Source: Caldalkalibacillus uzonensis (GTDB lineage Bacteria > Bacillota > Bacilli > Caldalkalibacillales > Caldalkalibacillaceae). Taken from it: a stretch of DNA of 64,000 nt. Each line of letters opens with the position of its first letter. The stretch's first letter is position 1. A model generated the notes under the pieces. The model had not been told where the DNA came from. It made no database searches and was given only the letters and a program-made list of their open reading frames with translations. This document shows positions 1 to 64,000 of the stretch, in pieces. Where the stretch lies: positions 1-64,000 of the forward strand of contig NZ_JAUSUQ010000016.1 of assembly GCF_030814135.1 (NCBI RefSeq). Reading direction: 5' to 3'. The translations under genes and the position numbers were made by a program.

Positions 1-94
<94 letters not shown>

Positions 95-114
95 TATTCA
101 AAAAGACGATTTTG

Positions 115-143
115 AAGACAGCCCAGTATAGGCTGTCTTTTTT
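115..143 (+). terminator. rRNA operon terminator
   Basis: The inverted repeat AAGACAGCC / GGCTGTCTT with a 7-nt loop is followed by a T tract. It ends the rRNA operon and overlaps the stop codon of the convergent yaaC gene. Confidence 0.88.
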
Positions 144-1218
144 AATACATAAGATGAGATTCAGGTTGAAACAACAGACATTCACCAAATAAATAATTCA
201 GCACAAGATTGGGGTATTTACGAAAAACAAGTGTTAAAAATTCATCAATCAAATACAGCTCTGAAGAACTGAAGGAGAACAGGAGGTCACCCCATGCTTC
301 TGTATCATAACGGCACAGCATGCTTAAGATATACATGATCATATGGTAAATGATTAATTCATGGTTGAACGATTTGACAGCTCCAAGGTACAAATAAAAC
401 TGACCTTGATAATCAGAGCATAAACGGGGATGTATCCCTGCTTTGGCCTGCAAATCTTCCCAGTGTACCATTGTCCTGCCATCTCCTTTTTCCTGTGATA
501 CAAACAAGTACAGTACGACACAATCATTTTCTTGAGCAATACGTACAATTTTACTATCCTCTCCCAGCACTTGGTGCAAGTGGGATACATCGATATTGAT
601 TGAGCGGAGAATTCTCTGTTTTATTTTTATTGGACATATATTTTCTTTAAACAGAGTTGCCCTGTCAGGCATTTCAACAGGAATAAATGTCTGTCTTTGA
701 AACAGAAGGCAATAACTGTTTTGGAGTTCAGGACATTGACTAAGTAAAGTTTTCACTTTATATTTTTCATTAATAACCAACGGTTGCTTTAACACAGTTT
801 TAGCGAAGCAGGGTAACAGACCGTCTTTTTGCACTTTAACCTCATCATCGCTAAACAGGTAATTCATCTTTTTCTTTTTACGAGTCGTCAGGCCATGTTG
901 AAGAACACTTGTTGTTTTTGGATAATCCGGATCATGCAGTAGAATAAGGGTTTTTTTAAAGCTGGTCATGCCATAAAAAAGCAATAGGGGTTTCACCATG
1001 ATCGAGCTTTTTTCCGCCTCATTAAAATAAGTGACTCCCTGCTTGATGAAATAGATCAATTTGTGCGTATTGGCATATGCTAAACGTTCCGCTTCTTTTT
1101 CATCAGTCAGCTGTTTATAACTTTGAAAGAGGTATTGTTTGGCCTGGATTTCGTTTCCAAAGAACAGAAAAAGTTGCTTCATTTTTGTCCAGGGACAATC
1201 GCTCATCATCACCTTCAT
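142..1218 (-). CDS. yaaC: YaaC-like protein of unknown function
   Basis: Minus-strand gene convergent with the rRNA operon and divergent from guaB, which is the place of yaaC in B. subtilis. About 358 residues, somewhat longer than the B. subtilis protein (about 315). No catalytic motif, signal peptide or clear membrane helix was recognised. The N-terminal part reads like the YaaC family (PWTKMKQLFLFFGNE, then a segment with ERLAYANTHKLIYFI). A GTG three codons upstream is possible, but the ATG is preferred because AGGAG lies 8 nt before it. Function is not known. Identification rests on position and overall similarity. Confidence 0.8.
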   Translation of the reverse strand: MKVMMSDCPWTKMKQLFLFFGNEIQAKQYLFQSYKQLTDEKEAERLAYANTHKLIYFIKQGVTYFNEAEKSSIMVKPLLLFYGMTSFKKTLILLHDPDYPKTTSVLQHGLTTRKKKKMNYLFSDDEVKVQKDGLLPCFAKTVLKQPLVINEKYKVKTLLSQCPELQNSYCLLFQRQTFIPVEMPDRATLFKENICPIKIKQRILRSINIDVSHLHQVLGEDSKIVRIAQENDCVVLYLFVSQEKGDGRTMVHWEDLQAKAGIHPRLCSDYQGQFYLYLGAVKSFNHELIIYHMIMYILSMLCRYDTEAWGDLLFSFSSSELYLIDEFLTLVFRKYPNLVLNYLFGECLLFQPESHLMY

Positions 1219-1321
1219 CTGCTCCACTCCTCATCGGCCGGCTGCATGGTAGACTGAATTTATGGCATATCCATAGCTTGTGACAATGAAGGACATCTTA
1301 AAATTGGTAAGTCCGTTTCGC

Positions 1322-1350
1322 TTGACTGACTCCCAAGCTTTTGTTAAACT
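1322..1350 (+). promoter_or_regulatory. putative sigma-A promoter of guaB
   Basis: TTGACT and TAAACT are separated by 17 nt, about 60 nt upstream of the guaB start. The -10 box matches the consensus at four of six bases. No purine riboswitch was seen in the leader. Confidence 0.5.
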
Positions 1351-1352
1351 GA

Positions 1353-2873
<1,521 letters not shown>

Positions 2874-2960
2874 TGTATCGACCTGTATCTTATAGGGAGT
2901 CCTGCAAAATATCGAAAACACAAACAAAGAAAAACCGGTCATAAGTTAAAGTTTACTGAC

Positions 2961-3014
2961 GAAAAAGATAGGAGCAATGTGTCTGACTTAAGACATATTT
3001 TTCCTATCTTTTTC
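2961..3014 (+). terminator. guaB transcription terminator
   Basis: A long hairpin with arms GAAAAAGATAGGA and TCCTATCTTTTTC, plus an inner stem TGTCT / AGACA, followed by T-rich sequence. Confidence 0.75.
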
Positions 3015-3094
3015 TATGTTCTTTTTGCTTGTTTGCCGTTATGATAGAATGTAGTTGTTATATATTAGGGTTGAATAGGGGTGTATGGCATAAG

Positions 3095-4444
3095 ATGGCG
3101 CAGTTGAAAAAAGCAATAATCATTGGTCTTATTCTTAGTTTATTGGGCACCTTGGCCATAGGCGGCGTACCGGCTGATGCCCAGGGACATTTTGATGTGA
3201 ATGCCGAATCAGCGATCCTGGTGGATGCCAAGACCGGGGCGATTTTATTTGAGAAAAATGCAGATGTCGCCCTGCCGCCAGCCAGCATGAGTAAAATGAT
3301 GACCGAATACCTTGTCTTGGAAGCGCTGAGCGAAGGACAGTTTAGCTGGGATACGGTTGTGACAGCCAGTGACTATGCTCACTATTTGGGTGCCTTGGAT
3401 GGCACGTCGCGTGTCTGGCTGGCCTTGGGTGAAGAGCGAAGCGTGGAAGAATTGTACACAGCGATGGCGGTCTATTCAGCCAACGATGCCACGGTTGCGC
3501 TGGCTGAGCTGGTGGCGGGCAGTGAGGAACGTTTTGTGCAAATGATGAATGAAAAAGCAGCTGAGCTGGGTATGACAAATTCTACTTTTGTCAACTCAAC
3601 AGGGTTACCTAACCGCCTGCTGGGGCAGTATATGCATACGGGTCAACCTGAAGACGAGAATGCCATGTCGGCTCGTGACACGGCCATTTTAGCCCAAGCG
3701 TTGGTCAGAGATTATCCTGAAGTCTTGCGTTTTTCCTCCATTCCGGTCGTCGAGCCAGGGGAAGAAGAGGGACATTTTCCTGTTCGCTTGCTGAACTTCA
3801 ATTGGATGCTGGAAGGTCACCCTCAACTAGATGCCAAACCCCATGCCTATCAAGGGTTGGATGGCCTCAAAACAGGGTATACGGAGCTTGCCGGTTACTG
3901 CTTTACGGGAACAGCGGAGCGGGAAGGCATACGCCTGATCAGTGTGGTGATGCGGACCGAGTCGATGAGCTCCCGTTTCCAAGAAACACGGAAACTCTTG
4001 GATTACGGGTTTAACAACTTTAACTATCACACCTTTGCTGAAGAAGGAGACACCATTGAAGAATTTGAAGTACTTCCCGTGGCCAAAGGTAAGCAAAAGG
4101 AGGTGCCAGTCGCTTTAGGCGCCTCCCTGGAGATGCTGATTCATGAGGATGATCAGGAGGCCTACAACATTGATGTGGTTCTCCACCCGGATGTCATCAA
4201 TGATGAAGGGGTGCTTGAAGCGCCTTTAGCTGAAGGGGATATTGTGGGTTATGCCCGGCTGGTATATACAGGATCAAACAACTATGGTCTGTTGCAAGGG
4301 GAAGACACACTTGAAGCCCCCCTTGTGGCTATGGAAGACGTGGACAAAGCAGGATGGATACGTATGATGATGCGGGGAATCGGGGGCTTTTTCTCCGGCG
4401 TTTGGACAAGTGTGGTTGACGGGGTCAAAAACTGGTTTTCCTGA
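3095..4444 (+). CDS. dacA: D-alanyl-D-alanine carboxypeptidase (PBP5 type)
   Basis: Low-molecular-mass penicillin-binding protein that removes the terminal D-Ala from peptidoglycan stem peptides outside the membrane. The 449-residue precursor has a signal peptide (hydrophobic residues about 8-25, cut near ADAQG). It carries the three active-site motifs of the S11 serine peptidases: SMSK at 64-67, SAN at 128-130 and KTG at 259-261. The C-terminus (GWIRMMMRGIGGFFSGVW...NWF) is the amphipathic membrane anchor typical of PBP5. A TTG start 22 codons upstream is possible but lacks a ribosome binding site and would disrupt the signal peptide. dacA follows guaB as in B. subtilis. Confidence 0.95.
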   Translation: MAQLKKAIIIGLILSLLGTLAIGGVPADAQGHFDVNAESAILVDAKTGAILFEKNADVALPPASMSKMMTEYLVLEALSEGQFSWDTVVTASDYAHYLGALDGTSRVWLALGEERSVEELYTAMAVYSANDATVALAELVAGSEERFVQMMNEKAAELGMTNSTFVNSTGLPNRLLGQYMHTGQPEDENAMSARDTAILAQALVRDYPEVLRFSSIPVVEPGEEEGHFPVRLLNFNWMLEGHPQLDAKPHAYQGLDGLKTGYTELAGYCFTGTAEREGIRLISVVMRTESMSSRFQETRKLLDYGFNNFNYHTFAEEGDTIEEFEVLPVAKGKQKEVPVALGASLEMLIHEDDQEAYNIDVVLHPDVINDEGVLEAPLAEGDIVGYARLVYTGSNNYGLLQGEDTLEAPLVAMEDVDKAGWIRMMMRGIGGFFSGVWTSVVDGVKNWFS

Positions 4445-4457
4445 GGTGGTGAGTACG

Positions 4458-4607
4458 ATGGAACAAGAAAGCTTACCGCTGGCTTGGCAATATCTGGTGG
4501 TTATTATTCCTACCATCGTGGTGATCATGATTCTGATCGGCGGCTTCTTTATGTTCCGCAAATTCTTGTCCAAATGGCCCAAAAAAGACCACCATCACAA
4601 GCGGTAG
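4458..4607 (+). CDS. Small single-pass membrane protein, function unknown
   Basis: A 49-residue peptide whose ATG lies 13 nt after the dacA stop, preceded by TGAGGTGGTGAG, so it is probably co-transcribed with dacA. It has one transmembrane segment at about residues 9-31 (rich in Ile and Val), then a basic and histidine-rich tail (FRKFLSKWPKKDHHHKR). This predicts an outside N-terminus and a cytosolic tail by the positive-inside rule. I do not recognise a family. The good ribosome binding site and operon position make it likely to be real. It could modulate the DacA membrane environment, but that is only a guess from its position. Confidence 0.65.
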   Translation: MEQESLPLAWQYLVVIIPTIVVIMILIGGFFMFRKFLSKWPKKDHHHKR

Positions 4608-4628
4608 TTTGTACTTTTAAACAGGGTA

Positions 4629-4656
4629 TTGTACAATATAATATTAGATTTATAAT
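4629..4656 (+). promoter_or_regulatory. putative sigma-A promoter of pdxST
   Basis: TTGTAC-N16-TATAAT, with the -10 box about 57 nt upstream of the pdxS start. Confidence 0.65.
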
Positions 4657-4713
4657 GCATAATAAAGTGTCCAAACAAGTACAAATGAACTGGGACAGAC
4701 AGGGGGAAACAAG

Positions 4714-5598
4714 ATGCAAGAGTTAGGTACAGACCGAGTCAAACGGGGTATGGCGGAAATGCAAAAAGGTGGCGTCATCATGGACGTCGTCAATGCCGAA
4801 CAGGCCAAAATCGCTGAAGAAGCAGGAGCCGTAGCCGTCATGGCCTTGGAACGCGTTCCGGCAGATATCCGGGCAGCGGGCGGTGTGGCCCGCATGGCTG
4901 ATCCTACGGTGATTGAGGAAGTGATGAATGCTGTCAGCATTCCAGTGATGGCTAAAGCCCGCATCGGCCATTATGTGGAAGCGAAAGTATTGGAAGCTCT
5001 GGGTGTGGACTACATTGATGAAAGTGAAGTCTTAACCCCTGCTGACGAAGAATTCCATATTGACAAACGTCAATTTACCGTACCTTTTGTCTGCGGTGCC
5101 CGTGACCTTGGTGAAGCACTGCGCCGCATTGGTGAGGGGGCTTCCATGATTCGGACTAAAGGCGAGCCGGGCACAGGCAATATTGTGGAAGCGGTTCGTC
5201 ATATGCGCAAGATGCAGGCTCAAATTCGCAAAGTGAAAGGCATGTCTAAAGATGAATTGATGACAGAGGCCAAACAACTGGGAGCTCCTTACGATCTAGT
5301 GCTTTATGTTCATGAGCATGGCCGCCTGCCTGTCGTCAACTTTGCCGCCGGTGGTGTAGCGACACCGGCTGACGCCGCGCTGATGATGCACTTAGGCTCT
5401 GATGGCGTCTTTGTCGGCTCTGGTATCTTCAAATCGGAGAACCCTGAAAAATATGCCAAAGCGATCGTTGAGGCCACAACCCACTATGAGGACTATGAAC
5501 TGATTGGCCATCTGTCCAAAAACCTGGGCACGGCCATGACCGGCATCGATATTGCCACTTTGGAAGCCAAAGACCGCATGCAAGAGCGCGGTTGGTAA
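4714..5598 (+). CDS. pdxS: Pyridoxal 5'-phosphate synthase, lyase subunit PdxS
   Basis: Forms PLP from ribose 5-phosphate, glyceraldehyde 3-phosphate and ammonia delivered by PdxT. PdxS makes dodecameric barrels that dock PdxT. The 294-residue length equals the family norm. The substrate-binding lysine is in VMAKARIGH (Lys81), and the phosphate-binding and second-lysine region is visible as [10 protein letters not shown]. The C-terminal segment ends in MQERGW. A GGGGGAAACAAG site precedes the ATG. It is followed after 18 nt by pdxT, as in the universal pdxST pair. Confidence 0.98.
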
Positions 5599-5616
5599 GA
5601 GATGAGGGATAGCAGC

Positions 5617-6213
5617 ATGAAGGTGGGCGTTTTAGCGTTACAGGGTGCCGTCCGGGAACATATGAACATACTTGAAAAGTGCGGGGCAGAGCCTGTAGCG
5701 GTTAAAAAGGTGGAGCAACTTGATGATATCTTTGGCCTGATTATTCCCGGAGGGGAAAGCACCACCATTGGCAAATTGATTCGTCATTACGGCTTCCATG
5801 AACCTTTAATGGATAAGGGACAAAATGGTTTTCCTTTATTTGGCACCTGCGCAGGTCTGATTGTATTGGCCAAAACGATTGAAGGGTCGGAACAGCCACA
5901 TTTGCCTTTGATGGATATCCATGTTCAGCGCAATGCCTTTGGCCGGCAGCGTGAAAGTTTTGAGACAGATCTTCAAATTGACGGGGTAGGGGATACCTTT
6001 CGGGCTGTCTTTATCCGTGCACCTTTGATTGTAGAGGCCGGGGAAGGTGTCCAAGTGTTGGCCCGGCACAATGGCCAAATTGTGGCTGCCCGTCAAAACA
6101 ATCTGTTGGCCGCTTCTTTCCATCCTGAATTAACGGAGGATACCCGTTTTCATCACTATTTTTTGCAAATGGTTAAGGCCTATCAGCACAAACAGCCGGT
6201 TGAACTGACATAA
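5617..6213 (+). CDS. pdxT: Pyridoxal 5'-phosphate synthase, glutaminase subunit PdxT
   Basis: Class I glutamine amidotransferase that hydrolyses glutamine and channels ammonia into PdxS. The protein of 198 residues shows the nucleophile elbow FGTCAGL (Cys78) and the His169/Glu171 pair in SFHPELTED, giving a complete triad. The oxyanion motif PGGEST lies near residue 45. The chosen ATG has GAGGG 9 nt upstream. An ATG five codons earlier overlaps that site and is less likely. It forms an operon with pdxS. Confidence 0.97.
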   Translation: MKVGVLALQGAVREHMNILEKCGAEPVAVKKVEQLDDIFGLIIPGGESTTIGKLIRHYGFHEPLMDKGQNGFPLFGTCAGLIVLAKTIEGSEQPHLPLMDIHVQRNAFGRQRESFETDLQIDGVGDTFRAVFIRAPLIVEAGEGVQVLARHNGQIVAARQNNLLAASFHPELTEDTRFHHYFLQMVKAYQHKQPVELT

Positions 6214-6221
6214 AATCAGCA

Positions 6222-6260
6222 GGGCGGCGGTACGGGCAGTGCCTGCACCTCCGTCCTTTT
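6222..6260 (+). terminator. possible weak terminator or attenuator between pdxT and serS
   Basis: GGGCGG can pair with CCGTCC (one G-U pair) across a GC-rich loop, followed by TTTT. The gap to serS is only 68 nt, so there is no room for the T-box leader that precedes serS in B. subtilis. Confidence 0.35.
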
Positions 6261-6281
6261 GTACATAAGGAGTGAATGATA

Positions 6282-7556
6282 GTGTTAGATGTAAAACGGC
6301 TGCGAACCGATTTTGAAGCGATTAAAGCACGCTTGCAAACCAAAGGGGAAGATTTGAGCGAACTGGAGCGTTTTCCCCAAGTGGATGAAAAACGGCGGCA
6401 ACTGATTCAAGAGGTAGAAGAGCTGAAAAGCAAGCGTAATACTGTCTCACAGGAAATCGGACGTTTGAAAATGGAGAAGAAAGAAGCCAACCATCTGATT
6501 CAGGAGATGCAGGAAGTTAATCAGCGCATTAGACAATTGGACGATGAACTTCGTCAGGTGGAGCAGGAATTGGAAGCCATTTTACTGTGCCTGCCCAATC
6601 TTCCCCATGAAAGTGTGCCGGTGGGCAGCTCGGAAGAAGAGAATCAGCTGGTACGTACGTGGGGAACAAAACCGGAATGGGACTTTGAACCCAAACCCCA
6701 CTGGGAAATTGCGGAGAACCTGGGCATTGTGGATACTGAAGCAGCGGGAAAAGTGGCAGGTTCACGCTTTGTGTTTCTGAAAAGGCAGGGTGCCCGGCTG
6801 GAGCGGGCGCTGATCAACTTTATGCTTGATGTACATATTGAACAGCACGGTTACGAAGAAATGTGGCCGCCGTATATGGTGCACAGAAACAGCATGACAG
6901 GGACCGGACAATTGCCCAAGTTTGAGGAAGATGCCTTTAAGGTGGCTGATACCGACTTTTTCCTGATCCCTACAGCAGAGGTTCCTGTGACCAATTACCA
7001 CCGGGATCAGATTTTAACAGCAGAAGACATTCCCAAAGCCTATGCAGCGTATAGTGCCTGTTTCCGTTCTGAAGCTGGGTCCGCCGGGCGGGACACCCGG
7101 GGCTTGATTCGCCTGCACCAGTTTAACAAAGTGGAGTTGGTCCGTTTTGTTAAGCCGGAAGATTCTTATGCTGAGCTGGAAAAGTTGACTGCCCATGCTG
7201 AAAAGGTATTGCAGCTTTTAGGCCTTCCCTATCGTGTCATGGAGATGTGCACGGGAGATCTTGGTTTTACTGCAGCCAAAAAATATGATCTGGAGGTCTG
7301 GCTGCCTGCAGCTGATACTTACCGTGAAATCTCGTCCTGCAGTAATTTTGAAGATTTCCAGGCCAGACGGGCCAACATCCGCTTCCGGCGGGAGCCCAAA
7401 GCCAAACCTGAATTTGTGCATACATTAAACGGCTCTGGGCTGGCTATAGGACGTACTGTGGCTGCCATCCTGGAAAATTACCAGGAACGGGATGGCCGCG
7501 TGCGGATTCCTGCTGCTTTAAGACCCTATATGGGCAATAGGACTCATCTGGAATAA
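6282..7556 (+). CDS. serS: Serine--tRNA ligase
   Basis: Charges tRNA-Ser (and tRNA-Sec where present) with serine in the cytosol. The class II synthetase has about 424 residues, matching the Bacillus length of 425. The N-terminal long coiled-coil arm spans about residues 30-100 (rich in Glu, Lys and Arg). The class II core is seen as [28 protein letters not shown] (motif 2) and [10 protein letters not shown] (motif 3). The GTG start is chosen because AAGGAG lies 9 nt upstream. An ATG two codons earlier is only 3 nt from that site. Confidence 0.97.
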
Positions 7557-7593
7557 GCTGACTAAAAAGCACATAAAATGACTCTACCCTTTA

Positions 7594-7643
7594 TAAAAAA
7601 ACACCAAAAGGTGGAGAATGGGCTCCCCTTTTGGTGTTTTTTG
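7594..7643 (+). terminator. serS terminator
   Basis: A strong hairpin with arms AAAACACCAAAAGG and CCTTTTGGTGTTTT ending in T residues. The A-rich 5' side would also let it work on the other strand. Confidence 0.9.
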
Positions 7644-7667
7644 TCACTATTTGGCCTCACAGCGTCA

Positions 7668-7696
7668 TTGACACCACCAATGTATCTAGGTAAAAT
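7668..7696 (+). promoter_or_regulatory. sigma-A promoter of the app-like operon
   Basis: Perfect -35 TTGACA and TAAAAT separated by 17 nt, in the 285-nt gap between the serS terminator and the first permease gene. About 145 nt of leader follow with no recognised riboswitch. Confidence 0.75.
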
Positions 7697-7841
7697 ACAT
7701 GTGAACTACTGACAATATAGTAAATTTACAGAGAACAAGCTGATTTAACCCGATTATTAATTCTTTGTTATGTATATACAGGATGAACAGTTGAATAAAT
7801 ATATACAGCACGAGGCGGTAAGAAGGTGGTGGATGCACAAC

Positions 7842-8804
7842 ATGTCAGCATTATTGGAAGTAAGAAATCTTAAAACTTATTTCTACAATAGGAAGAAAGA
7901 ATTACCAATCATTGATGGCATTGATTTTGACGTGAACAGAGGAGAAACGGTGGCCCTGGTCGGAGAGTCTGGTTCAGGCAAAAGCATGACAGCGTTTTCA
8001 ATCATGAGGCTGTTGCCTTCCCCAGGTGGGAAAATCGTCGAGGGCCAAATTCTGTTTGAGGGGCAAGATCTTGTCCAGCTGAGTGAAGAAGATATGTTTA
8101 AAGTGCGAGGTAATGATATTGCCATGATATTTCAGGAGCCCATGACCTCCTTGAATCCCGTGCTGACAATTGGTGAACAAATTACCGAAGTACTGCGCTA
8201 CCACAAAAAAATGGAGAAGAAAGCAGCCAGGGAGCGAGCTGTGGAACTTCTAAAATTGGTCGGTTTTGGACGGGCTGAGCAAATCCTGGGTGATTATCCG
8301 CACCGTTTGTCTGGCGGCATGAGGCAGCGGGTGATGATTGCCATGGCCATGAGCTGTGATCCTAAATTACTCATTGCCGATGAGCCGACAACGGCCTTGG
8401 ATGTGACGATTCAAGCACAAATATTAGAATTAATGAAAAAAGTGTCAGAAGAATTCGACTCATCGATTATTTTGATTACCCATGATTTAGGGGTTGTGGC
8501 CGAATTGGCCGAGCGGGTCATTGTCATGTATGCAGGCCAAATCCAGGAAGAAGCCCCGGTTAAAGCGTTGTTTAACAACCCTCTACATCCCTATACATTT
8601 GGTTTGCTGGCTTCAATGCCATCCATTGAAGGTGGGTCAAAACGCTTGTACTCCATTCCAGGCAACGTCCCCTCCCCGGAAAATTTTCCCACAGGTTGCC
8701 GCTTTGCTCCTCGCTGTGCCAAAGCGATAGAAGCCTGCTATAAGACGCAGCCTGAGCTGAGAGAGATAGAACCAGGGCATAAAGTACGCTGTCATTTGTG
8801 CTAG
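7842..8804 (+). CDS. appD: Oligopeptide ABC transporter, ATPase AppD/OppD type
   Basis: One of two ATPases that power peptide import through the AppBC-type permease at the inner face of the membrane. It shows Walker A GESGSGKS, the signature LSGGMRQR and Walker [13 protein letters not shown]. It ends with the cysteine-containing C-terminal extension typical of OppD/OppF ATPases ([10 protein letters not shown]...C). About 320 residues. An ATG three codons upstream is possible, but the chosen one has GGTGG 9 nt before it. The gene order D-F-A-B-C equals the B. subtilis app operon, hence the symbol. Substrate range cannot be read from the sequence. Confidence 0.85.
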
Positions 8805-8818
8805 GAAGGAGTGCACCG

Positions 8819-9835
8819 ATGACGACACAAACACAAAGCCACGAGCCGCAAACAGCGCCAGAGTCAAAGCGATTATTGGAAGTACGCCATCTTAAAAAGC
8901 ACTTCCCGGTCAAAGCCGGGGTCTTGCAGCGTACGGTCGGTTATATCAAAGCTGTTGATGATGTCAGTTTTCACATTGACCAGGGTGAAACGCTGGGCTT
9001 GGTGGGCGAATCCGGGTGTGGGAAATCTACCACGGGGCGAACGATTATCCGCTTGTATGAGCCGACCAGTGGCCAGATTATTTTTGGCGGACAGGATATT
9101 TCCCATCTAAGTGAGCGTCAGTTGCGTTCCATCCGGCAGGACATTCAAATGGTGTACCAAGATCCGTTTTCCTCTCTTAATCCGCGCAAAACGATCGGTA
9201 CCATTTTGGAAGAGCCTTTCTCCGTTCACCGCTTGTACAGCAAAAAAGAGCGACAGGAGCGGGTGGAGGCGCTTTTGGAAAAAGTAGGTTTGAACCCCAG
9301 CTGGCGCAACCGTTATCCCCATGAATTTTCAGGAGGCCAACGGCAGCGCATCGGGATAGCCCGCGCCTTGACACTTCAACCCAAACTGATTATTGCCGAT
9401 GAGCCTGTCTCCGCTTTAGATGTGTCCATTCAAGCCCAGGTGCTTAATTTGTTTGAAGATTTGCAGGATGAATTTAAACTGACCTACTTGTTTATTTCCC
9501 ATGATTTAGGGGTCGTGAAACATATTTGTGATCGTGTCGGAGTGATGTATTTGGGTAAATTGATGGAGATTGCCGATAAAAACAGCTTATATGACGAGCC
9601 GCTGCATCCCTATACCCAAGCCTTATTGTCAGCTGTTCCACGGCCCAATCCAAACATTAAGAAAAGAGAGCGCATTATTTTGAAGGGGGATGTACCCAGT
9701 CCGGTTAATCCGCCTGCAGGCTGTGTGTTTCATACCCGCTGTCCAATGGCGACGGATCATTGTAAAACCAATGTCCCAGAGATGCATGAAGTTAAACCGG
9801 GGCATTTTGTGGCTTGTCATCTGTATCATGAATAG
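8819..9835 (+). CDS. appF: Oligopeptide ABC transporter, ATPase AppF/OppF type
   Basis: Second ATPase of the peptide importer. It carries Walker A GESGCGKSTTGR, the Q-loop region MVYQDPFSSLNPR, the signature FSGGQRQR and Walker B LIIADEPVSALD. The C-terminal CVFHTRCPMA...C cysteine region is also present. The start ATG has AGGAAGGAG 7 nt upstream, only 14 nt after the appD stop, so the two are translated from one message. The protein has 338 residues, normal for OppF. Confidence 0.86.
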   Translation: MTTQTQSHEPQTAPESKRLLEVRHLKKHFPVKAGVLQRTVGYIKAVDDVSFHIDQGETLGLVGESGCGKSTTGRTIIRLYEPTSGQIIFGGQDISHLSERQLRSIRQDIQMVYQDPFSSLNPRKTIGTILEEPFSVHRLYSKKERQERVEALLEKVGLNPSWRNRYPHEFSGGQRQRIGIARALTLQPKLIIADEPVSALDVSIQAQVLNLFEDLQDEFKLTYLFISHDLGVVKHICDRVGVMYLGKLMEIADKNSLYDEPLHPYTQALLSAVPRPNPNIKKRERIILKGDVPSPVNPPAGCVFHTRCPMATDHCKTNVPEMHEVKPGHFVACHLYHE

Positions 9836-9869
9836 GCAACGCAATCATCGCTAGCCAGCACTTACTGAG

Positions 9870-9884
9870 TGAGATTCATTCTCA
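9870..9884. promoter_or_regulatory. Fur-like 7-1-7 inverted repeat upstream of appA
   Basis: TGAGATTCATTCTCA matches 11 of 14 informative positions of the Bacillus Fur/PerR/Zur-type box TGATAATnATTATCA. It lies in the 171-nt gap between appF and the binding-protein gene. Binding by a Fur-family regulator is inferred, not shown. No clear promoter was found next to it. Confidence 0.35.
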
Positions 9885-10006
9885 TGCTTGGCTTTGCTAA
9901 AGGGGGGATGCCGTTTTCGCCAGACAGGTTCATTTGGGAATAACTTAATATTTGTGAATTCATCAGGTGGACAATTCATCGAGACTTCAAGAAGGGGGAA
10001 GTACGT

Positions 10007-11653
10007 GTGAAACTGAACAAACGCTTTATCATTCTGCTTGGTTTAATGCTCATTTTCTCCATGGCACTTGTGGCCTGCAGGGGGGAGGAAGGGACGGCTC
10101 CTAAGGACGATACGACTGGGGAAGCTAAAGAGGAAGCACAGGGAGAGGCGGCTGATGAACCTCAGTACGGCGGTGACCTGATCTACGGCCAAATCGGTAA
10201 CCCGCAAGTGTTAAACCCAATGTATTCTCAGGATGCTGCCAGTGGTAACATTGAGGACTTGATCTTTGCTGGTTTGATGCGTACTAACGAAGAACTTGAA
10301 ATGGTCCCCCATCTCGGTGAACCTGTAGAGGTGTCCGAAGACGGGCTGGAACATGTCTATCGTTTTTATAAAGGTGTTAAATGGCATGATGGTGAAGAAG
10401 TGACAGCGGATGACGTTGTCTTTACGTTCAGTATTCCTTTGCATGAAGATTATGACGGCCCGCGCAAATCTTATTTTGAGAATCTGGAATCCGTAGAGAA
10501 AATTGATGACTACACTGTAAAGTTTATCCTTAAAAGACCGGATGCGGCTTGGCCCGTTAATGCAGGATGGCCCTTGTTACCTGAACATATTCTTGGTGAT
10601 GTGTCTGTCGCAGAGCTTGGCGAGCATACATTTAACCGCGATCCCATCGGTGCCGGTCCGTTTAAATTTGATGAGTGGGTTGAAGGGCAATATGTCCGTT
10701 TGGTGGCCCATGAAGACTACTTTGAAGGACGTCCGTACTTAGATAGCATTACTGTCAAAATCACTGGCGATACCAACGCCCAAGTACTGCAACTACAAAC
10801 AGGAGATATTGATATGGGAGTATTCCCGTCAGAAGAATTTGCCACCGTTGAAACCTTTGATCATGTCAAGATTAGCCAAGTCTTACGTTATGCCTATAAC
10901 TTCTTTGGCTTTAACTTCCGAAATGAGTTTTTCCAAGATCACAAAGTACGTCAAGCCTTTGCCTATGCCATTGATCGGCAAGCGATTATTGATGTTACTT
11001 TGGAGGGATACGGTGAAGTGGCTCATGGCCCTGTCAGTCCCTTAAGCTGGGCCTGGACGGATGACCTCACTGTCTATGAATATGATCCTGGAAAAGCTAA
11101 AACATTGTTAGCCGAGGCTGGCTGGGAGCCAGGTCCTGACGGTATCCTTGTAAAGGATGGCCAGAAATTTGAGATTGAAATTTTGTATAACGAGGAGAGT
11201 AATGCCCGTCGCACCACAGCGGTGATTATTCAGGATCAATTAGCTGAAATCGGTATCAAAGCGACTCCAAAATCACTGGAGTGGGGGGCTTTCGTGGATA
11301 CCATCAATCCGCCTAGGCATGAATTTGACACGATTATCCTGAGCTGGAACTTGGGTACTGACCCCAACCCCTACCATATCTTCCACTCCGGGCAAATTGA
11401 TGAAGGCTTAAACTATGGCAGTTACGTAAACGAAGAATTGGATCAGCTCATGGAAGCAGTTAATCTAGAAATGGATGAAGCCAAGCGCACAGAAAAACTG
11501 CACGAAATCTTTAAAATCTTGTCTGAAGACTTGCCTTATGTCTTCCTAAATTATCCCATGGAAAATGTGGCGTATCCGATCAACTTGCATGGCTTTATCC
11601 ACCATCCTAGTGTACCGTTCTACAAAGCAGACGATTGGTGGCTTGAACAGTAA
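10007..11653 (+). CDS. appA: Peptide-binding lipoprotein of the ABC transporter (SBP family 5)
   Basis: Extracellular solute-binding lipoprotein that captures peptides for the permease. The 548-residue precursor starts with a lipoprotein signal ending in the lipobox LVAC (Cys24), followed by an acidic low-complexity linker. The mature part has family-5 features such as YRFYKGVKWHDGEEVTADDV and the RQAFAYAIDRQAI segment. The GTG start has AGGGGGAA upstream. The length is close to B. subtilis AppA (about 543). A strong terminator follows, so the binding protein is likely made in excess over the permease. Confidence 0.87.
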   Translation: MKLNKRFIILLGLMLIFSMALVACRGEEGTAPKDDTTGEAKEEAQGEAADEPQYGGDLIYGQIGNPQVLNPMYSQDAASGNIEDLIFAGLMRTNEELEMVPHLGEPVEVSEDGLEHVYRFYKGVKWHDGEEVTADDVVFTFSIPLHEDYDGPRKSYFENLESVEKIDDYTVKFILKRPDAAWPVNAGWPLLPEHILGDVSVAELGEHTFNRDPIGAGPFKFDEWVEGQYVRLVAHEDYFEGRPYLDSITVKITGDTNAQVLQLQTGDIDMGVFPSEEFATVETFDHVKISQVLRYAYNFFGFNFRNEFFQDHKVRQAFAYAIDRQAIIDVTLEGYGEVAHGPVSPLSWAWTDDLTVYEYDPGKAKTLLAEAGWEPGPDGILVKDGQKFEIEILYNEESNARRTTAVIIQDQLAEIGIKATPKSLEWGAFVDTINPPRHEFDTIILSWNLGTDPNPYHIFHSGQIDEGLNYGSYVNEELDQLMEAVNLEMDEAKRTEKLHEIFKILSEDLPYVFLNYPMENVAYPINLHGFIHHPSVPFYKADDWWLEQ

Positions 11654-11664
11654 TCTTAGTGAAA

Positions 11665-11703
11665 CAAAAGAGAGTGGGGGGTTTTCACTCCCCACTCTTT
11701 TCC
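11665..11703 (+). terminator. intra-operon terminator between appA and appB
   Basis: Hairpin with arms AGAGTGGGG and CCCCACTCT, then TTTT. Its place inside the operon would lower permease expression relative to appA. Confidence 0.8.
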
Positions 11704-11736
11704 CCAAGACAAGCTGGACAGTAAAGGGTGCTAGAG

Positions 11737-12684
11737 ATGACATCATATATCTTACGCCGTTTAGTCATGACCATTCCCATTTTAATTGGCATCTCCATTC
11801 TTAGTTTTGCCATTATGTACTTGGCACCTGGGGACCCGGCCAGCATGCTGATTGATCCAAACATTAAACCAGAAGACCTGGAACGTATGTCTGAGCGGCT
11901 GGGATTAAATGATCCTCCTCATGTCCAATATATGAAATGGGTGGGTCATATTTTGCAGGGAGATCTAGGCACATCCTTTATTCAGCGTCGGCCGGTGAAT
12001 GATATCATCATGGAGCGTTTGCCTAATACCCTGGTGTTGATGATTGCCTCCTCGTTGTTTGCCATTGTGTTGGCTATTCCCTTTGGGGTGTTATCGGCGA
12101 CCCGGCAATACAGTGTACTGGATTACTCGGTAACCACTTTTTCTTTTATCGGTGTGGCAACACCTAACTTCTGGCTTGGGCTGATGTTGCTCATGATATT
12201 TTCCGTTCAATTGGGGTGGTTTCCGTCTGGAGGCATTCATACCATTAACGTACCATTCAGTATCTGGGACCGGATTCACCATTTGATTCTGCCCATGATT
12301 GTGCTGGGCAGCTATGATATGGCCAGTTTGATGCGCTACACCCGTTCCAGTATGCTGGACGTCATCCGTCAGGATTACATCCGTACGGCACGGGCCAAGG
12401 GATTTAGGGAAAGAACTGTTATTTACAAACACGGCTTGCGCAATGCCATGATTCCGGTGATTACGATTTTTGGTTTAATGTTGCCGACCTTTATCGGTGG
12501 TTCTGTCGTTGTGGAAACATTATTCAGTTGGCCAGGAATTGGTCAGTTGTTTATTAATTCAGTCGTTCAGCGTGACTACCCGGTCATTATGGCCTTAACC
12601 ATGTTTAGTGCCGTTTTGGTTGTCATCGGCAATCTGCTGGCCGATATCTTCTATGCCATTGTTGACCCGCGCATAGAGTACTAG
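11737..12684 (+). CDS. appB: Peptide ABC transporter permease AppB/OppB type
   Basis: Integral membrane subunit forming half of the translocation pore. It has an N-terminal helix (ILRRLVMTIPILIGISIL), the periplasmic loop with APGDP, and the EAA loop (YIRTARAKGFRERTVIYKHGLRNA) that contacts the ATPases. About six hydrophobic segments are seen over 315 residues. The ATG with AAAGGGTG 6 nt upstream is preferred over a GTG three codons earlier that overlaps this site. It is followed after 15 nt by appC. Confidence 0.87.
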   Translation: MTSYILRRLVMTIPILIGISILSFAIMYLAPGDPASMLIDPNIKPEDLERMSERLGLNDPPHVQYMKWVGHILQGDLGTSFIQRRPVNDIIMERLPNTLVLMIASSLFAIVLAIPFGVLSATRQYSVLDYSVTTFSFIGVATPNFWLGLMLLMIFSVQLGWFPSGGIHTINVPFSIWDRIHHLILPMIVLGSYDMASLMRYTRSSMLDVIRQDYIRTARAKGFRERTVIYKHGLRNAMIPVITIFGLMLPTFIGGSVVVETLFSWPGIGQLFINSVVQRDYPVIMALTMFSAVLVVIGNLLADIFYAIVDPRIEY

Positions 12685-12699
12685 GAGGTGCAGTAAAAG

Positions 12700-13623
12700 A
12701 TGTCCCAAATTCATCAACATCTGCCTGCTCCTGCTACAGCAGAAGACCCAAAAGCGGTCACAATAGGAGAGCGGCGTTCGCTATGGTTAATCATTATTTC
12801 CAGGTTTTTTCAGAATAAGTTGGCTGTGGCGGGGTTGGTATGTCTGATCCTCATTATTTTGGCGGTCAGTTTTGCGCCATATCTGACACCGTATGAGCCT
12901 CATAAGCAAGACTTAACCAACCGTTTGCAACCACCAAGTGCCGAACATTGGCTGGGTACAGACCATGTGGGACGTGATATTTTTACCCGAATCCTGTACG
13001 GCGGCCGGGTTTCCCTGATGGTCGGCTTCTCGGCCATGGCCATTATGATTACCATCGGCACCCTGGTCGGAGCTATCGCCGGATATTATGGGGGACGCAT
13101 TGATGCCATCTTGATGCGCACTGTTGATGTTTTTATTTCATTTCCAAGCATTTTTCTTTTGATTACCTTGGTTGCCTTTCTTCAACCAGGCCTGAGCACT
13201 ATTATCTTTGTGCTGGCTATCTTCGGTTGGATGGGAACAGCCCGCTTGGTGCGCGGAGAATTTCTAACTTTGAAAAAGCGTGAATTTGTCCTGGCGGCAC
13301 GGACGACAGGCATGTCCAATGTGCGTATCATTTTTAGTCAAATTTTACCCAATGCCATGGGGCCGATTATTGTAGCTGCTACATTAGGAGTAGGTAGCAT
13401 TATTATGACTGAATCAACACTAAGTTTCCTGGGATTAGGTGTTCAACCGCCTACACCAAGCTGGGGTAATATGTTGACCGATGCCCAAAGCGTGACCATT
13501 TTCCGCACAGCCTGGTGGTATCCAACTTTTCCGGGACTCATGATTTTAATTACGGTACTGGCCTTTAACTTTGTGGGGGAGGGTTTACGTGATGCCCTTG
13601 ACCCGCGTGTGATTGAAAAATAG
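12700..13623 (+). CDS. appC: Peptide ABC transporter permease AppC/OppC type
   Basis: Second permease half. It shows the N-terminal OppC domain helix, then HWLGTDHVGRDIFTRILYGGR, a hallmark of the OppC/DppC group, and an EAA loop near REFVLAARTTGMSNVRIIF. It ends in DALDPRVIEK, typical of the family. It has 307 residues, and AGGAGGTG lies 9 nt before the ATG. It is the last gene of the D-F-A-B-C set. No terminator was seen before tadA, 49 nt downstream, so read-through into tadA is possible. Confidence 0.87.
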   Translation: MSQIHQHLPAPATAEDPKAVTIGERRSLWLIIISRFFQNKLAVAGLVCLILIILAVSFAPYLTPYEPHKQDLTNRLQPPSAEHWLGTDHVGRDIFTRILYGGRVSLMVGFSAMAIMITIGTLVGAIAGYYGGRIDAILMRTVDVFISFPSIFLLITLVAFLQPGLSTIIFVLAIFGWMGTARLVRGEFLTLKKREFVLAARTTGMSNVRIIFSQILPNAMGPIIVAATLGVGSIIMTESTLSFLGLGVQPPTPSWGNMLTDAQSVTIFRTAWWYPTFPGLMILITVLAFNFVGEGLRDALDPRVIEK

Positions 13624-13672
13624 AATGAAAAGGACACATGTACAAGCCAGTCTTTAAAGGACGTGAGTAAGA

Positions 13673-14206
13673 TTGCCGGGTCAAGAAGATCATGAAAAGT
13701 GGATGGAGCAAGCCATTCAACTGGCTAAGCGAGCGGAATCCCTGGGGGAGGTGCCCATTGGTGCTGTGATTGTCAAAGACGGTACCGTGATAGGCACAGG
13801 CTATAACCGGCGGGAGATTGACAAGAGCCCCTTAGCGCATGCCGAGATCATCGCCATCCAAGAGGCTTGTGAGCAGCTAGGGGGTTGGCGGTTAACAGGT
13901 TGTGATTTATACGTCACTTTAGAACCCTGTCCCATGTGTGCCGGGGCCATTGTTCAAGCGCGCATCAAGCGAGTGGTGTATGGTACGGAAGATCCAAAAG
14001 CGGGTTATGCAGGGACCCTGTACAACACACTGCAAGATGAACGCCTGAACCATCAGGTGGAGGTTATTGCCGGAGTCAGGAAAGAGGAATGTCAACATGT
14101 ATTGAAAGACTTCTTCCGCCGTTTGCGGACAGCAAGGAAAGTTGCCAAACGCTTGCTCACTGATGCAGGTGATGGGCAACAATTGGGCCTGGAAGGAAAG
14201 GATTAA
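13673..14206 (+). CDS. tadA: tRNA-specific adenosine deaminase
   Basis: Zinc enzyme that deaminates A34 of tRNA-Arg(ACG) to inosine. The active site is complete: HAE (His56, Glu58) and PCPMC (Cys86, Cys89). The protein has 177 residues, slightly longer than the usual 155-165, with a C-terminal tail (RLLTDAGDGQQLGLEGKD). The start is a TTG, set by the family N-terminus (WMEQAIQLAKRA) and by AAAGGACGTGAG upstream. It lies just before the SRP RNA gene, as in B. subtilis. Confidence 0.94.
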   Translation: MPGQEDHEKWMEQAIQLAKRAESLGEVPIGAVIVKDGTVIGTGYNRREIDKSPLAHAEIIAIQEACEQLGGWRLTGCDLYVTLEPCPMCAGAIVQARIKRVVYGTEDPKAGYAGTLYNTLQDERLNHQVEVIAGVRKEECQHVLKDFFRRLRTARKVAKRLLTDAGDGQQLGLEGKD

Positions 14207-14209
14207 CAC

Positions 14210-14238
14210 TTGTGTAATGAGCTAGCTTTCGTTATAAT
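14210..14238 (+). promoter_or_regulatory. sigma-A promoter of the SRP RNA gene
   Basis: TTGTGT-N17-TATAAT. Transcription would start near 14245, about 40 nt before the mature RNA, consistent with the 5' leader of the B. subtilis scRNA precursor. The leader carries the inverted repeat ACAGTTG / CAACTGT. Confidence 0.75.
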
Positions 14239-14283
14239 GTTAGTTACAGTTGCCATGCAACTGTGTCCAAACATGTTTATAAA

Positions 14284-14556
14284 GTTTGCTGTGCTAGACG
14301 GGGAGGTAGCGGTGCCCTGTAACCCGCAATCCGCTATAGCGGGGTCGATGCCTATCTGAGGTTTGCACTATGTGAGGTCTGGCTCATGTACGCGGTGTTG
14401 ACGAAAGGGTCCTATGCAACGGAAGCCCATGAACCCCGTCAGGTCCGGAAGGAAGCAGCGGTAAGTGGGTATCTCCGTGTGTTGTAGGGTAGCCTTTTCC
14501 GAGCTGGCGGCATGAGTACGCTTGGGTAGTGCTTATCGAGGATAGGTGCACAGCAG
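14284..14556 (+). ncRNA. scr: Signal recognition particle RNA (large Bacillus type, scRNA)
   Basis: RNA scaffold of the SRP that binds Ffh and targets nascent membrane and secreted proteins. The SRP domain helix 8 core is read as GTCAGGTCCGGAAGGAAGCAGC, with the tetraloop GGAA and the flanking internal loops. The Alu domain start (GCTAGACGGGGAGGTAGCGGT) shows that it is the large Gram-positive type of about 270 nt. The ends pair as TTGCTGTGC / GCACAGCAG. Ends are estimated from the B. subtilis RNA and may shift by a few bases. Confidence 0.95.
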
Positions 14557-14562
14557 TTAACA

Positions 14563-14590
14563 AACACCTGCAAATAAGGTGTTTTTTCTT
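14563..14590 (+). terminator. SRP RNA terminator
   Basis: AACACCT / AGGTGTT hairpin followed by TTTTTTCTTTTTTT. Confidence 0.85.
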
Positions 14591-14699
14591 TTTTTAGAGG
14601 TAGCGTTTGGCCAAAATGAGGTTAATCGCTTTTTTATCAAGCTAAAGTTTTGTATAATCAAAAAACAAAGGAATACTGTGAATAAACAGTTAGATTGAG

Positions 14700-14780
14700 T
14701 GAAGGGCAAAGCTACGGAAACGTAGTGACGCAAAGCTACAGGGGCTAAGGTTATACCAACTAAGCCAGCCAGCTGCCGTT
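14700..14780 (+). promoter_or_regulatory. Cyclic di-GMP-I (GEMM-I) riboswitch aptamer
   Basis: The leader matches the GEMM-I consensus. P1 GGCA / TGCC closes the aptamer. The next stem is CTACG-GAAA-CGTAG with a GNRA tetraloop. It is followed by the nearly invariant GACGCAAAGC, then the GGGGCTAAGG arm and the tetraloop-receptor arm ending AGCCAGCCAGCTGCC. An extended promoter-like TATAAT lies at 14653-14658 with a weak -35. Downstream, CCGTTTA (14776-14782) can pair with TAAACGG (14797-14803), competing with the terminator that follows. Ligand binding holds TGCC in P1, so I infer that c-di-GMP favours termination (an OFF switch). Confidence 0.9.
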
Positions 14781-14785
14781 TAGGG

Positions 14786-14814
14786 AACATATCCTTTAAA
14801 CGGATATGTTTTTT
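14786..14814 (+). terminator. expression-platform terminator of the c-di-GMP riboswitch
   Basis: AACATATCC / GGATATGTT with a 7-nt loop and a run of six T. The loop and the base of the 3' arm are the partner of the antiterminator strand. Confidence 0.88.
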
Positions 14815-15017
14815 GTTTAGCCTAGCCCTTAGCGCCATGTCGAATTTTATGGTATCAGGGAGGATTTTAACCAATTAAACAAGAAGTAAATAGATTGATA
14901 ATATACATATAATGGTTGACATCGGCCTGTCTAGGTTTTGCCCGTTATGCTATGTTAAATATTACTTATATTTCAGGGCTGGCCAACGGTGAGACCATCG
15001 TAAAGGTAGGGGTTCAG

Positions 15018-16100
15018 ATGACGTCAAGCTCACATGGATTACCTTCTATTCTTCACGCCCTTTTTTCCGAACAGATCTTTAACAATGCTCACATTGGACT
15101 CATACTACTTAATGAACAGGGCCATATTGTCTCTATCACCAAAGCCGCCGCTAAAATAATGGGAGATGATCCCGAAGTTTTTATTGGTCAAAACATTTTC
15201 CATCTTTTTAAAAATATACCTGAAGGCCGGCAATTAATCTCCAAACGGGTCTTTGAGGGCGTGACGATTCGGAATCAGGCCATGACATGGCATAATGGCC
15301 AGTGTTACTATGAAATTCTGGTGGACAGTTTTCCGCTCATTGATGAGGCCGGCCACCAACAAGGTGCGTACATATTTATCAAAGATGTGACAAATTTGCG
15401 CTCTTTAGAAAATCAAATCCATCGCAACGAACGGCTGGCCATGATCGGACAAATGGCAGCAGGCACAGCCCATGAAATTCGCAATCCCTTAACCAGTATC
15501 CGCGGTTTTTTACAAATATTAAACAAGACTTTGAAGGAACGCAACATGATGCGGGAAGTTGAATATACCAACATCATGTTGGATGAAATTGACCGGATCA
15601 ATCATCTGGTGGGCGAGTTTTTGTTACTGAGCAAATCACGGGAGACCCGCTACGAAAAAATCGATCTGGCCCTGCTGATGAAACAGTTTTTACCTATTAT
15701 TCAAAATGAGGCTTTATTACACGGTATAGAAGTTCAAACCAAAGATTTTGACAATCTTCCGCCCATTGTGGGTGATAAGGAGCTGTTAAAACAAGTATTT
15801 CTCAATATTTGTAAAAATGCCATTGAAGCAATGGGCAACCAGGGGCGGTTGACTCTCTCCCATCACTTCTTACCAGAAGAACAAATGATCAGTATCAATA
15901 TTAAGGATACAGGTCCAGGTATACCACCTTATGTGATTGATAAAATTTTTGAGCCGTTCTTTACGACCAAGGAGGAAGGGACGGGTTTAGGCCTTTCTGT
16001 TTGTCAGCGGATTATCCATGATATGGGGGGCAAAATACGGGTTTCATCCAAGGGCTATGGCACCACGTTTCATATTTGTATTCCGTATTTGGATGTCTGA
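15018..16100 (+). CDS. PAS-domain sensor histidine kinase (phosphorelay/sporulation kinase type)
   Basis: Soluble histidine kinase of 360 residues. A PAS domain covers about residues 15-125. The dimerisation and phosphoacceptor motif is TAHEIRNPLTSIRGF with His152. The ATPase domain has the N box NICKNAIEAM, the G1 box DTGPGIP, the F box FEPFFTTK and the G2 box GTGLGLS. No transmembrane helix is seen, as in KinA and KinE of B. subtilis. No response regulator gene is adjacent, which fits a kinase feeding Spo0F, but this is inference. The ATG has AAGGTAGGGG 5 nt upstream. An in-frame TTG 34 codons earlier lacks a site. The gene lies behind a c-di-GMP riboswitch and a 200-nt leader. Confidence 0.9.
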   Translation: MTSSSHGLPSILHALFSEQIFNNAHIGLILLNEQGHIVSITKAAAKIMGDDPEVFIGQNIFHLFKNIPEGRQLISKRVFEGVTIRNQAMTWHNGQCYYEILVDSFPLIDEAGHQQGAYIFIKDVTNLRSLENQIHRNERLAMIGQMAAGTAHEIRNPLTSIRGFLQILNKTLKERNMMREVEYTNIMLDEIDRINHLVGEFLLLSKSRETRYEKIDLALLMKQFLPIIQNEALLHGIEVQTKDFDNLPPIVGDKELLKQVFLNICKNAIEAMGNQGRLTLSHHFLPEEQMISINIKDTGPGIPPYVIDKIFEPFFTTKEEGTGLGLSVCQRIIHDMGGKIRVSSKGYGTTFHICIPYLDV

Positions 16101-16109
16101 AAGGGAGAT

Positions 16110-16144
16110 AGGGTTTCTTTCTACGGACGGAGAGCCCTTTTTTT
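16110..16144 (+). terminator. terminator of the histidine kinase gene
   Basis: AGGGTTTC pairs with GGAGCCCT (with G-U pairs), followed by seven T residues. Confidence 0.75.
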
Positions 16145-16213
16145 GCATTTCTGTCCACGGTATAATAATAAGATAGTATAAAGAACAAGAGGTTTGAAAC
16201 GGAGAGGTTCATC

Positions 16214-17953
16214 ATGACGTACCAAGCGTTGTACCGAGTCTGGCGGCCCCAAACATTTGACGATGTGGTCGGACAAGCCCATATTATCCAAACGCTTAAA
16301 AACGCGCTTTCAAATCAGACGTATACGCACGCTTACCTGTTTACAGGTCCCCGAGGGACTGGGAAAACAAGTACAGCCAAGATTATGGCTAAAGCGGTCA
16401 ACTGTGAACAGGCCCCTACGGATAATCCTTGTAATCAGTGTGCCGCTTGTCGCGGTATTACCCAGGGAACGGTCGTCGATGTGGTTGAAATCGATGCTGC
16501 ATCCAACAATGGAGTGGATGAGATCAGGGACCTGCGAGATAAGGTGAAATATGCCCCTACTGAAGTCCGGTTAAAAGTGTATATCATAGATGAAGTGCAT
16601 ATGTTAAGCCAAGGGGCTTTTAACGCTTTGCTGAAAACCCTTGAAGAACCTCCTGCTCATGTCATGTTTATTTTGGCCACCACTGAACCGCATAAGATTC
16701 CGCTCACGATCATGTCCCGCTGTCAGCGTTTTGACTTTAAGCGCATCTCCCAGAAAGAAATGTTGGAACGTCTGCACATCATTTGTGCCGAAGAAGGCTT
16801 CCAGGTAGAGCAGGAAGCACTGGAGCTCTTAACCCAGGTGGCAGAAGGAGGTATGCGCGATTGCTTAAGCTTGCTTGATCAGGCTGTTTCTTTTGCTGAT
16901 GGCGAGGTGACGGTCGCCGATGTGGAGACCATTACCGGCTCAGTGGCTCAGGAAGCTTTAATGGACTTGGCTGATTGCCTCATGCGACAGGAAACGGAGG
17001 AGGCGATCAAACGCTTGGGTCTCTTGCTTGATGAGGGGAAAGAACCGACCCGTATTGTAGAGGATTTGATCTATTTTTATCGTGACGTACTCTTGTACCG
17101 GCAGGCACCCGGGCTGGCTGAGGGTTTTCAGCGTTTACGGCTGACGGAACGGTTGAAGGAACAGATCCAAGCCTATCGGGATGAACACCTTTTTCAAGCT
17201 ATTGAACGGCTCAGTCGGGCCCAGCAGGACATGAAATGGACACACCATCCGCGGATATTCTTGGAAGTGGCCTTGATCCAGTTGACCCATCACCTGGATG
17301 AATCTCTGCCGGAGCCAGCTGCTGGTGCCCACTCCCCTAGAGCGAGCGAAGAAATTGAGCAACTCAAGATGAGAGTGGATACCCTGGAGAAGGCCCTGAA
17401 GCGTTTGGGTCAGCAGGGGGGAGTGACGGCTGTAGGAAGACAAGAGGAGAGTGTGTCCAGGGCGGGCAGCAGAAGCCCCTCCTCGAGCGGTTCGTCTTTG
17501 CCCCTGGCCAAGCTGAAAGAGGTACTGAAAACAGCCAGCAAACCCATGCTGAAACAGTTGCTGGAGAAGTGGCCGGCCATTTTGGAAGAGGTTAAGCAGA
17601 AGCAAATTATGGTCCATGCCTGGCTGCGGGATGGTGAACCGGTGGCCTCTGGCCCTAGCTTTTTCTTACTAGCCTTCAAGAGTTCCATTCACCGGGAGAC
17701 AACGGAAAAAGAAAGTCACCGCCAGCTGATTGAACAGGTTGTTCAGCAGTACTTGCAAACAGAGGCGCAAATGGTCACAATCATGTATAATGAATGGGAA
17801 GATCTTAAGCAGCAATTTATAGCAGAACATAAGGAGAAGAAGGCAGAAGGCCGGGAGGAAGAGAAACAAGATCCGTTTTACAGAGAAGCGGTCCGTCTGG
17901 TGGGTGAAGAACTGGTTGAAGTGGTTGATGGCCACCCCGGTAAGAATGAATAA
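16214..17953 (+). CDS. dnaX: DNA polymerase III subunits gamma/tau
   Basis: Clamp-loader ATPase that assembles the beta clamp and links polymerase to helicase. It has Walker A GPRGTGKT (residues 45-52), the zinc module with cysteines near 64, 73, 76 and 79, the DEVH-type Walker B (IDEVHML) and the sensor region FILATTEPHKIP. At 579 residues it is close to Bacillus tau. The C-terminal third is less conserved and rich in Lys, Gln and Glu. No in-frame slippery heptamer for a gamma frameshift was seen. GGAGAGG precedes the ATG. It begins the dnaX-ebfC-recR operon. Confidence 0.97.
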   Translation: MTYQALYRVWRPQTFDDVVGQAHIIQTLKNALSNQTYTHAYLFTGPRGTGKTSTAKIMAKAVNCEQAPTDNPCNQCAACRGITQGTVVDVVEIDAASNNGVDEIRDLRDKVKYAPTEVRLKVYIIDEVHMLSQGAFNALLKTLEEPPAHVMFILATTEPHKIPLTIMSRCQRFDFKRISQKEMLERLHIICAEEGFQVEQEALELLTQVAEGGMRDCLSLLDQAVSFADGEVTVADVETITGSVAQEALMDLADCLMRQETEEAIKRLGLLLDEGKEPTRIVEDLIYFYRDVLLYRQAPGLAEGFQRLRLTERLKEQIQAYRDEHLFQAIERLSRAQQDMKWTHHPRIFLEVALIQLTHHLDESLPEPAAGAHSPRASEEIEQLKMRVDTLEKALKRLGQQGGVTAVGRQEESVSRAGSRSPSSSGSSLPLAKLKEVLKTASKPMLKQLLEKWPAILEEVKQKQIMVHAWLRDGEPVASGPSFFLLAFKSSIHRETTEKESHRQLIEQVVQQYLQTEAQMVTIMYNEWEDLKQQFIAEHKEKKAEGREEEKQDPFYREAVRLVGEELVEVVDGHPGKNE

Positions 17954-17974
17954 TCACAGAGGAGGTTTATGTCT

Positions 17975-18286
17975 ATGAGAAATATGCAAAACATGATGAA
18001 GCAAATGCAAAAAATGCAGAAACAGATGCAAAAGGTACAGGAGGAATTAAAAGAAAAAACCGTTGAAGGAACCGCTGGCGGCGGCATGGTGACTATTACC
18101 TTAAATGGGCATAAGGAGCTGGTTGATGTCAGCATTCAACCTGAGGCGGTTGATCCGGACGATGTGGAAATGTTGGAGGACCTAATTCTGGCTGCCATGA
18201 ATGATGCTATGAAGAAAGTGGATGAACTTGTGCAAAAAGATATGGGCAAGTTGACCGGCGGCTTGAATATCCCAGGCTTGTTTTAA
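17975..18286 (+). CDS. ebfC: Nucleoid-associated protein EbfC/YbaB family
   Basis: Small DNA-binding dimer that coats the nucleoid. Its N-terminal helix is rich in Met, Gln and Lys ([20 protein letters not shown]), followed by the core with [17 protein letters not shown]. It has 103 residues, as usual. Two ATGs are possible. The second is chosen because GGAGG is 9 nt before it, against 3 nt for the first. It sits between dnaX and recR as in most bacteria. Confidence 0.95.
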
Positions 18287-18319
18287 ACATTGGACAGACA
18301 GCATGAAGGGGGAACCTAT

Positions 18320-18916
18320 GTGCATTACCCGGAACCCATTGCCAAATTGATTGAAGGGTTTATGAAATTGCCAGGCATCGGCCCTAAAACGGCCAGCCGT
18401 CTGGCTTTTTTTGTGTTAAGCATGAAAGAAGATGATGTGCTTGATTTGGCCAAAGCACTGGTCAATGCCAAGCGGGGGTTAACCTACTGTTCCATATGCC
18501 ATAATATTACCGATCACAATCCCTGCCGGATGTGTCAGGATAAAGCGAGGGACCGTTCAGTGATCTGCGTGGTGCAGGATCCCAAGGATGTGATCGCCAT
18601 GGAACGGACTAAGGAATATGATGGATTATACCATGTACTGCACGGGGCCATTTCTCCCATCGATGGTGTTGGGCCGGAAGATTTGACGATTCCGGATTTA
18701 ATTAAACGCCTTGAAGATGAACAGATTGAAGAAATTATTTTAGCCACCAACCCGACAATCGAAGGGGAAGCGACAGCCATGTATATTTCCCGGTTGGTCA
18801 AGCCCATCGGACTTAGAGTGACACGGATTGCCCATGGTTTGCCTGTTGGGGGTGATTTGGAATACGCCGATGAGGTGACCCTGTCCAAAGCGCTGGAAGG
18901 CCGCCGGGAATTGTAG
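18320..18916 (+). CDS. recR: Recombination mediator protein RecR
   Basis: Acts with RecO and RecF to load RecA at gaps. It has the helix-hairpin-helix ([16 protein letters not shown]), the four-cysteine zinc finger ([16 protein letters not shown]) and a Toprim domain ([14 protein letters not shown]...). The GTG start is set by AAGGGGG 7 nt upstream and gives 198 residues, the same as B. subtilis RecR. A longer version from an upstream TTG has no ribosome site. Confidence 0.97.
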
Positions 18917-18988
18917 GGACATATCCCGGTAAGAAACAGTGCTGAACAGCCTCCCTTCTGCATAGGCTTGTATTAAGGGGGGATGTAC

Positions 18989-19210
18989 ATGCCTATGTTT
19001 CGGCGTCCGGTGCTGCGTAATGAGCAATACCGCTTAATGACGGCCATTGAGAAAGCGAGGGAAAGGATGACCCAACTTCACAAACGGCGTCTCTTAATGC
19101 CGGATGGGTCCACGGGTCAGGTTCCAATTTTGCTGGCCGAACTGCGCTACCGTTATCTGCTCTATCAAGCTCGGAAAAAGGGCTGGTCCAATATGTGGTA
19201 CTTGGACTAA
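18989..19210 (+). CDS. yaaL: YaaL family protein (DUF2508)
   Basis: A 73-residue basic protein with the family segment ELRYRYLLYQARK near the C-terminus. It lies directly before bofA, the position of yaaL in B. subtilis. Function is unknown. AAGGGGGG stands 6 nt before the chosen ATG. Two neighbouring ATGs are also possible starts. It is short, with no membrane segment or motif. Confidence 0.85.
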   Translation: MPMFRRPVLRNEQYRLMTAIEKARERMTQLHKRRLLMPDGSTGQVPILLAELRYRYLLYQARKKGWSNMWYLD

Positions 19211-19225
19211 GAGGAGGGTAAAGGA

Positions 19226-19492
19226 ATGGATGCCATCGGAATCAGTATGATCCTTGTCGTTTTTTTGGCCGTCATGTCCATCATGTTCCGTATGCGCGGC
19301 AGGGTGTGGCATTGGCTGGGCAGGGGGCTGGTGCAGTTGGTTATAGGTGTTTTTTTACTATTCGTCTTTAATCTGTTTGGCAGTTATGTTGATGTGTATG
19401 TACCTTATAACCTGATTACCATGGGCATTGCTGCCGTCCTGGGCATACCCGGTGTCTTGGCTCTGTTTGGAATCCAGTTGTTCATTATGTAA
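19226..19492 (+). CDS. bofA: Pro-sigma-K processing inhibitor BofA
   Basis: Membrane protein that, with SpoIVFA, holds the SpoIVFB protease inactive in the outer forespore membrane. This delays sigma-K activation in the mother cell. The 88-residue protein has hydrophobic segments at about residues 3-20, 35-52 and 63-86, as in the family. The Asn near the second segment (FNLFGSY) fits the position of a residue important in B. subtilis BofA. AGGAGGGT lies upstream. It follows yaaL by 15 nt. Confidence 0.95.
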   Translation: MDAIGISMILVVFLAVMSIMFRMRGRVWHWLGRGLVQLVIGVFLLFVFNLFGSYVDVYVPYNLITMGIAAVLGIPGVLALFGIQLFIM

Positions 19493-19510
19493 AGGGACTG
19501 ATGTATATTT

Positions 19511-19526
19511 TGCCTTCCGGAAGGCA
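19511..19526. repeat. perfect 16-bp palindrome after bofA
   Basis: TGCCTTCCGGAAGGCA reads the same on both strands. There is no T tract after it, so it is not a standard terminator. It could be a protein site or a short RNA hairpin. Confidence 0.5.
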
Positions 19527-19563
19527 GTCTAATATGAAAACAGCGGAACAAGAGGGATGAGTG

Positions 19564-20712
19564 ATGAGAACGTGGTGGTATGGCTGGAGAGAAGAAATCA
19601 AACACTGGATCCCTTTTCCACACCGGACGAGGGAAAGAGAGCTGGAACAAAGACTGGAGCTGCTCTTGTCAGCTCCGCCTGCCCTCCCTCGTCTGAACCC
19701 TGAAGAACAGTCAATGATTGGCTGGATAACTGAGCAAGTACAGCGGTCTAACCGGAACAATGTGACCCGTACACAGGCTTACCTTAACCTATATGAGGAG
19801 CACCCTGAACTGCATTGGGCTTACTTGGCTCATATGGTTTCCCGCAATGGGGGCTGGAAGATGACAGATTTAAAAGGAGATTTTTTTGCTCCTTTATTTT
19901 CCCTTAGAGAGGCCCGGAACTTTTTCCTGTTTTTGGAGCGCAGCAACTGGCTAATATTTCAGGATGCCTATCCTCAATTGCTGGTCTATCATGTAAGCAA
20001 GAAAACGAATACCCCTTTGTTTCATTTGTTGCCTCATTTCAGCGTCTCGGTCTTTATGCAGGCAATGTGGCCCTGGTTTTGGGAAAACAGGAACAGCCAA
20101 CTCTTAACCCATGCCCTGATCGTTAACGAGCAACACTATATTGAGCCGCGCATTGTCACTCATCCCTATTTCCGGGAAAAGGTCTTTCAGTCCATCAAAT
20201 ACCAGGCCCAGGCTTTGTTTCACCTGAATCACATTCTATTTCCGTACACAAGAGAAGACGAGCACCCGGGCCTGGCAGGCACCATTGTGCAAGACTTTCT
20301 GGATGTACATGACCGCATTGCAGTAGGCCAACATTTATACGCCATCCTGTTCCAAACTCCTGGTATCCATGCTCACATTTGGGCTTGGGTTTCTCAAACA
20401 CCTCACACAGGATCACGGGCCGATTATTGGCCTCATCTGTTTACACCCCAGCGTCCACAAAACAAGCTGACCGGGGAGAAACAGAAAGAAGCACAAGTGC
20501 ATGCTCATGCCTCTTTCGTTTACAGCCCTCACTTAGTTCAAGCTTGGCCGGATTATAAGGAGCATCCTGCGCCGGGTGATGAGGATTGGTGTACAAGCAC
20601 AGAGGCACTGCACCCTCTGTTTCGGGAAGTAAGTCCCGAGCCGTATGACATTGCTGATGAATATGTGTTTATGCTCAACAAACTGGAATTATTGAATAAT
20701 TGGTTAAATTAG
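19564..20712 (+). CDS. DUF2515 family protein (YppC-like)
   Basis: A 382-residue protein rich in aromatic residues. Its segments (THALIVNEQHYIEPRIV, ALFHLNHILFPY, IAVGQHLYAILF) resemble the DUF2515 family, to which B. subtilis YppC belongs. Function is not known. No signal peptide, membrane helix or recognised catalytic motif was seen. In B. subtilis the family member lies elsewhere, so its place between bofA and gin is a difference from that genome. The ATG with GAGGG 7 nt upstream is chosen over a GTG one codon earlier. Identification is by recalled similarity and should be checked. Confidence 0.7.
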   Translation: MRTWWYGWREEIKHWIPFPHRTRERELEQRLELLLSAPPALPRLNPEEQSMIGWITEQVQRSNRNNVTRTQAYLNLYEEHPELHWAYLAHMVSRNGGWKMTDLKGDFFAPLFSLREARNFFLFLERSNWLIFQDAYPQLLVYHVSKKTNTPLFHLLPHFSVSVFMQAMWPWFWENRNSQLLTHALIVNEQHYIEPRIVTHPYFREKVFQSIKYQAQALFHLNHILFPYTREDEHPGLAGTIVQDFLDVHDRIAVGQHLYAILFQTPGIHAHIWAWVSQTPHTGSRADYWPHLFTPQRPQNKLTGEKQKEAQVHAHASFVYSPHLVQAWPDYKEHPAPGDEDWCTSTEALHPLFREVSPEPYDIADEYVFMLNKLELLNNWLN

Positions 20713-20742
20713 GTATACTGTCCGTTCCCTTTTCCCATACTG
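20712..20742 (+). promoter_or_regulatory. putative forespore sigma-F/sigma-G promoter of gin
   Basis: GGTATA-N18-CATACTG resembles the forespore consensus (-35 GyATA/TGAATA, -10 CATACTA). It overlaps the end of the preceding gene. B. subtilis csfB is known to be made in the forespore. Confidence 0.6.
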
Positions 20743-20785
20743 ATAACATAGAGTAAAGTAGATGAGAGGAGAGGGGAACAGTAAG

Positions 20786-20962
20786 ATGAACAAGCACATA
20801 TGTGTCATTTGTGCCAATCCCAAAACAGAAGGCATCACAATCTGGCATCATTTTATTTGTCGCCAATGTGAGGCAGAGATTGTGTCCTGTGATGTGACTG
20901 ATGAAAAATATCCGTTCTTTATCCGCCAGATGCGCAAGATTTGGATGAAAGAACATGCCTGA
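20786..20962 (+). CDS. csfB: Sigma-G inhibitor Gin (CsfB)
   Basis: Small zinc-binding anti-sigma factor that keeps sigma-G inactive in the forespore until engulfment ends. The 58-residue protein has the two Cys pairs of the family, CVIC near the N-terminus and CRQC about 26 residues later. The block HHFICRQCEAEIVS between them and the tail is typical. GAGAGGGG lies upstream of the ATG. B. subtilis csfB also lies in this region, between bofA and tmk. A forespore-type promoter precedes it. Confidence 0.9.
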   Translation: MNKHICVICANPKTEGITIWHHFICRQCEAEIVSCDVTDEKYPFFIRQMRKIWMKEHA

Positions 20963-20973
20963 GCGTTAAGCTA

Positions 20974-21006
20974 AAAACAGGGACGTTAGCAGGTCTCTGT
21001 TTTTTA
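20974..21006 (+). terminator. terminator after gin
   Basis: AACAGGGA pairs with TCTCTGTT across a 10-nt loop, followed by TTTTT. Confidence 0.8.
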
Positions 21007-21066
21007 ATGTGGAATAAAGTACAGAGATGATAACCACAACCATCAAGCTTAAAAGGAGAGCCCAGT

Positions 21067-22524
21067 ATGACCAAGCTTAACCAAGCAGTATTGTTTCAGG
21101 CCTTGATGGAAAAAGTGAAAAAAGATGAGGCAAGATATCATGTTCCCGGACATAAGGGCGGACATGTTTTTCCTGCGGAAGGACGAGATGTTTACAATGC
21201 TGTTTTAAACATCGATTTAACAGAGTTGGAAGGGCTGGACAACCTGCATGATCCCCACGGAGTGATCAAACAGGCCCAAGAAATGGCCGCCCGCCAGTTT
21301 GGGTCTGATCTCACTTATTTCCTGGTGGGTGGCAGCACTGTGGGCAATCTGGCCATGATTTTAGGCTGTATTGATAAGGGAGATGTGGTGTTGGTTCAAC
21401 GTAACAGCCATCAGTCTGTTTTCCACGGACTGAGTCTGGCCGAAGCCCAGTGTGTTCCCCTGCAGCCTGAAGTGTGTTCCCGTTTTCAGGTGGCACAAGG
21501 GATCAACCCCGACCATTTTGAGCATGTTTTACGCCGCTATCCCCAAGCGAAAGCCTGTATATTAACCTATCCCACCTATTATGGCTGGGCTGGAGCTGGC
21601 CAGTTTGAAACAATTGTGCGCATTGCCCGTCAACATGGGTTAATGATATTGGTGGATGAAGCCCATGGGGCCCATTTTGGGCAACATAAGGGTGTTCCTC
21701 CGTCTGCCTTAGCGCTTGGGGCAGATATCAGTGTCCAATCCACCCATAAGATGTTAGGCTCCATGACAATGACCTCCATGTTACATATCCGCCGCGGGCG
21801 CGTACCGGTTGAAGATGTGGAAGATTACTTGCATCGACTGCAATCCTCAAGCCCCTCTTACCCCCTGATGGCTTCCCTCGATCTGGCTCGTATGTTTTTA
21901 AGCCGGATGACCCATAGCGATTGGGAAAAAGCACTGGCCGCTGTGCAGCACTTGCGTGAGGAGATTGGCGCATCGGGCAGTTATAAGGTCAGTGAGGGAT
22001 CTCCCAAGGAGCGGGACCCGTTTAAGCTGGTTTTACAACCCACGTTTTCCATGAACGGTTACGAGCTCCAACAAGCCCTCCGGCAGCATGGGATAGAGGT
22101 TGAACTGGCCGATCCTTGTAACGTTTGTTTAACGATGTCTTTGGTTCCCAATCCCGAGTGGGATGACCGCCTGCTTAAAGCGTTATCCGCTATTTCTGCC
22201 GCCTATGGTCACCGGGAAGGTCATGCAGGCACGGACAGTGGCAAAGCAAACATGTGGCCCCAGGTTCAACCTGTTCCGGTGGCCATGAAAGTATACCGGG
22301 CCAAGGAAAAGGAACAGGTGCCTTTGTCACAGGCGATCGGACGGCAGGCGGCAGAGATGATTACCCCTTATCCTCCCGGAATTCCGCTCTTAATTCCTGG
22401 GGAAACCATTAGCCAAGGGCATATCTCCGCCATTTCCGAACTGCAGCAGGCAGGGGTTTATTTCCCGGGCAAACAAGGGGCGGGGAGGCTGCAAGTTTCA
22501 GTGGTTAAAAAGAGTGCAATTTAA
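21067..22524 (+). CDS. yaaO: PLP-dependent decarboxylase of the Orn/Lys/Arg family (YaaO-like)
   Basis: Fold-type I PLP enzyme likely to decarboxylate a basic amino acid such as lysine or arginine. The PLP lysine is in STHKMLGSMTMTSML, and the cofactor aspartate and histidine are in LVDEAHGAHFG. The N-terminus (YHVPGHKGG) is a hallmark of this family. The 485-residue length equals the short Gram-positive type without the large wing domain. AAAGGAGAG precedes the ATG. It occupies the yaaO position just before tmk. The substrate cannot be decided from the sequence. Confidence 0.88.
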   Translation: MTKLNQAVLFQALMEKVKKDEARYHVPGHKGGHVFPAEGRDVYNAVLNIDLTELEGLDNLHDPHGVIKQAQEMAARQFGSDLTYFLVGGSTVGNLAMILGCIDKGDVVLVQRNSHQSVFHGLSLAEAQCVPLQPEVCSRFQVAQGINPDHFEHVLRRYPQAKACILTYPTYYGWAGAGQFETIVRIARQHGLMILVDEAHGAHFGQHKGVPPSALALGADISVQSTHKMLGSMTMTSMLHIRRGRVPVEDVEDYLHRLQSSSPSYPLMASLDLARMFLSRMTHSDWEKALAAVQHLREEIGASGSYKVSEGSPKERDPFKLVLQPTFSMNGYELQQALRQHGIEVELADPCNVCLTMSLVPNPEWDDRLLKALSAISAAYGHREGHAGTDSGKANMWPQVQPVPVAMKVYRAKEKEQVPLSQAIGRQAAEMITPYPPGIPLLIPGETISQGHISAISELQQAGVYFPGKQGAGRLQVSVVKKSAI

Positions 22525-22593
22525 GACTATACAATCGCTCAGTTTCTGATTATGATAGTATCAAACCCTTTAATGGAGAAAGGAACATGATCT

Positions 22594-23250
22594 GTGGCAG
22601 GCTTATTTATCACCTTTGAAGGACCGGATGGTGCAGGAAAAACAACACAGTTAAAACTGCTGGCTGAAGCATTAAAAGCAAGCGGCTACGATTGTATAGT
22701 GACCCGGGAACCGGGAGGGACAGTGATCAGTGACCGCATTCGTGCTATTATCCTAGATCCAGAGCATCAATCCATGCACGCCCCCACGGAAGTGCTGCTG
22801 TATGCCGCTTCACGGGCCCAACATGTACTGGAGAAAATTAACCCTGCACTGGAACAAGGCAAAATCGTGCTCTGTGACCGCTTTGTGGATGCCAGCATTG
22901 CCTATCAGGGGTATGGTCTGGAGATTGGAGAAGCGCAAGTGAGAGCCATTAACCAATTTGCCACACAGGGTTTGCTGCCTCATAAAACCTTCCTGTTAGA
23001 TATTTCTGCTGAAGAAGGACGCCGCCGGCTCGTTGAACGGAAGCAAGCTGAGTTTAAACAGGGACTGGACCGGATTGAACAAAAAGATTTGGCTTATCAT
23101 GAACGTGTCCGCCAGGGATTTCTCCAGCTGGCCGAACAAGAAGCGCGCATCAGTCTCATCGATGCCAGTCAGCCGGTCGAGGTGATCCATCAGCAGATAT
23201 TACGGGAGGTCAGGGCATTGCTCCATGTCAAGGAGGAAAATGATCGTTAG
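22594..23250 (+). CDS. tmk: Thymidylate kinase
   Basis: Phosphorylates dTMP to dTDP for DNA synthesis. It shows the P-loop GPDGAGKTT (residues 10-18), the DR(F/Y) motif CDRFVDASIAYQGYG and a lid region with RKQAEFKQGLDRIE. The 218-residue length is typical. The start is GTG with AAAGGA about 10 nt upstream. It begins a run of genes (tmk, darA, holB, ricT, yabA) conserved in Bacilli. Confidence 0.97.
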   Translation: MAGLFITFEGPDGAGKTTQLKLLAEALKASGYDCIVTREPGGTVISDRIRAIILDPEHQSMHAPTEVLLYAASRAQHVLEKINPALEQGKIVLCDRFVDASIAYQGYGLEIGEAQVRAINQFATQGLLPHKTFLLDISAEEGRRRLVERKQAEFKQGLDRIEQKDLAYHERVRQGFLQLAEQEARISLIDASQPVEVIHQQILREVRALLHVKEENDR

Positions 23251-23266
23251 AACGAAAGGTTTCTGA

Positions 23267-23644
<378 letters not shown>

Positions 23645-23671
23645 GTTGAACAGTTGTAAGGTGTGATCAGA

Positions 23672-24646
23672 GTGGAGACAATCATTGACCTGCAACCTAG
23701 AATTCGCCGTTTTATTGAAACAGTGCTTGCTAAAAACCGCTTGGCCCATGCCTATTTGTTTATCGGCCAAAAAGGGTCGGGCAAACGGCAGCTGGCGACA
23801 AAGTTTGCCCAGCGCCTGCTGTGTAGTGAAAGAGATCATCCCCCGTGCGGCCGCTGTTCAGCTTGCCTGCGTATCGCCCATCACAACCACCCGGATGTAC
23901 GCTGGATTCAACCTGAAGGTCAATCCATCAAAATTGACCAAGTGCGTGAGATGCAAAAAACATTTACCTACCGACGGGCGGAGACAGAGTGGCGGGTACT
24001 GATTATAGACCGTGCTGATACCCTGACCCCTCAGGCGGCCAACAGTTTGCTCAAGTTTATGGAAGAACCCCAGCCGGGTACCATCATCTTACTCTTGGCA
24101 GAAGACCGGGAATTGATACTGCCCACCATTCGTTCACGCTGTCAAGAACTTATTTTCCAACCCCCTACACCGGAGCAGCTAAAACAGGTGCTGACCCAGC
24201 AAGTTGGAGAAGCACAGGCCACGCTAGTTTCCCATTTAACAGCAGATTTGGAAGAAGCTACATCCCTTTGCCAATTAGAGTGGTTTGCAGAGTTAAAACG
24301 AGTAGTGCTACAATTAATAGAAGATTGTGTGCGGGGACGGCCCCGTGCCATGTACCATATTCAAGACACCTGGCTTAAAGTGGCCAAAGAAAAAGAACAA
24401 ACGGATATAGGCCTTGATTTGATGTTGTTTTGGTATCGCGATTTATTATATATAAAGCTGGATATGGAAGAAAAAATCGTCTATATCGATCAGCGCGAGC
24501 GCTTGCGCGAACAAGGACTAAGCCTATCCCGAGTGAAGATAGCGACGGCCATGGAACACATTTTGGAAGCCAAACGCCGGCTTAAGGCCCATGTGCATCC
24601 ACAGTTGCTATTGGAACAGTTAGTGCTTCGTCTTCAGGAGGGGTAA
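23672..24646 (+). CDS. holB: DNA polymerase III subunit delta'
   Basis: Clamp-loader subunit that pairs with DnaX and HolA. Its P-loop is degenerate but present (IGQKGSGKRQ). A zinc module has cysteines in LLCSERDHPPCGRCSACLR, and the sensor region IILLLAEDRELILPTIRSRC is present. About 324 residues. The GTG with AAGGTG 8 nt upstream is preferred over another GTG three codons earlier that overlaps that site. It lies 2 nt before ricT, so translation is probably coupled. Confidence 0.93.
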   Translation: METIIDLQPRIRRFIETVLAKNRLAHAYLFIGQKGSGKRQLATKFAQRLLCSERDHPPCGRCSACLRIAHHNHPDVRWIQPEGQSIKIDQVREMQKTFTYRRAETEWRVLIIDRADTLTPQAANSLLKFMEEPQPGTIILLLAEDRELILPTIRSRCQELIFQPPTPEQLKQVLTQQVGEAQATLVSHLTADLEEATSLCQLEWFAELKRVVLQLIEDCVRGRPRAMYHIQDTWLKVAKEKEQTDIGLDLMLFWYRDLLYIKLDMEEKIVYIDQRERLREQGLSLSRVKIATAMEHILEAKRRLKAHVHPQLLLEQLVLRLQEG

Positions 24647-24648
24647 AG

Positions 24649-25497
24649 ATGTACAAGGTGGTAGGGGTTCGCTTTAAAAAGGCTGGAAAAATATACTATT
24701 TTGATCCGGGAGATCTTGACATTAAGAAGGATCAATTTGTCATTGTGGAAACGTCCCGCGGGATTGAGTACGGCAAAGTGGTCACTTCCATTAAAGAAGT
24801 GGGAGAAGAAGACGTTGTTTTACCCTTGAAAAAGGTGATCCGCGTGGCAACAGCCGAGGATAAGCTGCAAGTGGATAAAAATAAAGCGGCCGCTGAAGAA
24901 GCATATGATATTTGTTTAGAGAAGATCGCCGAGCATGGGTTGGAGATGAAGCTGGTCGATGTGGAATATACATTTGACCGCAACAAGGTGATCTTTTATT
25001 TTACAGCAGATGGGCGGGTCGACTTCCGCGAACTGGTGAAAGATTTGGCGGCCATCTTCAGAACACGCATTGAATTGAGGCAAATCGGGGTCAGGGACGA
25101 AGCCAAAATGCTTGGCGGCATAGGCCCTTGCGGACGCATTTTATGCTGCTCCTCTTTTCTGGGGGATTTTGAACCCGTCTCCATTAAAATGGCCAAAGAA
25201 CAAAATTTGTCTCTTAATCCTGCTAAAATATCCGGATTGTGCGGACGGTTGATGTGCTGTTTGAAATATGAGAACGACCAGTATGAGTCGGCCATTAAAG
25301 AACTTCCGGATATTGGGGAGGAAGCGTTCACCCCCCTTGGAGCTGGCCGTGTTGTAGGTTTAAATATCCTGGAAAAACTCATTCAGGTCGAACTAAAGGA
25401 AACGGAGCGCGTGGTTGAATTTGCCCTAGATGAGCTCATTGACCATCAGTCTCAACAGAAGGCGCTCCCTTCCCAGGCAGAAGGTGCGCCAAGCTAG
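24649..25497 (+). CDS. ricT: Y-complex subunit RicT (PSP1/YaaT family)
   Basis: Part of the RicAFT (Y) complex, which in B. subtilis promotes RNase Y processing and helps phosphorylation of Spo0A. The PSP1 domain (residues about 55-150) is followed by the cysteine-rich block CGRILCCSSF and GLCGRLMCCLKYEND, which binds Fe-S clusters in the complex. The 282 residues are close to the B. subtilis length (275). AGGAGGGGTAAAG precedes the ATG. Confidence 0.95.
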   Translation: MYKVVGVRFKKAGKIYYFDPGDLDIKKDQFVIVETSRGIEYGKVVTSIKEVGEEDVVLPLKKVIRVATAEDKLQVDKNKAAAEEAYDICLEKIAEHGLEMKLVDVEYTFDRNKVIFYFTADGRVDFRELVKDLAAIFRTRIELRQIGVRDEAKMLGGIGPCGRILCCSSFLGDFEPVSIKMAKEQNLSLNPAKISGLCGRLMCCLKYENDQYESAIKELPDIGEEAFTPLGAGRVVGLNILEKLIQVELKETERVVEFALDELIDHQSQQKALPSQAEGAPS

Positions 25498-25531
25498 GCC
25501 CAGTATAGTATGATCTGAGCAGGAAGGGCTG

Positions 25532-25912
25532 ATGGGGGTGGAGGATGTGGATCAGCATAAACAGAAGTTGTTTGAGCATGTCTCTCAACTTGAACAACAG
25601 TTGGGCAAGATGGTAGAGGAGCTGGAAGCAGTCAAGGCTCATATTGCCCACCTTGTCGAAGAGAATCATGGTCTGATCGTGGAAAACGAGAAGCTTCGCC
25701 AGCGGTTGGAGCATAAGCTGGCTGAGGAGGCTCATACTTCCTACCCGGAACAAGACAAACAGGGAACGAAAAAGAGAAAGCCGGTTGGGGAGGGGTACGA
25801 TAATTTGGCCAGGTTATACCAGGAAGGATTTCATATTTGCAATTTGCAATTTGGCACCCTGCGTAAAGAAGGGGATGATTGCATGTTTTGTTTATCCTTC
25901 CTCAAGAAGTAG
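25532..25912 (+). CDS. yabA: Replication initiation control protein YabA
   Basis: Negative regulator that ties DnaA to the DnaN clamp to limit re-initiation. The N-terminal two-thirds is a coiled coil (heptads in [20 protein letters not shown]) used for tetramerisation. The C-terminus carries the zinc ligands in [11 protein letters not shown] and DDCMFCLSF. It has 126 residues. The ATG has AGGAAGGG upstream, but a GTG five codons later is also possible. It ends with a terminator. Confidence 0.93.
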
Positions 25913-25913
25913 G

Positions 25914-25940
25914 AGAGTCTGAGGAGCAGACTCTTTTTTT
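25914..25940 (+). terminator. yabA terminator
   Basis: AGAGTCT / AGACTCT hairpin followed by seven T. Confidence 0.9.
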
Positions 25941-26006
25941 GAGAGCATGTGCAACCCATAATCTGGGAAACAATGAGCCCGAGACAGTGAAAAGGAACGA
26001 GGCCTA

Positions 26007-26756
26007 ATGGTTCATTTAGCAGACGACGAGCGCTTGGATTTCTTACCACTGAATCATTTAAAAATCATCCAAAGCCAAACTGTATTTTCGTTTTCTATGG
26101 ATGCCGTTTTGTTGGCCCAATTTGCCTATCTGCCGCTCAAAAAAGGAAAAGTGATGGATCTGTGTACAGGAAACGGAGCTGTGGCTCTGATGTTAAGCAC
26201 GCGGACCCAAGCGGCCATTGAAGGTATTGAAATTCAGGAACGCCTGTATGATATGGCCGTGCGCAGTGTCCGCTTAAACCACAAAGAGAAGCAAATCACC
26301 ATCCATCACCAGGATTTAAGAGAGGCACAGGCCCGCTTTGAGCTGGGCAGCTACGATGTGGTCACCTGCAATCCCCCTTATCTTCCTGCCCACACCGGTC
26401 AGACAAACGTCAACGAACATTACGCCATCGCCAGACATGAACTATACTGTACCCTGGAAGATATTTTGTCTGTATCGGCCGCTTTGTTAAAGCCCAAAGG
26501 GCGCTTGGCCCTTGTGCACCGTCCCAGCCGCTTGGCGGATATCTTAACTTTACTGCGGCGCTACCGTTTGGAGCCGAAACGCATGTGCCTGGTGCATCCC
26601 AAGGCGGACAAACCGGCCAACATGGTATTGGTGGAAGGGATGAAAGACGGGCAGCCCGACTTGCGCTTGCTTCCACCTTTAATCGCTTATACGGCTGACA
26701 ATGAATATACTCCCCAAATGAAAAGGATCTATTTTGGTGAGGAGACATTGCTTTGA
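26007..26756 (+). CDS. tRNA1(Val) N6-adenine methyltransferase family protein (YabB)
   Basis: SAM-dependent methyltransferase. It has the SAM loop DLCTGNGAVA (residues 51-60) and the N6-adenine motif NPPY (122-125) of the TrmN6 group. The N-terminal MDAVLLAQFA segment is also typical. It has 249 residues. The likely substrate is an adenine in tRNA, by analogy with E. coli TrmN6, but the RNA target in Bacilli is not certain. AGGAACGAGG precedes the ATG. It occupies the yabB place, but the small yazA gene that follows it in B. subtilis is absent. Confidence 0.88.
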   Translation: MVHLADDERLDFLPLNHLKIIQSQTVFSFSMDAVLLAQFAYLPLKKGKVMDLCTGNGAVALMLSTRTQAAIEGIEIQERLYDMAVRSVRLNHKEKQITIHHQDLREAQARFELGSYDVVTCNPPYLPAHTGQTNVNEHYAIARHELYCTLEDILSVSAALLKPKGRLALVHRPSRLADILTLLRRYRLEPKRMCLVHPKADKPANMVLVEGMKDGQPDLRLLPPLIAYTADNEYTPQMKRIYFGEETLL

Positions 26757-26769
26757 AAGGACGTATGCC

Positions 26770-27681
26770 ATGATGTGGTCCCAACTCAGCTACGAAGACC
26801 AGGACAAGGGAGTATTATATCTGGTACCGACTCCCATCGGTAACTTGGAAGACATCACCTTGCGGGCTTTGGAAACCCTGAAAACCGTAGATTACATTGC
26901 TTGTGAAGATACGCGCCGGACGCGTAAGCTGCTCCAGCATTTTCAGATTGAGCAGACACTGACCCCTTATCATGAACATAACAAACATCACAAAGCCCCC
27001 CGCCTCCTAGAAGATTTAAAGCAAGGCAAACGCATTGCCCTGGTTACTGACGCCGGGATGCCGGCTATTTCAGACCCCGGACAGGATCTTGTGCAACAAG
27101 CCGTGGAGGAACAGATCCCGGTGGTCAGCCTGCCTGGCGCCACTGCCGGTCTTACTGGCCTGGTCGCCTCAGGTTTGTCCACCCGCCGTTTTTTGTTCTA
27201 CGGTTTTTTGGACCGTAAGTCCAAAGTGCGCCGGGAACAGTTAACCGCGCTTTCTGCTCTGCCCTACACACTCATCTTCTATGAAGCTCCCCATCGGCTG
27301 CAAGAGACTTTGGGAGATATGGTGGAAATGTTGGGTGACCGCCAAGCTGTGTTGGTCCGGGAGCTCTCCAAACGCTTCGAAGAATATGTCCGGGGAACTC
27401 TCGGCGAACTGTGCCACTGGGCACAAGAGAAAGAGGTGCGGGGAGAATTCACGCTCATCGTAGACAAGGCGAAGGAGGAACAGCTGCAAGCTATTGATGT
27501 CCAAGAAGCTGCCCCATGGTGGGAAAACAAAACCGTCACGGAGCATGTAGAGCACTATATTGACCAAGGATTTACTCCTAAGGCGGCTATTAAGCAAACA
27601 GCCAAAGAACGGGATCTTCCCAAGCGGGAGGTTTATCAGCTTTATCATGGTTTGGGGCCGTCTCTTGAAAGAGGGGAATAA
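26770..27681 (+). CDS. rsmI: 16S rRNA (cytidine(1402)-2'-O)-methyltransferase
   Basis: Methylates the ribose of C1402 in 16S rRNA. It is a tetrapyrrole-methylase-fold enzyme with LYLVPTPIGNLEDIT, ACEDTRRTRKLL, TDAGMPAISDPG and SLPGATA blocks in order. The chosen ATG has AAAGGACG about 7 nt upstream and gives 303 residues. A start 12 codons earlier lies inside the preceding gene. It is convergent with abrB and shares a bidirectional terminator with it. Confidence 0.95.
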   Translation: MMWSQLSYEDQDKGVLYLVPTPIGNLEDITLRALETLKTVDYIACEDTRRTRKLLQHFQIEQTLTPYHEHNKHHKAPRLLEDLKQGKRIALVTDAGMPAISDPGQDLVQQAVEEQIPVVSLPGATAGLTGLVASGLSTRRFLFYGFLDRKSKVRREQLTALSALPYTLIFYEAPHRLQETLGDMVEMLGDRQAVLVRELSKRFEEYVRGTLGELCHWAQEKEVRGEFTLIVDKAKEEQLQAIDVQEAAPWWENKTVTEHVEHYIDQGFTPKAAIKQTAKERDLPKREVYQLYHGLGPSLERGE

Positions 27682-27686
27682 AAAGC

Positions 27687-27732
27687 AAAAAAACCATGTT
27701 GACGTGTGATGCCACGCTAACATGGTTTTTTA
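27687..27732. terminator. bidirectional terminator between rsmI and abrB
   Basis: The long inverted repeat AAAAAACCATGTT / AACATGGTTTTTT with an inner CGTG / CACG stem has A and T tracts on both sides, so it can end both convergent genes. Confidence 0.9.
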
Positions 27733-27743
27733 GTATCTGCCGC

Positions 27744-28037
27744 TTATTTTGTTTCCTGTTTTTTCAGATATTCTTCAAATACGGGCAACAGCTGGCGTAC
27801 TGCCTCAGGACTTAGAACCATTTTGCCATCATTGAGCACCAGGTTGTCTTCACTGATTTGTCCGGTAACCATACAGGCCATGCGAGGTTCATACTTTCTA
27901 AGGATAATTTTTTCCCCATCTACATAAATTTCAAGGGCATCTTTTTCGGCGATGCCTAATGTGCGGCGAAGTTCAATCGGAATCACTACCCTCCCCAGCT
28001 CGTCCACTTTGCGGACAATGCCTGTGCTTTTTAACAT
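27744..28037 (-). CDS. abrB: Transition-state regulator AbrB
   Basis: DNA-binding swapped-hairpin regulator that represses many post-exponential genes during growth. The N-terminal AbrB domain (TGIVRKVDELGRVVIPIELR) is almost identical to that of SpoVT. The C-terminal multimerisation part spans about residues 55-95. The 97-residue length is normal. GGAGAGGGG precedes the start on the minus strand. It is divergent from metS, as in B. subtilis. Its upstream region holds sigma-A promoters and two Spo0A boxes, indicating repression by Spo0A~P at sporulation onset. Confidence 0.97.
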   Translation of the reverse strand: MLKSTGIVRKVDELGRVVIPIELRRTLGIAEKDALEIYVDGEKIILRKYEPRMACMVTGQISEDNLVLNDGKMVLSPEAVRQLLPVFEEYLKKQETK

Positions 28038-28117
28038 ACTCTAATCCCCTCTCCTCATTTTAGAAATTTTTAAAAAAAACCATAAGCAATGTCAACTATC
28101 CTGAATGTCTTAGCCAC

Positions 28118-28146
28118 ATAATACCAATATTAGAGGAACAAGTCAA
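28118..28146 (-). promoter_or_regulatory. sigma-A promoter of abrB
   Basis: On the minus strand, TTGACT-N17-TATTAT, about 80 nt upstream of the start codon. A weaker second candidate is TTGACA-N17-TAAAAA at 28067-28095. A third, TTACAT-N17-AATAAT at 28190-28218, overlaps the Spo0A boxes. Confidence 0.7.
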
Positions 28147-28173
28147 TCACTTTTTTTACAAAAAAAGAGGTTT

Positions 28174-28200
28174 TTCAACAAAAAATACGATTATTCGACA
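28174..28200 (-). promoter_or_regulatory. tandem Spo0A boxes upstream of abrB
   Basis: The minus strand carries TGTCGAA (28194-28200, a perfect 0A box) and TGTTGAA (28174-28180, one mismatch). Their spacing is 20 bp centre to centre, about two helical turns. In B. subtilis abrB is repressed by Spo0A~P through such tandem boxes. Confidence 0.75.
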
Positions 28201-28237
28201 ATTATTCCGGTGATGTAAGCGCTTTATGTTTGCCTGC

Positions 28238-28266
28238 TTGACAAAAATGAGCATGTTAGGTATATT
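28238..28266 (+). promoter_or_regulatory. sigma-A promoter of metS
   Basis: TTGACA-N17-TATATT immediately before the T-box leader. The best consensus promoter on this strand of the gap. Confidence 0.85.
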
Positions 28267-28279
28267 CTAGGCAAAACAA

Positions 28280-28589
28280 GGAAACGACATAGCAGACTGG
28301 TATTATTTTGCAAGTGAATCATGTTGGTCTCAATGAACAGATGAGTACATGCCAGCCATTTATCACAGAGAGCCGGGGGAGCTGAAAACCGGTATAAATG
28401 GGGCATGGAAGATGGTCTGGGAGAGCTAATATCCGAGGGTTGAGTGTTGTGGATGAAGTCCTGAGGGTGTTACGTTGCCCCGCGTTAAGGGGACAGTCCT
28501 AGACTGGCTGAGCCTGCTTTTGCGAGAAAGCAGGGAAAAAGGGTGGTACCGCGGGTGACTCCCGTCCCTTTGGGGATGGGGGTTTTTTA
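28280..28589 (+). promoter_or_regulatory. T-box riboswitch leader of metS
   Basis: The leader senses uncharged tRNA-Met. It carries the conserved T-box AGGGTGGTACCGCG (28540-28553) that pairs with the tRNA acceptor end. This is followed by a terminator with arms ACTCCCGTCCC / GGGATGGGGGT and six T. Upstream the stem I region contains an ATG (28341-28343) that is a candidate Met specifier codon. A stem like AGAGAGCCGG...ACCGG is also present. Uncharged tRNA would stabilise the antiterminator and raise metS expression. Confidence 0.93.
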
Positions 28590-28640
28590 TTTGTCGATAG
28601 TTGGACTCCATTAATTGCTGGTTGGACGAGCAGGTTTTAA

Positions 28641-30665
<2,025 letters not shown>

Positions 30666-30673
30666 ACAGATAT

Positions 30674-30700
30674 GAGAGGGTGTCTGCCACCCTCTTTTTC
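30674..30700 (+). terminator. metS terminator
   Basis: GAGAGGGTG / CACCCTC hairpin with a 5-nt loop and a T run. Confidence 0.85.
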
Positions 30701-30737
30701 CTCTCTAGACCGAAGAAAGGCTCAAAGGAGGTTTAAC

Positions 30738-31535
30738 ATGCTTTTTGATACACATGCACACATTAATGATGCCCGGTTTGATCAGGACCGGAGTGAAGTG
30801 ATTGAACGGGCTCGAAGAGAGGGTGTCTCTCTGATCGTCAATGTGGGTTACAACCATCAAACCATGACAGACACCATTCGTCTGGCTGAGACCTATGATT
30901 TTATTTATGCCGCTGTGGGCTGGCATCCCCATGATGCCAAAGACTGCGATGATGACGCTTTCAAGCGCATTGAACAATTGGCCAGTACCCATCCCAAAGT
31001 GGTCGCAGTCGGGGAAATGGGGTTGGATTACTACTGGGACAATTCACCCCGGGATGTCCAGGCCGAGGTATTCCGCCAACAGATTGACCTGGCCAAGCGG
31101 GTTAACAAACCGATCATTATCCATAACCGGGAAGCTGATGCAGACGTATTGGCCATTCTCAAAGAGGAGGGAGCTGCGGAAGTAGGCGGCATCATGCATT
31201 GTTTTGGCGGTGATAAGGAGCTGGCCCGCCAATGTTTGGAGCTTAATTTTTATATTTCATTTGGCGGCCCGCTTACTTTTAAAAATGCTGAATTACCCAA
31301 AGAAGTGGCGCAGTATGTCCCTCTGGACCGCTTGCTGATTGAAACAGACTGTCCTTACCTGGCGCCCCACCCCTTGCGCGGCAAACGCAATGAACCGGGC
31401 TATGTCCGCTATGTGGCTGAAAAGCTGGCCGAGCTGAGGGGGCTCAGTGTGGAGGAGATCAGCCGCGTCACCCTGGAGAATGGCAAACGCCTGTTTAGAC
31501 TGAATGAGAACAAAAGAAATGAGTGTACGGAATGA
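30738..31535 (+). CDS. TatD family metal-dependent hydrolase (YabD/DayD type)
   Basis: TIM-barrel metalloenzyme of the TatD DNase family. It shows the metal-binding N-terminus FDTHAHI (HxH) and GEMGLDYYWDNS. Further on are IIHNREAD, MHCFGGDKE and the C-terminal ETDCPYLAPHPLRGKRN. The 265 residues match the family. It may act as a D-aminoacyl-tRNA deacylase (DayD) or as a nuclease. The sequence alone does not decide. AAAGGAGG lies 7 nt before the ATG. Its stop overlaps the start of rnmV (ATGA). Confidence 0.93.
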   Translation: MLFDTHAHINDARFDQDRSEVIERARREGVSLIVNVGYNHQTMTDTIRLAETYDFIYAAVGWHPHDAKDCDDDAFKRIEQLASTHPKVVAVGEMGLDYYWDNSPRDVQAEVFRQQIDLAKRVNKPIIIHNREADADVLAILKEEGAAEVGGIMHCFGGDKELARQCLELNFYISFGGPLTFKNAELPKEVAQYVPLDRLLIETDCPYLAPHPLRGKRNEPGYVRYVAEKLAELRGLSVEEISRVTLENGKRLFRLNENKRNECTE

Positions 31536-32089
31536 GAATCAAAGAAGTGATTGTGGTAGAAGGACGCAATGATACGATAAAAATTCAGCAGGCCGTGGAG
31601 GCAGACACGATTGAGACCGGCGGCTCTGCCCTTAATGCAGAGGTGCTGGAACGCATCAGGCTGGCGCAAGAGCGGCGTGGCGTGATTATTTTGACCGACC
31701 CGGACTATCCGGGGGAAGCGATCCGCCAACAAATCTCCCAGGCTGTTCCCGGTTGCCGGCATGCGTTTATCCCCAGGGAGCAAGCCCTGGCCACCAGCGG
31801 CAAGTGCGGGGTGGAACATGCGCAAGTGGAGGTGATCCGCCAAGCCTTGAAGGAGGCTCGGAGAGTCAAGGAACGGGCAGAGAGCGAAGTCTCTTGGGAA
31901 CAGCTGGTCTCCTCCGGTCTGGTGGGCGGAAACAGGGCAAAGGTAATGAGGGGAAAAATGGGTCAACAGTTAGGAATCGGCTATGGCAATGCCAAACAAT
32001 TTTATAAGCGGCTGCATATGTTTGCCATCACCAGGGCTGAATTTGAGGCGGCTTTACAACAGGTACTGAAGGAGGTGCCCCCGGCTTGA
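31532..32089 (+). CDS. rnmV: Ribonuclease M5
   Basis: Toprim-domain RNase that matures 5S rRNA with uL18. The N-terminal Toprim is read as [13 protein letters not shown] and [11 protein letters not shown], followed by EHAQVEVI and a C-terminal DUF4093-like part. It has 185 residues, like B. subtilis RnmV (186). The ATG is chosen by the match of MRIKE to the family N-terminus and by its 4-nt overlap with tatD. A GTG three codons earlier is an alternative. It sits directly before rsmA as in other Firmicutes. Confidence 0.95.
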
Positions 32090-32958
32090 AAGAGATTGCC
32101 AGTCCAGGAAGAACCAAAATGCTGCTGGAGAAGTACGGTTTTTCCTTTAAAAAAAGCTTGGGTCAAAACTTTTTGATTGACACGAACGTTCTCCGTACAG
32201 CGGTGAAAGCGGCTGAAGTGGATGAAACAACGGGTGTGATCGAGGTCGGTCCGGGGATCGGTGCTTTGACCGAGCAACTGGCCAAGCAGGCTGGCCGTAT
32301 AGTGGCCTTTGAAATTGACCAGCGTCTCCTCCCCATTCTCCAGGAGTCTTTGCAACCTTATGATAATGTGCGTATTATCCACCAGGATGTATTGAAAGTT
32401 AACCTGAAGGAGGTTGTGGAGACCTACTTTGAAGGAATGGGCAAGATTAAGGTGGTGGCCAATCTGCCTTATTATGTTACGACGCCGATTTTGTTTCATT
32501 TTATTGAAAGCGGGCTCAGGTTTGAGCATATGGTGCTCATGGTACAGAGAGAAGTGGCTGACCGTCTTACCGCTAAGGCTGGGAGCAAAGATTACGGCTC
32601 CCTGACCGTGTGTGTACAATATTATGCTGAGCCACAGTTGATTAAGGTGGTGCCTAAAACCGTTTTTGTACCCAAGCCCAAAGTGGATTCAGCACTGGTT
32701 AAACTGACCTTAAGAACGGAACCGCCTGTGCAAGTTGCTGATGAAACCTTGTTTTTTAAAACCGTCAGAGCATGCTTTCATCAGCGGCGCAAAACGTTGC
32801 TCAACAATTTATTGCATCAGTTGATCGATAAGAAGCGCAAAACAGAGCTGTTAAAGGTGTTGGATGAATTGGGGATCGCTCCCACACGCCGGGGGGAAAC
32901 ATTGACCATTGATGAGTTTGCCCGCCTGGCCAACCGCTTGCAGACGCTGGTTGACTGA
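32086..32958 (+). CDS. rsmA: 16S rRNA dimethyladenosine transferase
   Basis: KsgA methyltransferase that dimethylates A1518 and A1519 in helix 45 during 30S assembly. It has the SAM motif [13 protein letters not shown], the NLPYYVTTP catalytic motif and the N-terminal KSLGQNFL segment. The length is 290 residues. The start is a TTG with GAAGGAGGTG 8 nt upstream, overlapping the rnmV stop codon. This arrangement supports translational coupling. Confidence 0.97.
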
Positions 32959-32981
32959 ACAAAAAAACGGAGCGGTATAGG

Positions 32982-33009
32982 CACCCTCTTCTCCCCTGGG
33001 CATAAGATA
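32982..33009 (+). promoter_or_regulatory. putative sigma-K promoter of yabG
   Basis: CACC-N15-CATAAGATA fits the sigma-K consensus (mACm-N15-17-CATAnnnTA) with no mismatch. yabG is sigma-K dependent in B. subtilis. The start point would lie only about 12 nt before the start codon, so the leader is very short. Confidence 0.55.
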
Positions 33010-33027
33010 GAGCAGGGAGGGGTAGGG

Positions 33028-33852
33028 ATGACATTTCAAGTTGGTGATATTGTTGCGCGCAAATCATATGGAGCTGATGTTCACTTTCGGATCGTCTCCA
33101 TTGATCATACAGGCACCATCGCTGAACTAAAAGGCATTGATATGCGTTTGTGGGCCGACGCCCCCCTGGACGATTTGGTTCACGTGGATGAAGAAGTTCG
33201 GGGTCGGGTCAGGGAACGGGAAGTAGAACAAACGTCCAGTTCCGTGAAAGAATTAAAAGAGAACAGAGAGATGGGGGATAGCCTGTTTAAGCTCCCTGGC
33301 CGTGTCCTGCACATTGACGGAGATGCGAATTATTTAAAAAAATGTCTTTCTTTATACCGGGCACTGGACATCCCCGTTTACGGCGTGCATATGGCTGAAG
33401 AGGAAATTCCGGATCGTATTTATACCCTTTTGACGTATGTCAAACCGGATGTACTGGTGATTACGGGGCACGATGCCTACCTGCGTTCACGGGGGGACAA
33501 ACATGAGTTGAAGGCCTACCGCCATTCCCAGTATTTTAAACAAGCGGTTCAAGTGGCCAGGCAATTTGAGCGCAACCGGGATAATCTGATTATTTTCTCC
33601 GGTGCATGCCAATCCCATTTTGAAGCACTGATTGAGGCGGGAGCCAATTATGCGTCTTCTCCCGACCGGGTCAATATTCATTGCCTGGATCCCGTTTACA
33701 TTGTGGAAAAGGCATGCTATACTCCGATCGACCGCATTATTGATTTAAGACATGTGTTACAGTATTCGGTGACCGGAAGCTCCGGGCTGGGTGGTATTGA
33801 TACGCGGGGGACGTTTCGGCAGGGGTTGCCCAAAATTGCCTATGAAACCTGA
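33028..33852 (+). CDS. yabG: Sporulation-specific protease YabG
   Basis: Mother-cell cysteine-type protease that trims spore coat proteins and supports their cross-linking. It has 274 residues (B. subtilis 290). An N-terminal SH3-like part (FQVGDIVARKSYGADVHFRI) is followed by the protease domain. Candidate catalytic residues are the His in VITGHDAYLRSRGDKHE and the Cys in FSGACQSHFEALIEAG. These are inferred from studies of clostridial YabG. GGAGGGG precedes the ATG. It lies between rsmA and veg, as in B. subtilis. Confidence 0.93.
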   Translation: MTFQVGDIVARKSYGADVHFRIVSIDHTGTIAELKGIDMRLWADAPLDDLVHVDEEVRGRVREREVEQTSSSVKELKENREMGDSLFKLPGRVLHIDGDANYLKKCLSLYRALDIPVYGVHMAEEEIPDRIYTLLTYVKPDVLVITGHDAYLRSRGDKHELKAYRHSQYFKQAVQVARQFERNRDNLIIFSGACQSHFEALIEAGANYASSPDRVNIHCLDPVYIVEKACYTPIDRIIDLRHVLQYSVTGSSGLGGIDTRGTFRQGLPKIAYET

Positions 33853-33901
33853 ATTGTCCGAGATCGGTCACTTAAACAGGTTATTTGAAATAAAATTGTT
33901 G

Positions 33902-33931
33902 TTGACAAAGGAATTGTCCAGTTGCTATAAT
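33902..33931 (+). promoter_or_regulatory. upstream sigma-A promoter of veg
   Basis: TTGACA-N18-TATAAT, both hexamers perfect. Confidence 0.8.
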
Positions 33932-33942
33932 TAACAATTTAT

Positions 33943-33971
33943 TTGACTAAACAAGACCACCGTGGTATAAT
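33943..33971 (+). promoter_or_regulatory. downstream sigma-A promoter of veg
   Basis: TTGACT-N17-TATAAT. The spacer holds an inverted repeat ACCAC-C-GTGGT (33956-33966). The 5' leader from this promoter would be only about 15 nt. Confidence 0.8.
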
Positions 33972-33992
33972 AATATCCGTGAGGTGGTCAAT

Positions 33993-34271
33993 GTGGCAAA
34001 AAATGCGTTAATCGACATTAAACGCAATCTTGACCAATACATTGGTCGACGCATTACCCTGAAGGCCAACGGCGGACGGAGAAAGACCATTCAGCGCTCA
34101 GGGGTGCTTGAAGAGACATATCCATCCGTCTTCATCGTAAAACTGGACGAAGATCAACATGCCTTTAAACGTGTTTCTTATAGTTACGCCGACATTCTGA
34201 CAGAAACAGTGGAGCTCACCGTCTGTGCAGATAATGACAAGCAGATTAAAATTACTTACAACCAGCAGTAG
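33993..34271 (+). CDS. veg: Veg family protein, biofilm regulation
   Basis: Small highly expressed protein with an SH3-like beta-barrel. In B. subtilis it stimulates biofilm genes by opposing SinR. The 92-residue protein has the invariant block [19 protein letters not shown] and [15 protein letters not shown]. The GTG with GAGGTGG 5 nt upstream is chosen. An in-frame GTG three codons earlier lies within that site. Two strong promoters precede it and a terminator overlaps its stop codon. Confidence 0.95.
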
Positions 34272-34293
34272 ACCAGGTCTACTGTCTTTTTTT
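34265..34293 (+). terminator. veg terminator
   Basis: CAGTAGACC / GGTCTACTG with a single-base loop centre (four or more loop bases after fraying), followed by a T run. The veg stop codon lies in the 5' arm. Confidence 0.88.
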
Positions 34294-34334
34294 GCTTTGA
34301 AATTGGGCTGCCTTATATTTGCTATTAAGCTGTC

Positions 34335-34364
34335 CTTATAATTACCGACAGGCAGGTGATACTA
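34335..34364 (+). promoter_or_regulatory. putative sigma-G promoter of sspF
   Basis: CTTATA-N17-GATACTA resembles the forespore consensus TGAATA-N17/18-CATACTA, 38 nt before the start codon. Confidence 0.5.
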
Positions 34365-34402
34365 AACACGATCGTTTCTATCGCACCCGGGAGGGATGAT
34401 CT

Positions 34403-34588
34403 GTGCCGAGACGCCGTGGCGTGATGTCTGAGCAGTTGAAGGAAGAGATAGCCAAAGAGCTGGGCTTTTACGATGTCGTCCAAAGGGAAGGTTGGGGCGG
34501 CATCCGTGCCCGTGACGCCGGAAACATGGTCAAACGGGCCATTGAGATAGCTGAACAACAGCTGGTTCAAAGCAGACAGTCCAAATAA
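34403..34588 (+). CDS. sspF: Small acid-soluble spore protein, alpha/beta type (SspF)
   Basis: DNA-binding protein of the forespore related to SASPs that protect spore DNA. The 61-residue protein begins [20 protein letters not shown] and has the conserved [19 protein letters not shown] segment, as in B. subtilis SspF. The start is GTG with GGGAGGGATGATCT before it. It sits between veg and ispE, as expected. A sigma-G-like promoter and a strong terminator make it a single-gene unit. Confidence 0.96.
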
Positions 34589-34661
34589 TCTGCATCAGGC
34601 ATAGGCAAGCAGAAGGAAAGCGACCCAAACTGGATCTTGACCATCAAGATAGAAACGATCA

Positions 34662-34688
34662 GGCCGGGGCTAGGCTCCCCGGCTTTTG
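34662..34688 (+). terminator. sspF terminator
   Basis: GCCGGGG / CCCCGGC hairpin with a 7-nt loop, followed by TTTT. Confidence 0.85.
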
Positions 34689-34763
34689 ACTGTGCAAAAA
34701 CGTGAACTTCGTGATAAAATGGTTTAACGGTGACGCTGAGAAAGGATATTGGAGCGATTATGG

Positions 34764-35621
34764 ATGACAGTGTTGATGAAAGCACCGGCAAAAATTAACC
34801 TGACCTTAGATGTTTTATATAAACGGACAGACGGTTATCACGAAGTGGAAATGGTGATGACAACCATTGATCTGGCCGATCGTCTGGAACTTAAACCCAG
34901 GGACGACGGGAATATTGTGGTGGAAACCTCAGCCAGTTTTGTGCCGGCTGATGAACGCAATCTGGCTTATCAGGCAGCTAAGCTGATGCAAGAGCGCTTT
35001 GGCGTGGCCCAGGGTGTTTCCATTGCGATCGAAAAACATATTCCAGTAGCGGCCGGTTTGGCGGGGGGCTCAAGTGATGCAGCCGCCACGATAAAAGGGT
35101 TGAATCAATTGTGGCAATTGGGCTTAAGTACGGAAGAAATGGCCGCTTTGGGGGCTGAAATTGGCTCTGATGTCTCCTTTTGTGTCTATGGGGGAACGGC
35201 TTTGGCCACAGGACGTGGGGAACAGATTACACCTCTGCCCGGGCCGCCGCCGTTTTGGGTCGTGTTGGCCAAGCCGCCCATTGGCGTGTCAACGGCTCAT
35301 GTCTATCAGCATTTAGATTTGTCCCGCGTCAGTGAGCGTCCCCGGGCCAAGCAGATGATCCAGGCTCTCTCGGAACAAAATTTCCTCTTGCTGGTCCAAA
35401 GTTTGGGCAATGTGTTGGAAACGGTGACGTTGCAAAAATATCCAGTGGTCAAGCATCTCAAACAGAAGATGGTTGAGTTTGGAGCAGATGGCGTGCTCAT
35501 GTCAGGCAGCGGCCCCACCGTTTTCGCTCTGACGCAAAAAGAATCCCGGGCTCAGCGCATATACAACGGGTTGAAGGGATTTTGCCACGATGTCTACATG
35601 GTTCGTTCAACAGGTGCGTAA
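34764..35621 (+). CDS. ispE: 4-diphosphocytidyl-2-C-methyl-D-erythritol kinase
   Basis: GHMP kinase of the MEP isoprenoid pathway that phosphorylates CDP-ME at the 2-hydroxyl. It has [12 protein letters not shown], the ATP loop [15 protein letters not shown] and the C-terminal [12 protein letters not shown] motif. The length is 285 residues. The ATG is set by GGAG 9 nt upstream and by the usual distance to [12 protein letters not shown] five codons earlier is less likely. Confidence 0.97.
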
Positions 35622-35658
35622 AGACACACCCTGTTATTGGCCGGCGAAGCCGCTGAAC

Positions 35659-35687
35659 TTGTTAAAGCCGTATAAAAGTGGTATATT
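35659..35687 (+). promoter_or_regulatory. sigma-A promoter of purR
   Basis: TTGTTA-N17-TATATT, with the -10 box 34 nt upstream of the purR start. Confidence 0.7.
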
Positions 35688-35694
35688 AGCCTCA

Positions 35695-35707
35695 AATATT
35701 CGGGTTT
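35695..35707 (-). promoter_or_regulatory. PurBox-like site in the purR leader
   Basis: The minus strand reads AAACCCGAATATT, matching 11 of 13 positions of the PurR box AWWWCCGAACWWT. It lies just after the -10 box, a place suited to autorepression. No second half-site was found. Confidence 0.4.
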
Positions 35708-35721
35708 TGGGAGGCATTCCG

Positions 35722-36549
35722 GTGAAAAAACTGAAACGAAGCGCCAGATTGGCTGATATGATGCAGTATTTAATCAGACGGCCCCATCAGCTCATCCCCT
35801 TGACCCTGTTTAAAGAGCGGTACCAAGCAGCCAAATCTTCTATTAGCGAGGACTTGCAGATCATTAAGGAAACAATGGACATGAGTGGATTAGGTGAGTT
35901 GCTGACGGTGCCTGGTGCGGCTGGAGGGGTGAAATATATCCCTGCTGTAGATTTAGGGCGTATCAAGAGCTGGGTGGAAGAACTAAGAGCAGGGCTGGAA
36001 GATCCCGACCGTTTGCTACCCGGGGGTTATCTGTATATGAGTGACTATCTGAGCCAACCCCAAGTGGTCAACCGGATCGGCCAAATTTTTAGCTCACAGT
36101 TTCGGGATAGCAGTGTAGATTATGTGATCACCGTCGAAACGAAGGGCATTCCGCTGGCTTATGCCACCAGCCAGTATCTTAATGTCCCCTTTGTGATTGT
36201 GCGCCGGGACCACCGGGTGACAGAGGGTTCAGTGGTCAGCATTAATTATGTCTCCGGTTCAACCAAGCGCATCCAAACCATGTCCCTTGCCCGCCGCAGT
36301 ATGAAACCAAACAGCAAAGTCTTGATTGTGGATGACTTTATGAAAGCGGGCGGCACAATTAGGGGGATGATGGATCTGCTGAAGGAGTTTGAAGCGGAAG
36401 TGGCAGGAGCTTGTGTGTTTGTGGAATCTTTGGCCACAACGGAGAAGCTGGTGGAAAATGTTTACTCATTATTACGTTTAGGTGACGTGGATATTAAGGA
36501 GAGAACCATTGCCATGCAATTAGGCAGTATTTTTGATCATGAATTATAA
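35722..36549 (+). CDS. purR: Purine operon repressor PurR
   Basis: Represses purine genes and is released by PRPP. It has an N-terminal winged-helix domain (residues about 1-75, [20 protein letters not shown]) and a phosphoribosyltransferase-like domain. The PRPP-binding motif is [13 protein letters not shown]. It has 275 residues, close to B. subtilis PurR (285). The GTG start has GGGAGG upstream. The reading frame is open further upstream but that part overlaps ispE. It is followed by ridA. Confidence 0.96.
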
Positions 36550-36566
36550 CAGGGAGGTTGTGCAAG

Positions 36567-36956
36567 ATGAGCGAATTGAAAAAAGTTGAAACACAGGAGG
36601 CACCGCGAGCAATCGGACCTTATTCCCAAGCTATTCAGGTTGGTTCGCTGGTGTTTACCTCAGGCCAAATTCCGCTCACGCCAGACGGGAAGCTTGTGGA
36701 AGGTGATGTACAGGCCCAAACGAGACAAGTGCTGGCCAATTTGGAAGCGGTGTTGAAGGCAGCCGGCGCCACCTTGAATGACGTGATTAAAACAACGGTG
36801 TTTATTAAGGATATGGACGAGTTTGCCCAAGTCAATGAAGTGTACGGCCAGGTTTTCGGAAATCATCAGCCGGCCCGTTCCTGTGTGGAAGTAGCCAGAC
36901 TGCCTAAAGATGTTAAAGTTGAAATTGAGTGTGTGGCCCGCATTCCGGAGAAGTAG
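36567..36956 (+). CDS. ridA: Reactive enamine/imine deaminase RidA (YabJ)
   Basis: Hydrolyses reactive enamines produced by PLP enzymes. The trimeric YjgF-fold protein of 129 residues has [23 protein letters not shown] and the active-site arginine block [26 protein letters not shown] lies 9 nt before the chosen ATG. A TTG three codons upstream is less likely. The purR-ridA-spoVG order equals B. subtilis. Confidence 0.96.
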
Positions 36957-37055
36957 ATAGGCGTGCCCCAAACAGGAGTTTCCCAAAGCGGAAACAGATT
37001 GGGTCTGGGAGCATATCATTACCTCAAAAAAATTTAAAAAATTTAAAGGAAATGA

Positions 37056-37082
37056 GCAGGAATTTTGCCACCTGTGTTGAAA
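37056..37082 (+). promoter_or_regulatory. putative sigma-H promoter of spoVG
   Basis: GCAGGAATT-N11-GTTGAAA against the sigma-H consensus RnAGGAwWW-N11/12-RnnGAAT: the -35 is perfect and the -10 has one mismatch. An A/T-rich tract at about 37027-37055 lies just upstream, as in the B. subtilis spoVG promoter where AbrB binds. Confidence 0.75.
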
Positions 37083-37130
37083 TGATAAAGCATAAATCAT
37101 GATCATTTTGGCAAAAGGTGGTGTTTTCTC

Positions 37131-37415
37131 GTGGAAGTGACTGATGTCAGACTGCGGCGGGTACACACCGAGGGACGGATGAGGGCGATTGCCTCCATTA
37201 CCATCGATAACGAATTTGTCGTTCATGATATCCGGGTCATCGATGGTAACAACGGCATGTTTGTGGCTATGCCTTCCAAACGCACACCAGACGGTGAATT
37301 CCGTGACATCGCCCATCCCATTTCTTCTGCAACCCGTGAAAAAATACAAAAAGCGGTCCTGGCCGAATATGAGGCCCAAGGAGAAAGAGAAGAATTAGAA
37401 GCTGGTGCTTCCTAA
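37131..37415 (+). CDS. spoVG: Septation regulator SpoVG
   Basis: Small nucleic-acid-binding regulator of septation and post-exponential functions. The 94-residue protein begins [21 protein letters not shown] and contains DNNEFVVHD-type and [22 protein letters not shown] blocks typical of the family. The start is GTG with AAAGGTGGTG upstream. The sigma-H-like promoter and A/T-rich upstream tract predict induction at the transition state and repression by AbrB, whose gene is also in this window. Confidence 0.97.
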
Positions 37416-37444
37416 AAGCAGGTGCTAGATCAAGTTGCCCTTGT

Positions 37445-37491
37445 AGCCACCTGGCCAATGATGTTGGCTCAGGGTGGCTTTCCCTGTTTTG
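37445..37491 (+). terminator. spoVG terminator
   Basis: Long hairpin: AGCCACC / GGTGGCT outer stem and GCCAA / TTGGC inner stem, then TTCCCTGTTTT. Confidence 0.7.
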
Positions 37492-37559
37492 TAGGCATGA
37501 AGATCTGACGGTCAAGTTAGGTCTTCTTTTTTTATGGCATGTTTACATATTTTGATTCC

Positions 37560-37588
37560 TTGAAAAAGAGATGGGATTAAGCTATAGT
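37560..37588 (+). promoter_or_regulatory. putative sigma-A promoter of glmU
   Basis: TTGAAA-N17-TATAGT, 41 nt before the glmU start. Confidence 0.6.
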
Positions 37589-37629
37589 CAATATCAGAAA
37601 TGATCCGATTCTGTATGTGGAGGTATATG

Positions 37630-39021
37630 ATGGACCAGACCAATGCTGTGATTTTAGCTGCGGGAAAAGGAACCAGGATGAAGTCAAAATGGCCCAAGGT
37701 GCTTCATCCTGTTTGCGGCAAACCCATGGTGCAACACGTGATTGATGCTGTGCATCAAACCGCTGCGAAAGCGAACATTTATGTCGTGGTGGGCCATGGA
37801 GCAGAACATGTCCGGCAGGAGCTGGGTGAAGCGTATACATATGTGATGCAAGAGGAACAGTTGGGCACCGGTCATGCCGTGCTGATGGCTGAACCTCACT
37901 TGAGGGAAGTGCACGGGCAGACATTGGTGTTATGCGGGGACACGCCGCTGATCACCACTCAAACCTTGCAAGCCTTTTTAGAAGCGCATGAACAGGCCCA
38001 AGCCGCAGTCAGCATCCTGACGACTATTGTGGATGATCCTGCGGGATACGGGCGCATTATTCGTGATGAACAGGGACATGTCACAAAGATTGTGGAGCAC
38101 AAGGATGCCACACCTGCCGAACAGCAGGTGAAAGAAATCAACACGGGCATCTATTGTTTTGACAATCAAAAATTAATGTATGCCTTATCCCGTATAACGA
38201 ATGATAATGCACAGGGTGAATATTATCTGACAGACTGCATTGAGGTGCTGGAGAAGGAAGGGGAAAAAGTTGCCGCTTACATCACCCGGGATACAGAAGA
38301 GATTATGGGTGTCAACGACCGCGTAGCCTTGGCTCAGGCAGAAAAGGTCATGCGGCGGAGGATTAATGAACGGCATATGTGCCAGGGCGTGACCCTGATT
38401 GATCCTGAGCAGACTTATATTGGTCCCGATGTGGTCATTGGTCAGGATACAGTGATCTATCCGGGTACTGTGCTTACTGGACGAACAGTGATCGATGAGG
38501 ATTGCCAGATTGGCCCCTATACAGAACTGGCCAATGTAGAGGTAGGGAAGGCTGCCACCATCGCTCACTCCAAGGCGGTGGACAGCCGGATCGGTGAAAA
38601 AACCCAAGTGGGGCCGTTTGCGTATATCCGGCCTGGAACCACGATAGGTAACGGGTGCCGGGTCGGCAATTTTGTAGAGGTTAAAAATTCAGTTGTAAAA
38701 GATGGGGCGAAAATTCCCCATTTAAGTTATGTGGGTGATGCGGATATCGGGGAAAGGGTCAATATGGGCTGCGGTTCTATCACCGTTAATTATGACGGCA
38801 GTCAGAAACACCGCACGGTGGTGGAGAATGACAGTTTCGTAGGGTGTAATGTCAACCTGGTTGCCCCGGTTACCATCGGAGAAGGGGCTTATATTGCTGC
38901 AGGCTCAACCATTACCCATTCAGTCCCGGGCCACAGCTTGGCTATTGCCCGAGAGAGGCAAACAGTGAAAGAGGATTATGCCCGCAAACTGAAGCAAGGC
39001 AAGCAACGTCAAGATGGTTAA
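37630..39021 (+). CDS. glmU: Bifunctional GlmU: GlcN-1-P acetyltransferase and GlcNAc-1-P uridyltransferase
   Basis: Makes UDP-GlcNAc for peptidoglycan and teichoic acids. The N-terminal nucleotidyltransferase has [21 protein letters not shown]. The C-terminal left-handed beta-helix starts near residue 250 (hexapeptide repeats such as [19 protein letters not shown]). The acetyltransferase site region is GNFVEVKNS and [10 protein letters not shown]. The length is 463 residues. Of two adjacent ATGs the second is 6 nt from GGAGG and is chosen. Confidence 0.97.
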
Positions 39022-39072
39022 AGACCTGCTGATAGCAGACAAAAAATGGATGTTGGAGGTTTAAGCAGAACA

Positions 39073-40023
39073 ATGCCACATTATCGTGATCCTAAATTGA
39101 AAGTATTTACCTGTAATGCCAATCCCTGTTTGGCTGAAGCGATTTGCGAACATATTGGCGTGCCTTTGGGCAAGGCCAACGTGACCCGTTTCAGCGATGG
39201 TGAGATTCAAGTTCACATCAATGAAAGTGTACGTGGCGCAGATGTGTTTGTCATTCAGTCCACCAGTGCCCCTGTCAATGAACATTTGATGGAGCTGTTG
39301 GTGATGGTGGATGCACTTAAACGTGCCTCGGCCAAAAGCATCAACGTCGTCATCCCCTACTATGGATATGCACGCCAAGACCGCAAGGCCCGGGCCAGAG
39401 ACCCCATTACGGCCAAGCTGGTAGCCAATTTGATTGAAACCGCTGGTGCATCACGGGTGATCACCATGGATCTTCACGCCACCCAAATTCAGGGATTCTT
39501 TGATATCCCCGTTGACCACTTGTTAGGTGTACCCATTTTGGCGGATTATTTTTTGACCAAAAACCTGGAAGACATTGTTGTCGTCTCTCCGGACCATGGC
39601 GGTGTGACCCGGGCCAGAAAGTTGGCTGAACGTCTGAAGGCGCCGATTGCCATCATTGACAAGCGCCGTCCCAAACCCAATGTCGCCGAAATTATGAACA
39701 TTGTCGGGGCCGTGGAGGACAAAGTGTGTATTTTGATAGACGATATTATTGATACGGCCGGCACCATTACCCTGGCTGCCAATGCTTTGGCGGAAAATGG
39801 CGCCAAGGAAGTGTATGCCTGCTGCACGCATCCGGTCCTTTCAGGCCCGGCCATTGAACGCATCCAACATTCCAAAATCAAGGAGCTGGTGGTGACGGAT
39901 ACCATCCCTCTTCCCGAGGAAAAGCAAATTGAAAAAACCCATGTGCTCTCCGTGGCACCGCTCATGGGCGAAGCAATTATCCGGGTGCATGAAGAGCTGT
40001 CAGTCAGCAAACTGTTTAACTGA
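39073..40023 (+). CDS. prs: Ribose-phosphate pyrophosphokinase
   Basis: Makes PRPP from ribose 5-phosphate and ATP for purine, pyrimidine, histidine and tryptophan synthesis. It has [17 protein letters not shown], the ATP region [11 protein letters not shown], and the PRPP motif [14 protein letters not shown]. About 316 residues (317 in B. subtilis). The start is uncertain. The chosen ATG has GGAGG 13 nt upstream, while an ATG nine codons earlier has no site. It directly follows glmU as in other Bacilli. Confidence 0.95.
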
Positions 40024-40068
40024 TACAGGCCTATTAGGGGCGTAGGCCCCATCAAATGCAGGACAAAG

Positions 40069-40094
40069 GTTTGGCATCCTTTCAGAACGGGAAT
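40069..40094 (+). promoter_or_regulatory. possible sigma-B promoter of ctc
   Basis: GTTTGG-N14-GGGAAT resembles the general-stress consensus GTTTAA-N13-15-GGGTAT (two mismatches in -35, one in -10). The spacer shares ATCCTT with the classic B. subtilis ctc promoter as I remember it. Confidence 0.4.
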
Positions 40095-40138
40095 AGTAAG
40101 TATGAGTTTAATGTTATGAGGGGAAGGTGAGCCAAACC

Positions 40139-40765
40139 ATGTTAACCTTGCGTGTTGATGAAAGACAGGACTTGCGCAAGTCTGTCCGCAGAAAATTGAG
40201 ACAGTCTGGGAAGATTCCAGGGGTGGTATACGGCAAAACAATCGGGAGCAAGCCGATTCAGGTGCCGGAAACTGAGCTGGTTCAACTCCTGAAAAAACAT
40301 GGTAAAAATGCTGTGATCAGACTCGAGCTTGACGGAGCAAAACCAACAGTGATGATGGGGGAGCTTCAAGTAGATCCTCTCAAAGATGATCTGTTGCACG
40401 TTGATTTCTTTGAGATTAAAATGGATGAGGAAATGACGGTTAGTGTCCCGGTGGAGATTGTTGGTGAGTCTGCCGCTGAAAAGAAGGGCGGCGTCCTGCA
40501 AAAGCAATACCAAGAGATTGAAGTGAAGTGCTTGCCCCAAAATGTTCCTGAATCCATACAGGTGGATGCGGGCGGTTTGGATATTGGTGACAGTATAACT
40601 GTGGGAGATCTTCAGTTGGACGAGGGCGTGGCAGTGGTACTCGAGCCTGATACGGTGCTTGTCTCCGTCGCGGCGCCCACACCTGAGCAAGGGCCGGTGG
40701 ATAAAAACACAGACAATGAAGAACCCCCGGAATTGGTTGAGCGCCAAGAGGATGCGGAAGAATAA
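40139..40765 (+). CDS. ctc: 50S ribosomal protein bL25/general stress protein Ctc
   Basis: Binds 5S rRNA in the ribosome. In B. subtilis Ctc is made under stress. The N-terminal bL25 domain (LRVDERQDLRKSVRRKLRQSGKIPGVVYG) is followed by the TL5-like beta domain and an acidic tail rich in Asp and Glu. The length is 208 residues. GAAGGTGA lies about 8 nt before the ATG. A GTG four codons earlier overlaps it. It sits between prs and pth as expected. Confidence 0.95.
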   Translation: MLTLRVDERQDLRKSVRRKLRQSGKIPGVVYGKTIGSKPIQVPETELVQLLKKHGKNAVIRLELDGAKPTVMMGELQVDPLKDDLLHVDFFEIKMDEEMTVSVPVEIVGESAAEKKGGVLQKQYQEIEVKCLPQNVPESIQVDAGGLDIGDSITVGDLQLDEGVAVVLEPDTVLVSVAAPTPEQGPVDKNTDNEEPPELVERQEDAEE

Positions 40766-40787
40766 AACGTTATACACAGAAGGGAAC

Positions 40788-40814
40788 AAGGCGTAACCAT
40801 CAAGGTTGCGCCTT
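40788..40814 (+). terminator. weak hairpin after ctc
   Basis: AAGGCG-T-AACC pairs with GGTT-G-CGCCTT. No clear T run follows, so it may attenuate rather than end transcription. Confidence 0.4.
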
Positions 40815-40837
40815 AGATACGTAGAGGAGGTTTTGGT

Positions 40838-41407
40838 GTGAAGTTGGTAGTAGGCTTAGGCAATCCGGGTCCCAAATATGAACAGACACGGCACAATATC
40901 GGTTTTTTGACTGTGGACCGTTTGGCTGAAAGGCTGGGCGTTGCCATCACCAGGGAGAAGTGGCGCGGCCTGGCGGCGGAAACTTCGGTGAGAGGCCAAA
41001 CAATACTGCTGTTCAAGCCTTTGACTTATATGAACCGCTCCGGTGAAGCTGTCGCGGAAGTGGTCCGCTTTTTTCAATGCGAGGCTGACGAGGTGCTGGT
41101 GATTTATGACGATTTGGACTTGCCCTTTGGGACCATGAAGTTAAGAATGAAAGGCGGTCATGGGGGACATAACGGCGTCCGTTCTGTGATTGACCATTTA
41201 AGCAGTCAAACCTTCAAGCGCATCCGCATGGGCATCGGACGGCCTGAGGATGGGGATGTTGTTAATTATGTGCTTAGTCCCTTTCATCCACAGGAACGGG
41301 AGCACCTGTCCGAATTTATTGACAGAGGAGCAAGTGCAGCGAGAGATTATTTGGAGACAGGGGATTTTTCCCGGGTGATGAATGTATATAATCAAAAACA
41401 GCGCTGA
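40838..41407 (+). CDS. pth: Peptidyl-tRNA hydrolase
   Basis: Releases peptides from peptidyl-tRNA that dropped off ribosomes. It has VGLGNPGPKYEQTRHNIGF with the catalytic His in TRHN, the FKPLTYMNRSGEAV block and YDDLDLPFG with the catalytic Asp. Also present is GGHGGHNGVRSV. The length is 189 residues. The start is GTG with GAGGAGG upstream. Confidence 0.97.
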   Translation: MKLVVGLGNPGPKYEQTRHNIGFLTVDRLAERLGVAITREKWRGLAAETSVRGQTILLFKPLTYMNRSGEAVAEVVRFFQCEADEVLVIYDDLDLPFGTMKLRMKGGHGGHNGVRSVIDHLSSQTFKRIRMGIGRPEDGDVVNYVLSPFHPQEREHLSEFIDRGASAARDYLETGDFSRVMNVYNQKQR

Positions 41408-41434
41408 ATTTCTGGCAATTGTAGCACTGAAGCA

Positions 41435-41465
41435 GGAATGTTTCGTCCGCTGTGGAGGCATACTA
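41435..41465 (+). promoter_or_regulatory. putative forespore sigma-F promoter of fin
   Basis: GGAATG-N18-CATACTA. The -10 matches the forespore consensus perfectly and the -35 at four of six positions. B. subtilis fin is a sigma-F regulon member. Confidence 0.65.
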
Positions 41466-41495
41466 GAATTAACATTGTTTTGTAGGGGGATGACG

Positions 41496-41723
41496 ATGTC
41501 TGTCCATTATGTATGCCGCCACTGCGGGATAAAAATAGGTGAAATTAAAGCCAATGTGTCTGAGGTGCAGCTGGGATTTCATACCTTAAGCCCTGAGGAA
41601 AAACAGGAGATCTTGCTTTATCAGGAGAATGGTGATATAGTAGCCCAAGTAACATGTGAATATTGCCAGGAGGCCATTGAACGAAATCCGGAATGGCTTC
41701 TGTTGCATAAAATACATCATTGA
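41496..41723 (+). CDS. fin: Anti-sigma-F factor Fin (YabK)
   Basis: Small zinc protein that helps switch the forespore from sigma-F to sigma-G by inhibiting sigma-F on RNA polymerase. The 75-residue protein has CRHCGIKIGEI near the N-terminus and CEYCQEAIERNPEW near the C-terminus, the paired Cys motifs of Fin. TAGGGGG stands 6 nt before the chosen ATG. The longer open frame upstream overlaps the pth end and has no site. It is located between pth and mfd as in B. subtilis. Confidence 0.93.
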   Translation: MSVHYVCRHCGIKIGEIKANVSEVQLGFHTLSPEEKQEILLYQENGDIVAQVTCEYCQEAIERNPEWLLLHKIHH

Positions 41724-41772
41724 AACGGCTTTCCGGCTTCTGTTTTTTTAGAGGAACGGAGAGGAGGCAAAC

Positions 41773-44700
41773 ATGAAAGAGCTGATTCAGACTTTTAGCC
41801 AGGGAACTGATTTCCAACATGTGCTGACCGCCCTCCAAAATGGGATTAAAGAACAACTGGTTACCGGGTTGAATGGGTCTTCAAGAACCCTGTTTATGAG
41901 TGCCCTGTTCCGGGAAAATCATGAAGCGCAATTAGTGGTCACACACAATTTGCATCAAGCCCAAAAAATCTATGAAGATTTAATAGAGTGGCTGGATGCA
42001 GACTCTGTTTATCTGTATCCTGTCAATGAACTGATCTCCTCCGAAATTGCCACGGCCAGTCCAGAATTTAAACGGCAGCGGATTGAAGTGTTAAATAAGC
42101 TGGCCTTGGGAGAGAAGGTCGTCGTCATTGTCCCCTTAGCCGGTTTGAAGCGCTTGCTTCCTCCCCCGTCTGTGTGGAAGAAAGCGCAGCTTTCTATTGC
42201 CTGGGGAGAGGAGATTAACTTAGAAGAGCTGCAGGAAAAGCTATTGGTCATGGGGTATAAGAGAGTGGAAATGGTAGAGTCAGAGGGGGAGTACAGCATC
42301 CGCGGCGGCATTATTGATATTTATCCGCCTGCCTTGGCTCCTGTCCGCATTGAGTTGTTTGATACGGAAGTAGACTCTATCCGTACCTTTGATATCGACA
42401 CCCAGCGTTCCACAGAAAACATCCAAAGTGTCACCATCGGCCCCAGTGTGGAGTGGATCTTATTCGAAGAGCATTATCAGTTCGGGGCCCAAAAAGTAGA
42501 AGAAGCTTTAAAAGATCAACTGGCCAAAGTGAGAGATGAAGAAGTTAAAACCAAACTGTCCGAGCACATAGGCTGGGAAATTGAGCAATTGCGCCAAAAA
42601 ACCCCGTTCCAAGGGATCTATAAATATATGTCTTGTTTTTACGGCCAGCGTACAACCTTGGTTGATTATTTTAGACCAGGGTCTGTTGTCATTTTAGACG
42701 AACCGACCCGTTTGGTGGAGGCAGAGACCAATTTCCAGCGGGAAGAAACGGAATGGAAAACGTTGATGATGCATACCGGGGAATTTTTGCCTGAGCTGTC
42801 CATCTCTATTTCCTTTGATCAATGGAAGGAAAAGGTTAGAAAACCTCTTATTTACTTGTCGCTCTTCTTACGTCAAATTCCCCAGGCCAGCCCGCAAAAT
42901 ATTGTACATTTTACGTCGAAGCCGATGCAGCATTTTCACAGCCAGTTTCCTGTTTTGGAAGCAGAGATTAACCGCTGGCAAAAGAACAGACATACCATTG
43001 TTTTTCTGGCCGGGGATCATGAACGGGCTGAACGCATGGTGCGCATTCTGGATGACTTCAAGATTGAAGCCAGAAAGTTAAAACAGGACGCGCCTCTTGT
43101 GGAGGGGATTCCTGTCGTGATGGTCGGGCGGATTCAGTCCGGTTTTGAACTGCCCACCCACCGGCTGGCAGTGGTGACCGAAGGTGAGCTGTTTACCCAG
43201 CAGAAAAAGAAAAAGTCCCGTACCCAGACCCAAGTTTCCAATGCGGAGCGGATCAAAAGTTATACGGATCTGAATGAAGGGGATTATGTGGTTCATATCA
43301 ACCACGGGATCGGCCGTTATGTGGGTTTAAAGACATTGGAAATTAATGGTGCTCACAAGGATTATCTGCACATTCAATATGCCGGAGATGACAAATTATA
43401 CGTTCCGGTTGAAAATATTGACCAGGTCCAAAAATATCTGGGCAGTGAAGATAAGGCCCCCAAACTGTATAAATTAGGCGGCAATGAGTGGAAGCGCGTC
43501 AAAAGCCGTGTGCGCTCCTCTGTACAAGATATTGCCGAGCATTTGCTTAAATTGTATGCCAAACGGGAAGCCACGCCCGGTTATGCTTTCAGCCCTGACA
43601 CGGAGATACACCGTGAATTTGATGCCATGTTCCCGTACGAGGAGACACCTGATCAAAAGCGGGCCATTGAAGAAATCAAACAGGACATGGAAAAGCCTCG
43701 TCCCATGGATCGTCTCTTGTGCGGTGACGTAGGCTATGGCAAAACGGAAGTGGCCATTCGTGCTGCCTTTAAAGCAGTGATGGACGGCAAACAGGTGGCC
43801 GTTCTGGTGCCCACCACCATTTTGGCCCAGCAACATTATGAAACCTTTAAGGAGCGGTTTCATGATTTTCCAGTTGAAATTGATGTGTTGAGCCGTTTCC
43901 GCAGCCGTAAACAGCAAAACGAAACAGTAAAAAAAATTAAGAGTGGTGTCGTGGACATCATCATCGGCACCCACCGTTTGCTTTCTAAAGATGTGCAATT
44001 TAAAGATTTGGGCTTGTTGATCGTGGACGAAGAGCAACGCTTTGGAGTGACTCATAAGGAGAAAATTAAACAACTGAAAGCCAACGTGGATGTGCTCACC
44101 TTGACCGCCACTCCCATCCCCCGGACATTGCACATGTCCATGCTGGGGGTGCGTGATCTGTCTGTGATTGAAACTCCTCCGGAAAACCGTTTCCCCGTAC
44201 AGACGTATGTGGTTGAGTATCAGGGCGCACTGGTACGCGAGGCCATTGAGCGGGAACTGGCCCGGGGTGGCCAGGTCTATTTCGTCTACAACCAAGTGCA
44301 GGGGATCGAACGCAAGGCGGAAGAGATACGGGTCCTGGTACCCGATGCCAGGGTAGCAGTGGCTCACGGCCAAATGAAGGAAACAGAGCTGGAAGCTATT
44401 ATGCTCGATTTCTTGGATGGGGAATACGATGTCCTGGTCAGCACCACCATTATTGAGACAGGGGTTGACATTCCCAATGTCAACACGCTGATCATCTATG
44501 ATGCCGATAAGATGGGGCTGTCCCAGCTGTATCAGTTGCGCGGGCGTGTTGGCCGTTCCAATCGCACTGCTTACGCTTACTTTACCTATCAGCGAGGCAA
44601 AGTGTTGTCCGAAGTGGCTGAAAAACGCTTGGAAGCGATCAAGGAGTTTACGGAGCTCGGCTCCGGATTTAAGATCGCCATGCGCGATTTGGCCATCCGG

Positions 44701-45351
44701 GGAGCGGGCAACTTGCTGGGCGCTGAACAACATGGCTTTATCAATTCCGTCGGCTTTGATCTCTATTCTCAAATGTTAAAAGAAGCGATCGAGGAACTGA
44801 AAGGAGAGCGTCCCCAGGAAGAACCGGTTGAATTGGAGATGGACATACACATCGATGCCTATATTCCCGAAGATTATGTCATAGACGGTAAGCAGAAAAT
44901 TGAAATGTACAAAAGGGTGGCAGCAGTCAATACATTACAAGATGTGCAAGAGGTGGAAGAGGAATTTATGGACCGTTTTGGCGCTCCGCCTCCCCCTGCC
45001 CGCCGCTTAATTAAGCTGTCCAAACTGAAAGCCTATGCCAAACGATATAAATTTGATACGGTTGTGTTAAAGGATCAGGTGCTGAAGATGCTGTTTCATC
45101 CCTCCCAAAATGATAAAATAGATGGGGGCCAATTGTTTAAACTGGCCAGTCAATATGGACGCAAAGTGGGGCTCATTTCCGATGTACAGATCGGGATCAC
45201 GGTGAAAGTGAAGGGCATGAGCGAAGACGAATGGCTGGATTTAACACTGGACCTGTTGGCCCAAATGGCTGAAGCCCATGTGATTAAAGGAGAGGAAAAT
45301 AATGTTCACAGCAACCAACTTGAACCAAGAGGGGAAAAGCAGGCACTATAA
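41773..45351 (+). CDS. mfd: Transcription-repair coupling factor Mfd
   Basis: DNA translocase that displaces stalled RNA polymerase and recruits UvrA. Its 1192 residues are in family order. A UvrB-like N-terminal module comes first (IRGGIIDIYPP). The RNA-polymerase-interacting domain follows at about 490-560 (LNEGDYVVHINHGIGRYVGL). The RecG-like helicase has GDVGYGKTEVA and VDEEQRFG, with motif VI in QLRGRVGRSNR. The TRCF C-terminal domain comes last. GGAGAGGAGG precedes the ATG. Its last 50 bp overlap the next gene in another frame. Confidence 0.98.
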   Translation: MKELIQTFSQGTDFQHVLTALQNGIKEQLVTGLNGSSRTLFMSALFRENHEAQLVVTHNLHQAQKIYEDLIEWLDADSVYLYPVNELISSEIATASPEFKRQRIEVLNKLALGEKVVVIVPLAGLKRLLPPPSVWKKAQLSIAWGEEINLEELQEKLLVMGYKRVEMVESEGEYSIRGGIIDIYPPALAPVRIELFDTEVDSIRTFDIDTQRSTENIQSVTIGPSVEWILFEEHYQFGAQKVEEALKDQLAKVRDEEVKTKLSEHIGWEIEQLRQKTPFQGIYKYMSCFYGQRTTLVDYFRPGSVVILDEPTRLVEAETNFQREETEWKTLMMHTGEFLPELSISISFDQWKEKVRKPLIYLSLFLRQIPQASPQNIVHFTSKPMQHFHSQFPVLEAEINRWQKNRHTIVFLAGDHERAERMVRILDDFKIEARKLKQDAPLVEGIPVVMVGRIQSGFELPTHRLAVVTEGELFTQQKKKKSRTQTQVSNAERIKSYTDLNEGDYVVHINHGIGRYVGLKTLEINGAHKDYLHIQYAGDDKLYVPVENIDQVQKYLGSEDKAPKLYKLGGNEWKRVKSRVRSSVQDIAEHLLKLYAKREATPGYAFSPDTEIHREFDAMFPYEETPDQKRAIEEIKQDMEKPRPMDRLLCGDVGYGKTEVAIRAAFKAVMDGKQVAVLVPTTILAQQHYETFKERFHDFPVEIDVLSRFRSRKQQNETVKKIKSGVVDIIIGTHRLLSKDVQFKDLGLLIVDEEQRFGVTHKEKIKQLKANVDVLTLTATPIPRTLHMSMLGVRDLSVIETPPENRFPVQTYVVEYQGALVREAIERELARGGQVYFVYNQVQGIERKAEEIRVLVPDARVAVAHGQMKETELEAIMLDFLDGEYDVLVSTTIIETGVDIPNVNTLIIYDADKMGLSQLYQLRGRVGRSNRTAYAYFTYQRGKVLSEVAEKRLEAIKEFTELGSGFKIAMRDLAIRGAGNLLGAEQHGFINSVGFDLYSQMLKEAIEELKGERPQEEPVELEMDIHIDAYIPEDYVIDGKQKIEMYKRVAAVNTLQDVQEVEEEFMDRFGAPPPPARRLIKLSKLKAYAKRYKFDTVVLKDQVLKMLFHPSQNDKIDGGQLFKLASQYGRKVGLISDVQIGITVKVKGMSEDEWLDLTLDLLAQMAEAHVIKGEENNVHSNQLEPRGEKQAL

Positions 45352-46288
45352 GCGCCTTCGGCGCTTTGGCTTGCTGTGTCTTGTTTTGCTGTTAACGGTG
45401 ACCGCCTGCGGTAACCGGGAAGAGACAGAAGAAACAAATAACGAATCCGCTGATCAGGCCCAGCTGACCATTGAATTTCCGGAAGTGGACCGTGAAGGTT
45501 TAACTGAGGATCATGTGGTAGCCACCTATGATCAAGGAGAAATTCGCGGTGACGAATTGGCTCACTATCTGGCCATTCAAGCGTTTATGCAGCCGCATGC
45601 GGACATTAATGACCCGGAAATAAGGAAAACTTTTGTCCAGTTTATGGTAGCTGAGCGGCTGATTATGGCTGAAATGGCGGAAGCCGATCTGGACTGGGCG
45701 GAAAAGGAAGCTGAACAGCTGTGGCAAGATGTGCAGCTGGCTTATGATCAGGAAACATTAGAGCGAGCCTATGAGACGTTAGACATCAGTGAAGATGATG
45801 TGAAACAATACCTGCGCCGTTATGCGGTGATGCAGCAATATTTCAGGGAGAAATTAACTGAAGAGGAACGGACCAAGGCCAGTGTGCGCCACATTTTGAT
45901 CTCTACAATGCATGATTTGAGTGAAGAGGAAGCCAGACAAAAAGCGTATGATCTGTACACGGAACTGGAGCAGGGTGCTGACTTTGCCGAGCTGGCCCGG
46001 GAGCATTCCCAAGATCCGGGCAGCAAAGAGAACGGCGGTCTGTATGAAGATGCACCTGTCGTGCTGTGGGTGCCTGAGTTCCGACAAGCGACACTGGAGC
46101 AGGAGATTGGTGAAATCGGCAAACCGGTCCAAACGGATTACGGTTTTCACATTATTAAAGTGGAAGCGCGTTATGTGGCTGAACTGGATGACATGGAACC
46201 TGCCGAGATCAGCCAATTGACCGGGCAAAAGTTTGTCCATTATCTTGAACAGGAATTGCCGCAACATATTCAGGACATTAATTTATAA
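45302..46288 (+). CDS. PrsA-like peptidyl-prolyl isomerase lipoprotein
   Basis: Extracytoplasmic foldase. The 328-residue precursor has a basic N-terminus, a hydrophobic stretch and the lipobox VTAC (Cys36). An acidic linker, a SurA-like helical region and a parvulin domain at about residues 190-285 follow (ASVRHILISTMHDLSEEEAR, FAELAREHSQDPGSKENGG, YGFHIIKV). It starts inside the 3' end of mfd with AAAGGAGAGG upstream, an unusual 50-bp overlap. In B. subtilis a PpiC-type gene (yacD) lies between hslO and cysK. None is seen there in this window, so this gene may replace it, which is inference. Confidence 0.87.
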   Translation: MFTATNLNQEGKSRHYKRLRRFGLLCLVLLLTVTACGNREETEETNNESADQAQLTIEFPEVDREGLTEDHVVATYDQGEIRGDELAHYLAIQAFMQPHADINDPEIRKTFVQFMVAERLIMAEMAEADLDWAEKEAEQLWQDVQLAYDQETLERAYETLDISEDDVKQYLRRYAVMQQYFREKLTEEERTKASVRHILISTMHDLSEEEARQKAYDLYTELEQGADFAELAREHSQDPGSKENGGLYEDAPVVLWVPEFRQATLEQEIGEIGKPVQTDYGFHIIKVEARYVAELDDMEPAEISQLTGQKFVHYLEQELPQHIQDINL

Positions 46289-46296
46289 GACGAACC

Positions 46297-46321
46297 AAAG
46301 GGGGCTGATGCTCCCTTTTAA
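46297..46321 (+). terminator. terminator of the PrsA-like gene
   Basis: AAAGGGGG pairs with CTCCCTTT (one G-U pair) with a 6-nt loop and a short T tail. Confidence 0.55.
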
Positions 46322-46464
46322 TCTCTTGCTTAAAAACCTTCGTTTTCTTGTCCATCGATGCATATGTTTTGCCAGCCAACAAATAATATGGAAAAGCGTT
46401 TATTCCAGTAATATCTTGCACAGTCAATTGATACAACATCATGGAAAGTGAGGGCATCAAGATT

Positions 46465-47007
46465 ATGAAAGCAACTGGGATTGTTCGTCGAATTGATGAT
46501 TTAGGCAGAGTGGTGATTCCGAAGGAAATCCGCCGCACGTTGCGCATTAGGGAAGGCGATCCATTGGAGATTTTTGTGGATCGCGACGGGGAAGTGATTT
46601 TAAAGAAATATTCTCCCATTGGCGAGCTGGGTGACTTTGCCCAGGAATATGCCGATTCGTTATACGAAAGTTTGGGGCATATCGCCTTGATTTCTGACCG
46701 GGATTCCATTATTGCTGTTTCTGGGGCATCGAAAAAAACCTATATGGAAAAAGGGATCGGTGACATCGTTGAAACCAGCATGAATGAGCGCAAAACAATC
46801 GTTGAAAACACCAAGGGAACCCATGAAATCTGCAAAGATATGCGCGAAGAGTATGCAGCATTTTGTATCGCACCCATTATCGCCGGCGGGGACCCGATTG
46901 GTTCGGTGATCCTGATCAGTCAGAAAGATGGCGTTGCCATGGGTGATGTGGAAATCAAGCTTGCTGAGACGGCAGCCGGATTTTTGGCCAAGCAGATGGA
47001 GCAATAG
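46465..47007 (+). CDS. spoVT: Stage V sporulation regulator SpoVT
   Basis: Forespore transcription factor that tunes sigma-G genes. It has an N-terminal AbrB-type DNA-binding domain (KATGIVRRIDDLGRVVIPKE) and a C-terminal GAF-like domain (about residues 55-180). The length is 180 residues. The ATG is chosen by family N-terminus. GAGGG lies 11 nt upstream, and an ATG eight codons earlier is possible. A weak sigma-G-like promoter (GTAATA-N16-GATACAA, 46408-46436) lies close upstream. Confidence 0.96.
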   Translation: MKATGIVRRIDDLGRVVIPKEIRRTLRIREGDPLEIFVDRDGEVILKKYSPIGELGDFAQEYADSLYESLGHIALISDRDSIIAVSGASKKTYMEKGIGDIVETSMNERKTIVENTKGTHEICKDMREEYAAFCIAPIIAGGDPIGSVILISQKDGVAMGDVEIKLAETAAGFLAKQMEQ

Positions 47008-47015
47008 GATGCAGG

Positions 47016-47048
47016 AGGCTGTTGACCCAGGTCAACAGCCTTTTTTTC
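47016..47048 (+). terminator. spoVT terminator
   Basis: AGGCTGTTGAC / GTCAACAGCCT with a 4-nt loop and seven T. Confidence 0.93.
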
Positions 47049-47113
47049 TCTTGTCTGTGCGAATGATGTTTATGATATAATGTGATCAGTTTGACATGAG
47101 AGGGGACCCCCAG

Positions 47114-48862
47114 ATGAACGGGCCTAATCCGACCAAGCAGCTGATGAAGGGAACAGCGATTCTGGCTGCGGCTGCTTTTTTGTCCAAACTGCTTGGTGTT
47201 GTCTATAAAATACCTTATCAAAATATCACCGGTGACATTGGATTTTATGTCTATGAACAGGTTTATCCCATTTACATGATCTTGCTGACACTTTCCACAG
47301 CAGGTGTGCCCATCGCCATTTCCAAACTGGTGGCTGAACGTTTGGCCGTCGGTGATATTCCAGGCGCCAGAAAAGTGTTTAAAGTATCGGCGGTCACCTT
47401 ACTGATCACGGGCCTTTTTTTCTTCATCCTGCTTTACACCGTTGGCGCACCGGTTTTGGCCTTGTTAATGAATGATCCTGATTTGGTTTTGCCTATCCGA
47501 AGCGTCTCCTTTGCCTTGCTGGTTGTGCCTGTCATGGCCTCCATCCGCGGTTATTTTCAGGGGCATCAAAACATGATGCCTACGGCGGTGTCCCAAGTGG
47601 TGGAGCAGGTCATCAGGGTAACCACCATCTTGGTACTCAGCTACTGGTTCATTTATCACAATTATAATGAGTACTATGCCGGAGCGGGAGCCGTTTTCGG
47701 CGCGTTTACCGGGTCGGTGGCGGCCTTAATTGTCATGCTGTTGTACTGGCGCAAGAATGCCAAAACCCAGCGGCGGCTGGCCCAGGCAGAAGCAGTCCAG
47801 GATGGAGAGAGAGAGACGGAAGCTCCCCCTGTCACTGCCCAACCAGGCCAAGAGATTCCTGAACAGGCGGAAACCTCTTATGCCAAGCTGTCCTTCAAGC
47901 AAATTTTAAGGCGCGTTGCGGCCTATGCTTTGCCGATCAGCTTGGGGGCACTCGTCTTGCCATTATTTCAGCTGGTGGACAACTTTACCATTCCCAATAT
48001 GCTCATTTGGACAGGATGGATTAGAGATGACGCTTTTGGTTTAAGAGGGGTCTATGCCCGGGGATGGCCCTTGGTGCAGTTTGCCGCTTTTTTTGCCACG
48101 GCGCTTGCTTTGGCCCTCGTGCCCTCCATCTCTGAGGCCAAAGCCAAGCGTCAACATCAGCAGATCAGCAGGCGGACAGAGTTTGCATTGAAGCTTACTT
48201 TTGTGGTTGGCTTGGCTTCAGCATGCGGACTGGCAATTTTGGCTAAGCCCATTAACATTATGTTTTATACGAACACAGAAGGGACGCTAACCATTGCCAT
48301 TCTGGCCTTTGTGGTGATCTTCTCCACATTGGGCATTACCAGTGGAGCCATTTTGCAAGGCATGGGTTATGTGACCCTCCCTGCCCGTCACCTATTGATC
48401 GGCGTGGGGGTTAAGTTCATTTTTAACCTCATTCTGCTGCCGTTTTTTGATATTAAAGGTGCTGCCTTCGCTTCTGTTGTGGGATATATGGTGGCCGCAC
48501 TGCTCAACTTGTGGGCCATTTTTCACATCATTCCTGTCCGTTTGTTTAAAAAGCAGATCTTGTTACCGCCGGTTTATGCCGTCAGCGTCATGGGGGTGTG
48601 TGTCAGCTTGACAATGGTGGGACTAGAGTATGGCTTACCAGCTGCCTTACTCCATGAACGTCTTGTGTATGCTGTGGTCACCTTCAGTGCGGTGCTGGTG
48701 GGCGTGATCATTTACGGTGTCTCGTTGTTGCGCTTTGAAGCCATTACTCGCAGTGAACTGGCACTTATTCCCAAGATCAATCGTTTTATCCCTGTTTTGG
48801 AAACCTTAAAGATTTTAAAAAAAGAAGACCAGAACAAGACAGGAAAAGAAGCAAGTTCATAA
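47114..48862 (+). CDS. yabM: MOP-superfamily polysaccharide flippase (YabM/SpoVB family)
   Basis: Multi-span membrane protein of the MATE/MurJ-like exporter superfamily, probably flipping lipid-linked cell-wall or spore-wall precursors. About 582 residues with roughly 14 hydrophobic segments and a polar loop near residues 215-260 (rich in Glu, Gln and Ala). The N-terminal ILAAAAFLSKLLGVVYKIPYQNITG is typical of the SpoVB/YabM group. GAGAGGGG lies 8 nt before the ATG. An earlier in-frame ATG overlaps this site. The substrate is unproved. Position between spoVT and yabN gives the name. Confidence 0.9.
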   Translation: MNGPNPTKQLMKGTAILAAAAFLSKLLGVVYKIPYQNITGDIGFYVYEQVYPIYMILLTLSTAGVPIAISKLVAERLAVGDIPGARKVFKVSAVTLLITGLFFFILLYTVGAPVLALLMNDPDLVLPIRSVSFALLVVPVMASIRGYFQGHQNMMPTAVSQVVEQVIRVTTILVLSYWFIYHNYNEYYAGAGAVFGAFTGSVAALIVMLLYWRKNAKTQRRLAQAEAVQDGERETEAPPVTAQPGQEIPEQAETSYAKLSFKQILRRVAAYALPISLGALVLPLFQLVDNFTIPNMLIWTGWIRDDAFGLRGVYARGWPLVQFAAFFATALALALVPSISEAKAKRQHQQISRRTEFALKLTFVVGLASACGLAILAKPINIMFYTNTEGTLTIAILAFVVIFSTLGITSGAILQGMGYVTLPARHLLIGVGVKFIFNLILLPFFDIKGAAFASVVGYMVAALLNLWAIFHIIPVRLFKKQILLPPVYAVSVMGVCVSLTMVGLEYGLPAALLHERLVYAVVTFSAVLVGVIIYGVSLLRFEAITRSELALIPKINRFIPVLETLKILKKEDQNKTGKEASS

Positions 48863-48884
48863 AGCATAGGAAGGAGGTGTGTGG

Positions 48885-49970
48885 ATGGCGACCATTCATA
48901 TTCTGGGATTGGGAGCTGGAACCAAGGCCCAATTGCCGCTTGGGGTGTATGAAACGCTTAAGCAGGCCCAGCCTCTCTTTGTGCGGACAAAGGACCATCC
49001 TGTGATGGCTGAGCTGGAAAGAGAGGGCCTGACTTACCGCTCCTTTGATGAGGTGTATGAACGGCATCCCCATTTTCAAGTGGTGTATGAGGAGATTGTC
49101 AATTGCCTGCTCGAAGAAGCTAAGCGGCAAGGGACGATTTATTATGCTGTCCCCGGCCATCCTCTTGTCGCTGAACAAACAGTGCACATGCTGCTCAACC
49201 AAGGGAGTGAGAAAGGGGTCACGGTCCATATCGGCGGAGGCCAAAGCTTTTTGGATCCTTTGTTTGCCCGCTTACAGATTGATCCAAATGACGGGTGCGT
49301 CCTTCTGGATGGGACCTGCTTGACCCTGTCTCAGCTTAATCCCCGTTTGCACCACATAATTACCCAGGTCTATGATCGTTTTGTGGCCTCTGAGGTGAAG
49401 TTGACCCTGATGGAGCTCTATCCCGATGATTACAGTATTACTGTGGCCACAGCTGTGGGTGTCATAGGGCAAGAGCAGTTGCTGGAGATTCCTCTGTATG
49501 AACTGGACCGGGTGCTTGACATCAATAATATGACGGCCGTCTATGTGCCGCCTGCTACAGATGAGCAGGTGTTAAACCGGTTGTATGATCAAGCGCGGGA
49601 TATTTTCCGTACCTTGCGCGGGCCAGACGGCTGTCCATGGGACAAAAAGCAAACCCATGAGTCTCTGAAAAAGTATGTGCTTGAAGAAGCCCAGGAAGTA
49701 TGCGAGGCTATCGATGCGGGGGACGTGGATCAGCTAAAGGAAGAACTGGGAGATTTGCTACTGCAAGTTTTCCTGCATGCCCAAATTGCAGAAGAAGAGG
49801 GTTTGTTTAACATGGAAGATGTACTCCAGTCCTTAAATGAGAAGATGATTCGCCGCCACCCCCATGTTTTTGGAGATTTACGCCTGCAAGATGCGGAAGA
49901 TGTGAAGCAGCAGTGGGAAAAAATTAAGGCGGAAGAGTATAGACAGAAACAAAATCGTCAAAAAAGATAG
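48885..49970 (+). CDS. yabN: Tetrapyrrole-methylase/MazG fusion nucleotide pyrophosphohydrolase (YabN)
   Basis: Two-domain protein of 361 residues. An N-terminal domain of the tetrapyrrole (corrin/porphyrin) methylase fold has HILGLGAGTKAQLPLGVYE and YAVPGHPLVAE. The C-terminal MazG NTP pyrophosphatase domain has CPWDKKQTHESLKKYVLEEA and the metal motif EELGDLLLQVFLHA. It probably hydrolyses non-canonical NTPs. The role of the methylase-like domain is not known. AAGGAGGT is 6 nt before the ATG. Confidence 0.95.
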   Translation: MATIHILGLGAGTKAQLPLGVYETLKQAQPLFVRTKDHPVMAELEREGLTYRSFDEVYERHPHFQVVYEEIVNCLLEEAKRQGTIYYAVPGHPLVAEQTVHMLLNQGSEKGVTVHIGGGQSFLDPLFARLQIDPNDGCVLLDGTCLTLSQLNPRLHHIITQVYDRFVASEVKLTLMELYPDDYSITVATAVGVIGQEQLLEIPLYELDRVLDINNMTAVYVPPATDEQVLNRLYDQARDIFRTLRGPDGCPWDKKQTHESLKKYVLEEAQEVCEAIDAGDVDQLKEELGDLLLQVFLHAQIAEEEGLFNMEDVLQSLNEKMIRRHPHVFGDLRLQDAEDVKQQWEKIKAEEYRQKQNRQKR

Positions 49971-50008
49971 TGACAACGGAGTATTTTTAAATTTTTTTGT
50001 GTAGGAAA

Positions 50009-50035
50009 GCAGGAAAATCGACATGAAGCACGAAT
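50009..50035 (+). promoter_or_regulatory. possible sigma-H promoter of hup
   Basis: GCAGGAAAA-N11-CACGAAT. The -35 is a perfect match to RnAGGAwWW and the -10 misses only the purine. It lies in the 100-nt gap before the HU gene. Confidence 0.45.
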
Positions 50036-50070
50036 AAGTCATGGTGAGATTAAAAGGGAGGTAGACCAAA

Positions 50071-50343
50071 ATGAACAAAAACCAACTCGTGGCTAACATT
50101 GCTGAAAAAAGTGGATTAACCAAAAAAGATGTTGAGCTGGTTGTTAATAATCTTTTAGATGAGATTACAAGCGCTTTGGCTTCCGGTGAAAAAGTACAGT
50201 TTGTCGGTTTTGGAACCTTTGAAACCCGCAAGCGTTCCAGCCGTACCGGACGCAATCCGCAAACCGGTGAAACGATCAACATTCCTGAGACGGTTGTTCC
50301 TGCTTTTAAAGCTGGAAACAAACTGAAAGAAGCCGTTAAGTAA
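50071..50343 (+). CDS. hup: Histone-like DNA-binding protein HU
   Basis: Dimeric nucleoid protein that bends DNA. The 90-residue protein begins MNKNQLVANIAEKSGLTKKD and has the HU signature GFGTFETRKRSSRTGRNPQTG followed by PAFKAGNKLKEAV. GGGAGG precedes the ATG. In B. subtilis the HU gene hbs lies elsewhere, so this location between yabN and rqcP differs from that genome. It may be the sole HU or a second copy, which this window cannot show. Confidence 0.97.
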   Translation: MNKNQLVANIAEKSGLTKKDVELVVNNLLDEITSALASGEKVQFVGFGTFETRKRSSRTGRNPQTGETINIPETVVPAFKAGNKLKEAVK

Positions 50344-50355
50344 AGCAGGTTTAAC

Positions 50356-50634
50356 ATGAGACTGGATAAGTTCTTGAAAGTCTCACGACTCATCAAGCGG
50401 CGCACGCTAGCCAAAGAGTTGTGTGATCAAGGACGAATCAAGGTCAACGGCCGGACGGCCAAAGCTGGAACACAGGTGGCCGCCGGTGACGAACTCTATA
50501 TTCGCTTTGGACAAAAAGCGGTCACTGTAACCATTAACCAGCTCAAAGAGTCTCCCCGTAAAGAGGAGGCCCAGGAGTTGTACACTATTGTGTCTGAAGA
50601 AAGGATTGACGACCAGAGAAGACGACCTGACTGA
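50356..50634 (+). CDS. rqcP: Ribosome quality control factor RqcP (YabO, S4 domain)
   Basis: Small S4-domain RNA-binding protein that works with RqcH in Ala-tailing of stalled nascent chains on 50S subunits. The S4 fold is read as MRLDKFLKVSRLIKRRTLAK and GRIKVNGRTAKAGTQV. The length is 92 residues. The ATG lies 12 nt after the hup stop with AGCAGG before it. The stop codon sits in the loop of the terminator. Confidence 0.95.
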   Translation: MRLDKFLKVSRLIKRRTLAKELCDQGRIKVNGRTAKAGTQVAAGDELYIRFGQKAVTVTINQLKESPRKEEAQELYTIVSEERIDDQRRRPD

Positions 50635-50652
50635 CTAGCAGGTCGTCTTTTT
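50620..50652 (+). terminator. hup-rqcP terminator
   Basis: AGACGACCTG / CAGGTCGTCT with a 9-nt loop and five T. Confidence 0.92.
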
Positions 50653-50741
50653 GTGTTCTATTTTTGAGACATGCACCATATCTTGTACTAGACCGTCATT
50701 AAGAGTAAGCCAGTAATATGTAAACAAAGGAGGGACAGCAG

Positions 50742-51044
50742 ATGCTGGAAGGGAGCCACCACTACGGCAAAAATGAAAGCAAACTTCATGAAGTGAAGAT
50801 GATCAACCGCAAACAACTGGAGCTAACAGGTGTTATTAATGTGGAAAGCTTTGACAGTGAAGAGTTTTTGCTCGAAACAGAAGCCGGTTTTTTAGCCATT
50901 CGCGGGCAAAACCTGCATATGAAAAGCTTGAATGTGGAGCGCGGGTTGGTCTCTATTGAGGGGCTGGTGTTTGAAATGGTGTATGTGGATCAAGGACACG
51001 GTGGGGAGAAAGCTAAAGGGCTCTTTAGCAAGTTATTCAAGTGA
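50742..51044 (+). CDS. yabP: Spore coat/cortex protein YabP
   Basis: Sporulation protein of the YabP/YqfC family needed in the mother cell. The 100-residue protein has the family block NRKQLELTGVINVESFDSEEFLLETEAG and GQNLHMKSLNVERGLVSIEG. AAAGGAGGG precedes the ATG. The stop overlaps the yabQ start (GTGA), so the two are coupled. A sigma-E promoter is expected, but no convincing one was found in the 107-nt gap. Confidence 0.93.
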   Translation: MLEGSHHYGKNESKLHEVKMINRKQLELTGVINVESFDSEEFLLETEAGFLAIRGQNLHMKSLNVERGLVSIEGLVFEMVYVDQGHGGEKAKGLFSKLFK

Positions 51045-51658
51045 GCCTGGACACTCAACTGTTGACGATGCTCCATATGGTGGGAGCAGGTCTCTTTTTG
51101 GGGGCCAGTTTTGACACCTATTTTCGCCTGAGAGGGCCAGCCCGGCGTTCTATTGTGTACATGGTCCAGGATGTGCTGTTCTGGCTGTTGAACGGCATGG
51201 TGGTCTTTTTGTGGCTGAAGGGGATTAATCACGGAGAGGTTCGCCTGTATATCTTTATGGCTATCGCCCTGGGCTATGCTATGTACCGCAGTATGTTGCA
51301 AACATACTACTTGCGCGTGTTAAATACGGTGATTAACGTGGCCATCACCACCTACCGTTGGACGGTGAAACTGCTGACAGTTTTGATCGTACTGCCCATT
51401 CGGTTTATCTTCAAGGTATTGCTTGCGGTATTGGTTTTCAGCGGAAGCCTCTTCATTGGGATCGGACAATCGATTTACCGTTTTTTGCGTTGGGGAGGGT
51501 TGTTCCTGTTTGGCTGTGGTCAAAAAATAAGGGGGTTATGGAAGATACGTGAGCCAAACGAGGCGGCAGCGGATGCCACTGAGAAAAAAGAAAAAAGGTC
51601 TGTGATAAAAAAAGGATTTCTCTTCCGGATGGCGAATAAATGGTTGAGGAGAAAATAA
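51041..51658 (+). CDS. yabQ: Spore cortex membrane protein YabQ
   Basis: Membrane protein required for cortex formation in B. subtilis, located in the outer forespore membrane. It has 205 residues with about four to five hydrophobic segments: residues 5-25, 40-60, 70-85 and a long stretch at 105-165. A basic tail (EKKEKRSVIKKGFLFRMANK) follows. The start is GTG overlapping the yabP stop. It is followed by divIC as usual. Confidence 0.92.
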   Translation: MSLDTQLLTMLHMVGAGLFLGASFDTYFRLRGPARRSIVYMVQDVLFWLLNGMVVFLWLKGINHGEVRLYIFMAIALGYAMYRSMLQTYYLRVLNTVINVAITTYRWTVKLLTVLIVLPIRFIFKVLLAVLVFSGSLFIGIGQSIYRFLRWGGLFLFGCGQKIRGLWKIREPNEAAADATEKKEKRSVIKKGFLFRMANKWLRRK

Positions 51659-51683
51659 AGTCTATAAACAGGGATGTGTCTGT

Positions 51684-52067
51684 ATGCGATCACAATCACC
51701 ATGGAAACCTTATTCGTCCCACCGGGATGTGGTCCTCCCTGCCTCGCGGACGGAGCCTGCGCCAAACCATACACAACAGCCCCGGCCTGCCAAGGCTAAA
51801 CGGTGGCGGATGAAAGTTGTGGGCCTGTTGTTGGTGGTGTTTTTGATCTGGGCCTCTGTGAAGTGGTGGGAGCAGCAGCAGATGTTGCAAGAGATGGAAG
51901 CGGAATTGAATATGTTGCAAGTTAAAGTGAATGAAGCAGAAGAGCGGCAAGTGGAGCTAGAGACAGAGATTAACCGCTTGCACGACCCGGAATATATTGC
52001 CGAAATTGCCCGCCGCGATTATTTTTTGTCCCGTCAAGGGGAAACCATTTTTAAAATCAGCGACTAA
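51684..52067 (+). CDS. divIC: Cell division protein DivIC (FtsB-like)
   Basis: Bitopic septal protein that pairs with FtsL and DivIB. It has 127 residues: a cytosolic N-terminal region of about 40 residues, one transmembrane helix at about 44-60 (VVGLLLVVFLIWASV), then an extracellular coiled coil. The conserved DPEYIAEIARRDYFLSRQGE follows. GGGATGTG precedes the ATG. Confidence 0.95.
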   Translation: MRSQSPWKPYSSHRDVVLPASRTEPAPNHTQQPRPAKAKRWRMKVVGLLLVVFLIWASVKWWEQQQMLQEMEAELNMLQVKVNEAEERQVELETEINRLHDPEYIAEIARRDYFLSRQGETIFKISD

Positions 52068-52091
52068 TTGAGGACGAACAGGTACCCTTGT

Positions 52092-52121
52092 TTGACACCT
52101 TTTTTTAGATTCGGGTATAAT
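52092..52121 (+). promoter_or_regulatory. sigma-A promoter of yabR
   Basis: TTGACA-N18-TATAAT, both hexamers perfect, 50 nt before the yabR start. Confidence 0.8.
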
Positions 52122-52170
52122 ATACTATATAAATTTTTTGTTTAATCGCTTAAGGAGGATTATTTACTAC

Positions 52171-52554
52171 ATGTCAGCAGTTGAAGTAGGCAGCAAGCTT
52201 GAAGGAAAAGTGACCGGGATTACCAACTTTGGGGCTTTTGTGGAGCTGCCAGATGGTGTCACGGGTCTTGTACACATCAGTGAAATTGCCGACCAATATG
52301 TCAAAGATGTCAATGATTTTCTAAAGGTTAACGACATTGTCAAAGTTAAGGTGATCAATGTCGAAGAAAACGGAAAGATTGGGCTGTCCATTAAACAAGC
52401 CCAAGATCAGAAGCCCAAATCCAGAGCATCATCCCGGCGCAGAGATAACTTTGAAGACAAAATTTCCAAATTTTTAAGAGAAAGTGAAGACCGCCTGATG
52501 TCTCTAAAGCGCCAGATGGATACTAAACGAGGTGGTCGGGGCTCAAGGCGATGA
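52171..52554 (+). CDS. yabR: S1 RNA-binding domain protein YabR
   Basis: One S1 domain (residues 1-75, EVGSKLEGKVTGITNFGAFV, GLVHISEIADQYVKDVNDFL, KIGLSIKQA), then a basic tail rich in Arg and Ser. The 127-residue protein probably binds RNA or the ribosome. Its precise function is unknown. AAGGAGG lies 12 nt before the ATG. The start is set by the family N-terminus. In B. subtilis tRNA genes follow yabR. None is seen here. Confidence 0.94.
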   Translation: MSAVEVGSKLEGKVTGITNFGAFVELPDGVTGLVHISEIADQYVKDVNDFLKVNDIVKVKVINVEENGKIGLSIKQAQDQKPKSRASSRRRDNFEDKISKFLRESEDRLMSLKRQMDTKRGGRGSRR

Positions 52555-52603
52555 GAGAAGCAAAGTACTGATCCTGTGATCATATACGTTTAAATAAATG
52601 CTG

Positions 52604-52639
52604 AAGGGCTGTTTCCCATTTGACGGGGGCAGCCCTTTT
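52604..52639 (+). terminator. yabR terminator
   Basis: AAGGGCTG / CAGCCCTT with an inner TTCCC / GGGGG stem and a short T run. Confidence 0.85.
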
Positions 52640-52716
52640 ATCATGATTGCAAGCTGTGGTGTTCATTCTTGTTCATCCGACAGCCCCCTGGCTTTTTAGC
52701 TGTTTCACCGGAAATA

Positions 52717-52782
52717 TGTCGAGCGTTTTTTTAAGCCGGCCTCCCCATTTTGACAAAATTTAGACTTGAAAGGGGTTATAAT
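52717..52782 (+). promoter_or_regulatory. Spo0A-dependent sigma-A promoter of spoIIE with 21-bp spacer
   Basis: TTGACA (52750-52755) and TATAAT (52777-52782) are separated by 21 bp, the unusual spacing of the B. subtilis spoIIE and spoIIG promoters. A 0A box TGTCGAG (one mismatch) lies at 52717-52723, and TGACAAA overlaps the -35. This predicts activation by Spo0A~P. Confidence 0.8.
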
Positions 52783-52817
52783 GGGTACCACTCCGATATG
52801 AAACAGGTGGTGGATAA

Positions 52818-55307
52818 ATGATGCGCAAACTGGAACCAAGTTTTTCCCATTTCTTGACACAGGCCACAGCAGAAAAGAAGGGAGGGTTGGAGCGGCTGCG
52901 AATGCTCGCGCTCAAACTAAAGCAAGGTTTGTATAAACACTGGGGATTGGCCATCTTTGTCGCAGGCTTCTTGTTAGGACGGGCTTTGATTATCGGTGAG
53001 CTTGCTCCGTTTGTCATTCCATTTATTGCTGTGGTCTATCATTTACGCCGGGACAAGCTCTTGTTGGCCTCACTCAGTACCCTCTTGGGCGCGCTTAGCC
53101 ATGAACTGGCTTCTCCGTTTAAAGTGCTGATGGCCATTCTATTCTTTGTGGGGCTGCAAAAAGTGCTGGAACGCTGGCACAAAGGTGCGTTAAGTTACAC
53201 ACCAATCGCTGTCTTTATCGCAGTTTTATTGGTTAATCTCGGTTTTGCTTATGTGCAGGAGTGGACAGGCTATGTCGTCTTGATGGCTGCTGTGGAAGCT
53301 TTGCTCAGTTTGGTTTTAACCCTCATTTTTGTGCAGAGTATTCCGTTAATCACCCACCGGAAGAGGAAAACGCCGTTAAGAAACGAAGAGCTGGTTTGTC
53401 TGGTTATTTTGCTGGCCTCACTGATGACTGGAACGGTAGGTTGGGTAGTGATGGACCTTTCCCTGGAACACGTCTTGTCCCGGTATGCCATTTTAGTTTT
53501 TGCCCTGGCTGCGGGTGGGGCAATCGGAGCGACTGTGGGTGTGGTAACCGGGATTATCCTTAGCCTGGCTAACGTAGAGGCCATGCTGGAAATGAGCTTG
53601 TTGGCCTTTAGCGGTTTGTTGGGCGGTCTGTTAAAAGAGGGCAAGAAAATTGGTGTGGCCCTGGGTCTTTTAATCGGCACATTACTGATGGGCTTGTATA
53701 TAGGGGAGACAGGGTTATGGGCCACATTTTATGAATCGGTTGTGGCCATTATGCTCTTTTTCTTGACACCTAAATCTGTGTTTGCCACGATATCTAAATA
53801 TATTCCGGGAACACCTGAACACGCTTCCATGCAACAAGATTACATGAAGCGTCTGCGGGACGTGACAGCCAAGAAAGTCGAGCAGTTTTCTGATTTGTTT
53901 CAGCAGCTGGCTAAAAGCTTTTCTGCCCAACCTATGGAGCAGGATGAGGAGAAGCTCCGTCATGTGGATCTGTTGTTAAGTCAAGTAACGGAAAATACGT
54001 GCCAGGTGTGTTTTAAGAAAGAGCAGTGTTGGAAAACCAAGTTTCAGGACACCTATCAGCTGATGGGCAAGTTAGTTGACCAGATAGAAGATCATGGGGA
54101 GCCTTCACCATCCTTGGGCAAAGAGTGGAGCCACCATTGTGTCAAAGCACATAAAGTGACAGAATTGGTGGAAGCTGAGGTGGAGAAATATAAAACCTAT
54201 CTGAAATACAAGAAACTGTGTCAGGAGTCCAGGCGGCTGGTGGCTGACCAATTGTCTGGAGTGTCCACTGTGATGAGCAACTTTGCCCGGGAAATCAAAC
54301 GGGAAGGAGAGGGTCATCATGTGCAGGAACAGGTGGTATTGGATGCCTTAGAGGAAGTGGGGTTGTCCATTCGTTATGTAGATATTATTTCACTGGATGA
54401 AGGCAATGTGGACATTGAGCTGAGCCTGCCCTTGGCTTACGGGCGGGAAGAATGTGAAAAAATTGTGGTTCCCCTTCTTTCCGGTCTTGTGGGCGAACCG
54501 ATTATGGTGGATAAAGAAGAGAGTGTATTTGAAGCGGGGGGCTATTGCAAGGTGCGCCTTATCTCAGCCAAACGTTTCAAGTTGTCAACGGGGGTTGCCA
54601 GTGCAGCCAAGGGAGGCGGTCTTTTGTCCGGTGACAGTTTCAATACGATGGCCATTGGTCCGGGGAAGTATGCGCTGGCCATTGCTGACGGGATGGGCAA
54701 TGGGGAGCGTGCCCATGAGGAGAGTAAAGAAACCCTGACCCTCCTGCAACATATCTTACAGTCGGGCATCGAAGAAACGGTAGCTATTAAATCGATTAAT
54801 TCCATCCTTTCCTTGCGTTCTCCGGAAGAAGTGTTTTCAACCCTTGATCTGGCTGTTGTGGATCTGCACACGGCACACACCAAGTTTATTAAGATCGGCT
54901 CTACACCAAGCTTTATCAAGCGCGGAAACCAGTGTTTCACCATTGCCGCCCATAATTTGCCCATAGGGATCTTACAAGAAATAGACGTGGATGTGGTCAG
55001 TGAACAGTTAAAGGCAGGGGATTTGCTGGTGATGGTGACGGACGGGATTTATGATGCACCACGCCATATTGAAAATAAAGAGCGGTGGATGAGACGCTTG
55101 ATTGCTGAGATCGAGACAACAGATCCGCAGGAAGTGGCAGATCTATTGCTGGAAAAAGTGATCCGGTTCTCCCAAGGTCAAATCTTGGATGACATGACGG
55201 TTGTTGTGGCCAAAGTGGAGCGCAATATACCAGAATGGTCTACCATTTCGCTGGCCCACATCCCCAAATTGAGAAAGACAAAAGGAGAGCTGCTAGCTTC
55301 AACATAA
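52818..55307 (+). CDS. spoIIE: Stage II sporulation protein E (SpoIIE phosphatase)
   Basis: Dephosphorylates SpoIIAA-P to activate sigma-F in the forespore and helps polar septation with FtsZ. The 829-residue protein (B. subtilis 827) has about ten transmembrane segments at residues about 35-330. A central region follows with the Cys-rich ENTCQVCFKKEQCWKTKF. The C-terminal PPM phosphatase domain starts near residue 600. Its metal ligands are seen in AIADGMGNGERAHEES and VMVTDGIYDAP, and DDMTVVVAKV closes it. AGGTGG lies 7 nt before the first ATG. A second ATG follows at once. Confidence 0.98.
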   Translation: MMRKLEPSFSHFLTQATAEKKGGLERLRMLALKLKQGLYKHWGLAIFVAGFLLGRALIIGELAPFVIPFIAVVYHLRRDKLLLASLSTLLGALSHELASPFKVLMAILFFVGLQKVLERWHKGALSYTPIAVFIAVLLVNLGFAYVQEWTGYVVLMAAVEALLSLVLTLIFVQSIPLITHRKRKTPLRNEELVCLVILLASLMTGTVGWVVMDLSLEHVLSRYAILVFALAAGGAIGATVGVVTGIILSLANVEAMLEMSLLAFSGLLGGLLKEGKKIGVALGLLIGTLLMGLYIGETGLWATFYESVVAIMLFFLTPKSVFATISKYIPGTPEHASMQQDYMKRLRDVTAKKVEQFSDLFQQLAKSFSAQPMEQDEEKLRHVDLLLSQVTENTCQVCFKKEQCWKTKFQDTYQLMGKLVDQIEDHGEPSPSLGKEWSHHCVKAHKVTELVEAEVEKYKTYLKYKKLCQESRRLVADQLSGVSTVMSNFAREIKREGEGHHVQEQVVLDALEEVGLSIRYVDIISLDEGNVDIELSLPLAYGREECEKIVVPLLSGLVGEPIMVDKEESVFEAGGYCKVRLISAKRFKLSTGVASAAKGGGLLSGDSFNTMAIGPGKYALAIADGMGNGERAHEESKETLTLLQHILQSGIEETVAIKSINSILSLRSPEEVFSTLDLAVVDLHTAHTKFIKIGSTPSFIKRGNQCFTIAAHNLPIGILQEIDVDVVSEQLKAGDLLVMVTDGIYDAPRHIENKERWMRRLIAEIETTDPQEVADLLLEKVIRFSQGQILDDMTVVVAKVERNIPEWSTISLAHIPKLRKTKGELLAST

Positions 55308-55349
55308 TATATGAGACAGTGAGTTTAATAGAGCACAGGTATGGAACAG

Positions 55350-55391
55350 CCCCTCCTTGGTCAATGCTGGTAATAATAGCAAAAGGAGGGG
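55350..55391 (+). promoter_or_regulatory. hairpin that sequesters the yabS ribosome binding site
   Basis: CCCCTCCTT (55350-55358) pairs perfectly with AAGGAGGGG (55383-55391), which is the yabS ribosome site. The TTTTAGT that follows would make a weak terminator of the same hairpin, so it may also end the spoIIE transcript. Confidence 0.6.
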
Positions 55392-55398
55392 TTTTAGT

Positions 55399-56136
55399 AT
55401 GAGCGAAGGAACATTAAAACAAATCTTGTTAATCACGGATGGTTGTTCAAATGAAGGTAAAGACCCTGTGGCCGTGGCCGCCATGGCCAGGGAACAGCAG
55501 ATAACAGTGAATGTGATTGGCATTCTTGATGACGGGCAATTGGGTGAGCAGGGCATTAGGGAGGTACAGGAGATTGCCGCAGCAGCTGGAGGCATCCATC
55601 AGGTAGTATACAGCCGCGAGCTGCCTAAAACGGTGCAGATGGTGACCCGTCAGGCGATGACACAAACAATCCAGCAGGTTGTTAATAAGGAATTGCAACA
55701 GATTTTGGGACGGGAACAAAGTGTGGAAGCCCTCCCGCCAGATAAGAGAGGACAAGTGGTGGAAGTAGTGGAACATCTGGGTGAAACGCTGGCTTTGGAT
55801 GTGCTTATATTAGTCGATACCAGCGCTTCCATGAAAAACAAAATCCCAGCTGTTAAACAAGCGTTGCGGGATTTGAAACTATCATTGCAATCCAGGACAG
55901 GAGAAAACCGTTTTTCGTTGTGGACCTACCCCTATGCCGGTGGTTACGCCTATAAACATATGGACTTTTCCACTGAACTGGACGCTTTGGACAGGGCTTT
56001 TGGCCAATTGACAGCCCAAGGAACCACGCCGACCGGGCCGGCTTTGGAGGAAGTGCTGTACTATTTTACTGGCCTCACCTTGTCCAAGAGGCGGGATGAT
56101 GATGATGAAGGGATGTTACGCCGCTATGTTTTCTGA
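55399..56136 (+). CDS. yabS: von Willebrand factor A domain protein YabS
   Basis: A 245-residue protein with a VWA-like fold. The MIDAS motif DTSAS is at about residue 137 (LILVDTSASMK) and the TPTGPALE loop is further on. The N-terminal KQILLITDGCSNEGKDPVAVA is a second VWA-like half with a D-x-x-SN pattern. It has no signal peptide. It belongs with yabT and spoIIE in the sporulation region. Function is not known. A long in-frame extension exists upstream but AAAGGAGGGG marks this ATG. The ribosome site lies in a hairpin. Confidence 0.9.
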   Translation: MSEGTLKQILLITDGCSNEGKDPVAVAAMAREQQITVNVIGILDDGQLGEQGIREVQEIAAAAGGIHQVVYSRELPKTVQMVTRQAMTQTIQQVVNKELQQILGREQSVEALPPDKRGQVVEVVEHLGETLALDVLILVDTSASMKNKIPAVKQALRDLKLSLQSRTGENRFSLWTYPYAGGYAYKHMDFSTELDALDRAFGQLTAQGTTPTGPALEEVLYYFTGLTLSKRRDDDDEGMLRRYVF

Positions 56137-57103
56137 TCCTGAGCGGATTGCAGGGAAGTGGAATGGGCGGGTGTATAGGGTAAAAAAGGAATTGGGCAGG
56201 GGCGCCAACGGTGTTGTTTATTTGGTGAATCACCAGGGGCAATCCTTGGCATTGAAAGTGGGCCGTGACACGTTTTCTCTTACATCAGAAGTGAATGTTT
56301 TGAAGCATTTTCAAAAAGCCCAAGGACAAGTCCTTGGGCCTTCCCTTTATGATGTGGACGACTGGGCCAGCAGGGAAGGGCTCCGGCCGTTCTATGTGAT
56401 GAATGTGATTGAAGGGGATCCTCTGCTTTGTTTTATTAAAGACCGGGGAGAGGAATGGTTGCCAGTTTTGGTTGTACAGCTCTTGGGGTTTCTGGATCAG
56501 TTACATCAACAAGGGTGGGTGTTCGGAGACTTGAAACCGGAACATTTGTTGGTCACAGGACATCCACCCCGTTTGGCTTGGTTTGATGCCGGCGGTGTCA
56601 CCCGTATCGGACGGGCCATAAAGGAGTATACGGAATTGTATGACCGCGGATCGTGGGGCATGGGTGACCGCAAAGCAGAACCGGGATACGATTTGTTTAG
56701 TGTAGCACTGATTGTGATGCACTGTGTCAGGGGCAAGCCTTTAGTTCCAGGCCCGCACCCTGTACACACCCTGGAGCAAGCTTTACAAGAGACAGAGCAT
56801 CTGCTTCCTTATCAGGGGATTGTCCGGCGGGCATTGTCAGGTCGGTACAGCTCAGCCAGAGAGATGAGGCAGGATTGGCTGATGGCCTGGCGGAAACTGC
56901 ACCAGGGGCGACTAAAGACTAAACAAAAGGGCAGAGCGGGGCGCAAGAGGAGCACCCTGGCTGGGGCCAGTTCAGCAGTGAAGCAGCAGAGAGGTAAAAA
57001 ACGTTCATTTCTGAAACGATTGGGCAAAGTGATCTCTTTTCTGTGTGTCTCATCTTTTCTGATCTTTTTGTTTGCTCTATACTTATTCTATCAGGCGTTA
57101 TAG
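56126..57103 (+). CDS. yabT: Membrane-anchored Ser/Thr protein kinase YabT
   Basis: Hanks-type kinase made in sporulating cells, in B. subtilis located at the septum and activated by DNA. It has a glycine loop LGRGANGVVYLV, the ATP lysine in LALKVGRD, the catalytic loop FGDLKPEH and an altered DFG (FDAGG). A basic segment at about 265-300 (KTKQKGRAGRKRS) may bind DNA, followed by a C-terminal transmembrane helix. GAAGGG is 13 nt before the ATG. Its start overlaps the end of yabS. An earlier ATG run within yabS is possible. Confidence 0.92.
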   Translation: MFSDPERIAGKWNGRVYRVKKELGRGANGVVYLVNHQGQSLALKVGRDTFSLTSEVNVLKHFQKAQGQVLGPSLYDVDDWASREGLRPFYVMNVIEGDPLLCFIKDRGEEWLPVLVVQLLGFLDQLHQQGWVFGDLKPEHLLVTGHPPRLAWFDAGGVTRIGRAIKEYTELYDRGSWGMGDRKAEPGYDLFSVALIVMHCVRGKPLVPGPHPVHTLEQALQETEHLLPYQGIVRRALSGRYSSAREMRQDWLMAWRKLHQGRLKTKQKGRAGRKRSTLAGASSAVKQQRGKKRSFLKRLGKVISFLCVSSFLIFLFALYLFYQAL

Positions 57104-57126
57104 AAATCGAGGATATGTGAGGTACA

Positions 57127-58599
57127 ATGGAGTTAAAGCAGATCGACCAGAGGGTATTGACAACAATTAAGGAATATCAACTATTAGTGCAGGGCGATCG
57201 GATCTTGGTTGCTGTCTCCGGAGGTCCTGATTCTATGATGCTGCTGCACTGGTTATGGCGCTTTAAGACAAAGTGGGGTCTTGAATTGATCGCGGTCCAC
57301 CTCAACCATCAGCTCCGCGGCAGAGATGCTGACCTCGATCAAGCCTATGTGGAAAAGATGTGTGCCACATGGGGCATTCCTTGTGTCGCTGAAAAGCGGG
57401 ATGTAGCCCGTTACGCCCAGGAAAACAGCCTGAGCAAGCAGGTTGCCGCCCGGGAATGCCGCTACGCTCTATTTGAGCAAGTGGCCCGTTTACAGAAGTG
57501 TAACAAGGTGGCTGTTGCCCACCATGCTGATGATCAAGTTGAAACGGTGCTGATGCGCCTCATCCGGGGAACAGGACCCGCTGGTCTGTCCGGTATGCGC
57601 CCCAAACGTGCTCTGGCAGAGTTTCATTCCCTGACCGGATGTGAGCTGATTCGGCCCTTACTCGCTTTGTCCAAGAGGGAGATTGAGCGCTACTGCCAGG
57701 TATTTGAACTAAACCCCCGTTTGGATCACACCAATCTGACAGATGATGATACGCGTAACTGGATCCGCCATCATCTTGTCCCCAAAATGAAAGAGTTGAA
57801 TCCCAATCTGTCCTGTGTAATCCAAGATATGAGCCACCTTGTCGCTGAGGATGATGACTATTTGACCGAGCTGGCCAAGCAGAAAGTGGATCACATTATC
57901 GACCAGGGTGAGGACCAACACATTCGTCTCAAGCTGCCTGAGCTGCGCCAGTTACCTCTTCCTTTACAAAGGCGAGTGATTTTACTACTATTAAATTATC
58001 TGTCTGGTGATCATCACTGGAAAAAAGTTCATATTGACAGTATTTTGAAGTTGGCCAAGAGAGAAGCGGGGCATCAAAAGCTGTATCTTCCTGAGGGTAT
58101 TAATGTGGAGCGTCATTATGATTTGCTGCTGGTCCACAAGCGTGGGCCCACTCATACTGATCCCCGGTTTCAGTTTTGTTATGAGATATCTGCTCCAGGT
58201 ACATATCAATGGGCTGAGCTGCCTTTCAGTTTGATAATCGAAAAGCGGCCTCGAAATTTGCACCGGCCTGTGGACAGGGGTAAGCAGGAAAACGCTCAAG
58301 GTGACATCTATCAGGCCGATTTTGATGCAGCAGATCTGCACTTTCCTCTGCTCATACGCAATCGCAGGGCCGGTGATAAGATGCAGCCGTTGGGGATGAA
58401 GGGTCACAAAAAGGTGAAAGATATTTTTATTGACAGCAAAATACCCCGATACCAACGTGAGCTATGGCCGATTATTCTTGATCAGCAGGGTGTGCTCTGG
58501 ATTCCCGGGCTTAAGCGGTCAGACAGGGCCAAAGTAACTGAACAGACACAGGAGTTATATGTGCTGACGATGAAAATGAGGGAGGGTTTTTGGTGTTAG
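57127..58599 (+). CDS. tilS: tRNA(Ile)-lysidine synthetase
   Basis: Converts C34 of tRNA-Ile2 (CAU) to lysidine so that it reads AUA. The PP-loop SGGPDS is at residues 31-36. [19 protein letters not shown] and [20 protein letters not shown] follow. A C-terminal TilS domain holds [21 protein letters not shown]. It has 490 residues, slightly longer than the usual 460-470. TGAGGT precedes the ATG. Its stop overlaps the hpt start. Confidence 0.97.
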
Positions 58600-59135
58600 A
58601 GGATATTAAAGAAGTACTGATCACGGAAGAGCAAATCGCCCACAAAGTAAAGGAACTGGGGAGCAAGCTGGCGGAGGAATACCGGGATAAAAATCCGCTG
58701 GTCATCTGTGTATTAAAGGGCGCCGCACCGTTTATGACCGATCTTGTCAAACATATGAACATCCATTTGGAAATGGACTTTATGGATGTGTCAAGTTACG
58801 GCAACCGGACTGAATCATCGGGGGAGGTTAAAATCATCAAGGATTTAAATACCACTGTGCAGGGGCGGCATGTACTGATAGTGGAAGATATCATTGACAG
58901 CGGATTGACCTTAAAATATCTGGTTGACCTGTTGCGTCATCGCAAAGCCGAATCGGTTAAAATTGTCACTTTGCTGGATAAGCCTCACCGGCGCAAAGTG
59001 GACTTGAAACCCGACCTGACCGGTTTTGAAGTGCCAGATGAGTTTGTAGTGGGCTATGGTCTGGACTACGCCGAGAGATATCGTAATCTACCCTTTATCG
59101 GGGTATTGAAACCAGAGGTGTACACCGCCGAATAA
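58593..59135 (+). CDS. hpt: Hypoxanthine-guanine phosphoribosyltransferase
   Basis: Salvages hypoxanthine and guanine to IMP and GMP. It has the PRPP motif [14 protein letters not shown] and the flexible loop [15 protein letters not shown]. The C-terminal ligands [20 protein letters not shown] are also present. It has 180 residues. The GTG with GGAGGG 6 nt upstream is chosen over a TTG one codon earlier. It overlaps tilS by 7 nt, and tilS and hpt are a known coupled pair whose products can interact in Bacilli. Confidence 0.97.
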
Positions 59136-59138
59136 ACC

Positions 59139-59175
59139 TTGAGGGGCATGAATATCATATGGTACAATATGATAT
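59139..59175 (+). promoter_or_regulatory. ftsH promoter with palindromic operator
   Basis: TTGAGG-N18-TACAAT (59139-59168). The -10 lies inside a 24-bp palindrome with perfect 9-bp arms ATATCATAT / ATATGATAT (59152-59160 and 59167-59175) and centre GGTACA. This layout is typical of a repressor operator. Confidence 0.55.
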
Positions 59176-59222
59176 GGTTTGTTTAGCGAGGCTGTTGTTG
59201 TACCCGCGAGAGGAGGTAAGGA

Positions 59223-61247
59223 ATGAGTCGTTTTTTCCGGAATACCGCTTTTTACTTGCTTATTTTTCTCGTTGTTGTCGGCTTATTCAGTTTTTTGAGC
59301 GATAACCGGGAAGAAGCGCAAGAAATTAATTATCATCAGTTTATCCAATATTTGGAGGATGGGCGCGTCGACAAGCTGCATGTTCAAGCCGATCGCGGTG
59401 TGTGGTACATCGAAGGGGAATATGAGAGCGCAGTCGGGGATACAACCCGTTTTTATACATACGCTCCAATGAACTTTAACGAAGTCATTGAACGGATTAA
59501 CCAAGCGGGTGTCAACTTAACTTATGAACCTGCCCCTGGTGACCCGATCTGGTTAACTTTTTTTACTACATTAATCCCGTTCCTGTTAATATTCATTTTG
59601 TTTTTCTTCCTGATGAGCCAGGCCCAGGGTGGCGGCAATAAAGTGATGAACTTTGGCAAGAGCAAAGCCAAGCTGATTCAGGAAGATAAGAAGAAAGTCA
59701 CTTTCAAAGATGTGGCTGGTGCAGATGAAGAAAAACAAGAACTGGAAGAAATTGTACAATTCCTGAAGGATCCTCGCAAATTTTCCCAGCTTGGGGCTCG
59801 CATTCCTAAAGGTGTGTTACTGGTTGGCCCCCCGGGGACCGGTAAAACCTTGCTCGGGCGAGCAGTGGCGGGAGAAGCGGGTGTTCCCTTTTTCAGTATT
59901 TCAGGCTCTGATTTCGTGGAGATGTTTGTTGGTGTAGGGGCCTCCCGGGTGCGTGATTTGTTTGAAAACGCCAAGAAAAATGCGCCGTGTATCATTTTTA
60001 TTGATGAGATTGATGCGGTCGGCCGCCAGCGCGGGGCTGGTTTGGGCGGCGGTCATGACGAGCGGGAGCAGACGCTAAACCAGTTACTGGTTGAAATGGA
60101 CGGTTTTGAAGCCAATGAAGGGATTATTATTATGGCAGCGACTAACCGTCCTGACGTGTTAGACCCTGCTCTCTTGCGCCCAGGCCGATTTGACCGGCAA
60201 ATTACGGTGGATCGTCCGGACATTAGAGGGCGCGTGGAAGTGCTCAAAGTCCACGCTCGCAACAAGCCTCTGGCTACAGATGTTGATCTTGAGGTGATCG
60301 CTAAGCGCACACCCGGCTTTGCGGGAGCTGATTTGGAAAACTTGCTCAATGAAGCGGCCCTTTTGGCTGCTCGCCGCAATAAAAAGGAGATCAGTATGAC
60401 TGAGGTGGATGATGCCATTGACCGGGTCATTGCTGGGACTGAGAAGCGCAGCCGCCGGGTCTCCGAAAAGGAACGGAAAATTGTGGCCTATCACGAGTCA
60501 GGGCACACCATTGCTGGTTACTTCTTGCCCAATGCGGATCTGGTGCACAAAGTGACGATTGTTCCCCGTGGGCAGGCTGGCGGCTATATGGTGCCGATTC
60601 CCAAAGAAGAACGCTTTATTTATACCGAACCTGAATTAAAAGACCGGATTGCCGGTTTGCTGGGCGGACGTGTCGCTGAAGAGATTGTTTTTGGCGAAGT
60701 GAGCGTAGGCGCCACTGACGACTTCCGCAAAGCAACAGGGCTCGCCCGGCGGATGGTGACCGAGTTCGGTATGAGTAAATTGGGGCCACTGCAATTTGGC
60801 GAGTCCCAGGGCCAGGTGTTCCTGGGCAGAGATATCGGCCATGAGCGCAATTATTCCGAACAAATTGCCTATGAAATTGATCAGGAAGTACGCCGCATTA
60901 TTAATGAACAATACGAACGATGCAAAGAATTGTTGATTAAGTACCGCGACAAGCTGGAACAGGTTGCCCAAACCTTACTTGAAGTTGAAACATTGACTGC
61001 TGATCAAATCAAAGAAGTGATTGAAACGGGTAAGCTGTCCAGCAAGCCGTTCGTAGATAAAGAGAAACAATCCCAAGAGAGCAGGCAACCGGAAACAGAC
61101 CACAATGGAGGGGCAACTGAGGCGAAAGAGGATGTTAAAGTCCACATTCACTCCAAAAAAGAGGAAGCGTACCGCCCCCAAGACAAACAAGAAACGGTGC
61201 AGCCTGATGAACCGGAGCACAAGGATCAACCCAAAAAAGAGGAATAA
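59223..61247 (+). CDS. ftsH: ATP-dependent zinc metalloprotease FtsH
   Basis: Hexameric membrane AAA+ protease for quality control of membrane and regulatory proteins. Two transmembrane helices (residues about 5-25 and 110-132) flank the external domain. The AAA module has Walker A GPPGTGKT (202-209), [11 protein letters not shown] and the SRH region [20 protein letters not shown]. The zinc site is HESGH (424-428), followed by the third ligand region [11 protein letters not shown]. The C-terminal tail is long and charged. The length is 674 residues. GGAGGTAAGGA precedes the ATG. Confidence 0.98.
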
Positions 61248-61285
61248 CAAGCTGTCATATAAGCGAAGAAATGTGTACAATAAGG

Positions 61286-61312
61286 GGAGAGCGCAAACGC
61301 TCTCCTTTTTTA
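61286..61312 (+). terminator. ftsH terminator
   Basis: GGAGAGCG / CGCTCTCC with a CAAA loop and a T run. Confidence 0.92.
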
Positions 61313-61332
61313 GTGAGATAGAGGTGAGAGGT

Positions 61333-62097
61333 ATGATTTTTGTCATCGATGTTGGCAATACCAATATTGTACTGGGTGTTTATCAACAAGACCAATTGAC
61401 TCATCACTGGAGGATTAATACACACAAACAGCAAACGGAAGATGAATACGGCATGTTGGTCAAAGGATTGTTTCGCGAGGCAGGCCTTTCTCCCTTGGAT
61501 GTACGCGGCATTATCATTTCTTCCGTTGTGCCGTCGCTCATGTTTGCTTTGGAACGTATGTGTACCAAGTATTTTAAGCAAACCCCGCTGGTAGTGGGCC
61601 CAGGGTTAAAAACCGGACTGGCCATTCAGTATGAAAATCCCAAAGAGGTTGGGGCGGACAGGATTGTCAATGCAGTGGCTGCTTTGGAAGAGTATACGCC
61701 TCCCCTAATTATTATTGACTTTGGTACGGCCACCACCTTTTGTTATGTAGATGAAAAGGGACATTATTTAGGAGGGGCGATTGCACCTGGTGTGCAGATC
61801 TCAACCGAAGCGTTATATCAGTATGCCTCCAAGCTGCCCCGTATTGAACTTAAATTTCCCCGGCGGGTAATCGGCCGCAACACGGTGGAGGCCATGCAAG
61901 CCGGCATTTTGTACGGTTATGTGGGACAAGTGGACGGCATTATTGAAACGATGATGGAAGAAAAAAGCCAGCAGCCTACGATCATTGCTACTGGGGGATT
62001 AGCAGAGATTATTGCCCAAAAATCAACCTACATTCAGCACGTGGATCCTTTTCTAACCTTAAAAGGCTTGTATTTGTTGTATCAGCGCAACAGGTGA
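61333..62097 (+). CDS. coaX: Pantothenate kinase, type III
   Basis: First step of coenzyme A synthesis. The ASKHA-fold enzyme begins [18 protein letters not shown], then has [34 protein letters not shown] and [10 protein letters not shown]. The length is 254 residues, normal for type III. GAGGTGAGAGGT precedes the ATG. The frame is open far upstream but overlaps ftsH. It forms a unit with hslO, 34 nt downstream. Confidence 0.97.
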
Positions 62098-62131
62098 TGA
62101 AGTGTCCGCCACAAGGAAGGAGGTGCAGAAG

Positions 62132-63037
62132 ATGAACGACCAATCTCAGGACTATCTGGTTAAGGCCCTTGTTTTGGAAGGAAAAGTGCGTGTTTATGGG
62201 GTGAAGAGCACCCGGCTGGCCGAAGAATGCCGTCGTCGGCAGGACACCTGGCCTACAGCAACAGCCGCGCTTGGACGCACCCTGTCTGTCGGGGCCATGA
62301 TGGGGGCCATGCTCAAGGGTGAAGAAAAACTGACCATCCGCGTGGCAGGTAATGGACCACTAGGACGTATTATTGTCGATGCCAACGGCAAGGGAGAGTT
62401 GCGGGGCTTTGTCTCCAATCCCCATGTTGATCTGCCTTTGAACGCTCAAGGCAAACTGGATGTAGGCGGGGCTGTTGGCTCCCAAGGCTATCTCTATGTT
62501 ACCCGGGATCTTGGTTTGAAGGAGCCTTATCAAGGTTCCAGCCCCTTGGTCAACGGAGAGATCGGAGAGGATTTTACCTATTACTTTGCCCAATCGGAAC
62601 AGACCCCTTCGGCTGTAGCGGTGGGGGTGATGGTGAATCCTGATCATTCGGTGAAAGCGAGCGGTGGCTATATCATTCAACTTTTGCCAGGTGTTGATGA
62701 TCAGTTTATCACGCAGCTGGAAAAAAGGCTGACAGAGATTCCAGCGGTCTCTCAAATGGTGAATCAGGGCTACACACCTGAGCAGATGATCGAAACTGTA
62801 TTTCCACAGGAGGAGATCAAGTGGCTGGAGCAGATGCCCATTCGTTTTGCCTGCCATTGCTCCAAGGAGCGGGTGAAAGAGGTATTGACCAGTCTGGGTA
62901 GGGGAGAGTTACAAGGAATTCTGGCTGAACAGGGCCAAGCGGAAGTGAGTTGTCACTTTTGCGGTGAGACCTACCACATCTCAAAAGCTGAGCTGAAACA
63001 ATTAATTACCCAACAGCAGGATGAGGAACAAACATAA
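62132..63037 (+). CDS. hslO: Redox-regulated chaperone Hsp33
   Basis: Holdase chaperone switched on by oxidation. The N-terminal domain shows DYLVKALVLEGKVRVYGVKST and TAALGRTLSVGAMMGAMLKG. The C-terminal zinc switch has CHCSKERV and CHFCGETY, all four cysteines present. The length is 301 residues. AAGGAGGT is 9 nt before the ATG. An upstream GTG in frame is less likely. In B. subtilis a PpiC-type gene separates hslO from cysK. Here cysK follows directly. Confidence 0.96.
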   Translation: MNDQSQDYLVKALVLEGKVRVYGVKSTRLAEECRRRQDTWPTATAALGRTLSVGAMMGAMLKGEEKLTIRVAGNGPLGRIIVDANGKGELRGFVSNPHVDLPLNAQGKLDVGGAVGSQGYLYVTRDLGLKEPYQGSSPLVNGEIGEDFTYYFAQSEQTPSAVAVGVMVNPDHSVKASGGYIIQLLPGVDDQFITQLEKRLTEIPAVSQMVNQGYTPEQMIETVFPQEEIKWLEQMPIRFACHCSKERVKEVLTSLGRGELQGILAEQGQAEVSCHFCGETYHISKAELKQLITQQQDEEQT

Positions 63038-63065
63038 TGTTTACCTAAAGTTCACATTTTTACGA

Positions 63066-63093
63066 TTGACGCGGGAGCCAACCGTGATAAAAT
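63066..63093 (+). promoter_or_regulatory. sigma-A promoter of cysK
   Basis: TTGACG-N16-TAAAAT. A palindrome CAAGT-T-ACTTG (63117-63127) lies about 15-20 nt after the likely start point, a possible repressor site. Confidence 0.65.
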
Positions 63094-63153
63094 AGGTGTA
63101 AGAAAATAAAACATATCAAGTTACTTGGTTTTAAGTATGAAGGAGGTATCACC

Positions 63154-64000
63154 ATGCGTGTGGCCAATACCATTACGGAGCTCATCGGACAAACCCCTTT
63201 GGTCAAACTGAACAAGCTTGTTGGAAGTGAAGATGCTGACGTCTATGTGAAATTGGAATGGTACAATCCGGGAAGCAGTGTGAAGGACCGGATTGCCATG
63301 GCCATGATTGAGGAGGCCGAGCGGTCAGGCCAATTGCGGCCGGGGATGACCATTCTTGAACCAACCAGTGGCAACACGGGGATTGGTTTGGCCATGGTGG
63401 CGGCAGCCAAAGGCTATAAAGCCGTTCTGGTCATGCCTGATACGATGAGTATGGAAAGACGCAATCTTCTTCGCGCCTTTGGGGCCGAACTGGTGCTCAC
63501 TCCCGGGAAGCAGGGCATGAAAGGAGCCATTCAAAAAGCAGAGGAATTATTGGCTGAGCACGACGATTATTTTATGCCCCAACAATTTACGAATCCGGCC
63601 AACCCCAAGATTCACCGGGAAACCACAGGACAGGAATTGTTGGAGCAAGTGGGTGACCAAGTTGATGCCTTTGTAGCTGGTATTGGAACCGGAGGAACGA
63701 TCACTGGTGCAGGCCAGGTCTTAAAGGAGAAATTCCCCAATCTACACATTGTTGCTGTAGAGCCGGAAGATTCGCCCGTTTTGTCTGGAGGTGAGCCCGG
63801 GCCGCACAAAATTCAAGGTATTGGCCCCGGCTTTGTGCCTGACATTCTGGACACGTCCATTTATAACGAAGTGATCACCGTCTCCAATGAGACCGCCTTT
63901 GAAACTGCCCGGCGGCTGGCCAGGGAAGAGGGGATCCTGGGCGGCATTTCCACCGGCGCCAATGTATATGCCGCTTTAGAAGTGGCCAAGCGTTTGGGCA
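63154..64000 (+). CDS. cysK: Cysteine synthase A, partial at window end
   Basis: O-acetylserine (thiol) lyase that makes cysteine with PLP. It has the PLP lysine in SSVKDRIA (Lys44), the substrate loop TSGNTG (residues 71-76) and the phosphate loop [10 protein letters not shown]. The C-terminal [12 protein letters not shown] serine region is also visible. About 282 codons are present and the stop lies outside the window, of roughly 305-310 expected. AAGGAGGTATCACC precedes the ATG. Confidence 0.96.

Follow-up and report, generated by a model that had tools for sequence, protein, structure and literature searches.

A predicted OFF c-di-GMP-I riboswitch before a putative phosphorelay histidine kinase gene, with a candidate sigma-H-type promoter beyond its terminator

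We found that the leader of a PAS histidine kinase gene in Caldalkalibacillus uzonensis carries a c-di-GMP-I aptamer and, after it, an intrinsic terminator with an antiterminator that competes with it. The reading we favour on balance is that this is an OFF switch placed before a phosphorelay kinase, with a sigma-H-type promoter lying beyond the terminator. This candidate promoter, conserved between terminator and gene, is the main correction to an earlier sequence-only reading of the same DNA. The source genome (class Bacilli) measures 3.88 Mb, and the window, that is, the whole stretch of DNA analysed, is 64,000 nucleotides long. The features needed below are these:

14289-14553, plus strand: scr, the large SRP RNA, a conserved neighbour upstream of the kinase (RF01854, 214.4 bits)
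14653-14658, plus strand: TATAAT, the probable -10 box of the P1 promoter, at which the switch transcript would start, read from the sequence and conserved in the sister species
14695-14780, plus strand: c-di-GMP-I (GEMM-I) aptamer (RF01051, 77.3 bits)
14776-14803, plus strand: antiterminator hairpin, 14776-14785 with 14794-14803 (-10.2 kcal/mol alone; two-sided changes across six platforms)
14783-14815, plus strand: intrinsic terminator, stem about 14784-14794/14802-14812, U tract 14809-14814 (-11.8 kcal/mol; kept in the sister species)
14859-14888, plus strand: candidate sigma-H-type promoter, GGAGGATTT-N12-CAAGAAGTA, 3' of the terminator (block shared with the sister species; score 11.0/12.7)
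15018-16100, plus strand: orphan soluble PAS histidine kinase with specificity residues TSGFQI, 360 aa from the ATG at 15018 (Pfam PAS, HisKA, HATPase_c)
16214-17953, plus strand: dnaX, downstream neighbour of the kinase (open reading frame, named from sequence and place)

Between 13673 and 19492 the order is tadA, scr, the leader, the kinase gene, dnaX, an ebfC/yaaK-like gene (likewise named from sequence and place), recR and bofA. A terminator-like hairpin (14562-14584) ends scr. The gap between the switch terminator and the kinase was searched for another target and held, besides an in-frame TTG extension of the kinase frame, only open reading frames of 21 and 26 aa, which we rejected as alternative targets. 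Elsewhere in the window lies a T-box leader (28324-28572, 107.3 bits).

The match to RF01051 is complete (model positions 1-87, E 1.9e-13), and its 77.3 bits compare with a gathering score of 35; the leader element is almost certainly a c-di-GMP-I aptamer, as the sequence-only reading had claimed. The GAAA tetraloop and the GACGCAAAGC core that it named are both present. The P1 helix that it built from GGCA and TGCC is ruled out by the Rfam family structure, in which G14706-C14707 pair with G14730-C14731 and U14774 pairs with A14734. In the Vc2 aptamer the ligand is contacted by G20, A47 and C92 (PMC4744006). Mapped through the Rfam pairing, the equivalents here are G14705, A14732 and C14776, and the base next to the last of these, C14777, belongs to P1.

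The antiterminator core joins CCGTTTA (14776-14782) to TAAACGG (14797-14803), and its 3' strand, 14794-14803, includes the terminator loop together with the start of the terminator's 3' arm. The stretch from aptamer through terminator folds better than 195 of 200 shuffles, and both of the competing hairpins announced by the earlier reading are real. That reading had further proposed an overlap of two P1 bases between aptamer and antiterminator; the overlap exists and is larger, running from the C92 equivalent C14776, where the antiterminator starts, through the P1 base C14777 into the bases that follow. Because the antiterminator uses C14776 and C14777, it cannot coexist with the bound aptamer. 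Ligand binding and antitermination are thus mutually exclusive, which predicts an OFF switch, the direction suggested before; from this overlap and from two-sided changes in related platforms we regard that direction as very likely. Folding of ligand-free RNAs ending at 14803-14808 favoured antiterminator ensembles over the aptamer with closed P1 by 7 to 10.5 kcal/mol, and once the terminator was complete the terminator and antiterminator came within 1.5 kcal/mol of each other. These energies contain neither tertiary contacts nor ligand and so show only that the outcome could be chosen kinetically.

In a second species of the genus, the leader of the same kinase is near-identical from aptamer through terminator and diverged on either side, which makes a chance origin of the switch very unlikely. 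The aptamer of this leader is the closest to ours (86% identity), followed by one in genome G004 (79%) and, within the source genome, by two whose next genes encode a LuxR-type regulator (79%) and an EAL phosphodiesterase (77%). In all four, and in the EAL switch of the second species, the CCGTTTA strand recurs and its antiterminator partner lies inside the terminator. At least eight of the ten antiterminator pairs are kept in each of the six platforms (that of the window and the five related ones), and at position 8 the pair is variously A-U, U-A or G-U, changes that affect both sides. The antiterminator of the second species has one inner mismatch and is weaker than that of the window.

Besides the kinase switch, the source genome contains four other c-di-GMP-I switches, two of which share the CCGTTTA platform. 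L009 (G000:C17:49756-49839), whose aptamer and platform are almost those of the kinase switch, precedes a gene for a 104-aa LuxR-type HTH protein; the kinase switch was perhaps copied from another switch of the same genome, to judge by such similarity. L006 (G000:C10:44756-44842) stands before a PAS-EAL phosphodiesterase gene and L007 (G000:C28:782-870) before a chemoreceptor gene, and c-di-GMP may therefore feed back on its own breakdown in this organism. The fifth switch, L008 (G000:C11:93463-93546), is followed by short open reading frames only.

Among 132 c-di-GMP-I switches in 42 Bacilli genomes, a histidine kinase gene directly follows only here and at the sister-species orthologue; the next genes elsewhere include those for chemoreceptors, EAL or HD-GYP proteins and secreted proteins. 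We rejected G017:C108 as a second independent case of a switch before a kinase, since switch and kinase are parted there by a further terminator and by a small open reading frame that has a ribosome site of its own, and a DegS-like kinase in G050, which lies 440 bases from its switch. The G004 genome carries ten c-di-GMP-I aptamers, and L155 (G004:C78:18907-19123) is a tandem pair before a gene for a secreted transglutaminase-like protein. In three Bacilli families a c-di-GMP-I aptamer directly precedes a small SinI-like open reading frame and then a SinR-like gene: L146 (G003:C22:39469-39552), where the Pfam SinI threshold is reached, and L188 (G017:C20:13811-13896) and L258 (G055:C8:353991-354077), assigned by sequence likeness. 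These aptamers would tie c-di-GMP to the SinI/SinR biofilm switch.

The gene after the leader encodes a PAS histidine kinase, as had been read. Its N-terminal PAS domain matches PF00989, PF13426 and PF08448 above cut-off, and its sequence has no evident membrane segment. We found no receiver-domain match on the contig (C16) and no two-component partner gene near the kinase. The best NCBIfam matches, AtoS and ZraS, are far below their cut-offs. Sporulation kinases directed at Spo0F have few definitive features; their signature is to be orphan, to contain PAS and to carry six specificity residues like those of KinA-KinE, which in KinC are TSGFQI (PMC6136694 and its Table 1). The kinase of the window is orphan, has a PAS domain and carries exactly the KinC residues, which lends support to its earlier description as phosphorelay-type. 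Among the other HisKA proteins read in the source genome, those with HELRTP-type boxes carry different residue sets; another three or four kinases are phosphorelay-like as well.

Searched family by family, the source genome was found to encode Spo0F (between the pyrG and fba genes) and Spo0A, both named from sequence, a SPOB_a (Spo0B-type) protein and SigH (373.6 bits, cut-off 294.8). As for the ligand machinery, GGDEF gave four clear matches and one weak further match, and EAL gave four. It is quite likely, judging from the signature above, that the kinase phosphorylates Spo0F, and we infer from this a link between the switch and entry into sporulation.

Many Bacilli have an orthologue of the kinase (148 of 399 genomes of the class match at E <= 1e-62), and at 60 of 70 loci searched the SRP RNA lies just upstream. 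No riboswitch was seen at the kinase in 69 of the 70 loci, a few of which end early upstream, in a genome collection that omits near relatives of the source; only the species of the same genus has it. As the pair of switch and kinase recurs in this second species but not at the 69 other loci, the switch was apparently added to an old conserved kinase within this lineage. In most of the best 30 orthologues the open frame extends for 254-280 or more residues ahead of the histidine box. The window kinase has about 142 there, counted from its ATG, which suggests that an N-terminal PAS region was lost in the genus. A search of the leader for remnants of that domain gave no meaningful match.

The -35 box of the P1 promoter is weak, and this promoter is absent from the list of our consensus promoter scan. 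Between terminator and kinase, a second block is common to both species of the genus and reads GGAGGAWTT-N12-CAMGAAGTA. The sigma-H consensus is RnAGGAwWW-N11-12-RnnGAATww; against it, the site at 14859-14888 has a perfect -35 box and an imperfect -10 box, which is off at two positions and reads GAAG for GAAT. Of 60 orthologue spacers, 37 contain a sigma-H-type site with a score of at least 10.9, compared with a mean of 4.1 in shuffles and none on the reverse strand, and 18 contain one with a score of at least 11.9, compared with 0.2 when shuffled; these spacers come from loci that lack the riboswitch and are related, hence not independent sequences. The perfect or near-perfect sites come from many families. 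This enrichment suggests that the ancestral state was probably a kinase driven by sigma-H, and such an ancestry would support a role of the kinase in the sporulation network. Since the candidate promoter lies downstream of the terminator, the switch probably gates only transcripts from the upstream promoter and not all kinase synthesis. The earlier claim that the c-di-GMP level sets the amount of kinase would accordingly hold for the share made from the upstream promoter and fail for the total.

We therefore picture the following sequence of events in conditional terms. RNA polymerase would start at the upstream promoter, whose -10 box is near 14653. At low c-di-GMP the aptamer's 3' strand, from C14776 on, would pair with 14794-14803, preventing the terminator from forming, and the kinase gene would be read through. 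When c-di-GMP is high, the ligand would hold C14776 and P1 would hold C14777, the antiterminator would be blocked and transcription would stop at about 14815. The kinase would most likely phosphorylate Spo0F. In stationary phase, the sigma-H-type promoter at 14859-14888 would supply kinase whatever the c-di-GMP level, and low c-di-GMP would be coupled to extra kinase besides this sigma-H route. More tentatively, and with our confidence falling a little short of even, we suggest that the same kinase is repressed by c-di-GMP during growth and independent of it in stationary phase, so that an RNA switch directly gates entry into the sporulation phosphorelay with a sigma-H bypass.

The switch might be intact but of minor importance, with the kinase made almost wholly from the sigma-H-type promoter, as in relatives, and the upstream RNA contributing little. 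The enrichment of such sites before the kinase across Bacilli, the conservation of the block in both species of the genus and the poor agreement of the upstream promoter with consensus would all fit. However, aptamer, antiterminator and terminator stayed near-identical in the two species while the remaining leader diverged, which points to selection on the switch, and the -10 box of the sigma-H-type site in the window has decayed from consensus; we consider a minor role unlikely. It is also rather unlikely, if marginally easier to entertain, that the switch works and the kinase serves a receiver other than Spo0F, for example in motility or metabolism. With AtoS and ZraS as its best, distant NCBIfam matches the protein resembles a generic kinase, and the scarcity of definitive features in sporulation kinases (PMC6136694) leaves room for this. 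Nevertheless, no partner regulator is nearby, a PAS domain is present, the specificity residues are identical to those of KinC and sigma-H-type promoters precede the gene in many families, all of which speak for the phosphorelay.

An ON switch, in which the ligand favours read-through, for instance by way of another pairing in the long leader, appears quite improbable. Class I aptamers exist as both ON and OFF switches, to go by a title cited in PMC11218506, but here the antiterminator takes C14776 and C14777 from the bound aptamer, whereas the terminator is compatible with a closed one. Most improbable of all is a hybrid cyclic dinucleotide as the ligand in place of c-di-GMP. The hybrid-sensing variants of c-di-GMP-I aptamers have an A at the G20 position, which in the window is a G (G14705), and the source genome encodes GGDEF and EAL proteins. 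Hybrid-sensing members do exist in Geobacter (PMC6456294). Our preferred reading is still an OFF switch for c-di-GMP before a kinase that would feed Spo0F.

If a riboswitch controls a phosphorelay kinase, c-di-GMP would have a simple way of reaching Spo0A in a sporeformer, and the case would exemplify how an old conserved gene can acquire a riboswitch that changes its input. In B. subtilis a threshold for sporulation is reported to be set by how much KinA is present (a result attributed to Eswaramoorthy et al. 2010, cited in PMC12826061), which makes control of kinase amount a plausible lever. The riboswitch class is known; the combination of a kinase target with a sigma-H bypass is, as far as we checked, new. 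We found no paper joining a c-di-GMP riboswitch to a sporulation kinase, in a search that covered subscription journals thinly and is weak evidence of novelty.

In aptamer sequence and structure, ligand-contact residues and terminator/antiterminator platform, the element resembles other RF01051 switches that act through an intrinsic terminator; from the other c-di-GMP-I switches among the 132, its orthologue apart, it differs in lying directly before a histidine kinase gene. The kinase is like B. subtilis KinA-KinE, and KinC above all, in being orphan, in its PAS domain and in its specificity residues. The kinA gene of B. subtilis has a sigma-H promoter, and the candidate sigma-H-type promoter before the gene here would be a further likeness. 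Unlike KinA-KinE, the window kinase has a riboswitch in its leader, a single PAS domain and a fixed place between scr and dnaX. The Bc1 switch of the Bacillus cereus group likewise has a class I aptamer and a long leader, and intrinsic termination again precedes the gene, but it has two terminators and other target genes, and in B. thuringiensis it was found locked OFF in vivo regardless of c-di-GMP (PMC11218506), a precedent that would counsel caution about an in vivo ligand response here. In Clostridioides difficile, c-di-GMP represses sporulation by a pathway that is unknown, and no riboswitch appeared to affect sporulation genes (PMC8653836). High c-di-GMP would lower the initiation of sporulation in our organism as well, but here we propose a direct RNA route to the kinase.
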